A stretch of DNA of 64,000 nt from assembly GCA_902566925.1 (NCBI GenBank), contig CACFKO010000002.1:62001-126000 (forward strand), read 5' to 3'. Position 1 is the stretch's first letter. Each line of letters begins with the position of its first letter. Under the pieces are notes generated by a model. That model did no database searches, was not told where the DNA came from, and was given only the letters and a program-made list of their open reading frames with translations. The translations under genes were made by a program, and so were the position numbers. This document shows positions 1-64,000 of the stretch, piece after piece. Source of the DNA: an uncultured Pelagibacteraceae bacterium. Lineage in GTDB: Bacteria; Pseudomonadota; Alphaproteobacteria; Pelagibacterales; Pelagibacteraceae.

Positions 1-56
1 CTTGCATAAACGCAATAAGGGCAAGGGTTACCAGTGTACATAACAACTTTTTTCAT
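1..56 (-). CDS. grxC: Glutaredoxin, N-terminal fragment (gene runs off the left edge)
   Basis: Only the first 18 codons are inside the window. They read MKKVVMYTGNPCPYCVYA, a beta strand followed by the CPYC dithiol active site of class I glutaredoxins (GrxC/Grx3 type). Such proteins use glutathione to reduce disulfides and glutathionylated cysteines in the cytoplasm. The gene lies just downstream of the DUF2805-type gene on the same strand (its start is 2 bases past that gene's stop), so the two are probably co-transcribed. The rest of the protein cannot be checked here; the family call rests on the CPYC motif and its usual distance from the start. Confidence 0.85.
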   Translation of the reverse strand, partial: MKKVVMYTGNPCPYCVYA

Positions 57-58
57 AA

Positions 59-358
59 CTAATATATATCACTAATTCTAATTTTTTCTCTCATTTTTTT
101 TCTTTCAAGTTTAAATTTTTTCCTGTGTTTTATACTCGTCTTGTGAACTCTTTTTCTCCAAAGCCTAAATGAACTTGGTTTAAGGTTTCTTCTCATGATT
201 TTAATAACCTGAGATTCATTTTTTCCTGTTTTTTTTTCTATTTCTTCAAATGTGATACGGTCTGCCCAGCCCGCCCAAATTATCCAATCTTCATTATATT
301 TTTTTGGCTCTGGATTTTTAACTCTTGTTTCTGGAATAAGACTTCTTTTTTTCATCAA
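59..358 (-). CDS. DUF2805 / TIGR03643-type small basic protein
   Basis: A 99-residue basic protein. Its centre (about residues 24-65) reads DWIIWAGWADRITFEEIE, then a helix-turn-helix-like stretch ending in MRRNLKPSSFRLWRKRV. This pattern is typical of the DUF2805/TIGR03643 family, which I recognise but whose biochemical role is not established. The C-terminal third is almost all Lys/Arg, which would suit nucleic-acid binding, but that is inference. It is divergent from the LysE-type exporter with only 18 bases between start codons, and is followed on its own strand by the glutaredoxin gene. An ATG-ATG pair makes the exact first residue uncertain by one codon. Confidence 0.75.
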   Translation of the reverse strand: MMKKRSLIPETRVKNPEPKKYNEDWIIWAGWADRITFEEIEKKTGKNESQVIKIMRRNLKPSSFRLWRKRVHKTSIKHRKKFKLERKKMREKIRISDIY

Positions 359-376
359 AAAATATATAGTTTAAAT

Positions 377-985
377 ATGTTTCCTGAAAACTACTTTATT
401 TATGTTCAATTGTTACTGTTTCTTTTTATCACACCCGGACCACCTAGGGTCGTAATAGTAACTAATACAATTAACTATGGATTAAAAAAATCTATTTGGA
501 CCGCTTGCGGAGATGTTTCTGCTAATGCTTTTCAGGCAACCTTAGTGACATTTGTTATTGGAACTTTACTTATAGATAACCCAAGTATTTTTATTTATTT
601 AAAATGGGCAGGAATTTCCTACATTATGTATTTAGCCTATGAAACTTTTACCTTAAAAGTTAAAGGACTAGGAAAAAGAAATAAAATCAAAAAAAGTAAT
701 TTAGCTATGTATAGAGATGGTTTTTTAGTGGCAGGCTTAAGTCCAAAAGCTTTAGTTACTTTTGGAACAGTTTTTATTCAGTTTATTAATTTTGAAAATA
801 ATATTGTTTCACAATTTTTAATTTTAACTTTCACTTGGGTATTTTTAGATTTTCTAAGTCTTATGATGTACGGATTAGCCGCTAGAAAAATTTCAACATG
901 GCTAAGAGGAAATCCAAGACTTTTAAATACAATCTCAGCGTGTGTCTTAATTATCATTGCAATAATTATTGCAATTAGAACTTAA
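377..985 (+). CDS. LysE/RhtB-family amino-acid exporter
   Basis: A 202-residue membrane protein with about six hydrophobic segments. Near the N-terminus it has the family signature FITPGPPRVVIVTNTINYGLKKS, followed by a second segment with GDVSANAFQ. Members of the LysE/RhtB family export amino acids or related metabolites across the inner membrane, probably by proton antiport. The usual PGP is followed here by PRV instead of the commoner N, a small departure at the motif. It stands alone, divergent from the DUF2805-type gene, with an 81-base gap before the transporter cassette. The substrate cannot be read from the sequence. A second family member is at 17623-18210. Confidence 0.85.
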   Translation: MFPENYFIYVQLLLFLFITPGPPRVVIVTNTINYGLKKSIWTACGDVSANAFQATLVTFVIGTLLIDNPSIFIYLKWAGISYIMYLAYETFTLKVKGLGKRNKIKKSNLAMYRDGFLVAGLSPKALVTFGTVFIQFINFENNIVSQFLILTFTWVFLDFLSLMMYGLAARKISTWLRGNPRLLNTISACVLIIIAIIIAIRT

Positions 986-1038
986 TTTTCCCATTTTAAC
1001 CTGTTGTTTAAAAAGTCAAAAGTTGTTTAAATAAATTA

Positions 1039-1054
1039 TTAATTAATTAATTAA
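1039..1054 (+). promoter_or_regulatory. Four TTAA units upstream of the first livJ-type gene
   Basis: TTAATTAATTAATTAA, a perfect palindrome made of four TTAA units, ends 12 bases before the ATG at 1067 and lies just before the AAAGGGGG ribosome-binding region. The same 16-mer lies at almost the same distance from the other livJ-type gene (16092-16107). It could be an unstructured AU-rich 5' UTR enhancer or a binding site; chance is possible in such AT-rich DNA. Confidence 0.4.
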
Positions 1055-1066
1055 AGGGGGAAACAA

Positions 1067-2308
1067 ATGAATAAAATAGCTAAACTATTTATTACATTTA
1101 TTTCAGCTATAACTCTAACATTAGCAACCATCTCTTCTTCTTTTGCAAAAGTTGAAGACGGTATGATCGTGTTAGGTTCTGCGATATCTCTTACAGGTAA
1201 ATATTCTTCTAACGGAGTTCACACTCAAAATGGCTACAACATGGCTGTTGATAGAATTAACAGCATGGGTGGCGTAAAAGTTGGAGGAAAAAGTTATAAA
1301 TTTGAAATCATTTATTACGATGATGAGTCAAATCCTAAAAGAGCTGCACAGTTAGCTGAAAGACTAATTAAGCAAGATGGCGTTCATTATATGCTTGGAC
1401 CATACAGTTCAGGTTTAACGAAAGCCATTGCACCAGTAACCGAGAAATATAAAATTCCTATGGTTGAAGCGAATGGTGCATCAAGATCTTTATTTACAAA
1501 AGGATACAAATATTTGTTCGCGGTGTTATCACCAGCTAACCAATACCTTGAAGTAGCAATTGATCTTGCAGTCGAAAAAAATGGTGGTAAGCCAGTAAAA
1601 ATTGCGCAAGCATTTGAACAAGACGCTTTCTCACAAGACGTGAGACTTGGTATCTTGGATGCAGCAAAAAGAACTGGATCTAAAATCATTATTGATGACA
1701 AATTACCAAAAGAGCTAAATGATATGGCTGCTACATTGGCAAAAGTAAAAGCTACTAAGCCAGATGTACTAGTAGTATCAGGGCATACAAAAGGTGCATT
1801 AACTGCAATCAGACAAATATCTGAAATGAAAGTTGATGTTCCAATGTTAGCTATGACACACTGCGATGCTGCAAAACTTTCTAAACAACACGGAAAGAAA
1901 TCAGAATATGCATTGTGCGCTTCTCAATGGCATAAAAACTTAAGCTACAAAGATAAATTCTTTGGTGGTGGTAAGAAGTATGACAAAGACTTTAAAAAAG
2001 AATTTGGTTATGCTCCACCTTACCAATCAGCTGAGTCTTCTGCCGCTTTACTAGTGTTTAAAGATGCGTTCGAAAGAGCAAATTCTTTTGACAGAGACAA
2101 AGTAAGAGATGCTCTTAAAGCTACAGACATGCAAACTTTCTATGGAAACATTAAATTTGGTCCTGGCGGTCAAAACGTTGCTAAACCAATGATCTTGTTC
2201 CAAGTAAGATGTAAAGGTGATACGTGTGAGAATAAAGTTGTTGCTCCTACAAAATGGGCATCAGACAAATTCTTCCACCCAATTCCACCTTGGTCTGAAA
2301 GAAGTTAA
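1067..2308 (+). CDS. Branched-chain-amino-acid-type ABC transporter, periplasmic binding protein (cassette 1)
   Basis: A 413-residue protein with a clear signal peptide (MNKIAKLFITFISAITLTLA... cut near SFA) followed by a Peripla_BP_6 (LivJ-like) two-lobe fold: IVLGSAISLTGKYSSNG at the start of lobe 1 and YYDDESNPKRAAQLAERLI soon after. It is longer than classical LivJ (about 370 residues) and resembles the subgroup that binds amides, aromatic acids or unusual amino acids. The ligand is therefore unknown. It is the first gene of a rightward cassette and is separated from its permease genes by a strong terminator-like hairpin (2326-2359), which should make it far more abundant than the membrane parts. 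The start is set by AAAGGGGG six bases upstream of ATG. Confidence 0.9.
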   Translation: MNKIAKLFITFISAITLTLATISSSFAKVEDGMIVLGSAISLTGKYSSNGVHTQNGYNMAVDRINSMGGVKVGGKSYKFEIIYYDDESNPKRAAQLAERLIKQDGVHYMLGPYSSGLTKAIAPVTEKYKIPMVEANGASRSLFTKGYKYLFAVLSPANQYLEVAIDLAVEKNGGKPVKIAQAFEQDAFSQDVRLGILDAAKRTGSKIIIDDKLPKELNDMAATLAKVKATKPDVLVVSGHTKGALTAIRQISEMKVDVPMLAMTHCDAAKLSKQHGKKSEYALCASQWHKNLSYKDKFFGGGKKYDKDFKKEFGYAPPYQSAESSAALLVFKDAFERANSFDRDKVRDALKATDMQTFYGNIKFGPGGQNVAKPMILFQVRCKGDTCENKVVAPTKWASDKFFHPIPPWSERS

Positions 2309-2325
2309 TATCTAATTAAATTATT

Positions 2326-2359
2326 AAATGCCCCCTAAATTTTAGGGGGCATTTTTTTT
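2326..2359 (+). terminator. Intra-operon terminator-like hairpin
   Basis: AAATGCCCCCTA pairs with TAGGGGGCATTT, followed by a run of eight T. It lies 18 bases after the binding-protein stop and ends 14 bases before the permease start. It fits a leaky terminator or 3' stabiliser that sets the ratio of binding protein to permease. Confidence 0.9.
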
Positions 2360-2372
2360 AAAGATAATTTTT

Positions 2373-3266
2373 ATGGATTTTTTAATTTTTCAAGCTCCAA
2401 TGTTAATGGTCCAAGCTTCATTGGACGGAATTCTTCTAGGGATTTTATTTGCACTAATTGCTTACGGAATGGCCCTCCAGTGGGGAGTAATGAATATAAT
2501 CAATATTGCACAAGGTGATTTAGTAATACTCGGAGGTTATATTGCATACACTATGTATCTTGCTGGAATTCATCCAGCTTGGGGAGTTATTGTTTCTCCA
2601 ATTATAATGTATTTTGTTGGCTGGGGACTTTATAAACTAGTAATTAATAAAGTTGTGGATCGAGACTTATTTATTTCAATTTTAGCAACTTTCGGTATTG
2701 CAATTGTATTTCAACAGTTAATGAATTTTATTTTTGGTGCAGACGTAGTTGTTGCACAGTCTGAGTATGGAACAACAATGTTATTTGATAATTCAGTTAC
2801 CCTACCAAATTCAAAAATATTCTCCGCTTTTGTAAGCTTAGCATATGCAGTAGCTTTGGTTGTTTACATGAAAAAATCTAGACTTGGACGAGCTATAAGA
2901 GCTACAGCGCAAAATGCTAGAGCTGCAAAAATTCTTGGTGTAGATACTGAAAAAGTTTATGCTGCAACTTTTGGTATTAATGCTGCGTTGTGTGGTATTG
3001 CAGGCGCTCTTATTTCAATCACTCTTACTCTTCATCCTTATGTAGGACTTCCTTATACAGTTAGATCCTTCATGATAGTTATTGTAGCAGGTCTTGGTAA
3101 TTTACCAGCGGTAGCAATTTCAGGTATGGGGCTAGGACTTTTTGAAGAATTTGCAGATTATATTTTAGGAACAGAATTTAGAATTGGTGCAGTGTTTATG
3201 CTGCTAGTCTTCATATTAGTTTACAGAAGATTCAAACTTTCAAAGAAAAGAGAGTATTTAAAATGA
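2373..3266 (+). CDS. Branched-chain-type ABC transporter permease, LivH family (cassette 1)
   Basis: A 297-residue inner-membrane permease of the LivH type. It has about eight hydrophobic segments. The N-terminal LDGILLGILFALIAYGMALQWGVMNIINIAQGD is the hallmark of the family (the alternative GMINFAHGD form is seen in cassette 2). The cytoplasmic coupling loop RAIRATAQNARAAKILGV sits near residue 180. It forms the channel together with the LivM-type protein at 4134. The stop overlaps the start of the HExxH gene by four bases (ATGA), so that gene is translationally coupled to the permease. Confidence 0.92.
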   Translation: MDFLIFQAPMLMVQASLDGILLGILFALIAYGMALQWGVMNIINIAQGDLVILGGYIAYTMYLAGIHPAWGVIVSPIIMYFVGWGLYKLVINKVVDRDLFISILATFGIAIVFQQLMNFIFGADVVVAQSEYGTTMLFDNSVTLPNSKIFSAFVSLAYAVALVVYMKKSRLGRAIRATAQNARAAKILGVDTEKVYAATFGINAALCGIAGALISITLTLHPYVGLPYTVRSFMIVIVAGLGNLPAVAISGMGLGLFEEFADYILGTEFRIGAVFMLLVFILVYRRFKLSKKREYLK

Positions 3267-4132
3267 GAAAAATTATTTTATTTTTAACTTTGCTGATGGT
3301 TTCAAATGCGTTTGCTGATGAAAAACCAGGCAGATTTTTTAAAGATCAGCCAGATGTAACAAAAGATCCTCAAGTTCATTTCATATATTTGTTAAATAAA
3401 GATAGCAAAGACAATGAGTGGGATATTAATGGAAAAATGGAAGCTGAACTCATGGAAATTAATGAAAAATTTTTTGAAATGACAAAGGGAAAACAAAAAT
3501 TTAGATATGATATGAGAAAAGATGGAAAACTAGATATCTCTTTTGTTCGTTTTGATAAAAAACACAAAGGTAATTATGGAATGAATTATCCAGATGCTTT
3601 TCTTTCTAAAAATGGATTTAATGATCCAAACAAACTTTATTTTACATGGGCTGATGTTGGTCATCAAGATGGAGGCCAAGGATCCGTTCATCATGGATAC
3701 ATATTTTTAAAAAGTAAATATATTGGTGTAAAAGCAAAAAGAAGTATTATGACACTGCACGAATTAGCTCACGTGGCTGGTTTTGCCTGGCCGTGTAACA
3801 AAGGAAATTACGGAGGTAGTCATATTAGAAATACAATCGTTGGAGGACCTGAGAGTGGTGATAAATACAAATTAGGTAGTATATATGATCACGGAGATCC
3901 TACCTGCCCAGATATGAAAGACTTGGTTTTTTTAACACCAACTTCAGATACACCTTTTAATCCAGTGGAATTAAAATGTGCTATGGCCGCAGAAGTTGGA
4001 AGAGGTATCGCGCCTAACCCTGATTATAAATGGAGAGATAGATATTCTCATAAAAAATTACAAAAAGTATCTAAGAAAAGAACTTGGTGCACTTATAACC
4101 GTTATAAAAACTTTAAAAAAGGTAATCATTAA
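3263..4132 (+). CDS. Secreted HExxH-motif protein, possible metallopeptidase or metal-binding hydrolase
   Basis: A 289-residue protein with a signal peptide (MRKIILFLTLLMVSNAFA, cut before DEKPG). I do not recognise a named family. The most informative segment is SIMTLHELAHVAGFAWPC at about residues 161-178: HELAH is a zinc-binding HExxH with G at the position seen in many metallopeptidases. Further His/Asp residues (GHQDGGQG and SVHHGY near 133-145, YDHGDPTCPD near 212) could complete a metal site. Cysteines near 178, 219 and 242 suggest periplasmic disulfides. It is wedged between livH and livM by an ATGA overlap and a 1-base gap, so it belongs to the transporter operon. It may process the imported substrate or a precursor outside the inner membrane. 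Function is inference. Confidence 0.6.
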   Translation: MRKIILFLTLLMVSNAFADEKPGRFFKDQPDVTKDPQVHFIYLLNKDSKDNEWDINGKMEAELMEINEKFFEMTKGKQKFRYDMRKDGKLDISFVRFDKKHKGNYGMNYPDAFLSKNGFNDPNKLYFTWADVGHQDGGQGSVHHGYIFLKSKYIGVKAKRSIMTLHELAHVAGFAWPCNKGNYGGSHIRNTIVGGPESGDKYKLGSIYDHGDPTCPDMKDLVFLTPTSDTPFNPVELKCAMAAEVGRGIAPNPDYKWRDRYSHKKLQKVSKKRTWCTYNRYKNFKKGNH

Positions 4133-4133
4133 A

Positions 4134-5189
4134 ATGAAACAAAAGGATTTAATTTTATACTCTGGTTTAATTATCTTAGGTTTAGCTGCACCTTATTTAT
4201 TCTCTGCTTTCAAAGTTCAGCTTACATATCTTTGTGTCTTGATTGTTCTTGCGATGACTTGGAATTTACAAGGTGGAGAAATGGGCTACAATAGTTTTGG
4301 AAATATTCTTTTCTACGGTCTTGGAATGTACTTAACTGCATCAGTTCAAGTGGGCATGTTTTTTCCATTAGCAGAATGGACAGAAAGTGGTGGAGAAAAA
4401 ACTTTCGTGCATACTACAGCACAATATTTCCAAGGAATAGGTGTAGGGTTATTAGTTTCAGCTATTGTTCCAGCATTGGTCGCGGGCGCTATTGGTTATG
4501 CTATTTTAGGTTTAAGAGGTCATTATTTTGCTATTTGCACTTTAGGTTTAGGGATCGCAGCAGGTGAAATTGCTGGAGGTATAGAAATAATTGGAGCTGG
4601 TCAAGGCTTTACCACACCACCTTTTCCTGCAGAAATAGTTGACGTTGAAGCCAGAGGGAAGTTTTTCTACTTTTTAAGTTTTTTTGTATTAGTTCTAGCA
4701 TTTGTTTTTGTAAAATATATTTACGGCTCTAGGTTTAGATTAATTTTAAATGCGATAAGAGATAATGAAGATAAAGCAGAAGCAATGGGTATTCAAACAA
4801 TGAAATATAAAATTGTTGGTTGGATGGTATCTGCATTTTTCTGTGGTCTAGCCGGTGGAATTATGGGTGGATTAATTGGATATATAGATTCCACAGATGT
4901 TGCATTTGATGGAAGAGAGATGGGAGTCTTTATGGTTTTAATGGCAATACTTGGTGGAAAAGGAACTTTATGGGGACCAATTATTGGTGCAACTTTATTC
5001 CATTTCTTCAAAGAAGGTCTTTGGACTTTTATATTAGGTTGGCAATATGTTGCGTTAGGAGTTTTGATTGTTGTAATCGTAATTTATTTCCCAGAGGGAT
5101 TAATGGGTTGGTTAAGAGAAAAATACCCTGAAAGATTTGGAGAAGTTATAGATGAAAAAGATCGTAAATCACAGGTGGAATTAAAATGA
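4134..5189 (+). CDS. Branched-chain-type ABC transporter permease, LivM family (cassette 1)
   Basis: A 351-residue permease with about nine hydrophobic segments. LAMTWNLQGGEMGYNSFGNILFYGLGMY near residue 40 and LRGHYFAICTLGLGIAAGEIAGG near 130 are the LivM signatures. RLILNAIRDNEDKAEAMGI near 205 is the loop that docks on the ATPases. The frame stays open far upstream, but the ATG at 4134 is chosen: it follows the HExxH stop by one base and gives the usual LivM N-terminus. The start of livG overlaps its stop (ATGA). Confidence 0.92.
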   Translation: MKQKDLILYSGLIILGLAAPYLFSAFKVQLTYLCVLIVLAMTWNLQGGEMGYNSFGNILFYGLGMYLTASVQVGMFFPLAEWTESGGEKTFVHTTAQYFQGIGVGLLVSAIVPALVAGAIGYAILGLRGHYFAICTLGLGIAAGEIAGGIEIIGAGQGFTTPPFPAEIVDVEARGKFFYFLSFFVLVLAFVFVKYIYGSRFRLILNAIRDNEDKAEAMGIQTMKYKIVGWMVSAFFCGLAGGIMGGLIGYIDSTDVAFDGREMGVFMVLMAILGGKGTLWGPIIGATLFHFFKEGLWTFILGWQYVALGVLIVVIVIYFPEGLMGWLREKYPERFGEVIDEKDRKSQVELK

Positions 5190-5920
5190 GTCTTTTAGAA
5201 GTAAAAAATGTAAGCAAATCTTTTGGAGGTGTGAAAGCCAATGTAGATATTTCTGTTTCTGTGGAGCAAGGATCAATAGTTGGCTTAATTGGACCAAATG
5301 GTTCTGGCAAAACAACGTTATTTAATTCAATCGTTGGAACCCATCCAATTGATCAAGGGTCTATTATTTTTAATAATACCGAAGTTTCAGAAATGCCAGT
5401 TCCTGCTGTAGCTAAACTGGGATTATTAAGAACATTTCAACAAACAAGAATTTATTCTAAACTTAATTGCGTAGAAAATATGTTAATTAGCCACAAGGCT
5501 AGTGACTCAGGTTTTATATTTGCAAAAATACCTGCTGAACTTACTGAAAAAGCGGAAAATCTTTTAAACTTTGTAGGTCTCTATCAAAAAAGAAATTTAA
5601 GAGGAGGAGATTTGTCATTTGGTCAGCAAAAACTTTTAGAATTAGCAATGGCCTTAATGAATGAGCCTAAAATGCTATTATTAGATGAACCAACAGCAGG
5701 TATAAATCCAACCTTAATAAATGGAATTATAGATAGACTTATAAAAGTTAATAAAGATTATGGAATTACTCTATTAGTAATAGAGCATAATATGAAAGTT
5801 ATAATGAGTTTAGCTCAAAGTATTTTTTGTTTAGCTCATGGAAAACTTTTAGCAGAAGGCTCACCAGATCAAATTAAAAATGATAAGCGAGTTGTTGATG
5901 CTTACTTGGGAGCGCAATAA
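5186..5920 (+). CDS. ABC transporter ATPase, LivG family (cassette 1)
   Basis: A 244-residue ATPase. It has a Walker A (GPNGSGKTT, about residue 36), the LivG-type FQQTRIYSKLNCVENML, a signature LSFGQQKLLELAMAL, a Walker B LLLDEPTAGINP and the switch His in VIEHNM. It hydrolyses ATP to drive the LivH/LivM-type channel. It overlaps livM by four bases, and its stop shares the base TAATG with livF, so stoichiometric translation is expected. Confidence 0.95.
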   Translation: MSLLEVKNVSKSFGGVKANVDISVSVEQGSIVGLIGPNGSGKTTLFNSIVGTHPIDQGSIIFNNTEVSEMPVPAVAKLGLLRTFQQTRIYSKLNCVENMLISHKASDSGFIFAKIPAELTEKAENLLNFVGLYQKRNLRGGDLSFGQQKLLELAMALMNEPKMLLLDEPTAGINPTLINGIIDRLIKVNKDYGITLLVIEHNMKVIMSLAQSIFCLAHGKLLAEGSPDQIKNDKRVVDAYLGAQ

Positions 5921-6705
5921 TGGCAAATCAGTACGAGGTATTAGGAAAAGCACCAGATATTAAAGATCTACAAAAACTTTCTGGATCTAACTTACATTTA
6001 CAAATTAAAAATTTAAATGCTGGTTATGGTAAAATGGAAATACTTCATAACTTTGATTTATTAGTAGATAAAGCTCAATCATTATGTCTAATAGGGCCAA
6101 ATGGTGCAGGGAAATCTACAATACTCCATTCTATTTATGGTTTCACAAATATCTTTTCAGGAAAAATTGAAATTGATGGAAACGAGATTACCAAACTCTC
6201 GCCAGCTCAAAAATTAAAAAGCTGTGGCATAGCTTATATTCTTCAAGATAATTCTGTATTTCCAGATATGACAGTAGAAGAAAATTTACTAATGGGAGGA
6301 TATATTAAGGACAAAACTGAAGAATCTTATACCGAAGCTAAAAGAGTTTTAGAAAAATATGAAAGATTAAATAAAAGACGAAACCAACCTGCAAAAGTAT
6401 TATCGGGCGGAGAAAGAAGACTTCTTGAGATTTCAAGAGCTTTAGTAATGCGCCCATCTATACTCTTAGTTGATGAACCTTCGATAGGATTAGAACCTCG
6501 ATATATTGAAATGGTTTTTGAAATTTTGGACGATCTTCAAAAGAATGAAAAGAAAACCATTATCATGGTTGAACAAAATGCAAAAAAAGGTCTTGAGTTT
6601 GCAGACATCGGTTACGTATTAGTTTCTGGACAAACTGCCATTGTTGGAAAAGGAAATGATTTATTAAAAAATCCTGATGTCGGAAGATTATTTCTTGGCG
6701 GTTAA
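5920..6705 (+). CDS. ABC transporter ATPase, LivF family, with N-terminal extension (cassette 1)
   Basis: A 261-residue ATPase. Walker A is GPNGAGKST (about residue 66), the signature is LSGGERRLLEISRAL, Walker B is LLVDEPSIGLEP, and the switch His is replaced by Gln in MVEQNAKKG, as is normal for LivF. About 28 residues precede the first beta strand (LHLQIKNLNAGYG), a longer N-terminus than in classical LivF (compare 237 residues for the second operon's copy). The start is set by the TAATG overlap with livG. It is the partner ATPase of the LivG-type subunit. Confidence 0.94.
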   Translation: MANQYEVLGKAPDIKDLQKLSGSNLHLQIKNLNAGYGKMEILHNFDLLVDKAQSLCLIGPNGAGKSTILHSIYGFTNIFSGKIEIDGNEITKLSPAQKLKSCGIAYILQDNSVFPDMTVEENLLMGGYIKDKTEESYTEAKRVLEKYERLNKRRNQPAKVLSGGERRLLEISRALVMRPSILLVDEPSIGLEPRYIEMVFEILDDLQKNEKKTIIMVEQNAKKGLEFADIGYVLVSGQTAIVGKGNDLLKNPDVGRLFLGG

Positions 6706-7406
6706 TGATAAATTCTGCGTATTTTCTTTTAGGCTTTAAATCTGTTCGTTCAGCTGATAGCCCAGCCATTGCTTTAGGATGTAGTTTTTTAGCTATTGGA
6801 GCATTGCTAAAAAACATTGGTTTTAATTTTCAGCAAAGCTTCTTTTCTACTTTCTTTACTTATGCCTTGCCCGGTCAACTTGTTATGGCGGAATCTTTTT
6901 TGATTGGGGCATCTTTAATAAATATCTTTATTGGTGTTTGGTTAGTTAATGCCCGTTTATTTCCTATGGCAGTTTCAATGTTTCCGTTACTCAAAAGTCA
7001 TAAACAACCTAAGTGGAAATACTATTTGTCATGTCATTTTCTTGCAGTTTCCTCTTGGCTGATAATGAAGAAAGATTACAGAACCATTGATGAAGATCAC
7101 AGAATAGATTTTTGGATAGGCATCGGAACAGCTACATGGTCCATCGCTATTTTTTCAACGGTTCTAGGATTTGTAGTTTCTGACTATCTAAGTAAAGATA
7201 TGATGATTGGTCTTGCTATTGTAAATCCTGTTTATTTTTTTTGTATGCTGCTAGGCTCAATGAAGAATATTGTTATTGGAGCCTCAGTTATTCTAGGAAC
7301 AATCCTTGGTCCTGTTTTTTATTTAGTGTCACCTGAGTGGTGTATTTTGTACGGGGGAGTAACCGCAGGTGTTATTGCGTTTTTAGTTGGAGAGTTTAAT
7401 GAGTGA
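6705..7406 (+). CDS. azlC: AzlC-family membrane protein, large subunit of a branched-chain amino-acid exporter
   Basis: A 233-residue membrane protein with about seven hydrophobic segments. FTYALPGQLVMAESFLIGAS and IFIGVWLVNARLFPMAVSMFPLL are typical of AzlC (YgaZ-type). AzlC with AzlD forms an exporter known for branched-chain amino acids and their analogues. It starts in a TAATG overlap with livF and overlaps azlD by eight bases. An exporter inside an importer operon is odd; it may vent an amino-acid product or excess made from the imported substrate, which is inference. Confidence 0.85.
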   Translation: MINSAYFLLGFKSVRSADSPAIALGCSFLAIGALLKNIGFNFQQSFFSTFFTYALPGQLVMAESFLIGASLINIFIGVWLVNARLFPMAVSMFPLLKSHKQPKWKYYLSCHFLAVSSWLIMKKDYRTIDEDHRIDFWIGIGTATWSIAIFSTVLGFVVSDYLSKDMMIGLAIVNPVYFFCMLLGSMKNIVIGASVILGTILGPVFYLVSPEWCILYGGVTAGVIAFLVGEFNE

Positions 7407-7731
7407 TTTATCTTCAAATATTGTTTTAGTTATAGCTGTCACATCAATTGCAACTTATCTCTCAAGATCTTTAGGTGTTTTATTTTCAGAAAGAATTGAT
7501 GAGAATTCTAAAATATTTAGATTATTTGACTGTATAGCTTATTCAACTTTGGCTGCCTTAATTTCTAAAGTTGTAGTTTTTCCAGCAGGAGATCTCGGAG
7601 AAGCAAGCAATTTAATAAGATTAATAGTAGTTTTTGTTTGTGTAGGTGTATTTTTTATAGCAAAAAGAAACCTTGTCTATCCTACGGTGCTATCTGCTAT
7701 ACTTTTGACAACTTTAATTAAATTTGTATGA
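7399..7731 (+). CDS. azlD: AzlD-family membrane protein, small subunit of a branched-chain amino-acid exporter
   Basis: A 110-residue protein with about four hydrophobic segments and the family-like ATYLSRSLGVLFSERI near the N-terminus. The open frame extends to a TTG at 7387, but the ATG at 7399 is preferred: it gives ATGAGTGA, an eight-base overlap with azlC, and the usual AzlD length. It works as the small partner of AzlC. Its stop overlaps the hydrolase start by four bases. Confidence 0.82.
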   Translation: MSDLSSNIVLVIAVTSIATYLSRSLGVLFSERIDENSKIFRLFDCIAYSTLAALISKVVVFPAGDLGEASNLIRLIVVFVCVGVFFIAKRNLVYPTVLSAILLTTLIKFV

Positions 7732-8660
7732 AAAAAATATTATTAATTATAATTTTTTCTATTTTGATCACACCGCTTTATGCAGGACCTAAAGACAAAG
7801 TAAGAGATGGTTTCATTTCAAAAAAAAACGTTCATCCTGTAAAAAATGATTTTAATATTAGCGATCCTAAAAACAAAATAATTTTGATTTATAATCACGG
7901 ACAAAATGAAAATGATATGGCATTACAGTCATGTGCGTGGGTATCAATGCTTAGAAATTCTGCTTCATTAATCGATGAAGAAATTGATGGAAAAAGAATA
8001 ATGGTTTACAATTTTTGTACCAATCACTTAGCTGGTGACATGTCACCAAAAAAAGATTGGTGGACCTTAAAAACTCCAGAAGTTTATAAAGGTAAACACA
8101 AACTAGATAAAAGGGTTGAAGCCAATCTTGATTTAATTAATAAATTTGTAAAAGCAGGTGTTCCAAGAAAACAAATTTTTATTACAGGACATTCTTGTGG
8201 AGGCAAGACTACTTTGCTTTTTATGAGTAGATACCCCGACAAAGTAGGAGGAGGTATATCTTATATGCATGCTTGTTTTGGAAAGCTTTCACATAAATAT
8301 AAAGTTAAAAAACTGGGTGTTGAAAAAGCAATGGAGAAATTTAGAAAAAAATGGAAAGGACCTCACGATTTAAGACAAAAAATGAACGATGAAATTAAAA
8401 ATAATTTAAAAACTCCAGTTTTAGTTTTTACACATCCTAGAGATAAATATGAGGGTTTGCTTTCTGATTGGTTGGAGGAAATACCTGGAATGAAAAGAAT
8501 AGTAATTTCTGAAAATTATAAAATTAATGGAAAAAAATGTATTCGAAAGGGATATGACTGGTCAGAACCTGTTAAAAAAGGTCATGATATGGATACAGGA
8601 CTTTGCTTTCAATACTACAATCCTGAAATTTTAAAATACATAGCCTCAAGAATAAAGTGA
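7728..8660 (+). CDS. Secreted alpha/beta-hydrolase-fold protein
   Basis: A 310-residue protein with a signal peptide (MKKILLIIIFSILITPLYA, cut before GPKDK). The core looks like an alpha/beta hydrolase. IILIYNHGQNENDM near residues 51-64 could form the oxyanion hole, and IFITGHSCGGKTTLL near 150 is the nucleophile elbow with Ser about 156. VLVFTHPRDKYEG offers an acid, and KKGHDMDTG near 286 offers the catalytic His. Many cysteines suggest periplasmic disulfides. Known relatives are esterases, lipases and peptidases; the substrate is unknown. It is coupled to azlD (ATGA) and to the dioxygenase gene (GTGA), so it is part of the transporter cassette. It may cleave an ester or amide before uptake, which is inference. 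Confidence 0.72.
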   Translation: MKKILLIIIFSILITPLYAGPKDKVRDGFISKKNVHPVKNDFNISDPKNKIILIYNHGQNENDMALQSCAWVSMLRNSASLIDEEIDGKRIMVYNFCTNHLAGDMSPKKDWWTLKTPEVYKGKHKLDKRVEANLDLINKFVKAGVPRKQIFITGHSCGGKTTLLFMSRYPDKVGGGISYMHACFGKLSHKYKVKKLGVEKAMEKFRKKWKGPHDLRQKMNDEIKNNLKTPVLVFTHPRDKYEGLLSDWLEEIPGMKRIVISENYKINGKKCIRKGYDWSEPVKKGHDMDTGLCFQYYNPEILKYIASRIK

Positions 8661-9556
8661 AAATAGAAATATCAAATCATCCTGCATCAAAAAGAATTAA
8701 AGTTATAAAAATTAAAGAACAAGAATTAGATAAATTAATTTTCCCATTTAATAAGCACAGTATTCAATCATTAGAGTACAAACCTTTTTCAAGATTTTCA
8801 TTAGCCAAAAGTGTTGACGATGTTTTTTCTGGAGAGTTAAGTAAAGTTTTAAATACTACTTTAAAAGATAGAAATACCGGTACAGCTATAATTGAGCCTG
8901 ATATTAAAAATTCAAAATTTGATAAAGATTTTCTTGTAAAACTATCAACTGGTTTAGCTTATTTAGTTGGGGTACCTAATTTTGACTCAATGACAGGAAA
9001 ATATTACGCACGTATTCATGTTAAACATTCTGACTCTAGCGACTCTTACTTAAGAAAAGCATACAGAAATTTAGATCTTCACACAGATGGTACCTTTGTG
9101 AAAGAAAAGACCGACTGGTTACTTATGACTAAAATGGAAGAAATAAATGTAAAAGGTGGAGAAAGTGTTTTATTACATTTAGATGATTGGGAACATTGCG
9201 AAGAGTTTAGCAATAATCCTATTGGCAAACTGAATTTTGTGTGGGGTTCACCAAAAAGTAAAAATATTGAATACAAAGTTCGGCACCCTGTTTTTTCTAA
9301 AGATAAGGATGATAAACCCATAATTTCTTATATTGATCAATTTCCCGAACCTCAAAATATGAAGCAAGGTCTTTTCTTGCAAAAACTGTCTGATGCATTA
9401 GAGGAGAGCAAAAACAAGTTAACCTTTCCTCTAAAGCCAGGTTCAACAATTTTTTCAAATAATTATTTTTGGCTTCATGGGAGAAAACCTTTTTTAAAAG
9501 ATATAAACTTAAGTAGGGAGCTATTAAGGATTAGGGGAATCTTCTCCCAAAATTAA
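8657..9556 (+). CDS. glaH: CsiD/GlaH-family 2-oxoglutarate/Fe(II) dioxygenase, probable glutarate 2-hydroxylase
   Basis: A 299-residue protein that follows E. coli CsiD/GlaH closely. Shared features include QSLEYKPFSRFSLAK, NFDSMTGKYYARI, the iron ligands H142 and D144 in LDLHTDGTF, GGESVLLHLDDWEH, and the distal WLHGR (His about 274) followed by Arg residues for 2-oxoglutarate. GlaH converts glutarate to L-2-hydroxyglutarate with 2-oxoglutarate and oxygen, in lysine/glutarate breakdown. It starts with GTG in a four-base overlap with the hydrolase gene and ends the cassette. The usual neighbour lhgO (L-2-hydroxyglutarate oxidase) is not in this window, so a different short dicarboxylic or related substrate is possible. 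Confidence 0.82.
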   Translation: MKIEISNHPASKRIKVIKIKEQELDKLIFPFNKHSIQSLEYKPFSRFSLAKSVDDVFSGELSKVLNTTLKDRNTGTAIIEPDIKNSKFDKDFLVKLSTGLAYLVGVPNFDSMTGKYYARIHVKHSDSSDSYLRKAYRNLDLHTDGTFVKEKTDWLLMTKMEEINVKGGESVLLHLDDWEHCEEFSNNPIGKLNFVWGSPKSKNIEYKVRHPVFSKDKDDKPIISYIDQFPEPQNMKQGLFLQKLSDALEESKNKLTFPLKPGSTIFSNNYFWLHGRKPFLKDINLSRELLRIRGIFSQN

Positions 9557-9622
9557 ATAATTTTTAATTCCCTGACAAATTTAGATAAAAATTAAGTGTT
9601 AAGTGTTGTATAAATATCACAT

Positions 9623-9650
9623 AAAAACCCATATTTTATTGGGTTTTTTG
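9623..9650 (+). terminator. Rho-independent terminator of cassette 1
   Basis: AAAAACCCA and TGGGTTTTTT form a hairpin with an AT loop, ending in a T-run. It lies 67 bases after the glaH stop. The rest of the 199-base gap up to 9755 holds the presumed promoter of the next gene; nothing else was seen. Confidence 0.85.
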
Positions 9651-9755
9651 TGGATCTCAATCAGTTTAGAAGGCTTTATTTAGTTTTGAAAACAGCGCTC
9701 TTTATGTATATTAACATTTAAATATTAGGAATTCTTAAAGTTTAAGGAGATAAAT

Positions 9756-10427
9756 ATGAAAAAATTGTTTGGAATTTTCAGTGCAAGTATAATTTGGGCT
9801 CTTTCGTTTATGCCAGCTAACTCTGATGTTGGTTTTGGTGTAACAGCTTTAGTTGGAGAGTTAGACACAAGTGGTACTGAAACTGAAAAAACAGTTACCG
9901 GCGTGACTTCACAAAAAACGAGCACGTCATTTGAAGAGTCATTTATGGGTGCATCAGTTTATGCGGAATTCAGAACGGATAATCGTTTTGCTTTCGGTGT
10001 AGAGTACGTACCTGTCGATATTGGAGTAGGTTCTGGAAAAAGAACTGACACAAGTGCTGGTGCAGACGTAGCATCAGAAGCTGATACTGGAGATAGAAGT
10101 GCTTCAGCAGACATCGAAGGTTTAACAACTTTCTATGCTAGAATACCAATTCCTATAACATCTAATGCTTATATTAAATTAGGTTATATGGATGCGGATG
10201 TAACAACTGCTGAAACTCTACCAACTTCATCATACGGTGACGTTTCATTAAACGGTATCGAATATGGATTAGGTTTTGCTAGCGATAGCGGAAGATCAAG
10301 AGTAGAATTATCATACTCTGACTTTGATGATATATCTATTACAGGTACAGGTTCTGGAGAGACCAATCAGAACAGTATTACTGCAGACGCTGACGCATTA
10401 GCACTGAGAATATCATTCGGCTTCTAA
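9756..10427 (+). CDS. Outer-membrane beta-barrel-like protein
   Basis: A 223-residue protein with a signal peptide (MKKLFGIFSASIIWALSFMPANS). The rest alternates polar and hydrophobic residues in strand-length stretches, is rich in Gly, Ser, Thr and Asp, and ends in LRISFGF. A terminal Phe is the usual sign for insertion by the BAM machinery. Two acidic Ser/Thr-rich loops (about residues 105-135 and 190-205) look like surface loops. I expect a small eight-stranded OmpA/OmpW-like barrel, but no specific family is recognised. It is monocistronic, flanked by two terminators, and has a good ribosome-binding site (AAGGAG). Confidence 0.65.
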   Translation: MKKLFGIFSASIIWALSFMPANSDVGFGVTALVGELDTSGTETEKTVTGVTSQKTSTSFEESFMGASVYAEFRTDNRFAFGVEYVPVDIGVGSGKRTDTSAGADVASEADTGDRSASADIEGLTTFYARIPIPITSNAYIKLGYMDADVTTAETLPTSSYGDVSLNGIEYGLGFASDSGRSRVELSYSDFDDISITGTGSGETNQNSITADADALALRISFGF

Positions 10428-10451
10428 TTACAAATTTAAATAATTAAAAAT

Positions 10452-10484
10452 TAAACCCGCTTAACATTAAGCGGGTTTTTTTTT
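10452..10484. terminator. Bidirectional terminator between convergent genes
   Basis: AAACCCGCTTA and TAAGCGGGTTT form an 11-bp stem with a 4-base loop, with T-runs on both sides. It serves the barrel protein gene on the plus strand. It also covers the stop codon of the AbrB-type gene on the minus strand. Confidence 0.9.
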
Positions 10485-11549
10485 AGTGATAATTCTTAAA
10501 ATAATTGGAACAATAAATAATATTATTAAAAGTCTTATTATGTGATGAAAAGATACAAATTCTGGATCCAAATCGAAAAAGATAGCAATTACAGCTACCT
10601 CATAAATACCGCCAGGACAATAAGACAATAACAAAGTAAAAAAATTTTTATCAATAACAAAACCCGCGACCAAAGCAGCAACAATTCCAAGCAAAACTAG
10701 GAAAAAAGTTGCAACAAAACTATGTAGAGCATTTTTTGCTATTTCATTAAAAGTTTTATTGGCAAATCTGCATCCAACTGATGATCCAAGTATTAACAAA
10801 CAGTAGTCAATTATATTTGATGACAGTTTGTAAGATGCCACTTCTGTGATCTGCAAAAGACCACTTGCAACTAAAGTTCCAGCAAGCAGTGCTGCAGGAA
10901 CTTTCAATTTATCAAAAATAATAATCAAAAGTATTGATAAAGCTAAAAGGATAAACAAATTTGAAATATTTTGATCTTCAATTATCGTTTCAACAAGTTT
11001 TATATTTTCTTGATCATAAAAACTATTAACAACAAAAGGAAAAACAGTAATGATGATAATTAATCTTATTAAATGTGAAGTAGCAACATGACTCAGGTCA
11101 GACTTTTGGTCTTCAGCAAGAATAAGTAGAGGACCCAAGGCTCCCGGGGCAGCAGAAAATATTGAAGTCTTTTCTTCGTATCCTGAAAATTTTTGGAGAT
11201 ATTTTGAAACTAACAAAACACTAACAACTATATATGCAAGCATAATTAATGAAGTCCATACCCACTGATGAATTTGAGAGAATAGACTTTGATCAATGTA
11301 ATTTCCTATATAAAGACCCAAAACAATTAAAACGCCATTTAAAACAAGTCTAGGCATTTTTGTTTTAATTCCCCCCAAAGATACTGCGGAGGTTACGATC
11401 ATAGGACCAAGAAACCAAGCTAAAGGAACATCAAAATAATCAGCTATAAGTGCACCAGGAATTGATACAATTATTACCCATGCAAATTCCTTAGATAAGA
11501 TTTGTTTAAAATTATCTTTATTAAATGGAATTGCTTGGTTATTCTGCAT
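10467..11549 (-). CDS. AbrB-family (PF05145-type) integral membrane protein
   Basis: A 360-residue, very hydrophobic protein with about ten membrane segments in two repeated halves. The first half has GALIADYFDVPLAWFLGPMIVTS, and GALGPLLILAEDQKSDLSHVATSHLIRL lies mid-protein. The second half has DKLKVPAALLAGTLVASGLLQ, then YCPGGIYEVAVIAIFFDLDPEFVSFHHIIRL. This duplicated layout is that of the AbrB membrane family (often mislabelled as a regulator of ammonia monooxygenase), a likely transporter of unknown substrate. Its start codon is only five bases from that of the ProC-like gene on the other strand, so each promoter must sit inside the other gene. Confidence 0.8.
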   Translation of the reverse strand: MQNNQAIPFNKDNFKQILSKEFAWVIIVSIPGALIADYFDVPLAWFLGPMIVTSAVSLGGIKTKMPRLVLNGVLIVLGLYIGNYIDQSLFSQIHQWVWTSLIMLAYIVVSVLLVSKYLQKFSGYEEKTSIFSAAPGALGPLLILAEDQKSDLSHVATSHLIRLIIIITVFPFVVNSFYDQENIKLVETIIEDQNISNLFILLALSILLIIIFDKLKVPAALLAGTLVASGLLQITEVASYKLSSNIIDYCLLILGSSVGCRFANKTFNEIAKNALHSFVATFFLVLLGIVAALVAGFVIDKNFFTLLLSYCPGGIYEVAVIAIFFDLDPEFVSFHHIIRLLIILFIVPIILRIITKKKPA

Positions 11550-11554
11550 ACTTA

Positions 11555-12313
11555 ATGAAAATAGGTTTTTTGGGAACAGGGCATATCACCTCTTCAGTTA
11601 TAGAGGGTATTTTTAAATCAAAATTAAAAATCACAAAAATTTATATCTCCCCTCGTAATAGATTAATATCAAATAAACTGAGAAAAAAGTTTAAAAAAGT
11701 AAGCATTTCAAAGAATAATCAACAATTGATAGATATGGTTAATTGGGTTTTTTTGGCGGTTACACCTAAAGTTGGGAATAAAATTTTAAAAAATCTTAAC
11801 TTTAAATCCAACCAGAAGATTGTGAGTTTTATATCAACAATCAATATAGAAAAACTAAAAAAATATACAAAGAACAAAAAAGTTACACGAGTTATTCCTA
11901 TGCCTTTCATTGGTATTAAAAAAGGTCCAATAATAATTTGTCCAAAGGATAAAAAAGTTAAAAAATTTTTTGATAAATTAGGAACAACAATTGAGATAAA
12001 AAATGAAAAAATTTCTAAGAGCTTTTGGACCACTTCTTCTTTTATGGCTCCCTTTTATCAACTTATGTTAACCACAAGTGATTGGCTTGTTAGAAAAGGC
12101 ATAAACAGAAAAGAAGCTGAAAATTATAGCAGAGAGTTTTTTTTAGCTTTGTCTCAAGATTCAATATTTAAAAATAAATTGTCTTTAAAACAACTTGTAA
12201 GCGAATCTCAAACACCAGGCGGTATTAATGCCCAAGCATTGAAAGAATTAAAAAAAAAGAAATTTTACAAAATCCAACAAAAAGTTTTAAATAGCATCTT
12301 TAAAAGATTTTAA
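11555..12313 (+). CDS. Pyrroline-5-carboxylate reductase-like protein (ProC family)
   Basis: A 252-residue protein. MKIGFLGTGHITSSVIEGI at the N-terminus is the NAD(P)-binding Rossmann motif. VFLAVTPK near 67, RVIPMPFIGIKKGP near 115 and SESQTPGGINAQALKEL near 220 follow ProC, which makes proline from pyrroline-5-carboxylate. The proline-dimer segment is more basic and divergent than in canonical ProC, so it may be a paralogue acting on another imine. The frame is open to 11525, but the ATG at 11555 gives the correct Rossmann start and does not run into the AbrB-type gene. It ends 20 bases before the second liv operon and may be co-transcribed with it. Confidence 0.72.
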   Translation: MKIGFLGTGHITSSVIEGIFKSKLKITKIYISPRNRLISNKLRKKFKKVSISKNNQQLIDMVNWVFLAVTPKVGNKILKNLNFKSNQKIVSFISTINIEKLKKYTKNKKVTRVIPMPFIGIKKGPIIICPKDKKVKKFFDKLGTTIEIKNEKISKSFWTTSSFMAPFYQLMLTTSDWLVRKGINRKEAENYSREFFLALSQDSIFKNKLSLKQLVSESQTPGGINAQALKELKKKKFYKIQQKVLNSIFKRF

Positions 12314-12333
12314 AGTCTTTTGGGGGAGGAATT

Positions 12334-13245
12334 GTGGAATATTTTCTGCAACAGCTAATTAATGGTGTAACTTTAGGTTCCGTATATGGTCTAATCGCCA
12401 TTGGTTACACGATGGTTTACGGAATCATTGGAATGATTAATTTTGCCCATGGTGATATTTTCATGGTAGGAGCATTTGTTGCTTTGATTTCCTTTATTCT
12501 TTTTGCCCTCACAGGAATTTCGTTACCAATAGTGTTAATATTAGTTTTATTAATCGCTATGGTTTTTACAGCTTGTTACGGTTGGACCGTTGAAAAGCTA
12601 GCTTACAAACCCTTAAGAAAATCTTTTAGATTAGCGCCATTAATTTCTGCATTAGGAATGTCTATTGTTCTTCAAAACTATGTTCAAGCAGCTCAAGGCG
12701 CTAGAATAAAAACTTTACAGCCTGTAATCCAAGGTGGGTTTAATTTTTTTAAAGAATCAGATTTTGTTGTCACATTAAGTTATCTTCAAATTTTTATAGT
12801 TTTAGTAACCATAGTTTTAATGGCCATCTTTACATTGTTAATTACCAGAACAGCTTTAGGTCGAGCTCAACGTGCATGTGAACAGGATAGAACCATGACT
12901 GCGTTAATGGGAATAAATGTCGACAGAACAATATCCATGACATTTATTATTGGATCATCACTTGCCTCAGTTGCTGGCGTGATGTTTGTTATGTATTACG
13001 GTGTTATTGATTTTTACATTGGTTTCTTAGCCGGGATTAAAGCGTTTACTGCGGCTGTGTTAGGCGGAATAGGATCAATACCTGGAGCAATGCTTGGAGG
13101 ATTATTAATTGGATTAATCGAAACTTTTTGGTCAGGGTACATTTCAATTGAATATAAAGATATTGCTGCTTTTACTACTTTAGTTATCGTTTTAATATTT
13201 TTCCCTACGGGTTTCCTAGGCAAACCAGATATTGAAAAAGTATAA
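12334..13245 (+). CDS. livH: Branched-chain amino-acid ABC transporter permease LivH (operon 2)
   Basis: A 303-residue permease starting at GTG after a strong GGGGGAGGA ribosome-binding site. LINGVTLGSVYGLIAIGYTMVYGIIGMINFAHGDIFM is the textbook LivH N-terminus, and GRAQRACEQDRTMTALMGI near 190 is the ATPase-docking loop. It is the first gene of a conventional order, livH-livM-livG-livF-livJ. LivHMGF imports branched-chain and other hydrophobic amino acids. Two bases separate it from livM. Confidence 0.95.
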   Translation: MEYFLQQLINGVTLGSVYGLIAIGYTMVYGIIGMINFAHGDIFMVGAFVALISFILFALTGISLPIVLILVLLIAMVFTACYGWTVEKLAYKPLRKSFRLAPLISALGMSIVLQNYVQAAQGARIKTLQPVIQGGFNFFKESDFVVTLSYLQIFIVLVTIVLMAIFTLLITRTALGRAQRACEQDRTMTALMGINVDRTISMTFIIGSSLASVAGVMFVMYYGVIDFYIGFLAGIKAFTAAVLGGIGSIPGAMLGGLLIGLIETFWSGYISIEYKDIAAFTTLVIVLIFFPTGFLGKPDIEKV

Positions 13246-13247
13246 AA

Positions 13248-14516
13248 ATGGGAAAAGATTTAATTCAAAAATCACTTAAAGATAGTTTATTTACTGGAAT
13301 TATTGCGCTGGCTTTATTCGGCCCTATCGTTGGACTTAGAACAGTTGCTAAAAATGAAGTTTTAGTTGTTGAACCAAAATGGCTTGTTGTTTTACTTATA
13401 GTTGCCTTTTGTGCTGTAGGTAGATTTTTTATAAATATTTATTCATACAAAAAAGAGCAAAGAAGAGGGGAACCATCTTCTTTAGGAAAAGCAATTTCAA
13501 ATTTTTTAGATGAAAAAGGAGCTCAAATAGCCATCGCAGCTATTGCCTTTTCTATAATTTTCCCTTTTATGCCGTTCGCAGATCGTTACTGGATGGATAT
13601 AGCCATCATGATGATGACTTATATAATGTTAGGCTGGGGCTTGAATATTGTTATAGGTTTAGCTGGACTCTTAGACTTAGGATACGTGGCCTTTTATGCT
13701 GTAGGCGCTTACTCCTACGCTCTTTTTGCTATTCATTTTGGTTGGTCTTTTTGGATCTGCCTTCCGATTGCCGGTCTTTTTGCAGGTATGTTTGGAATTC
13801 TATTAGGTTTTCCGGTTTTAAGATTAAGAGGAGATTATCTTGCTATTGTTACTCTTGCCTTCGGTGAAATGATAAGAATTCTTTTATTAAATTGGTACGA
13901 GTTAACAAAAGGTCCAGACGGTCTTACAGGTATTCCAAGACCTTCATTTTTTGGCTTACCCTTTAAACGCTATCCAGATGAAGGAGTAGAAACTTTTCAT
14001 ACTTTTTTTGGACTAGAATATGATCCAATGCAAAGAATTATCTTTCTTTATTATTTAATTCTCGTCTTAGCGTTAATAACAAATGCTTTTACAATAAAGA
14101 TAAGAAGATTACCCGTTGGTAGAGCTTGGGAAGCATTGAGAGAAGATGAAATAGCCTGTAAGTCCTTAGGAGTTAACCCAAGGAATACAAAATTAACTGC
14201 TTTTGCTATCGGAGCTATGTTTGGCGGTTTTGCAGGATCATTTTTTGCCACTCGTCAGGCCTTTATAAGTCCTGAAAGTTTTACATTCATTGAATCAGCA
14301 ATAATAGTTGCGATAGTTGTTTTAGGGGGAATGGGTTCACAAACAGGCGTGGTCTTATCTACAATTTTTTTAATAGGTCTTATAGAAATCTTTAGAGATT
14401 TTGAGTCCTATAGAATGGTTGCTTTTGGCGGAGCCATGGTTCTCATAATGATTTTTAGACCAAGGGGAATACTGGCAAAAAGAAAACCAACTATAACAAT
14501 GGGAAAACACGGATAA
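13248..14516 (+). CDS. livM: Branched-chain amino-acid ABC transporter permease LivM (operon 2)
   Basis: A 422-residue permease with the long N-terminal extension seen in E. coli LivM (about 110 residues with two hydrophobic segments before the core). The core has IVIGLAGLLDLGYVAFYAVGAYSYAL, LRLRGDYLAIVTLAFGEMIRI, and the docking loop RAWEALREDEIACKSLGV. It forms the channel with LivH. The cassette 1 paralogue (351 residues) lacks this extension, so the two systems are not recent duplicates. Confidence 0.95.
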   Translation: MGKDLIQKSLKDSLFTGIIALALFGPIVGLRTVAKNEVLVVEPKWLVVLLIVAFCAVGRFFINIYSYKKEQRRGEPSSLGKAISNFLDEKGAQIAIAAIAFSIIFPFMPFADRYWMDIAIMMMTYIMLGWGLNIVIGLAGLLDLGYVAFYAVGAYSYALFAIHFGWSFWICLPIAGLFAGMFGILLGFPVLRLRGDYLAIVTLAFGEMIRILLLNWYELTKGPDGLTGIPRPSFFGLPFKRYPDEGVETFHTFFGLEYDPMQRIIFLYYLILVLALITNAFTIKIRRLPVGRAWEALREDEIACKSLGVNPRNTKLTAFAIGAMFGGFAGSFFATRQAFISPESFTFIESAIIVAIVVLGGMGSQTGVVLSTIFLIGLIEIFRDFESYRMVAFGGAMVLIMIFRPRGILAKRKPTITMGKHG

Positions 14517-14519
14517 TTT

Positions 14520-15314
14520 ATGAGTGAAAAACTATTAGATGTTCAAAATCTAACAATGAAATTTGGAGGTCTAATCGCAATTGATAATCTCAGCTTCTCT
14601 GCAAAAAAAGATCATATAACCTCTATAATTGGTCCTAATGGAGCTGGAAAAACTACAGTATTTAATTGTTTGACTGGATTTTATAAAGCGACAGCAGGCT
14701 CAATGTTTTTGAACAAAGAGAATAATAAAATGGATTTAAAGAAATTTTCTGATTTTAAAGTCGCTCAAAAAGCAGGCGTAGCTAGAACTTTTCAAAATAT
14801 TAGACTGTTTCCACAAATGTCAGTGTTAGAAAATATGATGGTGGCTCAACACAACAAACTTATGACGGCATCTGGTTTTAGCATTCTTGGCCTTATCAAT
14901 TCAAAATCTTACTTACAAAAAGAGAAGGAAGCGATAGAAATTTCAAAATATTGGTTAGACATCATCGGACTAACAAATAGAGCGGATGATAATGCTGGAG
15001 ACCTTCCTTATGGAGATCAAAGAAAATTAGAAATTGTAAGAGCAATGTGCATTGAACCTCACCTTTTATGTTTGGATGAACCTGCAGCAGGATTAAATGC
15101 AAAAGAGTCAGCTGAATTAAATAAATTACTTAAATTCATAAAAAATGACAAAAAAACAGGAATTTTATTAATTGAACATGACATGAGTGTTGTTATGGGA
15201 ATTTCAGATCATGTTGTAGTTTTAAATTATGGAAAAAAAATCTTTGAAGGAACGGCAAAAGAAACAAAAAACAGTCCTGAAGTTATCGAGGCTTATTTGG
15301 GGACGGAGGATTAA
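14520..15314 (+). CDS. livG: Branched-chain amino-acid ABC transporter ATPase LivG (operon 2)
   Basis: A 264-residue ATPase with Walker A GPNGAGKTT (about residue 39), the LivG-type ARTFQNIRLFPQMSVLENMMVAQHN, and Walker B LLCLDEPAAGLNAKE. The switch is LLIEHDMSVVMGISD. The signature appears as LPYGDQRKLEIVRAM, a variant common in LivG. It sits three bases after livM and two bases before livF in the operon. Confidence 0.95.
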   Translation: MSEKLLDVQNLTMKFGGLIAIDNLSFSAKKDHITSIIGPNGAGKTTVFNCLTGFYKATAGSMFLNKENNKMDLKKFSDFKVAQKAGVARTFQNIRLFPQMSVLENMMVAQHNKLMTASGFSILGLINSKSYLQKEKEAIEISKYWLDIIGLTNRADDNAGDLPYGDQRKLEIVRAMCIEPHLLCLDEPAAGLNAKESAELNKLLKFIKNDKKTGILLIEHDMSVVMGISDHVVVLNYGKKIFEGTAKETKNSPEVIEAYLGTED

Positions 15315-15316
15315 AA

Positions 15317-16030
15317 ATGTTAAATATTAATAAAGTTGAAACTTTTTACGGCAACATTCAAGCTCTTAGAGGAGTAGATGTGAAAGTTAATGATGGAGAA
15401 ATTGTTGCTTTAATAGGTTCAAACGGTGCTGGAAAATCAACTTTACTAATGACAATAAGTGGAGTTAATAAAGCAGCTACAGGGGAAATACTTTTCGATA
15501 GTAAGAGTATAGTTAATATGCCCCCTCACGATATTGTAAATCTTGGAATTTCACAAGTTCCCGAAGGAAGAAGAATATTTTCAAGATTGACCGTAGAAGA
15601 TAATTTGAGATTGGGTGCGTCTGTTAATGAAAAAGGTAAAAATTTTGAGCAAGACTCAAAGGAGGTTTATGATCTTTTTCCTGTTTTAAAAGATCGATTA
15701 TCACAAAGGGGCGGAACTTTATCAGGAGGAGAACAACAAATGTTAGCTATCGGAAGAGCTATGATGGCTAGACCTAGAATGCTTTTATTAGACGAACCCT
15801 CTTTAGGAATTGCTCCTAAATTAGTTAATCAAATATTTTCATCTATTAAAAATATTAATAAAGATAAAAAAGTTACAGTTTTTCTTGTCGAGCAGAATGC
15901 CAAAAAAGCGTTAGAACTTGCAGATCGAGGTTATGTTTTAGTTAATGGAAAAATTTCTTTGGAAGGAGCAGGCAAAGATCTACTTAACAACCCAGACGTG
16001 CAAGCCGCTTATTTAGAAGGCGGAAAATAA
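15317..16030 (+). CDS. livF: Branched-chain amino-acid ABC transporter ATPase LivF (operon 2)
   Basis: A 237-residue ATPase, the standard LivF length. It begins directly with MLNINKVETFYGNIQALRGV. Walker A is GSNGAGKST, the signature is LSGGEQQMLAIGRAMM, Walker B is LLLDEPSLGIAP, and the switch position has VEQNAKKAL. IPEGR-type residues appear as SQVPEGRRIF. It pairs with LivG. Confidence 0.95.
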   Translation: MLNINKVETFYGNIQALRGVDVKVNDGEIVALIGSNGAGKSTLLMTISGVNKAATGEILFDSKSIVNMPPHDIVNLGISQVPEGRRIFSRLTVEDNLRLGASVNEKGKNFEQDSKEVYDLFPVLKDRLSQRGGTLSGGEQQMLAIGRAMMARPRMLLLDEPSLGIAPKLVNQIFSSIKNINKDKKVTVFLVEQNAKKALELADRGYVLVNGKISLEGAGKDLLNNPDVQAAYLEGGK

Positions 16031-16091
16031 TAATTTTTTGGACAGTTAAGGTATTTACACAAACTTTTAGTTGTAGTTCAATAACGCAATT

Positions 16092-16107
16092 TTAATTAAT
16101 TAATTAA
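16092..16107 (+). promoter_or_regulatory. Four TTAA units upstream of the second livJ gene
   Basis: The same TTAATTAATTAATTAA palindrome as at 1039-1054, ending 13 bases before the livJ start. It lies in the 90-base gap after livF, which also separates livJ from the permease genes and probably carries its own promoter. It precedes a GAAGGGAAG ribosome-binding region. Confidence 0.4.
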
Positions 16108-16120
16108 GAAGGGAAGAACA

Positions 16121-17224
16121 ATGATTAGATCAATCAAATATCTAGTTTCTGTATTTGCTGCCTTGTTAATGTTTGGTTCGTTCTCAGCGAAAGCCGACGT
16201 AGTTGTTGCTAGCGCTGGACCAATGAGCGGACAGTACGCATCTTTTGGAGCTCAGCTTAAAGCTGGCGCTGAAATGTGGGTAAAAGACACTAATGCTGCA
16301 GGCGGTATAAACGGAGAAAAAGTTAAATTAGTAATCGGTGATGATGCTTGTGATCCAAAACAAGCTGTTGCTGTTGCTAACAAATTTGTATCACAGAAAG
16401 TTGCCTACGTTGCAGGCCACTTCTGCTCTGGATCTTCAATACCAGCTTCTAAAGTGTACACAGAAGAAGGTATTATCCAAGTTTCTCCAGCTTCAACAAA
16501 TCCAAAGTTTACGGATGAAGGTGGACCAAACGTATTCAGAGTTTGTGGAAGAGATGACCAACAAGGTGAAGTTGCTGGTAATTTTTTAGCAAAAGAATAC
16601 AAAGGAAAAAAAGTTGCAATTATTCATGACAAAACTGCTTACGGAAAAGGTTTAGCAGACGCTACTAAAATGAACATGAATAAAGCTGGCTTAAAAGAAA
16701 CTATGTACGAAGCTATTACAGCAGGTGAAAAAGATTACTCTGCTTTAGTTTCTAAACTTAAGTCAAAAGGTATTGAAGCAGTTTACCTTGGCGGTTACCA
16801 CACAGAAGGTGGTTTGATCGTAAGACAAATGAGAGACCAAGGTATGAAAACTAAATTAATCAGTGGTGATGCATTAGTTACAGCTGAATACTGGCAAATT
16901 ACTGGTGATGCTGGCGAAGGTACGTTAATGACTTTCAGCCCGGATCCTAGAAATAATCCAGAAGCTGCTCCATTAGTTAAGAAGTTTAAAGCTGCAGGTA
17001 TAGAACCTGAAGGTTATGTACTTTACTCATATGCTGCACTAGAAGTTTTTGCTCAAGCTGCAAAAATGGCTGGTTCAACAGATAGCAATAAAGTAATGAA
17101 AGCTATGAAAAAAGGTAAATTCAATACAGTACTTGGAACTCTAAGCTTTGACAAAAAAGGCGATGTGAGTCTACCAGGATATGTATGGTATGAGTGGAGC
17201 AAAGGAAATTACAAACAACTGTAA
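16121..17224 (+). CDS. livJ: Branched-chain amino-acid-binding periplasmic protein LivJ (operon 2)
   Basis: A 367-residue protein, the usual LivJ length. The signal peptide is cut near SAKADVVVASAG. Mature landmarks are AGPMSGQYASFGAQLKAGAE, DDACDPKQAVAVANKFV (with the Cys pair of the family), HFCSGSSIPASKVY with SSIPAS as ligand contacts, and YEWSKGNYKQL at the C-terminus. It delivers hydrophobic amino acids to LivHMGF. It comes last in the operon behind a 90-base gap and is followed by a strong terminator. Codon use is visibly more uniform than in the neighbours, fitting high expression. Confidence 0.95.
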   Translation: MIRSIKYLVSVFAALLMFGSFSAKADVVVASAGPMSGQYASFGAQLKAGAEMWVKDTNAAGGINGEKVKLVIGDDACDPKQAVAVANKFVSQKVAYVAGHFCSGSSIPASKVYTEEGIIQVSPASTNPKFTDEGGPNVFRVCGRDDQQGEVAGNFLAKEYKGKKVAIIHDKTAYGKGLADATKMNMNKAGLKETMYEAITAGEKDYSALVSKLKSKGIEAVYLGGYHTEGGLIVRQMRDQGMKTKLISGDALVTAEYWQITGDAGEGTLMTFSPDPRNNPEAAPLVKKFKAAGIEPEGYVLYSYAALEVFAQAAKMAGSTDSNKVMKAMKKGKFNTVLGTLSFDKKGDVSLPGYVWYEWSKGNYKQL

Positions 17225-17247
17225 TTTTTTTTAATCTATAAAATCAG

Positions 17248-17276
17248 AAAGGGGGCTTTATAGCCCCCTTTTTTTT
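17248..17276 (+). terminator. Rho-independent terminator after livJ
   Basis: AAAGGGGGCT and AGCCCCCTTT form a 10-bp stem with a TTAT loop, and a T-run follows. The AGGAGGT ribosome-binding site of csaA begins immediately after, so some read-through into csaA is possible. Confidence 0.93.
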
Positions 17277-17286
17277 AGGAGGTAAA

Positions 17287-17622
17287 ATGGAAATAACATA
17301 TGATGATTTTAAAAAAGTTAAGATCAAACTAGGTACAGTTTTATCTGTTGAAAAAAATGAAAAAGCGAGAAAACCGTCTCTAGTTGTTAAAGTGGATTTC
17401 GGAAAGGAGATTGGCATAAAACAATCCTCAGCACAAATTACACATTATTATTCCAAGGAAAATTTAGTTGGCAAACAAGTTATTGGTGTTTGTAATTTTC
17501 CAACTAAAAATATAGCAGGTGTAGTTTCTGAAGTTTTAATATTAGGTGCTATAGAAAAGGATGGTAAAGTTGTACTTGTTCATCCATCTCAAGAAGCCGA
17601 GAATGGTTTAGATATTGCCTAA
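17287..17622 (+). CDS. csaA: CsaA-like tRNA-binding-domain protein
   Basis: A 111-residue protein formed almost entirely of one tRNA-binding OB fold. It reads YDDFKKVKIKLGTVLSVEKNEKARKPSLVVKVDFG, then QSSAQITHYYSKENLVGKQVIGVCNFPTKNIAGVVSEVLILG. This layout is that of CsaA, described as a dimeric chaperone-like and RNA-binding protein related to the C-terminus of MetG. The start follows a near-perfect AGGAGG. Its stop is directly followed by the ATG of the LysE-type exporter, so the two are co-transcribed with aconitase downstream. Confidence 0.9.
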   Translation: MEITYDDFKKVKIKLGTVLSVEKNEKARKPSLVVKVDFGKEIGIKQSSAQITHYYSKENLVGKQVIGVCNFPTKNIAGVVSEVLILGAIEKDGKVVLVHPSQEAENGLDIA

Positions 17623-18210
17623 ATGTATCCTGAATTATTAAGCCTTATTATATTCGGTTTTGTGACAGCAATGACACCGGGACCAAACAATATTGCATCA
17701 TCTTATTCTGGATTTAATTTTGGTTACAAAAAAACATTACCATTAATATTAGCTGTAATTTCTGGATGGACTTTATTATTAATTTTAATGAATACAGGAC
17801 TAATTTTAATTTTTAGACAGTATCCATTTATTCAAGAAATTATTCGAATTTTAGGATCTATATTTTTAGTTTATCTTGCTTATTTGATATCTTTCTCAAA
17901 ACAATCAAAAGGAACTCCTATAAAAAATCCAATATCGTTTGGCAAAGCTTTTATACTTCAGTTTATTAACCCTAAAAGTTTAGTAGTCTCAATGACAACT
18001 GTTTCAATATTTATTGATCCAGAAAATTATTTACGCGACTCTTTGATAGTAATATCGTTTTTTTTCTTAATGGCAGTTTTGAGTATAAATAGCTGGTGTT
18101 TAATGGGAATGTATTTAAGAAATTTTGCCACAAGTGAAAAATTTATAAGAAATTTTAACTATACAATGTCTTTTTTGCTTATCGTTTGTGTTATTATGTT
18201 CTATGTATAG
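17623..18210 (+). CDS. LysE-family amino-acid/metabolite exporter
   Basis: A 195-residue protein with about six membrane segments. The N-terminal VTAMTPGPNNIASSYSGFNFGYKKT is the canonical LysE/RhtB motif, with PGPNN intact, unlike the copy at 377-985. It is packed between csaA (no gap) and aconitase (three bases). The exported compound is unknown. Its place at the head of the acn-prpD-tct stretch hints at a role in the same carbon metabolism, but this is weak evidence. Confidence 0.87.
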   Translation: MYPELLSLIIFGFVTAMTPGPNNIASSYSGFNFGYKKTLPLILAVISGWTLLLILMNTGLILIFRQYPFIQEIIRILGSIFLVYLAYLISFSKQSKGTPIKNPISFGKAFILQFINPKSLVVSMTTVSIFIDPENYLRDSLIVISFFFLMAVLSINSWCLMGMYLRNFATSEKFIRNFNYTMSFLLIVCVIMFYV

Positions 18211-18213
18211 AGC

Positions 18214-20886
18214 ATGAATTTTAAAAGTAAAAATTCTTTTCAATCGTTAGATAAACTAGAAATTTCTGGGAAAACATACCATTTTTATAATTTAGCAAAA
18301 GCTGAAAAAAATGGGCTAAAAGGAATCAAAAAACTGCCCAAATCTTTAAAGGTTCTTTTAGAAAACTTATTACGCTTTGAAGATAATATTACAGTACAAA
18401 GCAAACAGATAAAAGGTATTGCAGAGTGGTTAAAAACAAAAAAATCAAAAATGGAAATAGCATACAGGCCCGCTAGAATTTTATTACAAGATTATACTGG
18501 AATCCCAGCAGTTGCTGACCTAGCTGCAATGAGAGATGCGGTAAAATCTAAAAATAAAGATCCAAAAAAAATAAATCCTTTATCCACAGTGGACCTAGTA
18601 ATAGATCACTCCGTGATGGTAGATAATTATGCAAAAAAGGACTCTTTTAAGAAAAATGTTGAAAGAGAATTCGATAGAAATGGTGAAAGATATTCTTTTT
18701 TAAAATGGGGACAGAGTGCTTTTGATAATTTTAGAGTTGTTCCTCCGGGTACAGGAATTTGTCATCAAGTCAACTTAGAATATTTATCAAAAGTAGTGTG
18801 GTCTTCAGACTCAGAAGGAAAAACATTTGCCTATCCAGATACTTTGGTTGGAACCGATAGTCACACAACAATGGTAAATGGTTTGTCAGTTTTAGGTTGG
18901 GGCGTTGGTGGAATAGAGGCGGAAGCAGCTATGCTTGGGCAACCAATTTCAATGTTAATTCCAGAGGTAATTGGTTTTGAAATTAAAGGAAAACTTAAAG
19001 AAGGTACAACGGCGAGCGATTTAGTTTTAACAATAGTACAAATGTTAAGAAAAAAAGGTGTTGTAGGTAAATTTGTTGAATTTTATGGAGAGGGTTTGAA
19101 AAATTTATCACTTGCAGATAGAGCAACTATAGCAAACATGGCACCGGAGTATGGAGCAACTTGTGGTTTTTTTCCAATTGATGAGGAAACAATAAAATAT
19201 TTGAGATTTTCTGGGCGAGATGAAAAAACCATTTCCTTAGTTGAAAAATATTCTAAAGAACAAGGATTATGGGCAAGCAGTGAAATAGAGTTCACTGATA
19301 CTATCTCTTTAAATCTAAATTCAGTTGTTCCAAGTATTTCAGGACCTAAAAGACCACAAGACAAGGTCTTACTTACTGAAGCAGCAAAAAGTTTTGATAA
19401 AGTCTTTAAAGAGAATACAAAAAGGAAAATTCCTTTAGAAGCCAAGGTAAATAAAAAAGATTTTAAAATTAAAGACGGAGATATTGTAATTGGCGCAATC
19501 ACATCTTGTACGAATACATCAAATCCAAGCGTGATGATCGGAGCTGGATTGCTTGCTAAAAAAGCTGTTGAAAAAGGTTTAAAAGTAAAACCTTGGGTTA
19601 AAACTTCTTTAGCCCCAGGATCTCAAGTTGTAACTGATTATTTAGAAAAAGCTGGTTTAAATAAATATTTAGACCAATTGGGTTTTAATCTTGTAGGATA
19701 TGGTTGCACAACTTGTATAGGAAATTCTGGACCTTTAGATAAAGATATTTCAGATACTATTCACAAAGAAAATTTATATGCAGTTTCTGTTTTATCCGGA
19801 AATAGAAATTTTGAGGGAAGAATTAATCCGGATGTTAAAGCAAATTATTTAGCATCTCCACCATTAGTAGTTGCTTACGCTTTGGCAGGAAATATGCATC
19901 ATGATTTATATAAAAATCCTTTAGGCAAAGATCAGAAAGGAAAAGATATATTTTTAAAAGACATTTGGCCAACTAATAAAGAAATTGAAGAGTTAATACT
20001 AAAATCTATTAATGCTGATATGTTTGTTAAGCGATACTCAAATGTCTCTCAAGGACCAAAAGAATGGAGCTCAATTAAAACAGATCAAAGTAGTATTTAT
20101 AATTGGCAGGAAAGCTCAACCTATGTAAAAAGACCGCCTTTTTTTGATAATTTACCAGATAAGCCAGAGGGATTTAAAAAAATAAAAGACGCAAGACCAC
20201 TCTTAATACTCGGAGATACAGTAACAACCGATCATATCTCACCAGCTGGATCAATTAAAAAAGATAGTCCAACGGGCGATTATTTTATGAAACACCAAGT
20301 GCAACAAAAAGATTTTAACTCTTATGGTGCCAGACGAGGAAATCATGAAGTTATGTTGAGAGGAACGTTTGGAAATATAAGGATAAGAAATGAAATGGCT
20401 CCAGGCACGGAGGGGGGATACACAATATTACAACCAGACGGAAAACAGATGAGTGTATACGAGGCAGCTGAGGAATATAAAAAAAGAGGTAACAGTCTTG
20501 TCGTAATTGCAGGAAAAGAATATGGGACAGGCTCATCTAGAGATTGGGCAGCTAAAGGAACTAAATTGTTAGGTATAAAAGCAGTTATCGCTGAAAGTTT
20601 TGAAAGAATACATAGATCTAATCTTGTTGGAATGGGTATTTTACCCCTTGAATTCAAATTAGGTTTTGACAGAAAAAAATTGAATATCAAAGGTACAGAA
20701 TTATTCACTATTATTGATATTGAAAAAGGAATTAATCCAAGAGCAGAAGTCAGTTGTGAGATTAAATATGCTGATGGCTCTAGTAAAACTATCAAACTTT
20801 TATCAAGAATAGATACTGAAAATGAAATTGAATATTATAAGAATGGTGGAATTCTTCAATATGTTCTAAGGAACATGATCAATTAA
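18214..20886 (+). CDS. acnA: Aconitate hydratase A
   Basis: An 890-residue enzyme of standard AcnA length. It isomerises citrate to isocitrate via cis-aconitate with a 4Fe-4S cluster. Cluster cysteines appear in GAITSCTNTSNPSVM (about residue 435) and GYGCTTCIGNSGPL (about 500). VGTDSHTTMVNGL and GVGGIEAEAAMLGQP lie in the N-terminal domains, and the C-terminal swivel domain has YGTGSSRDWAAKG. In some bacteria AcnA-like enzymes (AcnD) also act on methylcitrate. With prpD directly downstream, such a dual role is possible, but the sequence follows AcnA. No gap separates its stop from the prpD start. Confidence 0.95.
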   Translation: MNFKSKNSFQSLDKLEISGKTYHFYNLAKAEKNGLKGIKKLPKSLKVLLENLLRFEDNITVQSKQIKGIAEWLKTKKSKMEIAYRPARILLQDYTGIPAVADLAAMRDAVKSKNKDPKKINPLSTVDLVIDHSVMVDNYAKKDSFKKNVEREFDRNGERYSFLKWGQSAFDNFRVVPPGTGICHQVNLEYLSKVVWSSDSEGKTFAYPDTLVGTDSHTTMVNGLSVLGWGVGGIEAEAAMLGQPISMLIPEVIGFEIKGKLKEGTTASDLVLTIVQMLRKKGVVGKFVEFYGEGLKNLSLADRATIANMAPEYGATCGFFPIDEETIKYLRFSGRDEKTISLVEKYSKEQGLWASSEIEFTDTISLNLNSVVPSISGPKRPQDKVLLTEAAKSFDKVFKENTKRKIPLEAKVNKKDFKIKDGDIVIGAITSCTNTSNPSVMIGAGLLAKKAVEKGLKVKPWVKTSLAPGSQVVTDYLEKAGLNKYLDQLGFNLVGYGCTTCIGNSGPLDKDISDTIHKENLYAVSVLSGNRNFEGRINPDVKANYLASPPLVVAYALAGNMHHDLYKNPLGKDQKGKDIFLKDIWPTNKEIEELILKSINADMFVKRYSNVSQGPKEWSSIKTDQSSIYNWQESSTYVKRPPFFDNLPDKPEGFKKIKDARPLLILGDTVTTDHISPAGSIKKDSPTGDYFMKHQVQQKDFNSYGARRGNHEVMLRGTFGNIRIRNEMAPGTEGGYTILQPDGKQMSVYEAAEEYKKRGNSLVVIAGKEYGTGSSRDWAAKGTKLLGIKAVIAESFERIHRSNLVGMGILPLEFKLGFDRKKLNIKGTELFTIIDIEKGINPRAEVSCEIKYADGSSKTIKLLSRIDTENEIEYYKNGGILQYVLRNMIN

Positions 20887-22389
20887 ATGAGAAATATTAA
20901 AGTAAAAGTTTACCCATCTGCTTCAAAACTTAAAAAGAAACAACAATTAGCTTGGAAAATAGCTGAGATTGCATCTGATAAAGCAAAACTAAATGAAGAC
21001 GCAATCAATATGGTTATAAATAGGATTATAGATAATGCTTCTGTTGCTATTGCTTCGTTAAATCGAAAACCAGTTGTTTCCGCGAGACAAATGGCCTTAG
21101 CTCATCCAAGAAAAAATGGCGCAACTGTATTTGGAATTAATTCGAAGAAAAAATATGATTGCGAATGGGCAGCCTGGGCCAATGGAACTGCTGTAAGAGA
21201 ATTAGATTTTCATGATACTTTTTTAGCAGCTGACTATAGTCATCCAGGAGATAATATTCCTGCAATCTTAGCTGTAGCACAACAAAAAAAAATGTCAGGA
21301 AAAGATTTAATCAGAGGCATCTTAACTGGTTATGAAGTTCAGGTTAATCTTGTAAAAGGTATTTGTTTACACGAACATAAAATAGATCATATTGCTCATT
21401 TAGGTCCAAGTGTAGCTGCAGGTTTAGGATCATTACTTAAATTAAGTACTGACATAATTTATCAGTCTGTCCAACAGGCACTTCATACCACTGTTTCTAC
21501 TAGGCAGTCTAGGAAAGGAGAAATTTCAAGTTGGAAAGCTTTCGCACCAGCACACGCAGGTAAGTTAGCTATTGAAGCTGTAGATAGATGTGTGAGAGGT
21601 GAAGGAGCACCTAGTCCAATTTATGAAGGAGAAGACAGCGTGATTGCATACGTTCTTTCAGGACCAAAAGCCAAATACACTGTTCCACTTCCAAATATTA
21701 ATGAAGAAAAAAAAGCAATTTTAGAAACTTACACAAAAGAGCACTCAGCAGAATATCAGTCACAAGCTCTTATTGATTTGGCAAGAAGCATGCATGAAAG
21801 AATTGATAATATTTCAAAAATTAAATCAATAGAGATTCATACGAGCCATCATACTCATTATGTAATAGGCACAGGCGCAAAAGATCCACAAAAAATGGAT
21901 CCTAAAGCAAGCAGAGAAACTTTAGATCATTCTATAATGTACATATTTGCCGTAGCATTAGAGGATGGAAAATGGCATCATGTTAACTCTTACACTCCAA
22001 GAAGAGCAAATAGAAAAAGCACAGTTGCTTTATGGAGAAAAATAAAAACTTATGAAGATAAAAAATGGACTAAAAGATACCATGATCGTGATCCTAATAA
22101 AAAAAGTTTTGGTGGCAGGGTAGTGATTAAAATGAAAGATGGATCAAAAATTGTCGATGAAATATCCGTTGCAGATGCTCATCCAGGTGGAAACAGACCT
22201 TTTGAGAGATCTAACTATATAGAAAAATTTCAAACTTTAACCCAAGGAATTATTACAGCAAATGAGTCAGAGAGGTTTTTAAAAGTTGTACAAAATTTAA
22301 GAAAGCTCAAATCGGGCGAGCTAACTAAACTAAACGTTGAAGTTAAGGGCAAATTATTGAGAACCAAAAGCAAAAAAGCAATTTTCTAA
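20887..22389 (+). CDS. prpD: MmgE/PrpD-family protein, probable 2-methylcitrate dehydratase
   Basis: A 500-residue protein of the PrpD family. Landmarks are [29 protein letters not shown] near residue 100, [28 protein letters not shown] near 150, and [21 protein letters not shown] near 215. [20 protein letters not shown] lies near the C-terminus. PrpD dehydrates 2-methylcitrate in the propionate-degrading methylcitrate cycle; the wider family also acts on related acids such as cis-aconitate. No prpB or prpC is in this window. It is immediately followed by the TctCBA transporter, so an imported tricarboxylate is a likely substrate or precursor. Confidence 0.88.
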
Positions 22390-22443
22390 TTGACTCTTTA
22401 AATATTTCTAAATCTAATAAGATTTTAATAAAAAGGGGGAAAA

Positions 22444-23421
22444 ATGCTAAATATAAGAAAATTAATAAGCTTATTATTTGCAACTGTTCTTTTCTCGTCA
22501 ATATCAACACAATCATTCGCAATTGATAAACTTCACTTCCTAATCGGTGGTGGAGCTGGTGGTGGTTGGGATGGTACTGCTAGAGGAACAGGAGAAGCAT
22601 TAACAAAAGCTGGCATGCTTAAGAGCGCATCTTTTGAGAATATGTCAGGTGGTGGTGGAGGAAAAGCTCTATCATTTTTAATTAATACAAAACCTTCGGG
22701 AACAGTATTAGTTCAGTCGACTCCTCTTGTTTTAAGATCTATTACAAGACACAAAGGTTATGTTAAAGGTAGCGGCGTTCTTTCATACAAAGATGTTGTT
22801 CCAATAGCAGGAGTAATCGGTGACTACGGTGCAATCGCTGTAGCAAAGAACTCACCTTTTAAAAATTTCAAAGATGTTGTTGCAGCTTACAAAGCTAATC
22901 CAAAATCTGTGAAAATGGCTGGTGGATCTGTAAGAGGAAGTATGGACCATTTGATAGGCGCACTTGCGTTTCAAGAAGCAGGAGCTGATCCAAATCAAGT
23001 AGTTTACGTTCCTTATGATGCTGGAGGTAAAGCACTAGCAGGATTGTTATCTGGAGAAACTCAAATTCTTTCAACTGGTTTGGGAGAGGTCATGGGAGCA
23101 AGAGATCAAGTAAATATTATTGGTATTACTGCACCTAAAAGAGTTTCAGATGCACCTGACGTTCCAACACTAAAAGAACAAGGTTTTGATGTTCAGTTTG
23201 TAAACTGGAGAGGATTTTTCGGACCTCCTGGCATGAGCAATGCAGACAAAAAAACAATTGCTAAAATGTTAGGCGATGTTCAGAAAACTCCTGAATGGGA
23301 AGCTGTTAGAAAAAGAAATGCTTGGGTTAATATTTATAACCCGGACAAGAAGTTTGTTAAGTTTTTAAAAACACAAACTAAAGAAATGACAGCTCTTATG
23401 AAAAAACTAGGAGTAATTTAA
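22444..23421 (+). CDS. tctC: Tripartite tricarboxylate transporter binding protein, TctC family
   Basis: A 325-residue periplasmic protein with a signal peptide (cut near SFAIDKLHF). IGGGAGGGWDGTARGTGEAL near residue 33 is the ligand-binding loop typical of TctC/Bug proteins. FENMSGGGGGKAL and KMAGGSVRGSMDHLIGAL follow. Such proteins capture citrate-like or other carboxylic acids for a TctA/TctB permease, which lies directly downstream. The ATG follows AAAAAGGGGG by four bases. Location after acnA and prpD supports a tricarboxylate ligand, but Bug proteins bind many compounds. Confidence 0.9.
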   Translation: MLNIRKLISLLFATVLFSSISTQSFAIDKLHFLIGGGAGGGWDGTARGTGEALTKAGMLKSASFENMSGGGGGKALSFLINTKPSGTVLVQSTPLVLRSITRHKGYVKGSGVLSYKDVVPIAGVIGDYGAIAVAKNSPFKNFKDVVAAYKANPKSVKMAGGSVRGSMDHLIGALAFQEAGADPNQVVYVPYDAGGKALAGLLSGETQILSTGLGEVMGARDQVNIIGITAPKRVSDAPDVPTLKEQGFDVQFVNWRGFFGPPGMSNADKKTIAKMLGDVQKTPEWEAVRKRNAWVNIYNPDKKFVKFLKTQTKEMTALMKKLGVI

Positions 23422-23447
23422 TCCATCAAGGGTTTAAAGGAGGAGCG

Positions 23448-23918
23448 GTGAAAATAAGTTCAGTAAAAATTATTTCACTGCTCTTCTTTGTTTTATCGGC
23501 CTTTTATCTTTATACAGCGCACCAAATACAAGTATTTTCATTTGATGAAAATGCCCCTTTTAATGCCAAAACTTTTCCAATTTATCTTGGCTACGCAGGT
23601 ATGTTTTTTGCTGGAATAAAAATTCTTTTACCAGAAAAATCAATAGAAGAAGTAAACCACAATGTTTTGGATTATAAAAAGGTAATTTATCTAGTTATTA
23701 TTATGATTTTTTATGGACTAACTATTCTTAGAGTTGGCTTCTTTTTGTCTACGTCGATTTTTTTACTACTATCTTATTACTTCCTTGGGGAAAGAAGATG
23801 GATATTAATGTTAATCTTTTCCTTTCCATTTGTGGCTTTGTTTATGTTTTTACTTCATGGAGCTTTAAATATTTATCTTAGAGATCCTTTATTAAAATAT
23901 TTAGGGATAATTGGATGA
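23448..23918 (+). CDS. tctB: Tripartite tricarboxylate transporter small permease, TctB family
   Basis: A 156-residue protein with four membrane segments, the TctB layout. It starts with GTG after GGAGGAGCG, 26 bases after tctC. NAKTFPIYLGYAGMFFAGIKIL near residue 38 carries the FP motif common in TctB. It is the small membrane subunit that assembles with TctA. Its stop overlaps the tctA ATG by four bases. Confidence 0.85.
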   Translation: MKISSVKIISLLFFVLSAFYLYTAHQIQVFSFDENAPFNAKTFPIYLGYAGMFFAGIKILLPEKSIEEVNHNVLDYKKVIYLVIIMIFYGLTILRVGFFLSTSIFLLLSYYFLGERRWILMLIFSFPFVALFMFLLHGALNIYLRDPLLKYLGIIG

Positions 23919-25411
23919 TCGAAGGAATTTTAATAGGTTTAAATACAGCTTTATCATTAAAAAATATTCTAATGGTGGTAATGGGATGTTTTTTTGGAAC
24001 AATAATAGGAATGCTTCCAGGTTTAGGCCCAATGACTGCAATTGCTTTGATGATACCTATAACGTATGGATTTGATCCTGCTACTGGATTAATATTAATG
24101 GCCGGTGTTTATTATGGTGCAGTTTTTGGTGGATCCACATCTTCAATTTTAATTAATGCACCAGGTATTCCGGGAACTGTAGCAACATCATTTGATGGTT
24201 ATCCAATGGCGCAACAAGGAAAAGCTGGAAAAGCTCTTGCGATAGCTGCATACAGTTCTTTTGCAGGCGGTACAATTGCAGCAATTTTTTTATTATTTGC
24301 AGCGCCAAGTTTATCAAAAGTTAGTTTAGCTTTTAGATCTCCAGATTATTTTGCATTAATGGTTTTAGGTTTAACAGCTGTTGCAGCTTTTTCTTCAAAA
24401 GGGCAATTTCTCAAAGCAATGATGATGGCAGTTTTAGGTTTAATGTTAGCTTCGGTAGGCCAAGATACTTTGTCAGACATTCCACGATTTGTTTTTAATA
24501 ATATGAATTTATCTGATGGAATAAGTTTTGTTCTAGTTGTTATGGCAACATTTGCAATGAGTGAAGCTTTAATGATTATTTTAAAAGGAACTGATCCAAG
24601 CAGTGCAGCTAAGGCTATATCCCTTAAAGAATTAGGATCCATAAAGTTAGACAAGGATGAAACCAAAAAAACTTTAAAAACTATTCCAAGATCATCTGTT
24701 ATTGGTTTTATAGTTGGCGTTTTACCAGGTGCTGGATCAACTATTGCATCTTTTTTAGCTTATGGAATGGAAAGAAATTTTGTTAACAAAGAAGAAAAGG
24801 AAAAATTTGGCAAAGGAAGTGTTCATGGTTTAGCAGCACCTGAAACAGCAAATAATGCTGCATGTTCTGGATCTTTTGTTCCTTTATTAACTTTAGGTAT
24901 ACCTGGAAGTGGGACAACTGCTGTGATGCTTGGGGCTTTACTAGGTTTTGGTATACAACCAGGCCCAAGATTATACATGACCAATCCCGAAATTTTTTGG
25001 TCCGTTATAATGTCTATGTATATTGGAATGGTTATACTTCTAATATTAAATTTACCCTTAATACCCTATATTGCTAGAATACTTGCGGTTCCAAGAACAT
25101 TTTTAATTCCAATGATTTTATTTTTCTCAGTAACTGGAATTTATCTAATGTCATTTAACACTTTTGATATATTTTTAATGATTGGAATTGCTGTTGTCGC
25201 TACAGGTTTGCGCCTTTACAAGTTTCCAATGCCGCCTTTAATACTTGCATTTGTTCTCGGTGGTTTAATGGAAGAGAATCTTAGAAGATCATTATTAATT
25301 AGCGATGGCTCGTTTAATTTTCTATGGGATAGACCTTTAACTGCTATAATTTTGACCTTTACTATTTTGATTGTTTCCTGGCAGGCGTATTCGAGTTTTA
25401 AAACTAAATAA
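23915..25411 (+). CDS. tctA: Tripartite tricarboxylate transporter large permease, TctA family
   Basis: A 498-residue permease with about twelve hydrophobic segments. GTIIGMLPGLGPMTAIALMIPITYG, YYGAVFGGSTSSILINAPGIPGTVATSFDGYPMAQQGKAGKAL and the second-half copy IVGVLPGAGSTIASFLAYG with LGIPGSGTTAVMLGALL are the duplicated TctA signatures. It moves the carboxylate in symport with cations. Its 3' end overlaps the convergent terC-like gene by eight bases, so no room remains for a separate terminator. Confidence 0.93.
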   Translation: MIEGILIGLNTALSLKNILMVVMGCFFGTIIGMLPGLGPMTAIALMIPITYGFDPATGLILMAGVYYGAVFGGSTSSILINAPGIPGTVATSFDGYPMAQQGKAGKALAIAAYSSFAGGTIAAIFLLFAAPSLSKVSLAFRSPDYFALMVLGLTAVAAFSSKGQFLKAMMMAVLGLMLASVGQDTLSDIPRFVFNNMNLSDGISFVLVVMATFAMSEALMIILKGTDPSSAAKAISLKELGSIKLDKDETKKTLKTIPRSSVIGFIVGVLPGAGSTIASFLAYGMERNFVNKEEKEKFGKGSVHGLAAPETANNAACSGSFVPLLTLGIPGSGTTAVMLGALLGFGIQPGPRLYMTNPEIFWSVIMSMYIGMVILLILNLPLIPYIARILAVPRTFLIPMILFFSVTGIYLMSFNTFDIFLMIGIAVVATGLRLYKFPMPPLILAFVLGGLMEENLRRSLLISDGSFNFLWDRPLTAIILTFTILIVSWQAYSSFKTK

Positions 25412-26039
25412 ATTTTTGAATAAATTCTGGTATTAAACCTGGATAAATTTCATTAGTTCCTCCAAGTATTAATTGTACAGCTACTATTAAAATTACAAAT
25501 AATCCTAAAACACCAACCCATTTATGATTTTTGATATAATTAGCAAAAAAAGTTGCTACAGTTCCAACAAGCAAAACCGACAACAATAATCCAAAGATTA
25601 ATAGACCTGTTTCGTTTTTTGCAGCAGCAGCAACACCCAGAACATTATCAAAACTTAGCGTTACATCTGCAACTACGATTGCGTAAACAGCTGATGCGAA
25701 TGAAGGAGGCTTTTTAGGTTTTGGCGTTTGTTGTTTTGATGTTTTTAAAGCATCAAAGATCTCCAAATCCTTTATCAACTTAACAATAATCCAAATTAGT
25801 AAAACACCACCAAGAATTTTAAGAATTGGATATTGCAGAAGTTGAACAGTTATTGCTGCAAAAATTACTCTGAAAAGAAATGCTCCAAAAACTCCCAGCA
25901 ATATAATTCTTTTTCTATCTTTTGAAGCAAAAGATGAAGCTATTAACCCAATTATTATTGCGTTATCTGCAGCCATAACGATGTCAATAAATACAATTTG
26001 AAAAAAAATTATTACTTTTGGTAGTAGTATATTCTCCAT
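25404..26039 (-). CDS. TerC-family integral membrane protein
   Basis: A 211-residue protein with about seven membrane segments. QIVFIDIVMAADNAIIIGLIA near the N-terminus and VADVTLSFDNVLGVAAAA mid-protein are the paired TerC signatures with buried acidic residues. Relatives (YjbE, Alx, MntX-type) are linked to metal ion, especially manganese, export or to metallating secreted enzymes. The charged linker between halves (KTSKQQTPKPKKPPS) is cytoplasmic. It is a lone leftward gene, divergent from the TRAP operon with a 118-base shared promoter region, and convergent with tctA. Confidence 0.88.
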   Translation of the reverse strand: MENILLPKVIIFFQIVFIDIVMAADNAIIIGLIASSFASKDRKRIILLGVFGAFLFRVIFAAITVQLLQYPILKILGGVLLIWIIVKLIKDLEIFDALKTSKQQTPKPKKPPSFASAVYAIVVADVTLSFDNVLGVAAAAKNETGLLIFGLLLSVLLVGTVATFFANYIKNHKWVGVLGLFVILIVAVQLILGGTNEIYPGLIPEFIQKFI

Positions 26040-26157
26040 TTGGACGACTATTTATATTAGTTTATTGGGTTTCTTTAAAGAAATATTTATTAAAATATAA
26101 CTTGCAATTTCTCAAATGGGAATGTGAAATGGCTCATTATAAATTATAGGGGGACAT

Positions 26158-27129
26158 ATGAACATAATTAAGAAAATTAGTATAATACTAACCTCTTTAC
26201 TAATCAGTATTGGATCTGCTAATGCAGAGACATGGAATATGGCTTTAGCTTATGGAGCTAGCAATTTCCATTCGGCAAATGCAAAAGAATTCGCAGATGC
26301 TGTTACTGAAAAGTCAGGCGGTAAACTCACGATCAAAACGCACCCAGGTGGATCATTGTTCAAAGGTGGAGCTATTTTAAGAGCTGTACAAACTGGACAA
26401 ACACAAATTGGTGAAAGATTTATGTCTGCTCATGGAAAGTTTGACCCATTGTTAGAAGTGGACTCAATACCTTTTGTAGCTCAAACTTACTCTGATGCTG
26501 AGAAACTTTACAAAGCCTCAAAACCAGAATTAGTAAAAGGGCTAGACGAAAAGGGATTAGTTTTTCTTTACGCAGTTCCATGGCCAGCACAAGGGTTATA
26601 TAGTAAAAAAGCTATTAACTCTGTAAGCGATCTAAAAGGTCTAAAGTTTAGAGCTTATAACTCTGCAACAATTAGAATTGCAGAACTAACTGGGATGAAA
26701 CCAACTAAACTCGAAGCAGTTGCGATCAGCCAAGCATTTTCTACAGGAATGGTTGAAAGTATGATTACATCGCCAACAACTGGTAAAAATAGTAAAATTT
26801 GGGAAAATGGTGTTAAATATTTTTATGATATTGCCGCATGGTTTCCAAAAAACATGGTTGTTGCTAACAAAAAAGCTTGGAACAAACTGGATAGTGCTAC
26901 ACAAAAGATGGTTATGCAACAAGCTGCACTCGCTGAGAGAAAGGGCTGGAACCTATCAAGACAAGGTAACGTTGCAGACAAAAAAGCTTTAGCTGATGCC
27001 GGTATGGTAGTTGGAAAAGTTAATGCATCTTTACAGAGTCATTTTGAAAAAGTTGGCACTACTATGGCTAAGGAATGGTCAGGTAGAGCTGGTTCAAGAG
27101 GGCAAGCTGTTTTATCAGCATATAAATAA
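26158..27129 (+). CDS. TRAP transporter periplasmic binding protein, DctP family
   Basis: A 323-residue protein with a signal peptide cut at ANA before ETWNMAL. ASNFHSANAKEFADAVTEKSGGKLTIKTHPGGSLFKGGAILRAVQTG is the DctP start. The ligand-contact region has LKGLKFRAYNSATIRIAELTGMKPTKLEAVAISQAFSTGMVES, where the Arg (in KFR) is the conserved anchor for a carboxylate. The substrate is an organic anion, not further defined. ATG follows TAGGGGG by four bases. A strong hairpin separates it from the membrane genes, and it has its own upstream region shared with terC. Confidence 0.93.
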   Translation: MNIIKKISIILTSLLISIGSANAETWNMALAYGASNFHSANAKEFADAVTEKSGGKLTIKTHPGGSLFKGGAILRAVQTGQTQIGERFMSAHGKFDPLLEVDSIPFVAQTYSDAEKLYKASKPELVKGLDEKGLVFLYAVPWPAQGLYSKKAINSVSDLKGLKFRAYNSATIRIAELTGMKPTKLEAVAISQAFSTGMVESMITSPTTGKNSKIWENGVKYFYDIAAWFPKNMVVANKKAWNKLDSATQKMVMQQAALAERKGWNLSRQGNVADKKALADAGMVVGKVNASLQSHFEKVGTTMAKEWSGRAGSRGQAVLSAYK

Positions 27130-27140
27130 ATTTTATTTAT

Positions 27141-27176
27141 GCAAAAAGGCCGTATAATAGGATACGGCCTTTATGC
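27141..27176 (+). promoter_or_regulatory. Intercistronic hairpin burying the dctQ start codon
   Basis: GCAAAAAGGCCGTAT (27141-27155) pairs with ATACGGCCTTTATGC (27162-27176) through 14 of 15 positions, with loop AATAGG. The ATG of the DctQ gene (27173-27175) is within the 3' arm, and the only purine-rich ribosome-binding candidate is in or near the loop. No T-run follows, so it looks like an RNA stabiliser and translational brake rather than a terminator. Confidence 0.75.
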
Positions 27177-27664
27177 TTTGTAAATTAGATAAATTTTTAA
27201 ATTCTCTTTACAGATACTCAGGATATATAGCATCCTTTTTTTTAATTCTTATATTAGCTACTATAGTTTTAGGAATAGCATCTAGAATTTTTGGATTTTA
27301 TATTCGTGGTTTAACAGAATATTCTGGTTATAGTTTGGCCACCGCGTCTTTCTTAGCTCTTGCCTATACATTCAATGAAAATGGTCATATCAGAATTACT
27401 TTGTTTTTAGAAAGAGCCAAAGGAAGACTCCTAAAATTTTTAACACTTTGGTGCTTAGGTATTTCTTCTTTCTTTTCAGGTTTCCTGGCTTTTTATTTTA
27501 TCAAAATGTGGATTGTATCTATTCAACTTGCTGAAAGAAGCCAAGGAGCTGATGAAATTTTACTTTGGATACCACAAACAGGTGTTGCTTTAGGTTCAAT
27601 AATATTTTTTATTTGTATTTTACATAATTTTTTAAAATTATTTATTGCCAAACGAAATGATTGA
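27173..27664 (+). CDS. TRAP transporter small permease, DctQ family
   Basis: A 163-residue protein with four membrane segments, the DctQ plan. FYIRGLTEYSGYSLATASFLALAYTFNENGHIRITLF near residue 42 is typical (E..GY.. and HIR). It joins the large DctM subunit. The chosen ATG lies inside a strong hairpin (see 27141-27176), which should keep its translation low compared with the binding protein. It overlaps dctM by eight bases. Confidence 0.87.
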   Translation: MLCKLDKFLNSLYRYSGYIASFFLILILATIVLGIASRIFGFYIRGLTEYSGYSLATASFLALAYTFNENGHIRITLFLERAKGRLLKFLTLWCLGISSFFSGFLAFYFIKMWIVSIQLAERSQGADEILLWIPQTGVALGSIIFFICILHNFLKLFIAKRND

Positions 27665-28967
27665 AGTTTATTTAACAATATTTTTTATAAGTGTTTTATT
27701 AATATTCCTTGGATCAGGAGTTTGGGTTGGAATAAGTATGATTGGAGTCTCTACAATAGGAATGATGATGTTCACTTCTAGGCCCGTTGGAGATGCAATG
27801 GCAACCACAATGTGGAGTATGGGTTCGTCCTGGTCTTTAACAGCTTTACCGCTATTTGTTTGGATGGGAGAAATTTTGTTTAGAACAAAATTATCAGAAA
27901 ATTTGTTTAAAGGACTATCCCCTTGGCTTGCAAGATTACCTGGAGGATTAATCCATGTTAATGTTTTAGGTTGTGCTATCTTTGCGGCAATTTCAGGATC
28001 TTCAGCAGCTACTGTGGCTACAGTTGGAAAAATGTCCATACCAGAACTAAGAAAAAGAAATTATCCTGAAAGGTTTCTTTTGGGAACTCTAGCGGGGTCA
28101 GGAACTTTAGGTCTTTTAATTCCTCCATCTATTATATTAATTATTTACGGGGTTACCGTCGAAGAATCCATAGCAAAACTTTTTATTGCCGGAATTATAC
28201 CAGGTATTGGTTTAGCACTTTTGTTTATGACCTATGTTGTAGCCTGGTCTCTTAAAAATAAGAAGATAATGCCAATTATAAGTGAAGACTTTTCTTTTTT
28301 AGAAAAAATAAAAAAATCAGGACAATTGTTACCCGTTGTTCTTTTAATATTTGCTGTAATAGGCTCAATTTACGCTGGTATTGCAACTGCTACTGAAGCT
28401 GCTTCATTAGGTGTTCTAGGTGCGCTAGTTCTTTCTTACTTTCAAAAAAGTTTAAACAAAGAATCTTTCACCAAGTCATTATTAGGTGCAACAAAAACAT
28501 CTTGTATGATTGCATTTATATTGGCCGGATCATCTTTTTTAACTCTTGCAATGGCTTTTACGGGTCTTCCAAAAAATTTAGCAGTCTTTATTGAAACACT
28601 AAATTTATCCCCGTACATGCTACTTCTTGTTTTAACACTTTTTTATATAATTCTTGGTATGTTTTTAGATGGTATATCTGCTGTCGTTTTGACCATGGCA
28701 ATCATTGAGCCTATGATACGGCAAGCTGGGTTTGATATGATTTGGTTCGGTATTTATTTAGTTATAGTTGTTGAGATGGCCCAAATTACCCCTCCAGTTG
28801 GATTCAATTTATTTGTTCTACAAGGTATGGCAAAAAAAGATATGGGATTTATCGCAAGAAGTGCTTTCCCCCTTTTTCTTTTAATGATTTTAGCAGTAGT
28901 TATAATTATAAGTTTTCCACAATTGGCCCTTTGGTTGCCAGAGCAGATGATTCAACCCTTAAATTAG
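27657..28967 (+). CDS. TRAP transporter large permease, DctM family
   Basis: A 436-residue permease with about twelve membrane segments. LTALPLFVWMGEILFRTKLSENLFKGLSPWLARLPGGL, AAISGSSAATVATVGKMSIPELRKRNYPE and LGTLAGSGTLGLLIPPSIILIIYG are the DctM core motifs. ILGMFLDGISAVVLTMAI and ITPPVGFNLFVLQG mark the second half. It carries the sodium-coupled transport step. A TTG at 27645 is in frame, but the ATG at 27657 gives the usual eight-base overlap with dctQ and the expected N-terminus. Confidence 0.93.
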   Translation: MIEVYLTIFFISVLLIFLGSGVWVGISMIGVSTIGMMMFTSRPVGDAMATTMWSMGSSWSLTALPLFVWMGEILFRTKLSENLFKGLSPWLARLPGGLIHVNVLGCAIFAAISGSSAATVATVGKMSIPELRKRNYPERFLLGTLAGSGTLGLLIPPSIILIIYGVTVEESIAKLFIAGIIPGIGLALLFMTYVVAWSLKNKKIMPIISEDFSFLEKIKKSGQLLPVVLLIFAVIGSIYAGIATATEAASLGVLGALVLSYFQKSLNKESFTKSLLGATKTSCMIAFILAGSSFLTLAMAFTGLPKNLAVFIETLNLSPYMLLLVLTLFYIILGMFLDGISAVVLTMAIIEPMIRQAGFDMIWFGIYLVIVVEMAQITPPVGFNLFVLQGMAKKDMGFIARSAFPLFLLMILAVVIIISFPQLALWLPEQMIQPLN

Positions 28968-29022
28968 TAGAAGCGACACATAGTTATATTCTGTTTAATA
29001 TGAAAATGTTTATAGATTGCCC

Positions 29023-30444
29023 ATGGAAAATAAAAAGGCACTAGTATGGCTTAGAGACGATTTTAGAATAAATCGTAATAATGCATTAGTTTATGCTTCT
29101 GAAAACCATGATCAGGTCTCTGCAATTTATATTTTCAATCCTGAAGAATATGAGAATAAAAGGGAGGCACAACGTTGGTGGATCTACCATTCTTTAATAA
29201 ATTTTAAACAAGAATTATCTAAATTTAACATTTCTTTAGAATTATTAATTGGAGATGAGGTCAAAGTTTTAAATAAAATTAAAAGAGGCGATGAAATATC
29301 TTTATATTGGAATAAAATTCCTGAACCTGAGGAGGAAAAAAAAGAAAAGAAAATAATTAAAAAACTTGAAGAAAAAAATATAAATTATAGGTTTTTTAAA
29401 GGAAATATTTTAAGTGAATACAAAGAGGTTACCAAGGACGACGGAACACCATTTAAGGTTTTCACTCCTTTTTGGAGAGTTGCTGAAGAGGTTTATCTGA
29501 AAAAAGTTCCTTCAAGGGACGCCAAGTTGAAGAAGAAAACAAAAAAAATATTTATTTTTAAAGATTCTGGTAATTTAACTGAAGTACTACCAAATAAAAA
29601 TTGGTTTAAAAAATTTGAAAAATACTGGATTCCATCTGAGATTAATAGCGATAAAATAATAAAAAATTTAGTTGAGAAGAAAATTAATAATTATCATAAA
29701 ACTAGAGATTATCCTTCAATAGAGGGAACCTCTAAAATATCCCCGTATCTTAAACATGGACAGATACATGTAGAAACTATTTGGAAATCTTGTAATAAAA
29801 TTGAAAATAAAAATACGGGATATAGAAAATTTATTAATGAAATAGGTTGGAGAGAGTTTTCTCACAGTCTAATAAATTATTTTCCTCAAATGTTAAAAGG
29901 TAATCTTAGAAAGGAATTTGATTCATTCCCATGGGTTGAAAATAAAAAATATTTAACAGCTTGGAAAAAAGGAATGACCGGCTACTCTATTGTTGATGCA
30001 GGAATGCGTGAGCTTTATGAAACTGGATGGATACATAATAGAGTGAGAATGATTGTAGGGTCTTTCTTAGTCAAACATTTACGAATACATTGGAAAGAGG
30101 GAGAAAAATATTTCAGAAATACTTTGCTTGATTTTAATGTTGCAAATAATGTCGCTGGTTGGCAGTGGGTAGCAGGTTGCGGAGCAGATGCTGCACCATA
30201 TTTCAGAATTTTTAATCCAATTTTACAGGGAGAAAAATTCGACAAAGACGGTAATTATGTAAAACATTGGGTGCCAGAGCTGAAAAATGTTCCAGCTAAA
30301 TTCATTCACAGACCTTGGGAGATGGATGAAGTAACCCAAAAATCCATAAATATTAAAATTGGCAAGGATTACCCATTTCCAATAGTTGATCATTCCAAAG
30401 CAAGAGAAGAAGCTTTAAAAGCTTTTGATAAAATTACTAAATAA
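29023..30444 (+). CDS. phrB: Deoxyribodipyrimidine photolyase / cryptochrome family
   Basis: A 473-residue flavoprotein. The N-terminal photolyase domain begins KKALVWLRDDFRINRNNAL, and the FAD domain carries TSKISPYLKHGQIHVETIW, GWREFSHSLINYFPQ, WKKGMTGYSIVDAGMRELYETGWIHNRVRM, and WQWVAGCGADAAPYFRIFNP. These match class I CPD photolyases, which use light to split cyclobutane pyrimidine dimers. The Trp residues of the electron-transfer chain (W in GWQWVAG) are present. An in-frame TTG lies six bases upstream, but the ATG at 29023 is preferred. It is monocistronic, and useful for a surface-ocean cell exposed to UV. Confidence 0.93.
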   Translation: MENKKALVWLRDDFRINRNNALVYASENHDQVSAIYIFNPEEYENKREAQRWWIYHSLINFKQELSKFNISLELLIGDEVKVLNKIKRGDEISLYWNKIPEPEEEKKEKKIIKKLEEKNINYRFFKGNILSEYKEVTKDDGTPFKVFTPFWRVAEEVYLKKVPSRDAKLKKKTKKIFIFKDSGNLTEVLPNKNWFKKFEKYWIPSEINSDKIIKNLVEKKINNYHKTRDYPSIEGTSKISPYLKHGQIHVETIWKSCNKIENKNTGYRKFINEIGWREFSHSLINYFPQMLKGNLRKEFDSFPWVENKKYLTAWKKGMTGYSIVDAGMRELYETGWIHNRVRMIVGSFLVKHLRIHWKEGEKYFRNTLLDFNVANNVAGWQWVAGCGADAAPYFRIFNPILQGEKFDKDGNYVKHWVPELKNVPAKFIHRPWEMDEVTQKSINIKIGKDYPFPIVDHSKAREEALKAFDKITK

Positions 30445-30446
30445 AA

Positions 30447-30836
30447 TTATTTCTTTTTATTTTTTAAATAATAATCAAAACTATAAATTTTAGGTTTGTT
30501 TGCAATAACGACTAGTAATCCGCCAATTATAGAAATATTTTTTAAGAATATTGTAAGCTGCATACCATCTCCTAAAATGTTATGTGTATGAAATACAAGT
30601 GTGACAGTAAAAACAAATAAAGCCAACAATGATGCTACAATTTTTGTTTTATAACCTACTATTAGTAACAATGGAAAGATTATCTCGAAAGCAATTGAAG
30701 GATAAAAAAGAATCTCAGGAACACCGTGATCTGACATGTACATCATACTCATATCAGGATTAAAAAATTTTTTTACTGCCTCAATTAAAAATAAAGCTGA
30801 TATAAGAATTCTTCCAAAAATTTCTACTATATGCAT
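30447..30836 (-). CDS. DoxX-family membrane protein
   Basis: A 129-residue protein with four membrane segments. It starts MHIVEIFGRILISALFLIEAVKKFFNPD, has IAFEIIFPLLLIVGYKTKIVASLLALFVF in the middle and LKNISIIGGLLVVIANKP near the end, which is the DoxX/SURF4-like pattern. Members act in redox or sulfur-related membrane complexes in some bacteria; the role here is unknown. It follows the TPR gene without a gap on the minus strand and is convergent with the photolyase gene. Confidence 0.8.
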   Translation of the reverse strand: MHIVEIFGRILISALFLIEAVKKFFNPDMSMMYMSDHGVPEILFYPSIAFEIIFPLLLIVGYKTKIVASLLALFVFTVTLVFHTHNILGDGMQLTIFLKNISIIGGLLVVIANKPKIYSFDYYLKNKKK

Positions 30837-31322
30837 TTAGTTTTTTTCTATGACCTCTTTTAATTCACCATATTCTTCACAATTGCAATTTTTTAAAATT
30901 TCCAATCTTTCCTTTGCCAATTCCATTCGACCAGTTTTTACATAAAGCTCTCCTAAATATTCATTTATGCCATTATGATCAGGCTTAATTTTTAATCCTT
31001 CCAAATAATATTTTTCGGCCTCCTTTAATTTTCCAGTTTTTCTTAAAGCAAAACCGAGATAATTTAGAATATCAGGATTATTTCGATCTGTTTTATAAGC
31101 CTGTTGTAATTTTTCTAGAGCTTTAACGTATAATTTTGTTGCCCTATCTATTTTATTTTTTTCTTCTAATTTTTTAGCTCTTAATACAAACTTTTTTGCA
31201 TCATCATAAAGATTCATATAATTGTCGCTATTACCACTATCGCTGCTAGCAGCGCGAGACTCTCCAAAATATTGAGAAAAAACAAATATTGCTATTAAAA
31301 TTATGAATATTTTCTTAAACAT
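30837..31322 (-). CDS. Secreted TPR-repeat protein
   Basis: A 161-residue protein with an N-terminal signal or anchor (MFKKIFIILIAIFVFSQYFG). After a Ser/Asn linker it has helical repeats of about 34 residues: YVKALEKLQQAYKTDRNNPDILNYLGFALRKTG, then LKEAEKYYLEGLKIKPDHNGINEYLGELYVKTG, then MELAKERLEILKNCNCEEYGELKEVIE. These are tetratricopeptide repeats, which mediate protein contacts. Two cysteines in the last repeat (NCNCEE) are unusual and could form a disulfide or bind metal in the periplasm. It shares an operon with the DoxX-type gene. Confidence 0.8.
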   Translation of the reverse strand: MFKKIFIILIAIFVFSQYFGESRAASSDSGNSDNYMNLYDDAKKFVLRAKKLEEKNKIDRATKLYVKALEKLQQAYKTDRNNPDILNYLGFALRKTGKLKEAEKYYLEGLKIKPDHNGINEYLGELYVKTGRMELAKERLEILKNCNCEEYGELKEVIEKN

Positions 31323-31422
31323 TTTTTAAATTATCATAATTGAAATTATAGATTTTATACATGCACTAACAGTCGCAGTAAATTTGTGATTGGATTTAGT
31401 TAAAATCTATATATAGTTAAAT

Positions 31423-32484
31423 ATGGGTACCATTAAAGATTCGCTTACATTTGACGATGTAAGTTTAATTCCTCAATATTCATCGGTTTTACCAAATGAA
31501 ACTATTACCTCTGTTGAGTTATTTAAAAACCTTAAATTAAAAATACCTTTGATTTCTTCCGCAATGGATACGGTCACTGAGTCAAAAATGGCTATAGCAA
31601 TTGGAAAACTGGGTGGAATAGGAGTCATTCATAGAAATTTACCAATAGAGAAACAAGTACAAGAAGTTAAAAAAGTTAAAAGACAAAAACTCTTAGTCGG
31701 TGCTGCAATTGGGGTTAATAATAATGATTTGGATAGAGCAAAAAAACTTAGTAAAGCCAATGTTGATCTATTAGTAATAGATACTGCTCATGGTCATACA
31801 AATAAAATTTTAAAAATTATTAAAAAAATTAAAAAAAATATTAATAATGTACCTATTTGTGCGGGAAATATTGCAACTGGTAAGGCGGCTAAATTTCTTG
31901 CAGACTCAGGGGCTGATATTGTTAAGGTAGGAATAGGACCGGGATCAATATGTACTACAAGACTTGTAGCTGGAGTAGGGGTTCCGCAACTTAGTGCGGT
32001 AATGGAAGTTAAAAACGCTTTAAGAAATAGAAAAACAAAAATAATTTCTGATGGAGGTATTAAGTTCTCAGGGGACCTTGCTAAAGCTTTCGGAGCCGGA
32101 GCAGATGCTGTAATGATAGGTTCTCTTTTTTCGGGTACAATAGAAAGTCCTGGCAAAATATTAAAACGTAAAGGAAAACTTTATAAAAGTTTTAGAGGAA
32201 TGGGTTCCACTGGCGCTATGGCAGTTGGATCTGCAGATAGATATTATCAAAAAAAATTCAAAGATCTTTCAAAATTTGTCCCCGAAGGAGTTGAGGGAAT
32301 TGTAAAATTTAAGGGTCCCGTAGATAAAATAATATATAATTTAGTTGGAGGACTAAGATCTTCAATGGGCTATCTTGGTGCAAAAACAGTTTTAGATTTA
32401 CAAAAGAAAGGTGAGTTCGTAAAAATCACCAAAGCAGGTTTTTATGAAAGCATGGTTCATAATGTTGATCAAGTAGTTAAGTAA
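31423..32484 (+). CDS. guaB: IMP dehydrogenase lacking the CBS (Bateman) domain
   Basis: A 353-residue enzyme; the usual length is about 485-490. It oxidises IMP to XMP with NAD, the committed step to GMP. The barrel is intact: [34 protein letters not shown], the catalytic Cys177 in [23 protein letters not shown], and the flap with DRYYQ and VPEGVEG. Between [20 protein letters not shown] (residues 68-87) and [10 protein letters not shown] (from about 89) there is no room for the two CBS repeats that normally sit here. The nucleotide-regulatory module is therefore absent. It forms a two-gene operon with guaA, two bases away. Confidence 0.93.
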
Positions 32485-32486
32485 AA

Positions 32487-34034
32487 ATGAGTCAACAAAA
32501 TTTAGAAAAAATTATTATCATAGATTATGGTTCACAGGTAACCCAACTTATTGCAAGAAAAGTGAGGGAAGTAGGTGTGTACTCAGAAATAATTAATTTT
32601 CACCAAGCTAAAAAAATAAAAAATAGTTATTTTATTAAAGGAATTATTCTATCCGGAGGACCGCTTACAACAACCAAAAGAAATTCTTTGGATTTACCCA
32701 ATCATATTACAAATTTAAACAAACCTATTCTTGGAATTTGCTATGGACATCAAATTTTAGCAAAAAAATTTGGTGGTAGAGTTAAAATATCCAAAACAAG
32801 GGAGTTTGGTTATGCACAAATAAATAGCAACAATATATGTCCTTTAACAAAAAATTTTTTTAAAAATAAAAAAAATTCAGTTTGGATGAGTCATCAAGAT
32901 ATCGTAACAAAGATTCCATATGGTTTTAAAAAGATAGCTTCAACAAAAAATTCTAGATTTGCAATTATATCAAATGAAAAGAAAAAATTTTATGGTGTAC
33001 AATTTCATCCAGAGGTTACTCATACCGAAAATGGAAAAGTTATTTTAAAGAATTTTGTACTAGGTATCTGCAAAACCAGAAAAATGTGGAGTCTTAAAAA
33101 ACAAAAAAAATTAATTATTAATGAGATTAAACAAAAGGTTAAAAATGAAAAAGTGATATGTGCCCTATCCGGCGGTGTTGATAGCAGTGTTGTTGCATTC
33201 TTATTAAATAAAGCTATTGGAAAAAAATTAAAATGCGTATTTATAAATACAGGCCTTCTTAGAAAAAATGAGGAAAAAGAGGTAGTAAGAACTTTTAAAA
33301 AAAAATTGAAGTCCAATCTCATCTATTTAGATGCCTCTAAAATTTTTTTAAATAAACTTAAAAATATCGCTGATCCAGAGATTAAAAGAAAAATTATTGG
33401 AAAACTTTTTATCGAATTATTTGAAAAAAAAGCAAAAAAAATTAAATTTCTTGCTCAAGGAACTTTGTATCCCGATGTAATCGAAAGTAAATCCGTTACA
33501 GGAAGCCCAACTTCAAAAATTAAATCTCATCATAATGTTGGGGGTTTACCTAAAAAAATGAAATTCTCATTAATAGAACCATTGAGTAAATTATTTAAAG
33601 ATGAAGTAAGAAAATTGGGAAAAGAACTTTCGATACCTCAAAATATTCTTAAAAGACATCCTTTTCCTGGACCAGGACTTGCAATAAGAATACCAGGAAA
33701 GATTTCAAAATATAAAATTAAAGTTTTACAGGAAGCAGACTTTATATTTATTGATGAATTAAAAAAATCAAATCTTTATCATAAAATCTGGCAAGCATAT
33801 GCTGCTTTACTACCTTTAAAAACTGTAGGTGTTATGGGTGATAGCAGAACTTATGAATATACGTGTATGTTAAGAGCTGTAACTTCACATGATGGTATGA
33901 CTGCAGATTTTTATAATTTTGAAAAAAATTTTATTCAGAAAGTATCAAACAGAATAATTAACTCTGTTAATGGAATTAATAGAGTCCTCTACGATGTAAC
34001 CTCTAAACCACCAAGTACAATAGAATTAGAGTGA
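32487..34034 (+). CDS. guaA: GMP synthase (glutamine-hydrolysing)
   Basis: A 515-residue two-domain enzyme of normal length. The N-terminal class I glutamine amidotransferase has LSGGPLTT, the catalytic Cys in [10 protein letters not shown] (about residue 85) and [10 protein letters not shown]. The C-terminal synthetase domain has the P-loop [15 protein letters not shown] (about residue 228), [10 protein letters not shown], and ends with [13 protein letters not shown], typical of GuaA. It converts XMP to GMP with ATP and glutamine. The pairing guaB-guaA puts both GMP steps under one promoter. Confidence 0.96.
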
Positions 34035-34039
34035 AAAAA

Positions 34040-34813
34040 TTAGGAAAACTTTTTTAATTTATCTAGTGGTTTTAATATCACTCCAGATTTAACAAGTCCA
34101 TTTTTTATTTCTTCCGCAGTTTTTACAGCACTCTTGCCATCACCGTGAACACAAATGGAATCAATTTCACATTTAATTTCCTTTCCAGAAAAGCAATTCA
34201 GTGCCTGATTTTTAACCATTTTAATTACATGTTGTTTTGCAATTTCTGGATCTGTAATGAGTGCATTTGATTTTGATCTAGAAACTAAATTTCCATCATC
34301 CTCATAATTTCTATCAGCAAATATTTCTGCAGCTACTTTCATCTTAAGTTTTTTAGCAGCCTTTTCCATTTGTGATCCAGTTGGAACTAAAAAAATTAAA
34401 TCTTTATTTACTTGTATGATTGATTTAGCAATTACACTCGCTAATTCAAAATTTTCACATGCCATATTATTTAATGCCCCATGTGGCTTAACATGCGTTA
34501 CTTTCATAGAATCTTTTTTTGCAATTTCAGTTAAAATGTTAATTTGGTCAATTATTAGTTTGGTAATTTCATTTGGAGGTAAATTTAAACGTCTTCTACC
34601 AAAGTTTTCTGGATCATTAAAAGAAGGATGTGCACCAATACTCACACCATTTTTTTTAGAAATCTCCACCGTTTTTTTCATAGTTAGTTTATCACCGGCA
34701 TGATAACCACAGGCAATATTTGCAGAGTTAACTATACCCAACAATAAGGGGTCATTTTCTGTAGAACAGAACTTGGAAGTTTCTCCAAGGTCGCAATTAA
34801 TATTAATTTCCAT
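34040..34813 (-). CDS. pxpA: 5-oxoprolinase subunit A (LamB/YcsF family)
   Basis: A 257-residue protein of standard length. It begins MEININCDLGETSKFC, followed by NSANIACGYHAGDKLTMKKTV, GAHPSFNDPENFGRR and THVKPHGALNNM. SICVHGDGKSAVKTAE lies near the end. All are PxpA signatures with likely metal-binding His/Asp residues. With PxpB and PxpC it makes the ATP-dependent prokaryotic 5-oxoprolinase, which opens pyroglutamate to glutamate. It is transcribed away from pxpBC, with 37 bases between the two start codons, whereas the three genes are usually in one operon. Confidence 0.92.
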   Translation of the reverse strand: MEININCDLGETSKFCSTENDPLLLGIVNSANIACGYHAGDKLTMKKTVEISKKNGVSIGAHPSFNDPENFGRRRLNLPPNEITKLIIDQINILTEIAKKDSMKVTHVKPHGALNNMACENFELASVIAKSIIQVNKDLIFLVPTGSQMEKAAKKLKMKVAAEIFADRNYEDDGNLVSRSKSNALITDPEIAKQHVIKMVKNQALNCFSGKEIKCEIDSICVHGDGKSAVKTAEEIKNGLVKSGVILKPLDKLKKFS

Positions 34814-34850
34814 ATTTTAAACGTTTATATAATATCTACTATAGCAACTT

Positions 34851-35540
34851 ATGTTAAAAAAAATAAGCAATATTGGAGACTGTGGCATCTCATGCGATTT
34901 TGGTGATGAGGTTAATAAAAAAACAAATAAAGAAGTAATTAGGCTTTTTAATTTTATTCAGGAATCTGTAAATAGTAAAAAAATCAAAGGAATTTTAAAT
35001 TATACTCCTTCTTATAATAAGCTAATTATTAATTTTGAGTTAGGGCAAACAAAGTCTAAAGAAATAATAGAATTTATTAACAGTAGCGATTATTCTAAAA
35101 CAACTTTATCTGAAAAAAACAAAGTTGTTGAAATACCTATATGTTATGATGAAGAATTTGCCTTAGACATAAAAAGATTAGAAGAAAAAACTAAGTTAAA
35201 TTTTAAAAAAATAATTAATGAGCATCTTAATACTGATTTTTTTGTCTATATGATAGGATTTGTACCTGGACAACCTTTTCTTGGGGATCTAAATAATAAT
35301 CTATACCATGATAGACTAGATACACCTCGAGTAAAAATTAATAAAGGATCAGTTGGAATAGTGGAAAAATTCTGTACCATTTATACTTTTGAAAGTCCCG
35401 GGGGATGGAACATCATTGGAAAGACCCCGCTTGATTTATTTAACATTAATAAAAAAAATACTAGCGTTCTATCTCCTGGAGACACAGTAAAATTCAAATC
35501 AATTACAAAGAAGGATCTATTATCTTTTAAAAATGAATAA
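34851..35540 (+). CDS. pxpB: 5-oxoprolinase subunit B (KipI family)
   Basis: A 229-residue protein of the allophanate-hydrolase subunit 1 (KipI) family. Landmarks are GDCGISCDFGDEVN at the N-terminus, KVVEIPICYDEEFALD near 97, and FFVYMIGFVPGQPFLGDL near 130. TPRVKINKGSVGIVEKFCTIYTFESPGGWNIIGKTPL lies near 160. It pairs with PxpC, whose start overlaps its stop by eight bases (ATGAATAA). The short divergent region to pxpA must contain both promoters, suggesting joint control. Confidence 0.9.
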   Translation: MLKKISNIGDCGISCDFGDEVNKKTNKEVIRLFNFIQESVNSKKIKGILNYTPSYNKLIINFELGQTKSKEIIEFINSSDYSKTTLSEKNKVVEIPICYDEEFALDIKRLEEKTKLNFKKIINEHLNTDFFVYMIGFVPGQPFLGDLNNNLYHDRLDTPRVKINKGSVGIVEKFCTIYTFESPGGWNIIGKTPLDLFNINKKNTSVLSPGDTVKFKSITKKDLLSFKNE

Positions 35541-36456
35541 CTATTTTAAAGTTTTAAGACCTGGTATTAATTCTACCTTTCAAGATCTAGGAAGATTTGG
35601 TTTACAACATCTTGGAATTGTAGCAAGCGGATGTATGGATCAATTATCATTTTGTATTTCAAATAAATTAGTTGGAAACAAAATTTCGGAAGGAGTTTTA
35701 GAATTTGCTTATCAGGGACCATTACTTGAACTTGTAGGAGAGTCCGCATTAGTAGCTATTTCTGGGAAAGTAAATTTTAATATCATTTGTAAAAATGGTG
35801 AAATAAAAAAGGGTACATCTAATTCAAGTTTTTTAGTTCTAAATGGTGATAAGATCGATATTCTCTCTACAATGAATTCTGTTTATGGTTATCTATCAAT
35901 CTTCGGTGGTTTTAAATTAAATGAAATAAAAGGAAGTGTTTCTACTTTAGTTAGAGCAAAAATTGGGCCGAACAAAGGTGATAAGTTAAAGTCTGAAGAT
36001 AAAATATTTTACAACAAATCAAATTCAACAGATAAAATTAAAAAAATTCAATTTGATTTTGACAAAGATAACACAATTAGAGTTATGCAAGGGTTGCAAG
36101 TTGATTATTTTACAAAAAAGAGTCAGGAAGATTTTTTTTCTAAAGAGTATAGAGTTACAAAATTAACTGATAGGATGGGTATGAGATTAGAGGGAGAGAA
36201 GTTAGAAAATACAGTTAATAAAAATATAAAATCAGAAGGTATTACAAAAGGATCAATACAAATACCGGGTGATGGACAACCAATAGTTCTCTTGTCTGAT
36301 CACCCAACTATTGGAGGATACCCAAAAATTGCAAATATTATTTCAGCTGATTATGACAAACTGGTTCAAAAGACTCCAGGTACAAAAATTAAATTCAAAT
36401 TGGTCGACCTTTCTGTTGCTGAAAAAGCTTTTCATGAGTATGTAAGAAAATTTTAA
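35533..36456 (+). CDS. pxpC: 5-oxoprolinase subunit C (KipA family)
   Basis: A 307-residue protein of the allophanate-hydrolase subunit 2 (KipA) family. It begins FKVLRPGINSTFQDLGRFGLQHLGI, then SGCMDQLSFCISNKLVGN, DRMGMRLEGEKL, and ITKGSIQIPGDGQPIVLLSDHPTIGGYPKIANI, which is highly characteristic. It completes the 5-oxoprolinase complex. Its stop is directly followed by the ATG of the EamA-type permease, which may therefore move pyroglutamate, glutamate or a related compound (inference). Confidence 0.91.
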   Translation: MNNYFKVLRPGINSTFQDLGRFGLQHLGIVASGCMDQLSFCISNKLVGNKISEGVLEFAYQGPLLELVGESALVAISGKVNFNIICKNGEIKKGTSNSSFLVLNGDKIDILSTMNSVYGYLSIFGGFKLNEIKGSVSTLVRAKIGPNKGDKLKSEDKIFYNKSNSTDKIKKIQFDFDKDNTIRVMQGLQVDYFTKKSQEDFFSKEYRVTKLTDRMGMRLEGEKLENTVNKNIKSEGITKGSIQIPGDGQPIVLLSDHPTIGGYPKIANIISADYDKLVQKTPGTKIKFKLVDLSVAEKAFHEYVRKF

Positions 36457-37314
36457 ATGCAATTTATATATAAAATTCCAGGACCGATATTAGTTCTTCT
36501 TGGTGGTTTTTCACTAAGCTGGGGAGGGCTAATTATTAGATCTTTTGAAGGAGCAAGTATTTGGCAAATACTTTTTTATAGATCAATATTTTTTTTATGG
36601 ATCTTAATTGCTTTCCTATTGTTAACCTACGGGAAAAAAACTTTTAAAAAAATTAAAGAGGCAGGAGTACCAGGTTTAGTCGGAGGAATATTTCTCTCCG
36701 GAAGTTTTGTAGCTTACCTTTATTCAATGTCAGAAACTACTGTAGCTAATGTAGTTTTTATAATAAGCACGCAAACTGTTTTTTTGCCAATACTTGCCTA
36801 TTTTTTTTTAAAAGAAAAAATTTCTTCTAGAGGTATTGTTGCAATTGTTCTAGCTATGATAGGAGTAACTTTAATGATTGGAGATTCATTGGGTAAAGGA
36901 TCTCTATACGGTAATTTAGCTGCTCTTGCTATTCCAATAAACTTTTCGATTTTAATTTTGATAATTAGAAAATATCCAAAAGTAGATATGATACCAGCTA
37001 TATTTTATGCTGGTATATTTAGTTGTTTATATGGATTAATTCTTCTTGAAGGCTTCAGTATTTCCCAAAAAGATGTATGGTTATCATTTCTTCTAGGTGT
37101 ACCTCAATTAGCTTTTGGTTTTATTTTTATCACGATTGGATCAAGAAACACACCTGCTGTAATGGTAGGATTACTAATGTTAATGGAAACCATATTTGCA
37201 CCAATTTGGGTTTGGTTATTCTACAACGAAATACCACCAACAAGTGTGCTTATTGGAGGATTAATAATTATTTCCGCAGTAATAATGAAAAGTCTGGACT
37301 ATAAAAAAGTGTAA
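36457..37314 (+). CDS. EamA/DMT-superfamily permease
   Basis: A 285-residue membrane protein with ten hydrophobic segments in two EamA halves. GGFSLSWGGLIIRSFEGASIWQILFYRSIFF and TTVANVVFIISTQTVFLPILAYFFLKEKISSRGIVAIVLAMIGV are typical of the first half. NTPAVMVGLLMLMETIFAPIWVWLFYNEIPP marks the second. Family members export or import metabolites. It is coupled to pxpC with no gap, and its stop lies 30 bases before the glycine riboswitch, so it is the last gene of the pxp operon. Substrate unknown. Confidence 0.86.
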   Translation: MQFIYKIPGPILVLLGGFSLSWGGLIIRSFEGASIWQILFYRSIFFLWILIAFLLLTYGKKTFKKIKEAGVPGLVGGIFLSGSFVAYLYSMSETTVANVVFIISTQTVFLPILAYFFLKEKISSRGIVAIVLAMIGVTLMIGDSLGKGSLYGNLAALAIPINFSILILIIRKYPKVDMIPAIFYAGIFSCLYGLILLEGFSISQKDVWLSFLLGVPQLAFGFIFITIGSRNTPAVMVGLLMLMETIFAPIWVWLFYNEIPPTSVLIGGLIIISAVIMKSLDYKKV

Positions 37315-37344
37315 CAAATCAAAATATTATGCTAAGCTTATAAC

Positions 37345-37508
37345 ATAACGGGAGAGACTATTTAAATGTAGCGCCGAAGGAGCAACCCCCCGGAAACTCT
37401 CAGGCAAAAGGACCGTTATTGTAATAACTCTGGAAAGCAGGCGTTAGCCTCACCGAAGGAGTAAATCTCTCAGGTTCTTAGACAGATGGGGATAAGAAGG
37501 GTTATTAC
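37345..37508 (+). promoter_or_regulatory. Tandem glycine riboswitch upstream of gcvTHP
   Basis: Two glycine aptamers in series fill the leader of gcvT. Aptamer 1 is closed by ATAACGG (37345-37351) with CCGTTAT (37413-37419). It contains GCGCCGAAGGAGCAA and CTCTCAGGCAAAAGGACCG. Aptamer 2 contains CACCGAAGGAGTAA, CTCTCAGG and GACAGATGGGG. Its outer stem GTAATAAC (37421-37428) pairs perfectly with GTTATTAC (37501-37508), three bases before the gcvT ATG at 37512. CCGAAGGAG and CTCTCAGG are diagnostic of this class. The purine-rich AGAAGGG lies inside the outer stem's 3' flank, so control is probably at translation start. Activation by glycine is known for this riboswitch family; the mechanism here is inferred. 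Confidence 0.96.
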
Positions 37509-37511
37509 AAA

Positions 37512-38600
37512 ATGGAAAAAACAGCTTTATACAATTTTCATAAAAATTTAGGAGCAAAATTCGTTCCTTTTGCTGGTTATGAAATGCCTATTCAGTATAA
37601 GGACGGAATAGTCAAAGAACATATTAGCACAAGACAATCAGCAGGTTTTTTTGATGTTTCTCATATGGGACAGCTTTTTATATCAGGAAACAAATCATCG
37701 GAACAAAGTTTAGAAAAAATTATTCCATTAGATTTTGAAGAAATTAAAATGAATCAATCTAAATATTCTTTTTTAATCAATGATAAAGGTGGAGTAATCG
37801 ATGATCTGATTATCACTCGTGTAAAGGGAGGTTTTAATATTATATTAAATGCAGCTTGCAAAGATAACGATATCAAAGAAATAGCCAAATGTTTAAATTC
37901 AGAAAGTAAATATGAATTAAGAAAAGATCTTTCTCTTATTGCCCTTCAGGGTCCAAAATCAGAAACTATTTTAGAGTCTATTGTTAAAGGAGTAAAACAA
38001 CTTAAATTTATGAATGGTGGTTACTTTGAATTTCAAGGAAAGAAAATTTATATAACTCGATCTGGTTATACAGGGGAAGATGGTTTTGAAATTTCAGTAC
38101 CCAACACAAATGTAGAAAACTTTACCAAGCTTCTCTCAGACAAAGATGCTAAACCAATAGGTCTTGGTGCGAGAGATACTCTCAGATTGGAAGCTGGTTT
38201 ATGTTTATATGGACATGAATTAAACCAAGATATTAATCCTGTACAAGCAAATTTGAAATGGGCAATTTCAAAAAGAAGAAGAGAAAAGGGTGGCTTTAAT
38301 GGCTGGGAAAAAATTAAAGACGATTTACAAAATGGTGTTTCAAAAATAAGAGTTGGCATCAAACCTTCTGGAAGAATCATAGCTAGAGAAGGCACGAAAA
38401 TATTTTCATCTTCAGGTGAACAAATCGGCGTTATTACTAGCGGCACATTTGGACCAAGCGTAAATAGCCCTGTAGCGATGGGATATATAAAAAGTAAATT
38501 TTCTGAGATAGACAACAAAATTCTATTAGAAGTAAGAGGAAAAAAACATGACGCAGTTATTTCAAAACTGCCATTTTATAAAAAAAGCTACGTTAAATGA
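37512..38600 (+). CDS. gcvT: Glycine cleavage system T protein (aminomethyltransferase)
   Basis: A 362-residue protein of usual length. It transfers the methylene group from the lipoyl arm of GcvH to tetrahydrofolate and releases ammonia. Landmarks are FVPFAGYEMPIQYKDGIVKEH, FFDVSHMGQ, GGVIDDLIIT, TRSGYTGEDGFEI with the folate-binding region, and IGLGARDTLRLEAGLCLYGHEL. It is the first gene after the glycine riboswitch and is followed by gcvH (9-base gap with GAGGAGG) and gcvP. The operon both breaks down glycine and supplies one-carbon units. Confidence 0.95.
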   Translation: MEKTALYNFHKNLGAKFVPFAGYEMPIQYKDGIVKEHISTRQSAGFFDVSHMGQLFISGNKSSEQSLEKIIPLDFEEIKMNQSKYSFLINDKGGVIDDLIITRVKGGFNIILNAACKDNDIKEIAKCLNSESKYELRKDLSLIALQGPKSETILESIVKGVKQLKFMNGGYFEFQGKKIYITRSGYTGEDGFEISVPNTNVENFTKLLSDKDAKPIGLGARDTLRLEAGLCLYGHELNQDINPVQANLKWAISKRRREKGGFNGWEKIKDDLQNGVSKIRVGIKPSGRIIAREGTKIFSSSGEQIGVITSGTFGPSVNSPVAMGYIKSKFSEIDNKILLEVRGKKHDAVISKLPFYKKSYVK

Positions 38601-38609
38601 GGAGGGTAA

Positions 38610-38990
38610 ATGAGTGAAAAAAAATATTCTAAAAAACACGAATGGATTTTTTTAGACGGAGAATCGGCAACTGTGGGTATTAGTAAGCATGCTACAGAAA
38701 TGCTCGGTGATATAGTTTTTGTTGAACTACCTGAAAAGGGTAAGAGTTTAAATAAAGAGGAAAAAGCTGCAGTAGTCGAGTCAACAAAAGCTGCGAGCGA
38801 TGTTTATACCCCTGTTTCTGGAGAAATTATGGAAACAAACCAGCCAATTGTTGATGACCCATCTAATGTAAATAAAGATCCAGAAAATAATGGCTGGTTT
38901 TTTAAAATAAAAATTAAAGATAAATCAGAATTAGATTCTTTGATGAATCAGTCAGATTATGAAAAATTTGTAAAGGAAAATCCAAACTAA
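38610..38990 (+). CDS. gcvH: Glycine cleavage system H protein (lipoyl carrier)
   Basis: A 126-residue single lipoyl domain. [38 protein letters not shown] leads to [19 protein letters not shown], where the Lys in ESTKA (about residue 63) carries lipoic acid. It shuttles the aminomethyl group between GcvP and GcvT. It starts behind a good GAGGAGGG site and is one base from gcvP. Length is normal for GcvH. Confidence 0.96.
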
Positions 38991-38991
38991 A

Positions 38992-41859
38992 ATGATAGAC
39001 GACACTTCGAAAGAATTTATTAGCAGGCATATTGGCCCGAGTCTAGAAGACCAAAAAGAGATGTTAAAAGCAATATCCTCGAAATCTATCGATAACTTAA
39101 TTGAGAACACTGTGCCAAAAAATATTTTAATCAAGGATAGTCTTAAAATTGATGAACCTATGTCAGAGACTGATGCCCTTAAAAAATTAAAACTTTTATC
39201 AAAAAAAAACGAAGTTTTTAGAAATTTTATAGGTATGGGTTATTATAATACTGTTACTCCAAATGTGATTTTAAGAAATATACTTGAGAATCCAGGTTGG
39301 TATACTTCTTATACTCCATATCAACCAGAAGTGGCTCAAGGTAGATTAGAAATGCTTATTAATTTCCAACAAATGATAATGGATTTAACCGGTATGGATA
39401 TTGCAAATGCTTCATTGCTTGATGAAGGAACGGCTGCTGCTGAAGCAGTCGGCTTATGTCAAAGAATAGATAAAAGTAATTCAAAAAAGATCTTTGTATC
39501 AAGTTCATGTAACCCACAAACAATAGATATAATTAAGACAAGGGTAGATCCTTTCAATATAGAATTAATAATTGGTGATGAAGAAAAAGTTTTAAAAGGT
39601 ATTAAAGATAAAATTATTTGTGGTGTTTTAGCTTACCCTGGAACTTTAGGTGAAATAAAAGACCCGAGTGAAGCAATAAGCTTAATTCATAAAAAAGAAG
39701 GCAAAGTAATTATGGTTAGTGATCTATTAGCCTTAGCAAGACTTAAAACGCCAGCAGAGCTTGGGGCAGATATTGCAGTTGGAAGTGCACAAAGATTTGG
39801 AATACCCATGGGATATGGAGGACCACATGCTGCATTTTTTGCAACCAAAGAAGAATTTAAAAGATCTATGCCGGGAAGAATTATTGGAGTGTCTGTTGAT
39901 AGACATGGAAAAAAAGCATTTAGATTATCTCTTCAAACAAGAGAACAACACATAAGAAGAGATAAGGCTACAAGCAATATTTGTACTGCTCAAGCACTGC
40001 TTGCAATTATTTCAGCAGCTTATGCAATTTATCATGGACCTGAAGGAATCTTAAAAATAGCTAACAGGACATCTAAACTAGCAAAAATATTTTCAGATGG
40101 TTTAAAATCAGGTGGTTACAAACTGCATTCAGAAAATTTTTTTGACACAATTACTATAAGAACTAATGAAAAAACGGACACTATAAATAACAAAGCCTTG
40201 TCTGAGAAAATTAATCTAAGAGTTGTTGATAAAAACACATTATCAGTAGCATTTGATGAAGTAAAAAGAGTTGATCATGTAAACACTTTACTAAAAATAT
40301 TTGGAGTTAAAAAAATGTTTAATAATACCGACGCAGTCGAATTAACTAATTTACCACAAAATCTTTTAAGAACATCTAAATTTCTTACTCATCCTATTTT
40401 TAATAAATTTCATTCAGAAACTGAAATGTTACGTTATCTAAAAAAATTGGAAGATTGTGATATTGCTCTAAATAGATCAATGATTGCACTTGGATCATGT
40501 ACTATGAAGCTAAATGCTACAGCTGAGCTTATCCCTGTGACCTGGAAAGAATTCTCTTTACCACATCCTTTCGTACCCCAAGACCAAATGAAAGGCTATA
40601 AGGTTTTATTTAATGACCTGGTTAACGATTTAAAAGAAATCACTGGTTTTGATGCAGTTTCCCTGCAACCAAATTCTGGTGCTCAGGGTGAATATTCAGG
40701 ATTAATGACAATACGCAAGTTTCACTTAAATAATAATCAAAAAAATAGAAACGTATGTTTAATACCAGAGTCAGCACACGGTACAAATCCTGCAAGCGCA
40801 CAAATGTGTGGAATGAAAGTAGTAGTTATTAATTGCGATGATGAAGGCAACGTTGATTTAATAGATTTAAAAGATAAAGTTAATAAGTATTCAAAAGATC
40901 TAGCAGCTCTGATGGTAACATACCCGTCAACACATGGAGTTTTTGAAGAAAAAATTAGTGAAATTTGTGATTACGTTCACAAAGCAGGGGGTCAAGTTTA
41001 TATGGACGGTGCAAATCTTAACGCCCTAGTTGGGATTGCAAAACCTGGAAAATTTGGACCAGATGTTTGTCATATTAACCTCCATAAAACTTTTTGTATT
41101 CCTCATGGGGGTGGAGGTCCAGGTATGGGACCAATAGCATGCGCTAAACATTTAAAAGATTTTTTGCCAAATCATAATATTACTAAAAATAACAGATCTG
41201 AAAAAAGTTTGGGTTCTGTATCTGCTGCTCCCTGGGGTAGCGCAAGTATATTACCTATCTCCTGGATGTATATTAAAATGATGGGAGCTGAAGGTTTAAG
41301 AAAAGCTTCAGAAGTGGCAATTTTAAATGCAAATTATATATCACAAAAATTATCTAAACATTACAAAGTGCTTTACAAAGGTAAAAATGGAAATGTGGCT
41401 CATGAATGTATAATTGATCTTAGGCCAATAAAATCTAAATCAGGAATTTCGGAAGAAGATATTGCTAAAAGATTAATAGATTATGGATATCATGCACCAA
41501 CGATGTCCTGGCCAGTTGCTGGAACATTAATGATTGAACCTACAGAGAGCGAAAATTTAGCAGAGATAAATCGTTTTTGTAATGCATTGATCTCTATTAA
41601 AAAAGAAATCGACAAAGTAGACAACGGCACTTTTGACAAGAAAGACAATCCTTTGAAAAATGCCCCGCATACTCATATTGAATTAAGTGCAAATGAATGG
41701 AAACACTTATACAAAAGAGAAGAAGCCGCATTTCCTAATGAGTATTTGAAAGATAATAAGTATTGGCCACCCGTTGGACGAGTTGACAATGTTTTCGGTG
41801 ATAGAAACTTAGTTTGTTCTTGCCCAAGTCTTCAAGAGTATAAAGAAGAGGCGGCTTAG
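38992..41859 (+). CDS. gcvP: Glycine dehydrogenase (decarboxylating), P protein
   Basis: A 955-residue single-chain P protein, normal for the undivided form. It decarboxylates glycine with pyridoxal phosphate and passes the aminomethyl group to GcvH. The N-terminal half has FIGMGYYNTVTPNVILRN and YTPYQPEVAQGRLEMLINFQQM; the catalytic half has QPNSGAQGEYSGLM, ESAHGTNPASAQMCGM, and the PLP-lysine loop CHINLHKTFCIPHGGGGPGMGPI. It ends the riboswitch-controlled operon. The following flavoprotein gene starts only eight bases later, so some read-through is likely. Confidence 0.96.
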   Translation: MIDDTSKEFISRHIGPSLEDQKEMLKAISSKSIDNLIENTVPKNILIKDSLKIDEPMSETDALKKLKLLSKKNEVFRNFIGMGYYNTVTPNVILRNILENPGWYTSYTPYQPEVAQGRLEMLINFQQMIMDLTGMDIANASLLDEGTAAAEAVGLCQRIDKSNSKKIFVSSSCNPQTIDIIKTRVDPFNIELIIGDEEKVLKGIKDKIICGVLAYPGTLGEIKDPSEAISLIHKKEGKVIMVSDLLALARLKTPAELGADIAVGSAQRFGIPMGYGGPHAAFFATKEEFKRSMPGRIIGVSVDRHGKKAFRLSLQTREQHIRRDKATSNICTAQALLAIISAAYAIYHGPEGILKIANRTSKLAKIFSDGLKSGGYKLHSENFFDTITIRTNEKTDTINNKALSEKINLRVVDKNTLSVAFDEVKRVDHVNTLLKIFGVKKMFNNTDAVELTNLPQNLLRTSKFLTHPIFNKFHSETEMLRYLKKLEDCDIALNRSMIALGSCTMKLNATAELIPVTWKEFSLPHPFVPQDQMKGYKVLFNDLVNDLKEITGFDAVSLQPNSGAQGEYSGLMTIRKFHLNNNQKNRNVCLIPESAHGTNPASAQMCGMKVVVINCDDEGNVDLIDLKDKVNKYSKDLAALMVTYPSTHGVFEEKISEICDYVHKAGGQVYMDGANLNALVGIAKPGKFGPDVCHINLHKTFCIPHGGGGPGMGPIACAKHLKDFLPNHNITKNNRSEKSLGSVSAAPWGSASILPISWMYIKMMGAEGLRKASEVAILNANYISQKLSKHYKVLYKGKNGNVAHECIIDLRPIKSKSGISEEDIAKRLIDYGYHAPTMSWPVAGTLMIEPTESENLAEINRFCNALISIKKEIDKVDNGTFDKKDNPLKNAPHTHIELSANEWKHLYKREEAAFPNEYLKDNKYWPPVGRVDNVFGDRNLVCSCPSLQEYKEEAA

Positions 41860-41866
41860 AGACTAA

Positions 41867-43153
41867 ATGAAAATTGCAGTTATTGGTTCGGGAATATCAG
41901 GTTTATCAGCAGCCTATTATTTATCAAAAAAAAATAAAGTAGATCTTTTTGAAAAAGAAGACCATTTTGGAGGGCATTCATATACTTACGAAATAAATGA
42001 AAATTATAAAAAAATACCAGTCGATCTTGGTTTTATTGTTTTTAATAAACTTACCTATCCAAATTTAATAAATTTTTTTAATGAATTAAAAGTTCCCTAT
42101 GAAAAAAGCGATATGTCTTTTTCAGTTTCTGTAAAAAATTCGACAATTGAATATGGCGGCACAGGTTTTAATGCGTTATTTGCGAGAAAAAATAATTTAT
42201 TTAATTTTAATTTTATAAAAATGATATATGAAATTATATCTTTTTATAAAACAGCACCAGTTTTACTAAAGAAAGATTTAAAAAATCTGACACTAGGAAA
42301 TTATTTAGATAGTTCGAAACTTTCAAAATATTTTGTTAATTATCATATTATTCCAATGGTAGCAGCAATTTGGTCAATGCCATTTTCAAAAGCTAGAGAT
42401 ATACCTTTCGAACTCTTTTTAAATTTTTTTAATAACCACGGGCTCTTTAAATTAAAAAATAGACCACAGTGGTATACAGTTACAAATCGCAGTAAAGCCT
42501 ATGTTTCAAAAGTTTTAGATAAAATTAGTGGAGACTATTTAAAAAATTACAAAATTGAAAAAATTATAAGAAGCGAAGATAACATTAGACTTTTTACACA
42601 AAACGATGGGGACCCAAAGGATTATGACCATGTTGTTTTATCTTGTCATGCAGATGAAAGTTTAAAACTTATTGAAAAACCAACAAATGAGGAAAAAAAA
42701 ATTCTTGGGGAGTTTTCCTATATACCTAATACTGCGTATCTTCACAAAGATACAAATTTGATGCCAAATAAAAAAAATGCTTGGTCAAGTTGGAATTCAA
42801 TTTCTAGAAAAGATTTGTCTAAAACATGCGTCACATATTGGCTTAATAAACTTCAAAATTTAAATACCAAAGAGAATTATTTTTTGACGTTAAACCCTAT
42901 ATTTGAAATAAAAAAAAATAAAATAATTAAAAAAATAAATTTTACACACCCTTATTTAAATATAAAGAGTTTTAAAATGCAAAATAATTTAAGCAATCTT
43001 CAAGGACAAAATAGAACTTGGTTTTCCGGCAGTTATTTTGGTTATGGTTTTCACGAAGATGGATTAAAATCATCTTTAAAAATGTTAAAACAATTTGAGG
43101 GTAAAGATGGAGACTTGTATATACAAAGGCGTAGTTACGCATCGAAGATTTAA
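41867..43153 (+). CDS. FAD-dependent amine-oxidase-like flavoprotein of a lipid/photo-oxidative cluster
   Basis: A 428-residue flavoprotein. MKIAVIGSGISGLSAAYYLSKK with FEKEDHFGGHSYTYE is the dinucleotide-binding fold of the amine-oxidase/phytoene-desaturase type. VDLGFIVFNKLTYPNL and the C-terminal TWFSGSYFGYGFHEDGLKS match the group found next to DUF1365 and Cfa-like genes. In Rhodobacter and relatives this set belongs to the singlet-oxygen response and is linked to modified (methylated or furan) fatty acids; I recall this from the literature and it is not shown here. The DUF1365 gene starts inside its 3' end. Confidence 0.8.
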   Translation: MKIAVIGSGISGLSAAYYLSKKNKVDLFEKEDHFGGHSYTYEINENYKKIPVDLGFIVFNKLTYPNLINFFNELKVPYEKSDMSFSVSVKNSTIEYGGTGFNALFARKNNLFNFNFIKMIYEIISFYKTAPVLLKKDLKNLTLGNYLDSSKLSKYFVNYHIIPMVAAIWSMPFSKARDIPFELFLNFFNNHGLFKLKNRPQWYTVTNRSKAYVSKVLDKISGDYLKNYKIEKIIRSEDNIRLFTQNDGDPKDYDHVVLSCHADESLKLIEKPTNEEKKILGEFSYIPNTAYLHKDTNLMPNKKNAWSSWNSISRKDLSKTCVTYWLNKLQNLNTKENYFLTLNPIFEIKKNKIIKKINFTHPYLNIKSFKMQNNLSNLQGQNRTWFSGSYFGYGFHEDGLKSSLKMLKQFEGKDGDLYIQRRSYASKI

Positions 43154-43868
43154 ACCGAAAAGGCATTTTTTTAATTATAAAACCTTTTCTATTTTTTTCG
43201 ATTTAGATGAATTAAATGATTTAGAAAAAAAGATTTCAATATTTTCCCTTAATAAATTTAATCTTTTTAGTTTCTACAACAGAGATCATGGAAATAGAGA
43301 CGGCAGTGATATTAAAAAATGGGTCAAGAGTAATTTGAATAAATTTAATATTAACTTTGAAGTATCAAAGATTAAACTTTTATGTTTTCCACGTATTTTT
43401 GGTTATGTATTTAATCCACTAAGCATTTTCTATTGTTACAATGAAAAATCTGAATTAAGAGCAATTCTTTATGAGGTAAAAAACACTTTTAATGAACAAC
43501 ATACATATATTTTTCAGGTAAAAAATAATTCTAAAATAATCACACAAAGTTGTAATAAAAAGTTTTATGTATCACCATTTATGGAAATGGAAACTTCTTA
43601 CAATTTTAGACTATCTGAACCTAAAGAAACTTTAAGTGTTTTTATAAAACAGAAAGATATTGATGGAATGTTGCTTTCAGCTTGTCAAATAGGAAAAAAA
43701 GAGCAGATATCCACAAAACGTTTGTTGATTAATTTTTTAAAACATCCAATGATGACAATTAAAATTATAATGGCGATACATTTTGAAGCATTAAGATTAT
43801 GGAGGAAAGGAGTTAGATTGGTAAAAAGAGATACTAAAATAAAAAATAATCTTTCTTTAGAAAAATGA
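43107..43868 (+). CDS. DUF1365-family protein
   Basis: A 253-residue protein. METCIYKGVVTHRRFKPKRHFFNYKTFSIFFDLDEL at the N-terminus and LLCFPRIFGYVFNPLSIFYCYNEKSELRAILYEVKNTFNEQHTYIF in the middle are DUF1365 signatures. The biochemical role is not defined, but the family almost always lies between an amine-oxidase-like flavoprotein and a cyclopropane-fatty-acid-synthase-like gene, as here. The frame is open to 43095, but the ATG at 43107 follows GAGGGTAAAG and gives the normal start. It overlaps the upstream gene by 47 bases and cfa by four. Confidence 0.83.
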   Translation: METCIYKGVVTHRRFKPKRHFFNYKTFSIFFDLDELNDLEKKISIFSLNKFNLFSFYNRDHGNRDGSDIKKWVKSNLNKFNINFEVSKIKLLCFPRIFGYVFNPLSIFYCYNEKSELRAILYEVKNTFNEQHTYIFQVKNNSKIITQSCNKKFYVSPFMEMETSYNFRLSEPKETLSVFIKQKDIDGMLLSACQIGKKEQISTKRLLINFLKHPMMTIKIIMAIHFEALRLWRKGVRLVKRDTKIKNNLSLEK

Positions 43869-45052
43869 TCTTCAATACATATAAAATCTCTGAAAATTTT
43901 GTATTTAAAAAACTTAAAACAATAAACAGCGGAAAACTTATATTACAAAACTATAATGGTAAATCTTATATCTTTGGAGAGCCGAATAGTTCTTTGGAGG
44001 TTAAAATAAAAATTCATAACCCAAAATTTTATTTTAATATTATAAGAGGCGGTAGTAATGCGCTTGCAGAAAGTTATATAAAAAATGATTTTGAAACACC
44101 TAACTTGCCATCTCTTATTGAGCTTACAGCTAAAAATATTGAAGTTACACACAAATTTTCTGGGATTTTAAATATGACGAGTCTTAACAATATTTTTAGA
44201 AATATATTTTTTTCAAATACTCGAAAAAAAAGTGTGGAATATATTTCCAAGCATTATGATTTAGGAAATGAATTTTTCTCAACATGGCTTGATAAAACTT
44301 TAACGTATTCTTGCGGAATATTTGAAAAACCTGAGCAAGATTTGGAAAAAGCACAAATCAATAAGTACAATAAGTTGATAGAGCTAATTAAACCTAAAAC
44401 TGGTGATAAAATTTTAGAAATCGGATGTGGTTGGGGAGGTTTTGCTGAACATCTAGCAAAAAATTATGACGTACAATTAGATTGTATTACTATTTCAAAG
44501 AAACAATTTGAATTTACCAAAAATAGGATAAATCGTTTAAAACTAAATAATAAAGTAAAAGTTAAATTTCTTGATTACAGAGATCTTAAGGACAAATATG
44601 ATGCAATAGCCTCAATCGAGATGATTGAAGCAGTTGGAGAAAAGCATTTAAATAAATATTTTTCAACAATAAAAAATAATTTAAAACCAAATGGTGTAGG
44701 GGCTATTCAAGCAATTATAATTAAAGATGAATTATTTAATAGATACAGGAAGAACCAAGATTTCATTCAAAAATATATTTTTCCAGGAGGTTTTTTACCA
44801 TCTCTACAATCAATAAAAGATTATTCTAAAAAAACTGGTTTAATAATCAAAGGCTATAATTCTTATGGACCACACTATTCTCAAACTTTAAGCAAGTGGA
44901 GACAAAATTTTACAGGTTCTTGGAATAATATTTCAAAACAGGGTTTTGACAGTTCTTTTAAAAAAATTTGGGATTTTTATTTTTCTTATTGCGAAGCTGG
45001 ATTTAGGTCAAAGAATATTGATTTAATACAATTTTCAGTTAGGAATAAGTAA
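43865..45052 (+). CDS. cfa: Cyclopropane-fatty-acyl-phospholipid synthase family methyltransferase
   Basis: A 395-residue protein. After an N-terminal lipid-binding region it has SKHYDLGNEFFSTWLDKTLTYSCGIF, the SAM-binding EIGCGWGGFAEHLAKNY (about residue 180), SIEMIEAVGEKHLNKYF and IFPGGFLPSLQ. These are the CFA-synthase landmarks. Such enzymes transfer a methyl group from SAM onto an unsaturated acyl chain of membrane lipids. In this cluster type the product may be a methylated or furan fatty acid rather than a cyclopropane. Translationally coupled to DUF1365 (ATGA) and three bases from the DUF3833 gene. Confidence 0.88.
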   Translation: MIFNTYKISENFVFKKLKTINSGKLILQNYNGKSYIFGEPNSSLEVKIKIHNPKFYFNIIRGGSNALAESYIKNDFETPNLPSLIELTAKNIEVTHKFSGILNMTSLNNIFRNIFFSNTRKKSVEYISKHYDLGNEFFSTWLDKTLTYSCGIFEKPEQDLEKAQINKYNKLIELIKPKTGDKILEIGCGWGGFAEHLAKNYDVQLDCITISKKQFEFTKNRINRLKLNNKVKVKFLDYRDLKDKYDAIASIEMIEAVGEKHLNKYFSTIKNNLKPNGVGAIQAIIIKDELFNRYRKNQDFIQKYIFPGGFLPSLQSIKDYSKKTGLIIKGYNSYGPHYSQTLSKWRQNFTGSWNNISKQGFDSSFKKIWDFYFSYCEAGFRSKNIDLIQFSVRNK

Positions 45053-45055
45053 AAT

Positions 45056-45580
45056 ATGAGATATATTTTAACATTATTTTTAACATTATTTTTAACAAAT
45101 TGTGTGGCAGGAATGAAACCAGAAGATTTTAAAGACCAGGAACCAAAACTAATCATAGAGGAATTTTTAAAAGGTAATGTTAAAGCTTACGGAGTGCTTC
45201 AGAATAGAGGCGGCAAAGTAACCAGACAATTTTCTGCAGATCTAAATGGTAAATGGGATGGAAATCTATTGATATTAGATGAGAAGTTTAATTGGTCCGA
45301 TGGTGAAGTTCAAACAAGACAATGGAAGATAATTAAAAAAGGTGAGCATAATTACGAAGGCACAGCAGCAGATGTAGTTGGTACAGCAAAGGGTTTTTCA
45401 TACGGTTCTGCTTTTAAATTAGAATATGTCTTACTAGTCCCGGTAAAAGGAAAAGAAATTAAAATAACATTCGACGATTGGATTTTTAAACAAAGTGATA
45501 CTGTTGCTATCAATAGAGCTAAAATGACAAAATTCGGTATTAAAGTCGCAGAATTAACTGTCGTGTTTATTAAAAATTAA
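45056..45580 (+). CDS. DUF3833-type lipoprotein
   Basis: A 174-residue protein with a lipoprotein signal: MRYILTLFLTLFLTNCVAG, with the lipobox Cys at about residue 16. The mature part (KLIIEEFLKGNVKAYGVLQNRGGKVTRQFSADLNGKWDGN, then VVGTAKGFSYGSAFKLEYVLLVPV) looks like a small beta-rich lipocalin-like domain and follows DUF3833. It is probably anchored in the outer membrane. Its constant place in the flavoprotein-DUF1365-cfa cluster suggests a part in handling the modified lipid, which is inference. It overlaps the convergent SDR gene by four bases. Confidence 0.78.
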   Translation: MRYILTLFLTLFLTNCVAGMKPEDFKDQEPKLIIEEFLKGNVKAYGVLQNRGGKVTRQFSADLNGKWDGNLLILDEKFNWSDGEVQTRQWKIIKKGEHNYEGTAADVVGTAKGFSYGSAFKLEYVLLVPVKGKEIKITFDDWIFKQSDTVAINRAKMTKFGIKVAELTVVFIKN

Positions 45581-46329
45581 CGATTTACAAATTTATTAAT
45601 CAAAAAATTATAAATTTTATTTGGTAGAATTTGAAAAACCTTATAAATAAAAGCTATTTGAGGAGGAAATATTATTTCAAAAGATTTCTTATTAATTAAT
45701 CCTTCATAAATTTTATCAGCTGCATAATTTGTATCTTTTAAAAAAGGCATTTTAAATTCATTCTTATCTGTTAAAGCTGTTTTGATAAATCCTGGAGATA
45801 TTAGGGATACTCTCACATTAAATTTTTTAAAATCGAAATAAATTCCTTGGGTAAAATTATTTAAAGATGCTTTTGAGGCAGTATAACCCGATGATTTGGG
45901 TAAACCTCTATACCCCACCGGTGAAGAAACAATTGAAATATGTCCTTTTTTTTTATTTTCAAAATACTCCTGAACTGCTTTTACACACCCAACTACACCT
46001 AAAAAATTAACTTCCATTACTGATTTTACGTTTTCTACACTAAGTCCCTTTTCTGACTTTCTTTCGTACGTACCAGAACTAAAAATACAAAGATCTATAT
46101 CATTAAAATCTTTTAATATTTTATTAAAAGTTTCTTGAGTTTTATTAGGATCAGTTACATCTAATGGATAAGCAAAAATATTCTCATTTTTGGACATTTC
46201 ATTTAAAATTTCAACTCTTCTAGCTGAAATTGCAACTCTCCAATTTTCTTTAGCAAATTTTTCAGCAACTGCTTTCCCAATACCACTGCTTGCCCCTGTA
46301 ACCCAAACTTTTTTCTGGTTTTCACTCAT
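45577..46329 (-). CDS. Short-chain dehydrogenase/reductase
   Basis: A 250-residue classical SDR. KKVWVTGASSGIGKAVAEKFA is the NAD(P)-binding motif, and LCIFSSGTYE is in the place of NNAG. SIVSSPVGYRGLPKSSGYTASKASL gives the Ser-Tyr-Lys catalytic set (YTASK). The C-terminal tail is basic and hydrophobic (FKVFQILPNKIYNFLINKF), perhaps touching the membrane. SDRs also occur in the photo-oxidative lipid clusters of other proteobacteria. It faces the DUF3833 gene and is divergent from tspO with a 21-base gap. Substrate unknown. Confidence 0.88.
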   Translation of the reverse strand: MSENQKKVWVTGASSGIGKAVAEKFAKENWRVAISARRVEILNEMSKNENIFAYPLDVTDPNKTQETFNKILKDFNDIDLCIFSSGTYERKSEKGLSVENVKSVMEVNFLGVVGCVKAVQEYFENKKKGHISIVSSPVGYRGLPKSSGYTASKASLNNFTQGIYFDFKKFNVRVSLISPGFIKTALTDKNEFKMPFLKDTNYAADKIYEGLINKKSFEIIFPPQIAFIYKVFQILPNKIYNFLINKFVNR

Positions 46330-46350
46330 AATAAATTATATCTCATACTT

Positions 46351-46815
46351 ATGTTAAATAATAAATATCTATCTTTCATAATAATAGTTTTAATTACATT
46401 TTCAGCTTCTGCAATAGGAGGAGTTGTAACATCGATTTATAAAGAACCTTGGTATTCACAAATAATTCAGCCTTCTTTTAGTCCGCCATCATCAGTTTTT
46501 GGACCTGTTTGGACAACCCTGTATATTTTAATGTCCATTGCAATTTGGTTACACTGGATTTCTAACAAAGATAAAAATAGTGTTAAAATTTATTTTGTAC
46601 ATATATTTTTTAACGGAACGTGGAGTATTGTATTTTTTGGTTTTCATCAGATTTCATTAGCCTTACTGAATTTACTGATAATCTTATTTTTTATTATTTG
46701 GTTAATGAGGATTTATTATAGCAATAACAAATTTAGTTTTTTACTAATGATACCTTATTTGCTATGGTCAAGTTATGCTTTAATACTTAATGCAAGTATA
46801 CTTTATTTAAATTAA
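46351..46815 (+). CDS. tspO: TspO/MBR-family membrane protein
   Basis: A 154-residue protein with five membrane segments. SIYKEPWYSQIIQPSFSPPSSVFGPVWTTLYILMSIAIWLHW contains the family core with its conserved Trp and Pro residues. NGTWSIVFFGFHQISLALLNLLIILFFIIW follows. TspO binds porphyrins and sterol-like ligands and is linked to oxidative and light stress in alphaproteobacteria. It closes the lipid/photo-stress cluster. The next gene starts two bases after its stop. Confidence 0.9.
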   Translation: MLNNKYLSFIIIVLITFSASAIGGVVTSIYKEPWYSQIIQPSFSPPSSVFGPVWTTLYILMSIAIWLHWISNKDKNSVKIYFVHIFFNGTWSIVFFGFHQISLALLNLLIILFFIIWLMRIYYSNNKFSFLLMIPYLLWSSYALILNASILYLN

Positions 46816-46817
46816 TT

Positions 46818-47921
46818 ATGGATGATATTGTAATAATTGGTGGAGGAATAATTGGTACCGCTTCAGCTTACTTTTTATCTAAAGAAGGAAGAAAAGTAAA
46901 AGTTATAGAACAAGATCCCACATATAAAAAAGCATCTTTTCCATTATCTTTGGGGGGTTTTAGAAGGCAATTTTTCCAAAAAGAAAATATTTTATTAGGA
47001 AAATTTGCAAGAGATTTTATTTTTCAAGTTCCAGAATTATTAAAAACTAAGAAAAATCCAAATCCTACAACAAGTGTTGTGCCAAATGGATATTTATTCC
47101 TTTTCGGTCCAGATCACGCGCCTGAACAATATGAGGCACTTAAAAATCATAAGGAATGCGAGGCTGGAACTAAAAATATAAAAGGGACAGAATTAAAAAA
47201 GAAGTTTCCATATGTAAATGATCAAGGAATTGAAACAGTCACCTATACCGATGATAAAAAAGAAGGATGGATCGACCCTTATTTATTTCATGGCGCACTT
47301 AAAAACAAAGCCTCTGAACTTGGTGCAGAGTTTATTAAAGGAGAAATCAAAGATATTTCTGAACTTAATTCTAATATTATAATTTGTGCTGTAGGTTATA
47401 ATACTAATAATCTTCTAAAAGATGTTCCTGTAGTCCCACAGAAACACACAGTTTTTAGAGTAAGTTGTCCAAAACATATACCCGAAATGCCACTTACTTC
47501 AGATTTTACAACAGGTGTTTATTGGCGTCCTGAGGGAAAAGAGTATTTAGCAGGTTCTCCTATTTCAACATTTAACGCAAAAGATCTTGAACCTGACTGG
47601 GATCATTTTGAAAACTTAGTTTGGCCAGCATTAGCGAAGAGAGTTCCTATCTTTGAAAAGTTAAAATTAACTGGGGGATGGGCCGGTTATTATGATTGCA
47701 ATAAATTAGATAATAATGCTGTGGTTGGGAAACATCCAAAATATAAAAATCTTTATTTAGCATCAGGTTTTACCGGGAGAGGATTGATGCAAGCACCAGG
47801 CATTGGTAGAGCTTTAACAGAATTGATTATTACTGGTTCATACCAATCTATTGATTTAAGTGCTTTAAGTGTTAATAGAGTTTTAGAAAACAAAAAAAGT
47901 CCAGAACCTTATGTTCTTTAA
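46818..47921 (+). CDS. FAD-dependent oxidoreductase, DAO family
   Basis: A 367-residue flavoprotein. MDDIVIIGGGIIGTASAYFLSKEGRKVKVIEQD is the FAD-binding fold, SLGGFRRQF follows, and YLASGFTGRGLMQAPGIGRALTELI is the C-terminal DAO motif. Relatives include sarcosine, dimethylglycine and D-amino-acid oxidases/dehydrogenases and FOXRED1-like proteins. In a SAR11-type cell with a nearby glycine cleavage operon, oxidation of an N-methylated glycine is a reasonable guess but not shown. It is in a run of rightward genes between tspO (2 bases) and the YIP1-type gene (no gap). Confidence 0.8.
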   Translation: MDDIVIIGGGIIGTASAYFLSKEGRKVKVIEQDPTYKKASFPLSLGGFRRQFFQKENILLGKFARDFIFQVPELLKTKKNPNPTTSVVPNGYLFLFGPDHAPEQYEALKNHKECEAGTKNIKGTELKKKFPYVNDQGIETVTYTDDKKEGWIDPYLFHGALKNKASELGAEFIKGEIKDISELNSNIIICAVGYNTNNLLKDVPVVPQKHTVFRVSCPKHIPEMPLTSDFTTGVYWRPEGKEYLAGSPISTFNAKDLEPDWDHFENLVWPALAKRVPIFEKLKLTGGWAGYYDCNKLDNNAVVGKHPKYKNLYLASGFTGRGLMQAPGIGRALTELIITGSYQSIDLSALSVNRVLENKKSPEPYVL

Positions 47922-48437
47922 ATGAAAAAAAACTTTTTAAATAGAATTTATAGGGCAATTAAAATAGATCCAGAACTATATGAAGAGGTAGAGCACGATA
48001 AATCAGCAACTATACAAGCTGCTTCAGTAGTTGTTTTATCAAGTTTAGCTGCTGGAGTGGGGGCAATACATCTAGGAGCATCTAATTTTCTTTTAGGACC
48101 ACTTATATCCTTAGCTAGCTGGTATTTCTGGGCTTTCTTAATATACATTGTTGGTACAAAATTATTTCCAGACAAACAAACAAAGAGTGATCATGGAGAA
48201 TTATTAAGAACCATTGGTTTTTCAAGTGCACCTGGGTTAATTAGGGTTTTTGGTTTTACACCCGAGTTAATGACAGTAACCTTTATTGGCTCATCTTTTT
48301 GGATGCTTGCATGTATGGTAGTTGGAGTTAGGCAAGCATTAGACTATAAAAGTTTATGGAAAGCTTTTGGTGTAGTGGTAGTTTGTTGGCTTATTCAAGC
48401 TTTTTTACTTTTCTTAATTCTTATAATTTTTAGATAG
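47922..48437 (+). CDS. YIP1-family membrane protein
   Basis: A 171-residue protein with a short cytoplasmic N-terminus (NRIYRAIKIDPELYEEVEHDK) and about four to five membrane segments. SWYFWAFLIYIVGTKLFPDKQTKSDHGELLRTIGFSSAPGLIRVFGF and VVGVRQALDYKSLWKAFGVVVVCWLIQ match the YIP1 domain found in many bacterial membrane proteins of unknown function. It begins directly after the DAO stop. The 3' end overlaps the convergent two-CxxC mini-gene by eight bases. Confidence 0.8.
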   Translation: MKKNFLNRIYRAIKIDPELYEEVEHDKSATIQAASVVVLSSLAAGVGAIHLGASNFLLGPLISLASWYFWAFLIYIVGTKLFPDKQTKSDHGELLRTIGFSSAPGLIRVFGFTPELMTVTFIGSSFWMLACMVVGVRQALDYKSLWKAFGVVVVCWLIQAFLLFLILIIFR

Positions 48438-48567
48438 GAAATAAAGTTTTAGATAATTTACAACTATTACAAATTTTATAGCCATGCATTACTAAATTTT
48501 GCGTTACACTTTCTTCTTGTTTCTTGCATTCTTCACAAACTTCATTTAATTCTTTTTCTTTTTGCAT
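48430..48567 (-). CDS. 45-residue protein with two CxxC motifs (possible zinc knuckle)
   Basis: Read directly from the sequence. The protein starts MQKEKELNEVCEECKKQEE and continues with GYKICNSCKLSKTLFPI at the C-terminus. It has CEEC at about 11-14 and CNSC at about 33-36, a spacing able to hold one zinc ion. It starts one base after the hisI stop on the same strand, so it is almost certainly in the hisI transcript, and its end overlaps the YIP1-type gene by eight bases. I recognise no named family. The regular motifs and tight spacing argue for a real gene. Confidence 0.65.
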   Translation of the reverse strand: MQKEKELNEVCEECKKQEESVTQNLVMHGYKICNSCKLSKTLFPI

Positions 48568-48568
48568 C

Positions 48569-49036
48569 TTAAACTTTTGTAGGGTTTGGTTTACCTTTAT
48601 AAACTATTTTAGGATCGAATTTCTTTTTTTTATCTTTAAATTCCATTTCTATTTTTTCAGTTTTTTCAATTTTTCCAAGCGGAACACTCCTATAAAAACA
48701 AGATTTATACCCAACATGACAACTAGCGCCATCCCCAATGTCTACACTCATCCAAATAGAGTCCTGATCATCATCAACTCTAATTTCAATAACTTTTTGA
48801 GCAAAACCACTTGTTTCACCTTTATGCCAAACTTCTTTTCTTGATCTGCTCCAATAATAAGCTTCCTTAGTTTCAATAGTTTTTTTTAAAGCTTCAGAAT
48901 TCATATACCCATGCATTAAAACTTCACCAGTCTTATAATCAGTAGTTATAACCGGAATGAGACCGTCATTATCAAACTTAGGAGATAGCAATTTCCCCTC
49001 TTCTATAGCAGCGACATTTTCTCTTTTTTTAAACAT
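48569..49036 (-). CDS. hisI: Phosphoribosyl-AMP cyclohydrolase
   Basis: A 155-residue enzyme of histidine synthesis that opens the adenine ring of phosphoribosyl-AMP. GLIPVITTDYKTGEVLMHGYMNSEALKKTIETKEAYYWSRSRKEVWHKGETSG is the family core. DDDQDSIWMSVDIGDGASCHVGYKSCFYR carries the Asp and Cys residues that bind magnesium and zinc. A C-terminal extension of about 30 charged residues (from KIEKTEKIEM) is longer than in stand-alone HisI. It is divergent from folE; the 76-base gap serves both. Confidence 0.95.
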   Translation of the reverse strand: MFKKRENVAAIEEGKLLSPKFDNDGLIPVITTDYKTGEVLMHGYMNSEALKKTIETKEAYYWSRSRKEVWHKGETSGFAQKVIEIRVDDDQDSIWMSVDIGDGASCHVGYKSCFYRSVPLGKIEKTEKIEMEFKDKKKKFDPKIVYKGKPNPTKV

Positions 49037-49112
49037 TTGGTTAAATTAAAGAAAAAGTAGTAGAATAGCAATTTGCAATAACAATATTTATTGTATAAGT
49101 AAGGTTAAAAAT

Positions 49113-49727
49113 ATGAAAATTGTTAAAAACTTAGATAAAGTTGAAAGAAAAATATCAAAAGTATCTGACAAAGAGGCAGAAGGTGCTATCAGAACTATAT
49201 TGGAATGGATCGGGGAAAATCCTAATAGAGAAGGTTTGATCGAAACTCCACGAAGAGTAGTGAAAGCGTTTAAAGAATATTTTAAGGGATACACCCAAGA
49301 TCCTTCATCTGAACTAAGAAAAACTTTCGGAGATGTTGAGGGTTATGATGACATGGTTTTGCAAAAAAATATTTCTGTTTCAAGTCATTGTGAACATCAC
49401 ATGGCACCAATAATTGGTGTCGCACATGTAGCATACTTACCAAACAAAAGAATTGTTGGTTTAAGCAAAATCGCAAGAACTGTTGAGATTTTTTCTAAAA
49501 GATTACAAACCCAAGAAAGATTAACAATGCAAATTGCTAATGCTCTCTCTAAGGGTTTGGATGCCTATGGTGTTGCAGTTACAATCGATTCCACTCATCA
49601 ATGTATGACCATGAGAGGGATTAAAAAAGAAAAGGCTACGACAGTTACTAATTATTTTACAGGAAAGTTTAAAGAAGATCTAAGTTTTCAAAACAGATTT
49701 TTGAGATATATTTCGGATAAAAACTAG
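49113..49727 (+). CDS. folE: GTP cyclohydrolase I
   Basis: A 204-residue FolE of normal length. It converts GTP to dihydroneopterin triphosphate for folate. NPNREGLIETPRRVVKAFKEYFKGY, the zinc ligands in SSHCEHHMAPIIGVAHVAYLP (Cys and His about 93-96) and the third ligand in STHQCMTMRG (about 164) are all present, as is IVGLSKIARTVEIFSKRLQTQERLT. Folate from this pathway feeds the glycine cleavage T protein. Its 3' end overlaps the small convergent membrane gene by four bases. Confidence 0.95.
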   Translation: MKIVKNLDKVERKISKVSDKEAEGAIRTILEWIGENPNREGLIETPRRVVKAFKEYFKGYTQDPSSELRKTFGDVEGYDDMVLQKNISVSSHCEHHMAPIIGVAHVAYLPNKRIVGLSKIARTVEIFSKRLQTQERLTMQIANALSKGLDAYGVAVTIDSTHQCMTMRGIKKEKATTVTNYFTGKFKEDLSFQNRFLRYISDKN

Positions 49728-49921
49728 TCTTCTTCTCTCCAATTGTCTATGTACAATTTGTAACAAGCAAAAGACACAGCTACTATTCCGTAACAAAAAG
49801 TAAAAAGAAGACCGTCCTTTTTTCCAAGAAAATACCAGCTGATTTGGAAAACAAAAATTGGAGATACTAAAATTATTAAAATAATGCTTAATCTTATATA
49901 ATAAGGAATTTTACGTTTCAT
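49724..49921 (-). CDS. Small two-segment membrane protein
   Basis: A 65-residue protein with two hydrophobic helices: IRLSIILIILVSPIFVFQISWYFL and LLFTFCYGIVAVSFACYKLYI. A basic start (MKRKIPYYIRL) and an acidic end (NWREED) suggest both termini in the cytoplasm. No family is recognised. It faces folE with a four-base overlap, the tight convergent packing seen elsewhere in the window. Its composition is that of a true membrane protein, but the gene is short and unconfirmed. Confidence 0.55.
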   Translation of the reverse strand: MKRKIPYYIRLSIILIILVSPIFVFQISWYFLGKKDGLLFTFCYGIVAVSFACYKLYIDNWREED

Positions 49922-49988
49922 AACAAAATATACGATTTTTAAAAAAATAATTGTTATATTAATTTGTCACATGTAAGATGATAGTAAT

Positions 49989-50990
49989 ATGTCAAAAAAA
50001 TTCAAAGCAGTCATAATTGATAACCAAAATGATCAATTCTCCAGAGAAGTAAAAGAGTTAAGCACTGATGATCTTAAGGATGGAAATGTATTGGTCAAAA
50101 TTGACTATTCAAGTTTGAATTTTAAAGATGCTTTAATTTTAAATGATGGTGGTAGAATCGTTAGAAAATATCCATTTGTTCCTGGTATTGATTTTTCAGG
50201 GAGTGTCGAAGAATCAGAGGACACTAAATTTAAAAAAAATGATAAAGTAATACTTACAGGCTTCAGAGTTGGCGAAATGTATTATGGTGGCTTTTCACAA
50301 TATGCAAAGGTAAATTCAGATTTTTTAGTAAAAGTCCCTAAAAATTTAGATACTTTAAAAGCAATGAAAATGGGAACTGCCGGTCTCACAGCTTTATTAT
50401 GTGCCTTTGCCGTTAAGGCAAAAGAAGAACTTTTAATGGGCTCAAAAGTTAAGGATGTTTTAGTTACTGGAGCAACCGGTGGTGTAGGAAGCTTTACGGT
50501 GATAGCTTTATCTAAAATGGGATACGATGTTCACGCAGTAACTGGAAAAAAAGAAAAACACGAATACCTTAAGAAACTTGGTGCAAAAAATATTTTAGAT
50601 AGAAATCAATTTTTAGGAGAAAGTAAACTTCTTGAAAAAGGTTTGTGGGACTCCGTGGTTGATACAGTTGGTGGAGAAGGATTAACTAAAATATTAGCCC
50701 AAACAAAACCAGGGGGAATAGTTGCTTTACCCGGAAATGCAGGGGGAAACAAAATATCAACTAATGTTATGCCCTTTGTTATAAGAGGAATTAAACTATG
50801 GGGGATAGATTCCTCTGGCGCATCGGTAAAAAGAAAAGAGTTTGTGTGGAATGAAGCATCGAAATTAATTGATTTTTCTTTAATTGATGACTCTATAAAA
50901 GAAGTTTCTTTAACAGAATTACTTAAAATATTTCCAAAAATACTCAAAGGGGAATTGTCAGGTAGAATTGTAGTGAATCCTAACAAATAA
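49989..50990 (+). CDS. acuI: AcuI/YhdH-family NADPH-dependent acrylyl-CoA reductase-like oxidoreductase
   Basis: A 333-residue zinc-free medium-chain dehydrogenase. SSLNFKDALILNDGGRIVRKYPFVPGIDFSGSVEESED and GMYYGGFSQYAKV-like MYYGGFSQYA match AcuI/YhdH. The cofactor fold is VLVTGATGGVGSFTVIALSKMGYDVHAVTGKKEKHEYLKKLGA, and LPGNAGGNKISTNVMPFVIRGIKLWGIDS lies near 240. AcuI reduces acryloyl-CoA to propionyl-CoA, detoxifying acrylate in DMSP breakdown. Propionate made this way would suit the PrpD route at 20887, though no other DMSP genes are in this window. A LysR regulator follows after three bases. Confidence 0.85.
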   Translation: MSKKFKAVIIDNQNDQFSREVKELSTDDLKDGNVLVKIDYSSLNFKDALILNDGGRIVRKYPFVPGIDFSGSVEESEDTKFKKNDKVILTGFRVGEMYYGGFSQYAKVNSDFLVKVPKNLDTLKAMKMGTAGLTALLCAFAVKAKEELLMGSKVKDVLVTGATGGVGSFTVIALSKMGYDVHAVTGKKEKHEYLKKLGAKNILDRNQFLGESKLLEKGLWDSVVDTVGGEGLTKILAQTKPGGIVALPGNAGGNKISTNVMPFVIRGIKLWGIDSSGASVKRKEFVWNEASKLIDFSLIDDSIKEVSLTELLKIFPKILKGELSGRIVVNPNK

Positions 50991-50993
50991 CCA

Positions 50994-51884
50994 ATGGACT
51001 GGGATAAATTAAAAATTTTTCATGCAGTTGCAGAGTCTGGGAGTTTTACAAAGGCATCAACTATATTGAACCTAAGTCAGTCTGCTATCAGCCGACAAAT
51101 TCAATCCTTAGAGAATGAATTAAAAATTCATTTATTTGAAAGACATGCCAGAGGACTGGTTCTTACAGATAATGGTGAATATTTGTACAAAACGGCTCAC
51201 GAAGTTATATCAAAATTAAAAGATGTTGAAGCAACGTTAGTCGATGAAAAAGATAAACTTCATGGAAAATTAACTGTTACAACAGTAGTAAGTTTTGGAA
51301 CTACATGGTTGACCCCTAGAATAAAAGAATTTATGTCATTGCATCCAGAAATTGAAATTGAATTAATATTTGATGATAAAGAGCTAGACCTAAGCACTCG
51401 CCAAGCTGATATAGGAATATTTATGAGAAGACCGAAACAGTTAAACTATATTCAGAAAAAATTAATAAATCTTCATTATCATATTTATGCTTCCACAAAA
51501 TATTTAGAAAAAAATGGACACCCGAAAAATGTTAGAGATTTAGACAAACATAAGTTTATTACATATGGTAGAGGCGCTCCATCTCCTGTTTTTAATCCAG
51601 ACTGGGCCCTAAAATTAGGTTCAAAAGACAGTAAAAAAAGAAAACCTGTTATGAAAGTTAATAGTGTTTATGGATTACTTTTAGCAGTTCAAAGCGGGGT
51701 TGGTTTGGCTGCTTTACCAGATTATATAACTGTAAACATTCCAAATATTGTGAAAGTTATTCCCGATGTAGAAGGACCTTTAACAGAAACTCATTTTGTT
51801 TATCCTCAATCACTAAAAAATGTTGCGAAAGTTAAAGCTTTTAGAAATTTTTTGTTTAGTAAGGTAAGTGAGTGGAAATTTTGA
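50994..51884 (+). CDS. LysR-family transcriptional regulator
   Basis: A 296-residue regulator. The N-terminal winged helix reads MDWDKLKIFHAVAESGSFTKASTILNLSQSAISRQIQSLENELKIHLFERHARGLVLTDNGEYL, typical of LysR. The effector domain covers about 90-290 (LTVTTVVSFGTTWLTPRIKEFM). It starts three bases after the AcuI-type gene, on the same strand, and likely controls that operon or a distant target; the usual divergent target is absent. Inducer unknown. Confidence 0.92.
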   Translation: MDWDKLKIFHAVAESGSFTKASTILNLSQSAISRQIQSLENELKIHLFERHARGLVLTDNGEYLYKTAHEVISKLKDVEATLVDEKDKLHGKLTVTTVVSFGTTWLTPRIKEFMSLHPEIEIELIFDDKELDLSTRQADIGIFMRRPKQLNYIQKKLINLHYHIYASTKYLEKNGHPKNVRDLDKHKFITYGRGAPSPVFNPDWALKLGSKDSKKRKPVMKVNSVYGLLLAVQSGVGLAALPDYITVNIPNIVKVIPDVEGPLTETHFVYPQSLKNVAKVKAFRNFLFSKVSEWKF

Positions 51885-52196
51885 TTAGTAAGTTTCGGCT
51901 TTAATTTTTAATTTTGCTCCCTCTTCAATCGATAGATTTTTTTGGTTTAATACTCCATCCACTTCAGCCGTAGATTTTATTTTAACCATATCAGAGTTTA
52001 CATTGCCTTTAGAACTTCCTCCTAAAGTAACATCGGATGCACTGATGTTTCCATTAATGTTTGAACCAGAATGGGTGTTAAGTTTACCTGCAGTTATATC
52101 TCCATCAATTTTTGAATCTATAACCAAGGTTTCCTTTTCAACTATGTCACCTTTTACAGTAACATCCGAAAGCAGTATTGAAGTTTTTTCGCTCAT
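51885..52196 (-). CDS. Bactofilin-family cytoskeletal protein
   Basis: A 103-residue protein. VTVKGDIVEKETLVIDSKIDGDITAGKLNTHSGSNINGNISASDVTLGGSSKGNVNSDMVKIKSTAEVDGVL shows the short beta repeats of the bactofilin beta-helix, with Gly about every eight residues. Bactofilins polymerise into filaments at the membrane and help shape the cell wall. The frame is open to 52232, but the ATG at 52196 gives MSEKTSILLSD, a normal start. It lies between the convergent LysR gene (no gap) and the divergent rhomboid gene. Confidence 0.87.
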   Translation of the reverse strand: MSEKTSILLSDVTVKGDIVEKETLVIDSKIDGDITAGKLNTHSGSNINGNISASDVTLGGSSKGNVNSDMVKIKSTAEVDGVLNQKNLSIEEGAKLKIKAETY

Positions 52197-52294
52197 TACG
52201 CTAATCCTACAATTATAAGTTGATAAAATCAAATATTTAAAATATTAAAAAAATATAGGAAATATGGGAAAAAACTAATATCAGTAGTAAAGCA

Positions 52295-53020
52295 ATGATA
52301 CCTCTAAAAGATGACAATCCAACAAGCGGAAAACCAATAGTAAGTTATGGAATTATAGCATTTTGTATTCTTATATTTTTGGCTCAGCTAGGATTAAGTG
52401 ACGATGAACTTCGAGATTTTACTTATTCTTACGGTTTAATACCATCGGTACTAATGGGAGTCGATCAATTGCCCAATGATCTTTTTAAAATTTCTCCTGT
52501 AGGAACTATTTTTACATCAATGTTTATGCATGGAGGATGGATGCATCTTATTGGTAATATGCTGTATTTATGGATTTTTGCAGATAATATTGAAGATGAT
52601 TTAGGTACTTTAAACTTTGTAATATTTTATTTTGTTTCTGGAGTCGGCGCTGCAATGTCCCAAGTATTTATGGATATTAACTCGCAAATTCCAATGATTG
52701 GTGCCAGTGGTGCAATAGGAGGTGTATTAGGTGCTTACCTAGTTAATTATCCGAATGCTAGAGTTTTAGTTATAATTCCACTGGGTTTTTTTAGTCAATT
52801 AGTAAAAATAAAAGCCCTCTATGTTTTAGGTTTTTGGTTTGTCTTACAGTTTATAAATTCTTTTTTATCTTCTTCTTCTGGAGGAGGCGTGGCTTATGCC
52901 GCACATATAGGTGGTTTTATTACAGGTGTAGTTTTGATATTATTTTTTAATAGAAGACCTAAGAAAAAAATTTACAAACGTAAAGTTAAAAAAATAAACA
53001 AAGGACCATGGGAACAATGA
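52295..53020 (+). CDS. Rhomboid-family intramembrane serine protease
   Basis: A 241-residue protein with six membrane segments. MIPLKDDNPT at the start is common in this subgroup. FTSMFMHGGWMHLIGNMLYLWIFADNIED contains the oxyanion His and Asn, IGASGAIGGVLGAYL the catalytic Ser (about residue 139), and AYAAHIGGFITG the catalytic His (about 205). It cleaves membrane-protein substrates in their transmembrane part. A basic tail (RRPKKKIYKRKVKK) follows. It overlaps the site-2 protease gene by four bases (ATGA), so two intramembrane proteases are made together. Confidence 0.93.
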   Translation: MIPLKDDNPTSGKPIVSYGIIAFCILIFLAQLGLSDDELRDFTYSYGLIPSVLMGVDQLPNDLFKISPVGTIFTSMFMHGGWMHLIGNMLYLWIFADNIEDDLGTLNFVIFYFVSGVGAAMSQVFMDINSQIPMIGASGAIGGVLGAYLVNYPNARVLVIIPLGFFSQLVKIKALYVLGFWFVLQFINSFLSSSSGGGVAYAAHIGGFITGVVLILFFNRRPKKKIYKRKVKKINKGPWEQ

Positions 53021-54126
53021 GCTATATCATTCCTTTTATTATATTAATAACTATTGTTGTATTTATTCACGAATACGGACACTATTATTTTGCAAGAAGA
53101 TATGGAGTTGCTGTAACTGATTTTTCTATTGGATTTGGAAAAGAAATTTTTGGATTTAAAGATAAAAATGGAACAAGGTGGAAATTTTGCCTCATTCCTC
53201 TTGGTGGATACGTTAAATTTTTTGGTGACAGAAATGTATTCAGTCAAGCTGAACAAGAAACAATATTAAAAAAATACAATAAAACTGATCAAAAAAAATT
53301 ATTTGTTGTAAAACCACTTTATCAGCGCGCCCTGATTGTTGCAGGTGGTCCGCTCGCTAATTTTTTATTAGCTATTGCTATTTTTTCATGCATTTACATG
53401 TTTGTAGGAAAAGACTTTACACCAGCAAAAATAGCTGAAGTAGTAACAGAAAGTCCTGCAGAAAAAGCGGGCCTTAAAAAAGATGATATAATTATAGGTA
53501 TTAATAATAATGAAATTGAAAGTATTATGGAAGTATCTATGCTTATAAATACTACATCTACAGATAAAATAAGTATTAAAGTTTTAAGAAATCAAAGAGA
53601 AATTACGCTTTTAGCGAAACCAAATATTATTGAGTCAAAAGATGCTTTTGGAAATTCTATAAAAAAGAAAATAATTGGCATTAAGATTGGGCCAGAGAGT
53701 AACGAATTTAACAAAGAAAAATTAGGGCCTGCTAAAGCGCTATACTATTCAGTTAAGGAAGTCTGGTTTGTATGCAAAACAACAATACAATTTCTAGGAT
53801 CATTGTTTCAAGGAAAAGGCGACACATCCCAATTAGGCGGGCCTATAAAAATCGCAAAAATTTCAGGCCAGGTGATGGAATTTGGAATCTTAGCTTTTCT
53901 CAGTACCGTAGCATATATATCAATCAGTCTTGGATTGATTAATTTATTTCCTATACCCCTTTTAGATGGCGGTCACTTAATGTTTTATTTATTTGAGAAA
54001 ATTTTAGGCAGACCTTTGTCACAAGCTACCCAAGAAGGTTTTTTTCGAATCGGTCTTTTTTTGTTAGTTTCACTAATGATTTTCACCACTTTTAATGATT
54101 TAAAGGACTGGGGATTGTTTCAGTAA
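53017..54126 (+). CDS. rseP: RseP-like site-2 zinc metalloprotease
   Basis: A 369-residue membrane protease. The first segment has VFIHEYGHYYFARR with zinc ligands HEYGH. AGGPLANFLLAIAIF and one PDZ domain (about residues 120-200, ITLLAKPN) follow, and the second site is in LFPIPLLDGGHLMFYL with the ligand Asp. Classical E. coli RseP has two PDZ domains; this one has one. S2P enzymes release signals such as sigma-E by cutting anti-sigma factors. An ATG at 53008 is also in frame; 53017 is preferred for its ATGA overlap. In many bacteria rseP sits by bamA and dxr; here it follows a rhomboid gene. Confidence 0.93.
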   Translation: MSYIIPFIILITIVVFIHEYGHYYFARRYGVAVTDFSIGFGKEIFGFKDKNGTRWKFCLIPLGGYVKFFGDRNVFSQAEQETILKKYNKTDQKKLFVVKPLYQRALIVAGGPLANFLLAIAIFSCIYMFVGKDFTPAKIAEVVTESPAEKAGLKKDDIIIGINNNEIESIMEVSMLINTTSTDKISIKVLRNQREITLLAKPNIIESKDAFGNSIKKKIIGIKIGPESNEFNKEKLGPAKALYYSVKEVWFVCKTTIQFLGSLFQGKGDTSQLGGPIKIAKISGQVMEFGILAFLSTVAYISISLGLINLFPIPLLDGGHLMFYLFEKILGRPLSQATQEGFFRIGLFLLVSLMIFTTFNDLKDWGLFQ

Positions 54127-54173
54127 GTAGTTTAAGGGGGCAAAAAAGACAATAAAATCGAGGTTTTTTTAAC

Positions 54174-54186
54174 ATATACCGTATAT
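54174..54186 (+). promoter_or_regulatory. Palindrome in the hupB upstream region
   Basis: ATATAC-C-GTATAT, two perfect 6-base half-sites around one base, lies 89 bases before hupB in the 149-base gap after rseP. It could be an operator or part of a promoter (TATATT-like boxes are near). In AT-rich DNA chance is not excluded. Nothing else was seen in the gap apart from a TTTTTTT run at about 54164. Confidence 0.35.
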
Positions 54187-54275
54187 TGTGTTAATACATC
54201 TTATAAACACTATATTTTCGTTGATTTTATTGAATTTTTGTACACATTGAAAAAATCAATAAAAAAGAGGCTAAA

Positions 54276-54551
54276 ATGAACAAAAAACAACTGGTAAATA
54301 AAATCGCATCAAGTATGAGCCAAAGTAAGGCTGATGCAGAAAGAATGTTCGACACTATTACTGGTATTATCTTAGATTGCCTAAAAAACGACGAAGCTGT
54401 GAAAATTGCAGGTTTTGGCACTTATAAGGTAGCTAAAAGAAAAGCTAGAATAGGCCGAAACCCACGTACTGGGGAACAAATCCAAATAGCAGCATCTCAG
54501 AAGGTTAAATTCCTTCCTGCTAAAGGCTTAAAAGACATGTTCAACAGATAA
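54276..54551 (+). CDS. hupB: DNA-binding protein HU
   Basis: A 91-residue HU, the standard size. MNKKQLVNKIASSMSQSKADAERMFDTITGIILDCLKNDEAVKIAGFGTYKVAKRKARIGRNPRTGEQIQIAASQKVKFLPAKGL-type sequence is seen with the conserved GFGTF-like GFGTY and the arm RNPRTGE that grips DNA. It shapes the nucleoid as a dimer. It has its own promoter region and a terminator-like hairpin downstream. As the only HU/IHF gene in view, it may be the cell's main nucleoid protein. Confidence 0.96.
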   Translation: MNKKQLVNKIASSMSQSKADAERMFDTITGIILDCLKNDEAVKIAGFGTYKVAKRKARIGRNPRTGEQIQIAASQKVKFLPAKGLKDMFNR

Positions 54552-54558
54552 TTTGATT

Positions 54559-54596
54559 AAACAGCCCCGGGAATGGAAATTTCAGGGGTTGTTTAA
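54559..54596 (+). terminator. Terminator-like hairpin after hupB
   Basis: AAACAGCCCC and GGGGTTGTTT pair (one G-T) around a 16-base loop that is itself partly paired. The T-run after it is short, so termination may be partial. Confidence 0.7.
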
Positions 54597-54699
54597 AAAC
54601 GCCACACCCATTGCAAAAACTGCATAACTAAATTTATCACATAACGTAACTCTTTTCTCACCAATCATTTAAAAATTTAAGTCTAACAAAGGAGTAAGT

Positions 54700-55992
54700 A
54701 TGAAAAAAATACTTGGTTACTTTATTGCAGGTGCAGCACTTTATTTCAGCTTTGCTGGATTAGGGTACGCAAATACGACTGTATCAGCAGAAGTACAATA
54801 CATATTTAATACAATATTATTTTTAATGTCAGGTTTTCTGGTTATGTGGATGGCAGCAGGTTTTGCCATGCTCGAGTCCGGGCTGGTTACGTCTAAAAGT
54901 GTATCAGCAATCTGTGCAAAAAATATAGGTTTATATTCAATAGCTGGAATTATGTTCTGGTTGGTTGGATATAATTTAGCTTATGGTATACCCGAAGGTG
55001 GATGGATAGGTTCATTCTCTTCTTGGAGTGACGCGTCATCATTGGAAACAGGTTATTCTGATGGATCAGATTGGTTTTTCCAAATGGTATTCTGTGCAAC
55101 AACAATGTCAATCGTATCAGGAACATTGGCTGAAAGAATTAAAATTTGGCCATTCTTCCTATTTGCAGCTATTTTAACTGGATTTATTTATCCAATTGAA
55201 ATGGGATGGCAATGGGGTGGTGGTTGGTTATCAGCTGCTGGTTTCTCTGATTTTGCTGGTTCAACATTAGTACATGCTGCTGGAGGAGCTGCTGCTCTTG
55301 CCGGTGCAATAGTACTTGGTGCGAGATCTGGAAGATTTACTTCATCAGGTAGCGTAAAAGCTATGGCACCTTTTGCAGCATCTTCAATTCCATTAGCAAC
55401 ACTTGGAGTATTTATACTTTGGTTAGGTTGGTTTGGATTCAATGGTGGCTCACAATTAGCTGCTGGAACTCTAGAAGATGTTAGCTCTGTTGCAACAATA
55501 TATATTAATACAAACTTAGCTGCAGGTGGCGGTGTATTAGCTGCTGCTACAGTGTCTAGACTTGCTGGCGGTAAAACAGATGTAGTCATGATGCTTAACG
55601 GTGCGATCGCTGGTTTAGTTGGTATAACAGCTGAACCTTTAGCACCAAGCCCACTAGCTGCAATCGTAATTGGAGCAATAGCCGGTGTATTAATGTACTA
55701 CTCAACAAAATTATTATACAAAATGAAAATTGATGATGTTGTTGGGGCCATTCCTGCACACTTAGTTGCTGGAGTATGGGGTACATTAGCAGTTCCGTTT
55801 ACAAATACAGAAGTAGGTTTTGGTTCACAATTCCTCGGAACAATTTCAGTAGTAATCTTTGTTTTCGTAGTGTCATACATTGTATGGTCAATTATGAAAG
55901 CAACTATTGGAATTAGAATTAGTAAAGAGGCTGAAAAGCTTGGTACTGATAAATCCGAAGTTGGTGTAATCGCTTACGGAATAAGAGACTAA
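54700..55992 (+). CDS. amtB: Ammonium transporter AmtB
   Basis: A 430-residue protein with a signal-like N-terminus and eleven membrane segments. GFLVMWMAAGFAMLESGLV, the Phe gate in DWFFQMVFCATTMSIVSGTLAERIKIW, the first pore His in AGSTLVHAAGGAAALAGAIVLG (about 190), and the second in AIPAHLVAGVWGTL (about 345) are all present. It imports ammonium, a key nitrogen source in the open ocean. The P-II gene glnK, often next to amtB, is absent. ATG follows AAAGGAG. Transcript ends at the hairpin at 56042. Confidence 0.96.
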   Translation: MKKILGYFIAGAALYFSFAGLGYANTTVSAEVQYIFNTILFLMSGFLVMWMAAGFAMLESGLVTSKSVSAICAKNIGLYSIAGIMFWLVGYNLAYGIPEGGWIGSFSSWSDASSLETGYSDGSDWFFQMVFCATTMSIVSGTLAERIKIWPFFLFAAILTGFIYPIEMGWQWGGGWLSAAGFSDFAGSTLVHAAGGAAALAGAIVLGARSGRFTSSGSVKAMAPFAASSIPLATLGVFILWLGWFGFNGGSQLAAGTLEDVSSVATIYINTNLAAGGGVLAAATVSRLAGGKTDVVMMLNGAIAGLVGITAEPLAPSPLAAIVIGAIAGVLMYYSTKLLYKMKIDDVVGAIPAHLVAGVWGTLAVPFTNTEVGFGSQFLGTISVVIFVFVVSYIVWSIMKATIGIRISKEAEKLGTDKSEVGVIAYGIRD

Positions 55993-56041
55993 TTAACTAA
56001 TTAAGAATTACCTTACCTTCCCTTTCGTTATGGTAATTATT

Positions 56042-56070
56042 AAGGCCCGAGAAATCGGGCCTTTTTATTT
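56042..56070. terminator. Bidirectional terminator between amtB and bcp
   Basis: AAGGCCCGA and TCGGGCCTT form a 9-bp stem capped by GAAA, followed by T-runs. The bcp stop on the other strand lies just beyond the stem, so the hairpin can serve both genes. Confidence 0.93.
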
Positions 56071-56532
56071 TTGATGTTTTATAAAATCAAGCACTTCCTC
56101 AGCATGTCCTTTTACTCTGACATTTGTCCAATATTTTACAACTTTTCCATTTTTGATCACAACAGTAGATCTTATGGTTCCCTTAAATTTATTACCCATG
56201 AAAGATTTTAATCCCCAAACACCGTATTTTTTTTGAACCTTTACTTTTTCATCCGACAACAATTCAAAAGGTACCTTGTATTTTTTTTTAAAACCTAAAT
56301 GACTCTTCATATTGTCCTTGGAAATACCTATAACTTCATATTTCAGACTTCTAAATTTTTTATAAAGTTTAGAAAAGTCTTTTGTTTCTAGAGTGCATCC
56401 AGGAGTATTATCCCTAGGATAGAAATAGATCACAAGACCACCTTTTAACTTTGATAATTCAAAGGTTTTTGATGATGTAGAATTAAGTTCAAAATCAGGA
56501 GCTTTTTTATTAACTTTAATTTTCATTTTCAT
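56065..56532 (-). CDS. bcp: Peroxiredoxin, BCP/PrxQ family
   Basis: A 155-residue thiol peroxidase. APDFELNSTSSKTFELSKLKGGLVIYFYPRDNTPGCTLETKDF carries the peroxidatic Cys (PGCT, about residue 46). The resolving Cys five residues later in E. coli Bcp is replaced by Lys (TLETKDF), so it may act as a 1-Cys enzyme. It reduces hydrogen peroxide or lipid peroxides. An in-frame ATG two codons later is an alternative start. It overlaps the glycosyltransferase-like gene upstream by 17 bases and ends the leftward operon. Confidence 0.92.
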   Translation of the reverse strand: MKMKIKVNKKAPDFELNSTSSKTFELSKLKGGLVIYFYPRDNTPGCTLETKDFSKLYKKFRSLKYEVIGISKDNMKSHLGFKKKYKVPFELLSDEKVKVQKKYGVWGLKSFMGNKFKGTIRSTVVIKNGKVVKYWTNVRVKGHAEEVLDFIKHQK

Positions 56533-57544
56533 CCCATATTCTTTTCCAATTCACATTTGGAGATAATCCATAAATTGAGTTTATATTTGTAAAGTGTATT
56601 GCTAACGAAGGGATAGGAGAGACACACAGTTCTTTTTTATAAATATTGTGCAAAGGTTTCTCAAAAGGATAATGTTCAATTTTGCACATACCTGTAAGTT
56701 CATTCCAGTATTTCTCAATTATTTTTTTACTTGTCAGAAAAGTACACAAGGTTTGATCTATCTGTCTCCAATGCCTTTTTTCTCCTAAAAAAATTTTTGT
56801 ATCTTCAGTTTGGGTATATAGATAAGGATAATCAGTTGGGCAAATTATCAGTTCTCTCTTCACAAGAGATGCTATCTTTTCAAAAGCGTATAACATTTCT
56901 GTTAAGCAGATTTTTTCATGAATATAATCATCTTCAACGAAGTAAATTAAATCTTCACTGTTCTTTTTTGAAATCAAAAGAGATTGATGAATATTTGACA
57001 TATTAGACTTTTGGTTCAAAGTTACTTCCTTATTTTCTTCATTAATTTTTTTTATTTGATTAGAAAATTTATCTAATTCCAAGTTAAGAATTTCAAAATT
57101 AATACTAGATTTTTTTAAAATATTTTTCATATTATCGATCTGATTTTTTGTAGAATTATAATCAATAATATAAATTTTAAATTTTATATTCTTAAATATA
57201 TTTTTTGCGTAGTTTACGCTTTTTATTATAGATATAAGGGTTCTTCTTGTATATTCCTCCTTATTTTTTTCAAATATTCTCTTTTTCGATTGAGTCAGCA
57301 TATTCACTGACATGCATGTTCTTAATATTATATCAAGTGATTTAATGGATCTGGTTATTTCAATTTTTCCCAAGGGTAAAGTTACTGATCTTTTACCAGG
57401 GATACTAATACTTTCGTCTATGTATTTATTTGATGTTGGAATACTAAAATTACTTTGATCTATGATTTCAAAACCAAATATTCTACATAATTTAATGAAA
57501 ATTTTAGTTAGTGGATTTTTTTTGCTAGATTTAATTTTCTTCAT
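56516..57544 (-). CDS. Glycosyltransferase-like protein of unknown specificity
   Basis: A 342-residue, Lys- and Ile-rich soluble protein. After a basic N-terminus it shows a GT-A-like pattern: SLDIILRTCMSVNM, strand-helix units such as FKIYIIDYNSTKNQIDNM, and an acidic cluster LIYFVEDDYIHEKICLTEMLYAFEKI (about 215-240), where EDD would bind a metal and nucleotide sugar. HRQIDQ-like RHWRQIDQTLCTFLTSK and an invariant-looking AIHFTN follow. I cannot name a family. It is coupled by ATGA to the HCCA-isomerase-like gene. Role could be in surface polysaccharide synthesis (inference). Confidence 0.55.
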   Translation of the reverse strand: MKKIKSSKKNPLTKIFIKLCRIFGFEIIDQSNFSIPTSNKYIDESISIPGKRSVTLPLGKIEITRSIKSLDIILRTCMSVNMLTQSKKRIFEKNKEEYTRRTLISIIKSVNYAKNIFKNIKFKIYIIDYNSTKNQIDNMKNILKKSSINFEILNLELDKFSNQIKKINEENKEVTLNQKSNMSNIHQSLLISKKNSEDLIYFVEDDYIHEKICLTEMLYAFEKIASLVKRELIICPTDYPYLYTQTEDTKIFLGEKRHWRQIDQTLCTFLTSKKIIEKYWNELTGMCKIEHYPFEKPLHNIYKKELCVSPIPSLAIHFTNINSIYGLSPNVNWKRIWDENEN

Positions 57545-58128
57545 TTTTTTGCCTCTTCTACAGCATAAGATAATCTATCTTGCCCCCAAAAAATTTTTTT
57601 GTTAACAAGAAAAGTTGGAGCTCCAAATATACCTTTTTTTAACGCATCATCTGTTAATTTCCTTAATTTAACTTTAATTTTATTATCAGATACTTTTGAT
57701 AAAAATATTTCTGGATTTAATTCCATATTCTTTAAAACTTTTTCTATTACCGTTTTATCATTCATATTTAGACCATCTTTCCAAATAGCATTGAAAATTT
57801 TTTCTATGTATATTTTTCTAAAACTATCTTCTTCTGCAATTAAAACACCACGCATAAAACTTACTGTTTTAATTGGAAAATAAGAGTTAAAAATAAATTT
57901 AATATTTTTTTTTTCACAAATTAGCTTAGTATCTTCTATCATATACTTAGATTTTACATCTATAAAAGCCGCTGGTGTTACACCTGCAGCATTATGTAAG
58001 CCGCCTAAAAAGATAGGCATATATTTAATTATAATTGAGTCTTTTTTTTCTATTCTCTTTATTTCTTCATAGCCAATGTAAGAATAGGGGCTGCTAAAGT
58101 CGAAATAAAATTCTATAGTTTTAGTCAT
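57541..58128 (-). CDS. 2-hydroxychromene-2-carboxylate isomerase-like (DsbA-fold) protein
   Basis: A 195-residue thioredoxin-fold protein. IEFYFDFSSPYSYIGYEEIKRIEKK at the N-terminus has the kappa-class GST/HCCA isomerase motif (FDFSSPYSY, with Ser instead of a catalytic Cys). KYMPIFLGGLHNAAGVTPA and GIFGAPTFLVNKKIFWGQDRLSYAVEEA complete it. Known members use glutathione to isomerise aromatic intermediates; the role in this cell may differ. It overlaps the ABA4-like gene by eight bases and the next gene by four. Confidence 0.87.
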   Translation of the reverse strand: MTKTIEFYFDFSSPYSYIGYEEIKRIEKKDSIIIKYMPIFLGGLHNAAGVTPAAFIDVKSKYMIEDTKLICEKKNIKFIFNSYFPIKTVSFMRGVLIAEEDSFRKIYIEKIFNAIWKDGLNMNDKTVIEKVLKNMELNPEIFLSKVSDNKIKVKLRKLTDDALKKGIFGAPTFLVNKKIFWGQDRLSYAVEEAKK

Positions 58129-58591
58129 AGTAATTAATTTTTTTTGAATACAAAATTCTAATTAACCAATAAAATACAAGACCAATTGGTCCAGTAAAAT
58201 AAGTCAGTATTAATGCGATGATAACAAAAGTTTTTGATACCATATATATTTTTGCATCACTTGTAATCCAATTACCAACAAACAAATTGATTGATAAAAA
58301 GTGAAGCCAAAAAATTAAAAGAAATGCCTCGTTGGAAAAAAGAGCATAAAGTTCATTTAAGCCAAAATAAAGATTGAAGACCTCAAAGATATTTTCAGTT
58401 ATGTATATTTGATATGTTATAAAAATATAAGCTGTGGATAATAACAGTGGAATTATTACTGATTTAACAAAAAACTTTGTAATTATATGGTTGGGAATAA
58501 AAATAATGAGCAGCCAGCAAGGTATGACACCTATATTTGCTATATAGTAAATATTCTCATAAGTTAAAAATGATATAAGATTATTGATCAT
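58121..58591 (-). CDS. ABA4-like (DUF4281) membrane protein
   Basis: A 156-residue protein with four membrane segments. NIGVIPCWLLIIFIPN, LYALFSNEAFLLIFWLHFLSINLFVGNWITSDAKIYMVSK and FTGPIGLVFYWLIRILY match the ABA4-like family. The plant member ABA4 is needed for making neoxanthin, a carotenoid; bacterial members are uncharacterised. A carotenoid or retinal link would suit a photic-zone cell but is inference. It is the first gene of the leftward four-gene operon, divergent from recX. Confidence 0.75.
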   Translation of the reverse strand: MINNLISFLTYENIYYIANIGVIPCWLLIIFIPNHIITKFFVKSVIIPLLLSTAYIFITYQIYITENIFEVFNLYFGLNELYALFSNEAFLLIFWLHFLSINLFVGNWITSDAKIYMVSKTFVIIALILTYFTGPIGLVFYWLIRILYSKKINYYD

Positions 58592-58615
58592 AAAAACTTG
58601 TACAATATAAAAGTA

Positions 58616-59176
58616 ATGGATCCAATATCCAATAAAAAAGAATTTGAAGATTTAACTACTAATTTGAGAGATTTAGCCTACTCATATATTGAGAAATACA
58701 ATCCCTCAAAACAACAAACAAAAACCTATCTTTTAAAAAAATACTTAAAAAAATTTAAAGGTTCTAAAGTAAAAAAAGAAATAACACAGATAATAGACAA
58801 TATCGTCTTGAATCTGGAAAAAAAACGTTTTTTAAATGATGGTCTTTATTCAGACTCAAAAGCCAGGATGCTTTTTAGAAAAGGATATTCTCTTAATAAA
58901 ATTAGCTATTCACTAAAGAGTAAGGGGATTGAAAACGAAAATATAAAGAGGAGCCTAGAAAAAATAAAAAACGAAAAAACAGATCCTGACTTTACTTCAG
59001 CAATGAAAATTTGTAAAAAAAAAAGAATTGGCCCTATGCGTCCTGAGTCTAATAGAGAAATTTTTTACAAGAAAGATATGGGAATTTTAGCAAGATCAGG
59101 TTTTAATTACGATATTTCGAAAAAAATTTTATCAATGACTCAAAAAGAATTTAACCAGTTAATTAAACTTACTTAG
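58616..59176 (+). CDS. recX: RecX-family protein (probable RecA regulator)
   Basis: A 186-residue, very basic helical protein. LRDLAYSYIEKYNPSKQQTKTYLLKKYLKK, IIDNIVLNLEKKRFLNDGLYSDSKARMLFRKGYSLNKISYSLKSKGI and ARSGFNYDISKKILSMTQKEF fit the three-helix repeats of RecX. RecX binds RecA filaments and modulates recombination. A TTG at 58598 is in frame; the ATG at 58616 is preferred. recA is not next to it in this window. The 3' end overlaps the small membrane gene by eight bases. Confidence 0.82.
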   Translation: MDPISNKKEFEDLTTNLRDLAYSYIEKYNPSKQQTKTYLLKKYLKKFKGSKVKKEITQIIDNIVLNLEKKRFLNDGLYSDSKARMLFRKGYSLNKISYSLKSKGIENENIKRSLEKIKNEKTDPDFTSAMKICKKKRIGPMRPESNREIFYKKDMGILARSGFNYDISKKILSMTQKEFNQLIKLT

Positions 59177-59306
59177 TCTTTTTCTTTTTTTCATGCAATT
59201 TTAAATAGTAATCAATTCTTTTTTTTATCGAATTTTTCACTACAATGAAGAGAATTAAACCAAATAATGATACTGATACAATAATTATTAATATAGTTTT
59301 AAACAT
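59169..59306 (-). CDS. 45-residue single-pass membrane protein downstream of cysQ
   Basis: Read directly from the sequence. One hydrophobic helix starts MFKTILIIIVSVSLFGLILF and is followed by a very basic tail (KKRIDYYLKLHEKKKK), so the C-terminus should be cytoplasmic. It overlaps cysQ by eight bases on the same strand (59299-59306) and recX by eight on the other. No family is recognised. Coupling to cysQ and the clean helix-plus-tail layout support a real gene. Confidence 0.6.
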   Translation of the reverse strand: MFKTILIIIVSVSLFGLILFIVVKNSIKKRIDYYLKLHEKKKKTK

Positions 59307-60078
59307 TAAGATTCTTGCTTCTTCTTATTAAAATAGTTGGATTTTTATAATCTTTTTTTCCATATTTAAATAGTTCTTCATCTAAGGTAGTCACTATCGC
59401 TCCTGCATGTTCTGCAATTGCTTGACCCGCAGCATCATCCCACTCATTTGCTCTAACCTTATCTGCATAAATATCAAATTCCCCAGTAGCAATTACACAA
59501 TATTTATATGAACAACTTAATTTTTTAAATGATGTCATTCCAAATTTTTTTAACTTACTCAATATATCTTCAGGTGGTTTTATATGGTTTGTTAATGCAA
59601 CAACCTCATTATTAGGAGTTTTCTTTTTGCAATTTAATTTTATTTTCTTGTTATTCTCAATCATAAAAGAATTATTTTTTCCATAAGAATAAAACAACCT
59701 ATTTTTTTTTGGGACTCCTATTATGCCGACAGCTGGAATTTTATCGATTATTAATCCAGCATTTAATGTATAATCATCTTTTCCAGAAATATATTCTTTT
59801 GTTCCATCAATTGGATCAATTAACCAATACGTATTAAAGGTATTTTCTTTGTTTAAATCAACCGTTTCTTCTGAAATTATAGGAATATTTGGCGTTAGTT
59901 TTTTTATTTTTTCTGTAAGGATTCTATTAACTTCTAGATCTCCATTGCTTACAGGACTATTGTCTGGTTTTATTTCTATTTTTAAACCTCCTTTTTGAAG
60001 CTCTACAGTCTTTTTTCCAGCCATTTCAGTGGTTTCTATTAAACCTTCGACGATTTCTTTTAGCTCACTACTATTCAT
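59299..60078 (-). CDS. cysQ: CysQ-like 3'(2'),5'-bisphosphate nucleotidase (inositol monophosphatase fold)
   Basis: A 259-residue phosphatase. NGDLEVNRILTEKIKKL, PIISEETVDLN and WLIDPIDGTKEYISGKDDYTLNAGLI contain the magnesium-binding E and DPIDGT motif; EWDDAAGQAIAEHAGA is the second metal site. CysQ removes 3'-phosphoadenosine-5'-phosphate, a by-product of sulfate assimilation and acyl-carrier-protein modification. It is sandwiched between DUF3553 (eight-base overlap) and a small membrane protein (eight-base overlap). A general inositol-phosphatase activity is an alternative. Confidence 0.88.
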   Translation of the reverse strand: MNSSELKEIVEGLIETTEMAGKKTVELQKGGLKIEIKPDNSPVSNGDLEVNRILTEKIKKLTPNIPIISEETVDLNKENTFNTYWLIDPIDGTKEYISGKDDYTLNAGLIIDKIPAVGIIGVPKKNRLFYSYGKNNSFMIENNKKIKLNCKKKTPNNEVVALTNHIKPPEDILSKLKKFGMTSFKKLSCSYKYCVIATGEFDIYADKVRANEWDDAAGQAIAEHAGAIVTTLDEELFKYGKKDYKNPTILIRRSKNLNV

Positions 60079-60244
60079 TTATGATTATTTCTAAACTTAT
60101 ATTATCTAAGTTGATAACCTGTTTTCCAGCATTTTCAAAATTTACAGTTGCCTTATTTTTAATAATTGACTGTACTTGGCCAATACCCCAGCTTTTTTGA
60201 GAAGGGTTCACAACAAAATTACCAGGTTCGAGATCATATTGCAT
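60071..60244 (-). CDS. DUF3553-family small protein
   Basis: Read directly from the sequence. A 57-residue protein whose core is LEPGNFVVNPSQKSWGIGQV and then TVNFENAGKQVINLDNI. WGIGQVQS and VNFE.AGK are the signatures of the alphaproteobacterial DUF3553 family, short SH3-like proteins of unknown function that resemble the CarD/RNA-polymerase-contacting fold (my inference). It begins with ATG 42 bases before the divergent mnmA start and overlaps cysQ by eight bases, so it leads a three-gene leftward mini-operon. Confidence 0.8.
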   Translation of the reverse strand: MQYDLEPGNFVVNPSQKSWGIGQVQSIIKNKATVNFENAGKQVINLDNISLEIIINE

Positions 60245-60286
60245 AATGGAAAGATTTATTTTTTTATAATATATATATAGCAGTTT

Positions 60287-61420
60287 ATGATTAACTCACT
60301 AGGTATAAAAAAGTCCCCAAAAGATACGAAAATAGTCGTGGCTATGTCCGGAGGTGTTGATTCTTCTGTCGTAGCTGGTCTTATGAAAAGAGAAGGTTAT
60401 AACGTAACCGGAATAACATTGAAGTTATACGACGATACAAAATCCTCAAAAAAAGGAAGACAATGTTGCGCAGGAAGAGACATCATTGATGCAAAAAGAG
60501 TTTCTCAAACTCTAGGTATTGAACATAAAATTCTGTATTATCAAAAAAAATTTAAAAAAGATGTAATAGACTCTTTTATTGATAGTTATACCGCAGGGGA
60601 AACACCTATACCCTGTGTACAATGCAATCAAACTGTAAAATTTAGAGATTTATTTAAATTTGCAAAAAAATTAAGCGCAGATGCTTTAGTTACAGGACAT
60701 TATGTTTTGAGACACGAATATAATGGGGGAGGCGCAATGTATCGTGCTGAAGATAAAAACCGAGATCAAAGTTATTTTTTATTTAGCACTACCCAGGAAC
60801 AACTTGATTATTTGAGGTTTCCATTAGGTTCAATTAATAAATCTGAAACAAGAAAGATTGCAGATAAACTAAAACTTAATGTAGCAGAAAAGCCCGACAG
60901 CCAAGACATCTGCTTTGTGCCTAACGGTAATTATGCATCGGTTATTGAAAAATATAGACCACAATCATTTAAAAAAGGAGACATTCTTGATTTAAACGGT
61001 AGAAAGTTGGGCTCTCATGATGGAATTATCAACTATACTATTGGACAAAGAAAAGGGATCAAAATTTCTAGTCAAGAACCACTCTACGTGATTGAAATAA
61101 GAGCCAAGAACAACTCAATCGTGGTGGGACCACAAGATTCCTTAAATATAAAAAAATTGTATTTAAGAAATATTAATTTGTTAACTGATCGCAATATTTT
61201 TGCGAAAGACATTTTTATCAAAGTAAGATCTACGGGCAAACTTCTTAATGCAAAGGTAAACATTAATAAAGATTCAGCAATCGTTGATATTCTGCAAGAT
61301 GAAAAAGGAATTTCGCCAGGTCAAGCCTGTGTATTTTATTCAAAAGATAATCTTGGCGAGAGAGTTTTAGGCGGCGGTTGGATTGATAAAACTACCAACA
61401 AAAATTATCCACACAACTAA
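60287..61420 (+). CDS. mnmA: tRNA 2-thiouridylase MnmA
   Basis: A 377-residue enzyme that thiolates U34 of tRNAs for Lys, Glu and Gln. The ATP-binding P-loop is [18 protein letters not shown] (about residue 18). Catalytic Cys residues are in [14 protein letters not shown] (about 107) and [13 protein letters not shown] (about 205). [19 protein letters not shown] and [22 protein letters not shown] finish the C-terminal domain. It is monocistronic: a candidate structured RNA begins about 70 bases after its stop. Length is typical. Confidence 0.96.
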
Positions 61421-61489
61421 CAGACCGTTAGTTAAAACAACTAAAAAGTGATGTCTATTTTTTTTTGGCAATGTTATATTTTATTCGAA

Positions 61490-61667
61490 TTGGGAGGCAA
61501 CTCCCAACTGGCCAGTTAAGGAAAGGCCGAGAGGTTCAAGCTTAACGGGCAGAAAGTTCTACAGAGTAGTACTAAAATTGTAGGACGGGAGGCTTGGCGG
61601 TAGTACTAAAACGACGAGCCAAAACTTAAAGGTTAGGTCACGAAAGTGACTTAATCTTTAGTTTTTT
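61490..61667 (+). ncRNA. Candidate structured RNA, family not recognised
   Basis: This gap between convergent genes is clearly more GC-rich than its surroundings and folds by hand into ordered elements. TTGGGAG-GCAA-CTCCCAA (61490-61507) is a GNRA hairpin. GGCC/GGCC and GTTAAG/CTTAAC (61510-61546) can form an H-type pseudoknot. GTTCTAC/GTAGGAC (61556-61586) and GGCTTG/CGAGCC (61591-61620) present the same loop GTAGTACTAAAA. A 14-bp stem capped by GAAA ends in TTTTTT (61627-61667). GNRA loops exist only on the plus strand, so that strand is favoured. TATATT at about 61475 could be the -10 box. The sequence does not show the key motifs of RNase P, tmRNA, SRP or 6S RNA, and no ORF fits. Confidence 0.75.
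61627..61667. terminator. Long GAAA-capped terminator hairpin of the candidate RNA
   Basis: AAAGGTTAGGTCAC (61628-61641) pairs through all 14 positions (three G-T) with GTGACTTAATCTTT (61646-61659) around GAAA. AGTTTTTTA follows on the plus strand. On the minus strand the stem could also end transcripts of the membrane-protein gene at 61689-62399. Confidence 0.8.
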
Positions 61668-61688
61668 ATAGGCTCGTGACTTAATTTG

Positions 61689-62399
61689 TTACACAACTAA
61701 GCCCTTTTTCCAAAAAAGAAAAGTTAATAAATAGAAGAATATAACACCGATAAAATAGTTCCATTCAAGGGCATGTTTAAAGTGGACGTTGCCTTCAGAC
61801 ACCACTATTGGCAAACTAACTATTGCAACAATTACTAAAATGGTAACTAAAATTATCTTTAATATCAAAACATAGTTATTAATATCATTGTAAATATAGG
61901 TTTTTAGCTTAAAAAATCTATAAACCAAAAGTGACTGGGCTACGATTTCAAAAATAATAAAACCGAGCAATACAAATCTTCTAAAGAATTTATATAGATC
62001 ATAATCAAATTTAACTCCTAACAAAATAGAATGAATGATAAGAAAAATTGCTGAAAGTATTCCAAAAATTTTAAAAAGATTATTTTTATTTTCAAAATTT
62101 TGATAGAAATTTATTAATTTATTAGTTTTTATCCAATATATTATTAATAATATAGAAGCAAAAATCATCGAAGGTTTAAATATTAAATATGCAGGATATG
62201 TTCTTGCTGTTCGACTTATAGAAACTCCTCCGTCAAAATAAGGAAAGGTGCTTCCTGATCGACCAATTTGGTCAACACTAAAAATTGTATTATTAAGAAT
62301 TTCGTAATTTACAGAAATAAATAAGCATAGATTAATAGCTACAAAAGGAATTATAAATATCCATAAACTCAACTTTTTAATTTGAGTTCTAAGTTCCAT
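61689..62399 (-). CDS. Integral membrane protein, resembles Frag1/DRAM/Sfk1-like layout
   Basis: A 236-residue protein with six to seven membrane segments. After the first segment there is a polar loop, FSVDQIGRSGSTFPYFDGGVSISRTARTYPAYL, then PSMIFASILLIIYW. FFRRFVLLGFIIFEIVAQSLL and VHFKHALEWNYFIGVIFFYLLTFLFW follow. This looped six-helix plan, with an S.S.T-type motif before helix 2 and HALEWN before the last, recalls the Frag1/DRAM/Sfk1 (PGAP2-like) family, but I am not certain. It is in the same direction as accC, with a 148-base gap that may hold a mini-gene. Confidence 0.55.
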   Translation of the reverse strand: MELRTQIKKLSLWIFIIPFVAINLCLFISVNYEILNNTIFSVDQIGRSGSTFPYFDGGVSISRTARTYPAYLIFKPSMIFASILLIIYWIKTNKLINFYQNFENKNNLFKIFGILSAIFLIIHSILLGVKFDYDLYKFFRRFVLLGFIIFEIVAQSLLVYRFFKLKTYIYNDINNYVLILKIILVTILVIVAIVSLPIVVSEGNVHFKHALEWNYFIGVIFFYLLTFLFWKKGLVV

Positions 62400-62400
62400 T

Positions 62401-62532
62401 TTAAGACGTACTATCTTTTTTTATTTCTTTTTCTAGCCCTTCTTTTTTTTGAGCCAATTTTACGTCTTCCTCTATGTTTTTTTGGGTATCCCATAATTGA
62501 TTTTTAATACCATTTAAGTTGTTAATTTTCAA
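62401..62532 (-). CDS. Possible 43-residue helical protein after accC (TTG start)
   Basis: An open frame starts at TTG 15 bases past the accC stop and ends one base before the membrane-protein ATG. It encodes a mixed-charge helix (KINNLNGIKNQLWDTQKNIE, then VKLAQKKEGLEKEIKKD). No ribosome-binding site is evident. A second frame (62411-62494, ATG start, 27 residues, nearly half Lys/Arg) overlaps it. The composition of the longer frame is more protein-like. It fills most of the 148-base gap, but the call is weak. Confidence 0.3.
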   Translation of the reverse strand: MKINNLNGIKNQLWDTQKNIEEDVKLAQKKEGLEKEIKKDSTS

Positions 62533-62547
62533 TTCAAAAAAATGAAT

Positions 62548-63885
62548 TTAGTAAAATTTTTCTTTTGATAGCCAATTAGTATCAAATTCAGAGCTAATGA
62601 ATTTTTCATGAGTGAGTATTTTTTTGTGAAGGTCAATTGTAGTTGTGACCCCATCTATTACAAACTCATTTAAAGATCTCATAGTCCTTTGTATAGCTTC
62701 TGTTCTATTCCTCCCTTTACAAATTAATTTACATATAAGACTGTCATAATAGGGTGTGATTTTACATCCCTGAAATATTGAACCATCAACTCTAGTTCTG
62801 AAACCCGATGGTTGATGACACACTGAAATTATTCCTGGGCTCGGTTGAAAGTTCTTTGAGGGATCTTCTGCGTTAATTCTACATTCTATAGTGTGCCCCC
62901 TTGCAGTAATATCGCTTTGTTTGAGAGCAGTATCTCCTGAATAAGCGACCCATATTTGCTCTTTTACTATATCAATTCCTGTTTGAACTTCAGTTACAGG
63001 ATGCTCGACCTGCACTCTTGTGTTCATCTCTAAAAAATAAAATTTTCCATTTTCGTAAATGTACTCAACTGTTCCTGCACCTTCATAACCCAATTCTTCT
63101 ACCATCTTTACAGTTTTATTTAATAGATCAGATCTAATATTCTCATTCAACACTGGACTAGGTGTCTCTTCAATTAATTTTTGATGTTTTCTTTGTACAG
63201 AACAATCTCTCTCATTTAAATGAACAGTTCTATTTTTACCTGACATAATTTGAACCTCAATATGTCTTGGATTTTTAAAATACTTCTCAATATACACTTC
63301 TTCGTTTCCAAAATACTTTTTTGCTTCTAAACGCGCTAGTGAAAATAATTGATCTAATTTGTCCTCACTTTCAACAACCTTCATTCCTTTACCTCCACCT
63401 CCACCAGAAGCTTTAATTAAAACAGGGTAACCAATATTTTTACAAATCGATTTTGCCTCATCTACATTTTTTACCCCACCTTCGGAACCTTCTATAACTG
63501 GTAAACCGTTTTGCTTTGCAATCTTTTTTGCTTGAATTTTATCTCCCATTTTTTTAATAATTTCAGCCTTAGGTCCAATAAATTTAATTCCGTGTTTTTG
63601 AATCATATCTGCAAACTTATAATTTTCAGATAAAAAACCATATCCAGGATGTACAGCTTCAGCTCCAGTAACATCTATAGCCGATATTATTGCGGGAATA
63701 TTTAGATAACTATTTTGTGGTTGATGAGAACCTACACAAACACTTTCATCAGCTAATCGAACATGCATTGAGTCGGAGTCCACATCAGAATGTACAGCGA
63801 CTGTTCCTATTCCCCATTCTTTACATGCTCTTATTACTCTGACTGCAATTTCTCCTCTGTTTGCGATTAAAACTTTTTTAAACAT
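62548..63885 (-). CDS. accC: Acetyl-CoA carboxylase, biotin carboxylase subunit
   Basis: A 445-residue ATP-grasp enzyme of normal length. It carboxylates the biotin on AccB, the first step of fatty-acid synthesis. FKKVLIANRGEIAVRVIRACKEWGI, HPGYGFLSENYKFAD, the glycine-rich lid KASGGGGGKGMKVVES, ERDCSVQRKHQKLIEETPSP, and EMNTRVQVEHPVTEV with catalytic Glu, Asn and Arg are all present. It starts three bases after the accB stop, the usual accBC operon. Confidence 0.97.
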   Translation of the reverse strand: MFKKVLIANRGEIAVRVIRACKEWGIGTVAVHSDVDSDSMHVRLADESVCVGSHQPQNSYLNIPAIISAIDVTGAEAVHPGYGFLSENYKFADMIQKHGIKFIGPKAEIIKKMGDKIQAKKIAKQNGLPVIEGSEGGVKNVDEAKSICKNIGYPVLIKASGGGGGKGMKVVESEDKLDQLFSLARLEAKKYFGNEEVYIEKYFKNPRHIEVQIMSGKNRTVHLNERDCSVQRKHQKLIEETPSPVLNENIRSDLLNKTVKMVEELGYEGAGTVEYIYENGKFYFLEMNTRVQVEHPVTEVQTGIDIVKEQIWVAYSGDTALKQSDITARGHTIECRINAEDPSKNFQPSPGIISVCHQPSGFRTRVDGSIFQGCKITPYYDSLICKLICKGRNRTEAIQRTMRSLNEFVIDGVTTTIDLHKKILTHEKFISSEFDTNWLSKEKFY

Positions 63886-63888
63886 CGA

Positions 63889-64000
63889 TTATTTTAAAAT
63901 AACCAAAGTTTGACCAAACTCAACGGCTTGGCCATCTTGAACTAAAATTTTTTTAACTTCCCCATCTGAAGTGGAAGGGACATGATTCATTGTTTTCATG
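63889..64000 (-). CDS. accB: Biotin carboxyl carrier protein, C-terminal part (gene runs off the right edge)
   Basis: Only the last 36 codons are in the window. They begin MKTMNHVPSTSDGEVKKILV and end GQTLVILK. The MKTMN (AMKxMN type) motif holds the Lys that is biotinylated, and the beta-hairpin end is that of the biotinyl domain. The protein carries the carboxyl group from AccC to the carboxyltransferase. Three residues short of the motif lie outside the view, so the family call rests on the motif and on accC following directly. Confidence 0.92.
   Translation of the reverse strand, partial: MKTMNHVPSTSDGEVKKILVQDGQAVEFGQTLVILK

Follow-up and report, generated by a model that had tools for sequence, protein, structure and literature searches.

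The IMES-2 locus downstream of mnmA

In the window, the whole 64,000-nucleotide stretch of DNA analysed here, the mnmA gene (60287-61420; MnmA by NCBIfam NF001138) lies upstream of what was originally predicted to be an undescribed RNA element. The Rfam covariance-model check (cmscan) showed instead that positions 61483-61622 of the plus strand encode an IMES-2 RNA, a member of an already-known family (RF02035), with a score of 148.5 bits against a gathering cut-off of 54.7. The window RNA covers positions 1-141 of the 141 in the RF02035 model, and all four consensus hairpins are present. The IMES-2 motif was reportedly first described by Weinberg and colleagues in 2009. For the gene convergent to IMES-2 (61689-62399), neither NCBIfam nor Pfam gave a family match. 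Elsewhere in the window, at 37339-37425 of the plus strand, there is a glycine riboswitch aptamer (71.4 bits).

Two further identities for IMES-2 were considered and rejected. As for 6S RNA, the window RNA matches RF02035 and not RF00013, the 6S RNA family. A search for RF00013 was negative in all of 24 SAR11 genomes and positive in 5 of 14 control genomes; taken alone, this result is compatible with the idea that IMES-2 may stand in for 6S RNA. An assignment as SRP RNA was set aside because 7 of 10 SAR11 genomes have a separate RF00169 match away from IMES-2 (6 of them over the cut-off); the search for RF00169 gave no match in the other 3 of the 10.

A conserved element upstream of IMES-2 and a terminator downstream

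Upstream of IMES-2, at 61438-61452 of the plus strand, lies a conserved element, CAACTAAAAAGTGAT, which is probably a promoter or activator site. In 84 of 85 loci, a 19-nt element resembling ATCAACTAAAAAGTGATAC begins 45-48 nt upstream of IMES-2. The window holds a single copy of the exact 15-mer; when up to 3 mismatches are allowed, its matches there are at chance level (7 vs. 7.6 expected). Across 10 genomes, a search allowing up to 1 mismatch gave 41 matches, compared to 23 for the reversed pattern; the element precedes IMES-2 in 10/10 genomes, with one match each, and the other 31 of the 41 lie elsewhere. Six of the 8 exact matches in these genomes precede IMES-2, the other two being one site common to two genomes, at which there is no RNA family match. 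We rejected the notion that the element defines a general promoter class, its matches away from IMES-2 being near background in the ten genomes. With a weight matrix for the element, built on 12 of the 85 instances, 192 of 220 hits above 13 bits were followed by IMES-2 marks. The form ATCAAC-tAaaAA-GTGATA was seen before IMES-2 in every gene context encountered, divergent relatives included.

Closer to the RNA, a -10-like hexamer, TATATT, can be read by eye at 61475-61480 of the plus strand as a weak candidate; a consensus scan of 61400-61720 gave no plus-strand sigma-70-like site. On the 3′ side, a terminator scan identified a hairpin (stem 61626-61661) followed by a U-run (61626-61667, plus strand), and by our own rule a hairpin with a U-run lies downstream of IMES-2 in 72 of 85 aligned loci. 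The combination of a conserved upstream element and a 3′ terminator suggests that IMES-2 is a stand-alone small RNA with its own control. IMES is absent from the main text of a study mapping SAR11 start sites (PMC5069720).

Distribution of IMES-2 and sampling of homologues

A search pattern derived from the conserved P2 hairpin region, without loop letters, matched at least 120 stretches in genome contigs, and all of those listed carry titles naming Pelagibacter, Pelagibacteraceae or Pelagibacterales. IMES-2 was found in 200 of the 397 genomes of the order to which the L001 locus belongs (SAR11) and in 3 of the 385 genomes of a class sample, all three of which are also in the order set. The genomes with IMES-2 are those of marine bacteria, as given for the membership of RF02035. 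The remaining 197 of the 397 SAR11 genomes had no IMES-2 match; 38 of them were re-searched with our own model at lax filters, yielding none to an E-value of 0.001 (best two, 0.26 and 0.96). A second search of the order with this model was positive in 139 of 297 genomes, with no newly found genome among the matches listed. Variants were added from relatives of two genomes, G778 (31 of 61 with a match) and G316 (25 of 61 with a match).

Two alignments were made. The first, A1, consists of 45 sequences hand-picked for diversity out of 70 representatives. The second, A2, adds 40 later loci to give 85 sequences, 82 of them distinct, and omits L209, L222, L226 and L230, which are duplicates of L069, L116, L120 and L002, respectively. 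The model used for aligning A2 treats the loops as unpaired, so that the alignment is not fitted to the loop pairs discussed below. A larger set of 186 loci includes near-copies; it omits the partial loci L095, L178, L032 and L121, the probable chimera L022, and L122 (identical to L001), while L192 and L193 fell outside the scan.

In L022 (263-401), one of the omitted loci, IMES-2 is interrupted within loop 1, where an integrase-like frame takes over. Integrase genes are found near IMES-2 in L178 (1-98, 649-1590) and, on the opposite strand, in 41 loci; because related integrase genes occur near IMES-2 there, the break in L022 was judged to be probably an amplification chimera, and a role for IMES-2 as an integration site was rejected. 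A partial IMES-2 (2047-2149) sits at the end of the IMG/VR contig L121; the join is probably an assembly chimera, and phage carriage of IMES-2 was not retained.

Two hairpins of IMES-2 present the same loop in the window

The Rfam structure line places four hairpins on the plus strand. P1 (61490-61507) has a GCAA loop, and its helix cells are 100% paired in the 82 distinct sequences. P2 (61508-61552) is a long hairpin with internal loops and a GAGA end loop; 95.6% and 95.8% of the cells of its helices 2 and 3, respectively, are paired in the same sequences. P3 (61556-61586) has a stem of 8 bp, with two-sided change at all 8 pairs in A2, and P4 (61591-61620) has 9 stem positions. P3 and P4 are the two hairpins of the original prediction, which located them correctly and gave their stems slightly too short. 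A mismatch in P4 is conserved but swaps sides, being G.A in 77/82 and A.G in 5/82 sequences.

As had been predicted, the two loops carry an exact repeat: GTAGTACTAAAA is present at both 61566-61577 and 61600-61611, 12 nt with 100% identity, and is the sole direct repeat within 61423-61680. When the 140-nt RNA was put through 20,000 mononucleotide shuffles, a repeated 12-mer arose in 5 of them. Both copies sit in hairpin loops of the Rfam model, those of P3 (loop 1) and P4 (loop 2). The claim that the core of the repeat, TAGTACTA, is its own reverse complement also holds true, and an 8-bp duplex between the loops is predicted at -9.0 kcal/mol. We number the core of loop 1 (UAGUACUA, 61567-61574, plus strand) p1 to p8, and that of loop 2 (UAGUACUA, 61601-61608, plus strand), its predicted pairing partner, q1 to q8.

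The predicted fold of 61490-61667 is highly stable (-70 kcal/mol, z -8.1, with 0/200 shuffles as stable); it adds three pairs inside loop 1, by a method that cannot show a loop-loop contact. The printed RF02035 model shows both loops unpaired. Since a covariance model cannot represent a crossing contact, the unpaired loops there do not prove that the contact was new to its authors. Among the matches listed for the literature on IMES-2, RF02035, SAR11 noncoding RNA and kissing pseudoknots in Rfam, the loop-loop contact was not found in print; the 2009 description may already contain it.

Loop complementarity is conserved among homologues

If the two loops pair, complementarity between them should be kept in related genomes. 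Indeed, the central positions of loop 1 and loop 2 are Watson-Crick complementary in 81 of the 82 distinct homologues, whereas only 65 have the same letters there in both loops. Loop 1 is self-complementary at these positions in 66/82 sequences and loop 2 in 65/82; all 16 sequences with a non-palindromic loop 1 still pair with loop 2. The states of p4p5/q4q5 in the 82 sequences are CG/CG (56), CA/UG (11), UA/UA (9, the state of the window), UG/CA (3), UU/AA (2) and CG/CU (1). Five complementary loop combinations were found, such as UAGUUCUA opposite UAGAAC, and locus L229 has UAGUUCUA opposite UAGAACUA, which are complementary while being neither palindromic nor identical. Both central pairs are kept in 184 of the 186 loci, near-copies counted. 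The p4-q5 pair is CG in 67 of the 82 sequences, UA in 14 and other in 1, while p5-q4 is GC in 60, AU in 20 and UA in 2, with 0 broken; neither is ever G-U.

Pairing is weaker towards the ends, with p8-q1 failing in 15/82 and p3-q6 in 5/82 sequences, and the core is weaker in the CAUCGCUG loops that are common in the ogt context. In sequences with an additional base in loop 2, a one-base bulge might allow p1 and p2 to pair as well; in the window, which has no such base, all 8 bp can form. Loop pairing is thus kept while loop identity varies, and we conclude that selection maintains a loop-loop helix of about 6-8 bp. The loops of the window are identical because a palindrome equals its own complement.

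When the 9,316 column pairs are ordered by mutual information, the central pairs come 5th and 11th, among the stem pairs, with p3-q6 only 700th. Displacing one strand by as many as three columns lowered pairing to at most 55.5% of cells, compared to 95.7% in register. In a shuffling control that ignores kinship, 0/500 shuffles matched the percentage paired, the number of two-sided-change cells or the covariation score; the remaining two of the five measures were unexceptional, being reached by 88 and 110 of the 500. In a poorly resolved tree from which the loop columns had been left out, p4-q5 shows at least 7 changes of state and p5-q4 at least 5. Just two independent contrasts for each pair fall on well-supported branches; both have the expected direction, and they are too few for a sign test.

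We then compared all 9,316 pairs with a tree-aware null of our own design (150 replicates). For p5-q4 this gave E = 0.04. The value for p4-q5 was E = 0.42, about that of a pair outside the annotated structure, 127-152 (E = 0.40). Five pairs have E < 0.05, all of them within the proposed structure including the kiss. Limiting E to the six proposed pairs gives, by arithmetic, about 3e-5 for p5-q4 and 3e-4 for p4-q5. Overall, 36 of 45 pairs, kiss included, have two-sided change in the 82 sequences, and the compensatory changes that the original prediction called for were found in both stems and both loops of related genomes. Predicted duplexes were more stable between cognate loops than between re-dealt ones (mean -9.8 vs. 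-7.9 kcal/mol), with 0/2,000 permutations as low. IMES-2 thus has covarying Watson-Crick pairs between two hairpin loops, the mark of a kissing loop, and the base-paired contact first suggested by the window's own letters is borne out. Judged by sequence comparison, the RNA is a known family with a well-supported loop-loop contact.

Pairing within one molecule or between molecules

We consider it likely that the IMES-2 loops pair within one molecule, closing P3 and P4 into a compact 3′ domain; we infer that a cis contact is favoured because the two hairpins are neighbours. We built a rigid-body model from A-form stems, the linkers of the window and its 4-nt joint; it reached clash-free closure of the 8-bp kiss from 29 of 30 starts and of a 6-bp kiss from 30 of 30. 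The model is permissive, since with the joint removed the 8-bp kiss still closed in 13/28 cases and the 6-bp kiss in 30/30; what it shows is that a cis contact is sterically feasible.

An RNA that displays the same loop twice might instead offer a repeated protein-binding or antisense site, with identity being the selected property, as the original prediction had also proposed. The 12 identical bases of the window are what such a site would look like, and the diagnostic positions are identical in 65/82 sequences; however, 16 of the 17 sequences in which they differ keep both complementary pairs, and those with UAGUUCUA/UAGAAC or UAGUGCUA/UAGCAC contradict a repeated site outright. With complementarity at 81/82, selection on loop identity appears extremely improbable. 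Were loop 1 of one IMES-2 molecule to pair with loop 2 of a second, and vice versa, to give a doubly kissed dimer or chain, this would fit the observed covariation equally well, and palindromic loops such as those of the window can also pair with themselves. Indeed, the loop 1 self-duplex is predicted to be as stable (mean -10.1 kcal/mol) as that between loops 1 and 2 (-9.8 kcal/mol), because most sequences are palindromic. The energies thus provide no argument against self-pairing; it is the non-palindromic sequences that supply one, and the part of the earlier dimer proposal that relied on a single self-complementary loop, a property that is not conserved, falls away, leaving the dimer between loop 1 and loop 2. 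Against this dimer, adjacent hairpins with short joints can kiss in cis, both in the rigid-body model and in the crystal cases of a table in PMC7337929 (3-4 nt joints, 5-bp kissing helices between adjacent hairpins), and we regard it as rather unlikely.

The kiss might also act as a switch in a cis-acting leader, the terminator controlling the next gene. The gene contexts of IMES-2 speak on both sides of this proposal. In 41 of 175 loci, IMES-2 has a divergent integrase-like gene on one side and an ogt-like gene on the other, and a small gene plus an ogt-like gene are found in 35 and 16 more; in all of these the next gene is a same-strand ogt-cluster gene (ogt family match), as a leader would have it. 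In 53 of the 175, however, the window included, mnmA precedes IMES-2 and the next gene is convergent. The other arrangements number 30, divergent relatives have still other neighbours, and the terminators differ between gene contexts. A mainly cis-acting leader is therefore most improbable. One section of PMC2704228 sets none of its four motifs beside mnmA or ogt. A bolder idea would make IMES-2 an RNA machine specific to SAR11, with a loop contact that assembles several molecules or acts as a switch and a dedicated activator reading the near-exclusive upstream element; this strikes us as unlikely.

In the contact within one molecule that we favour, p3-p8 of loop 1 (GUACUA in the window) would pair with q1-q6 of loop 2 (UAGUAC), and p1-q8 and p2-q7 would extend the kiss to 8 bp in the window. 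The kiss would set P3 and P4, with their 4-nt joint, side by side as a compact 3′ domain. We infer that the contact is made in cis and forms in the cell, and the domain may serve as a scaffold, probably for a protein, within what would be an independently transcribed RNA.

Comparison with known RNAs and implications

Side-by-side hairpins held by loop-loop pairing are found in the purine and lysine riboswitches, which IMES-2 would resemble in this respect; unlike them, it has no ligand and no fixed downstream gene. The packaging RNA of phi29 has interlocking complementary loops that pair between molecules. Like IMES-2, it carries two complementary loops in one RNA; its pairing is between molecules, whereas a contact within one molecule is favoured for IMES-2. 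PDB entries 4wfl and 4uyk are SRP Alu RNAs. Both entries, as tabulated in PMC7337929, have neighbouring hairpins with joints of 3 and 4 nt and kissing loops, the arrangement proposed here for IMES-2. They have a 5-bp kiss and stems of 4-5 bp, in contrast to the proposed 6-8 bp kiss and the stems of 8-9 positions in IMES-2.

The host group of IMES-2, SAR11, is among the commonest bacterial groups in the ocean. The covarying loop contact determines how the 3′ half of this RNA is laid out and so provides a firm clue to its fold. It could be built into the family model, and it allows a clean compensatory-mutation test, while the conserved upstream element offers a handle for finding the regulator of IMES-2.
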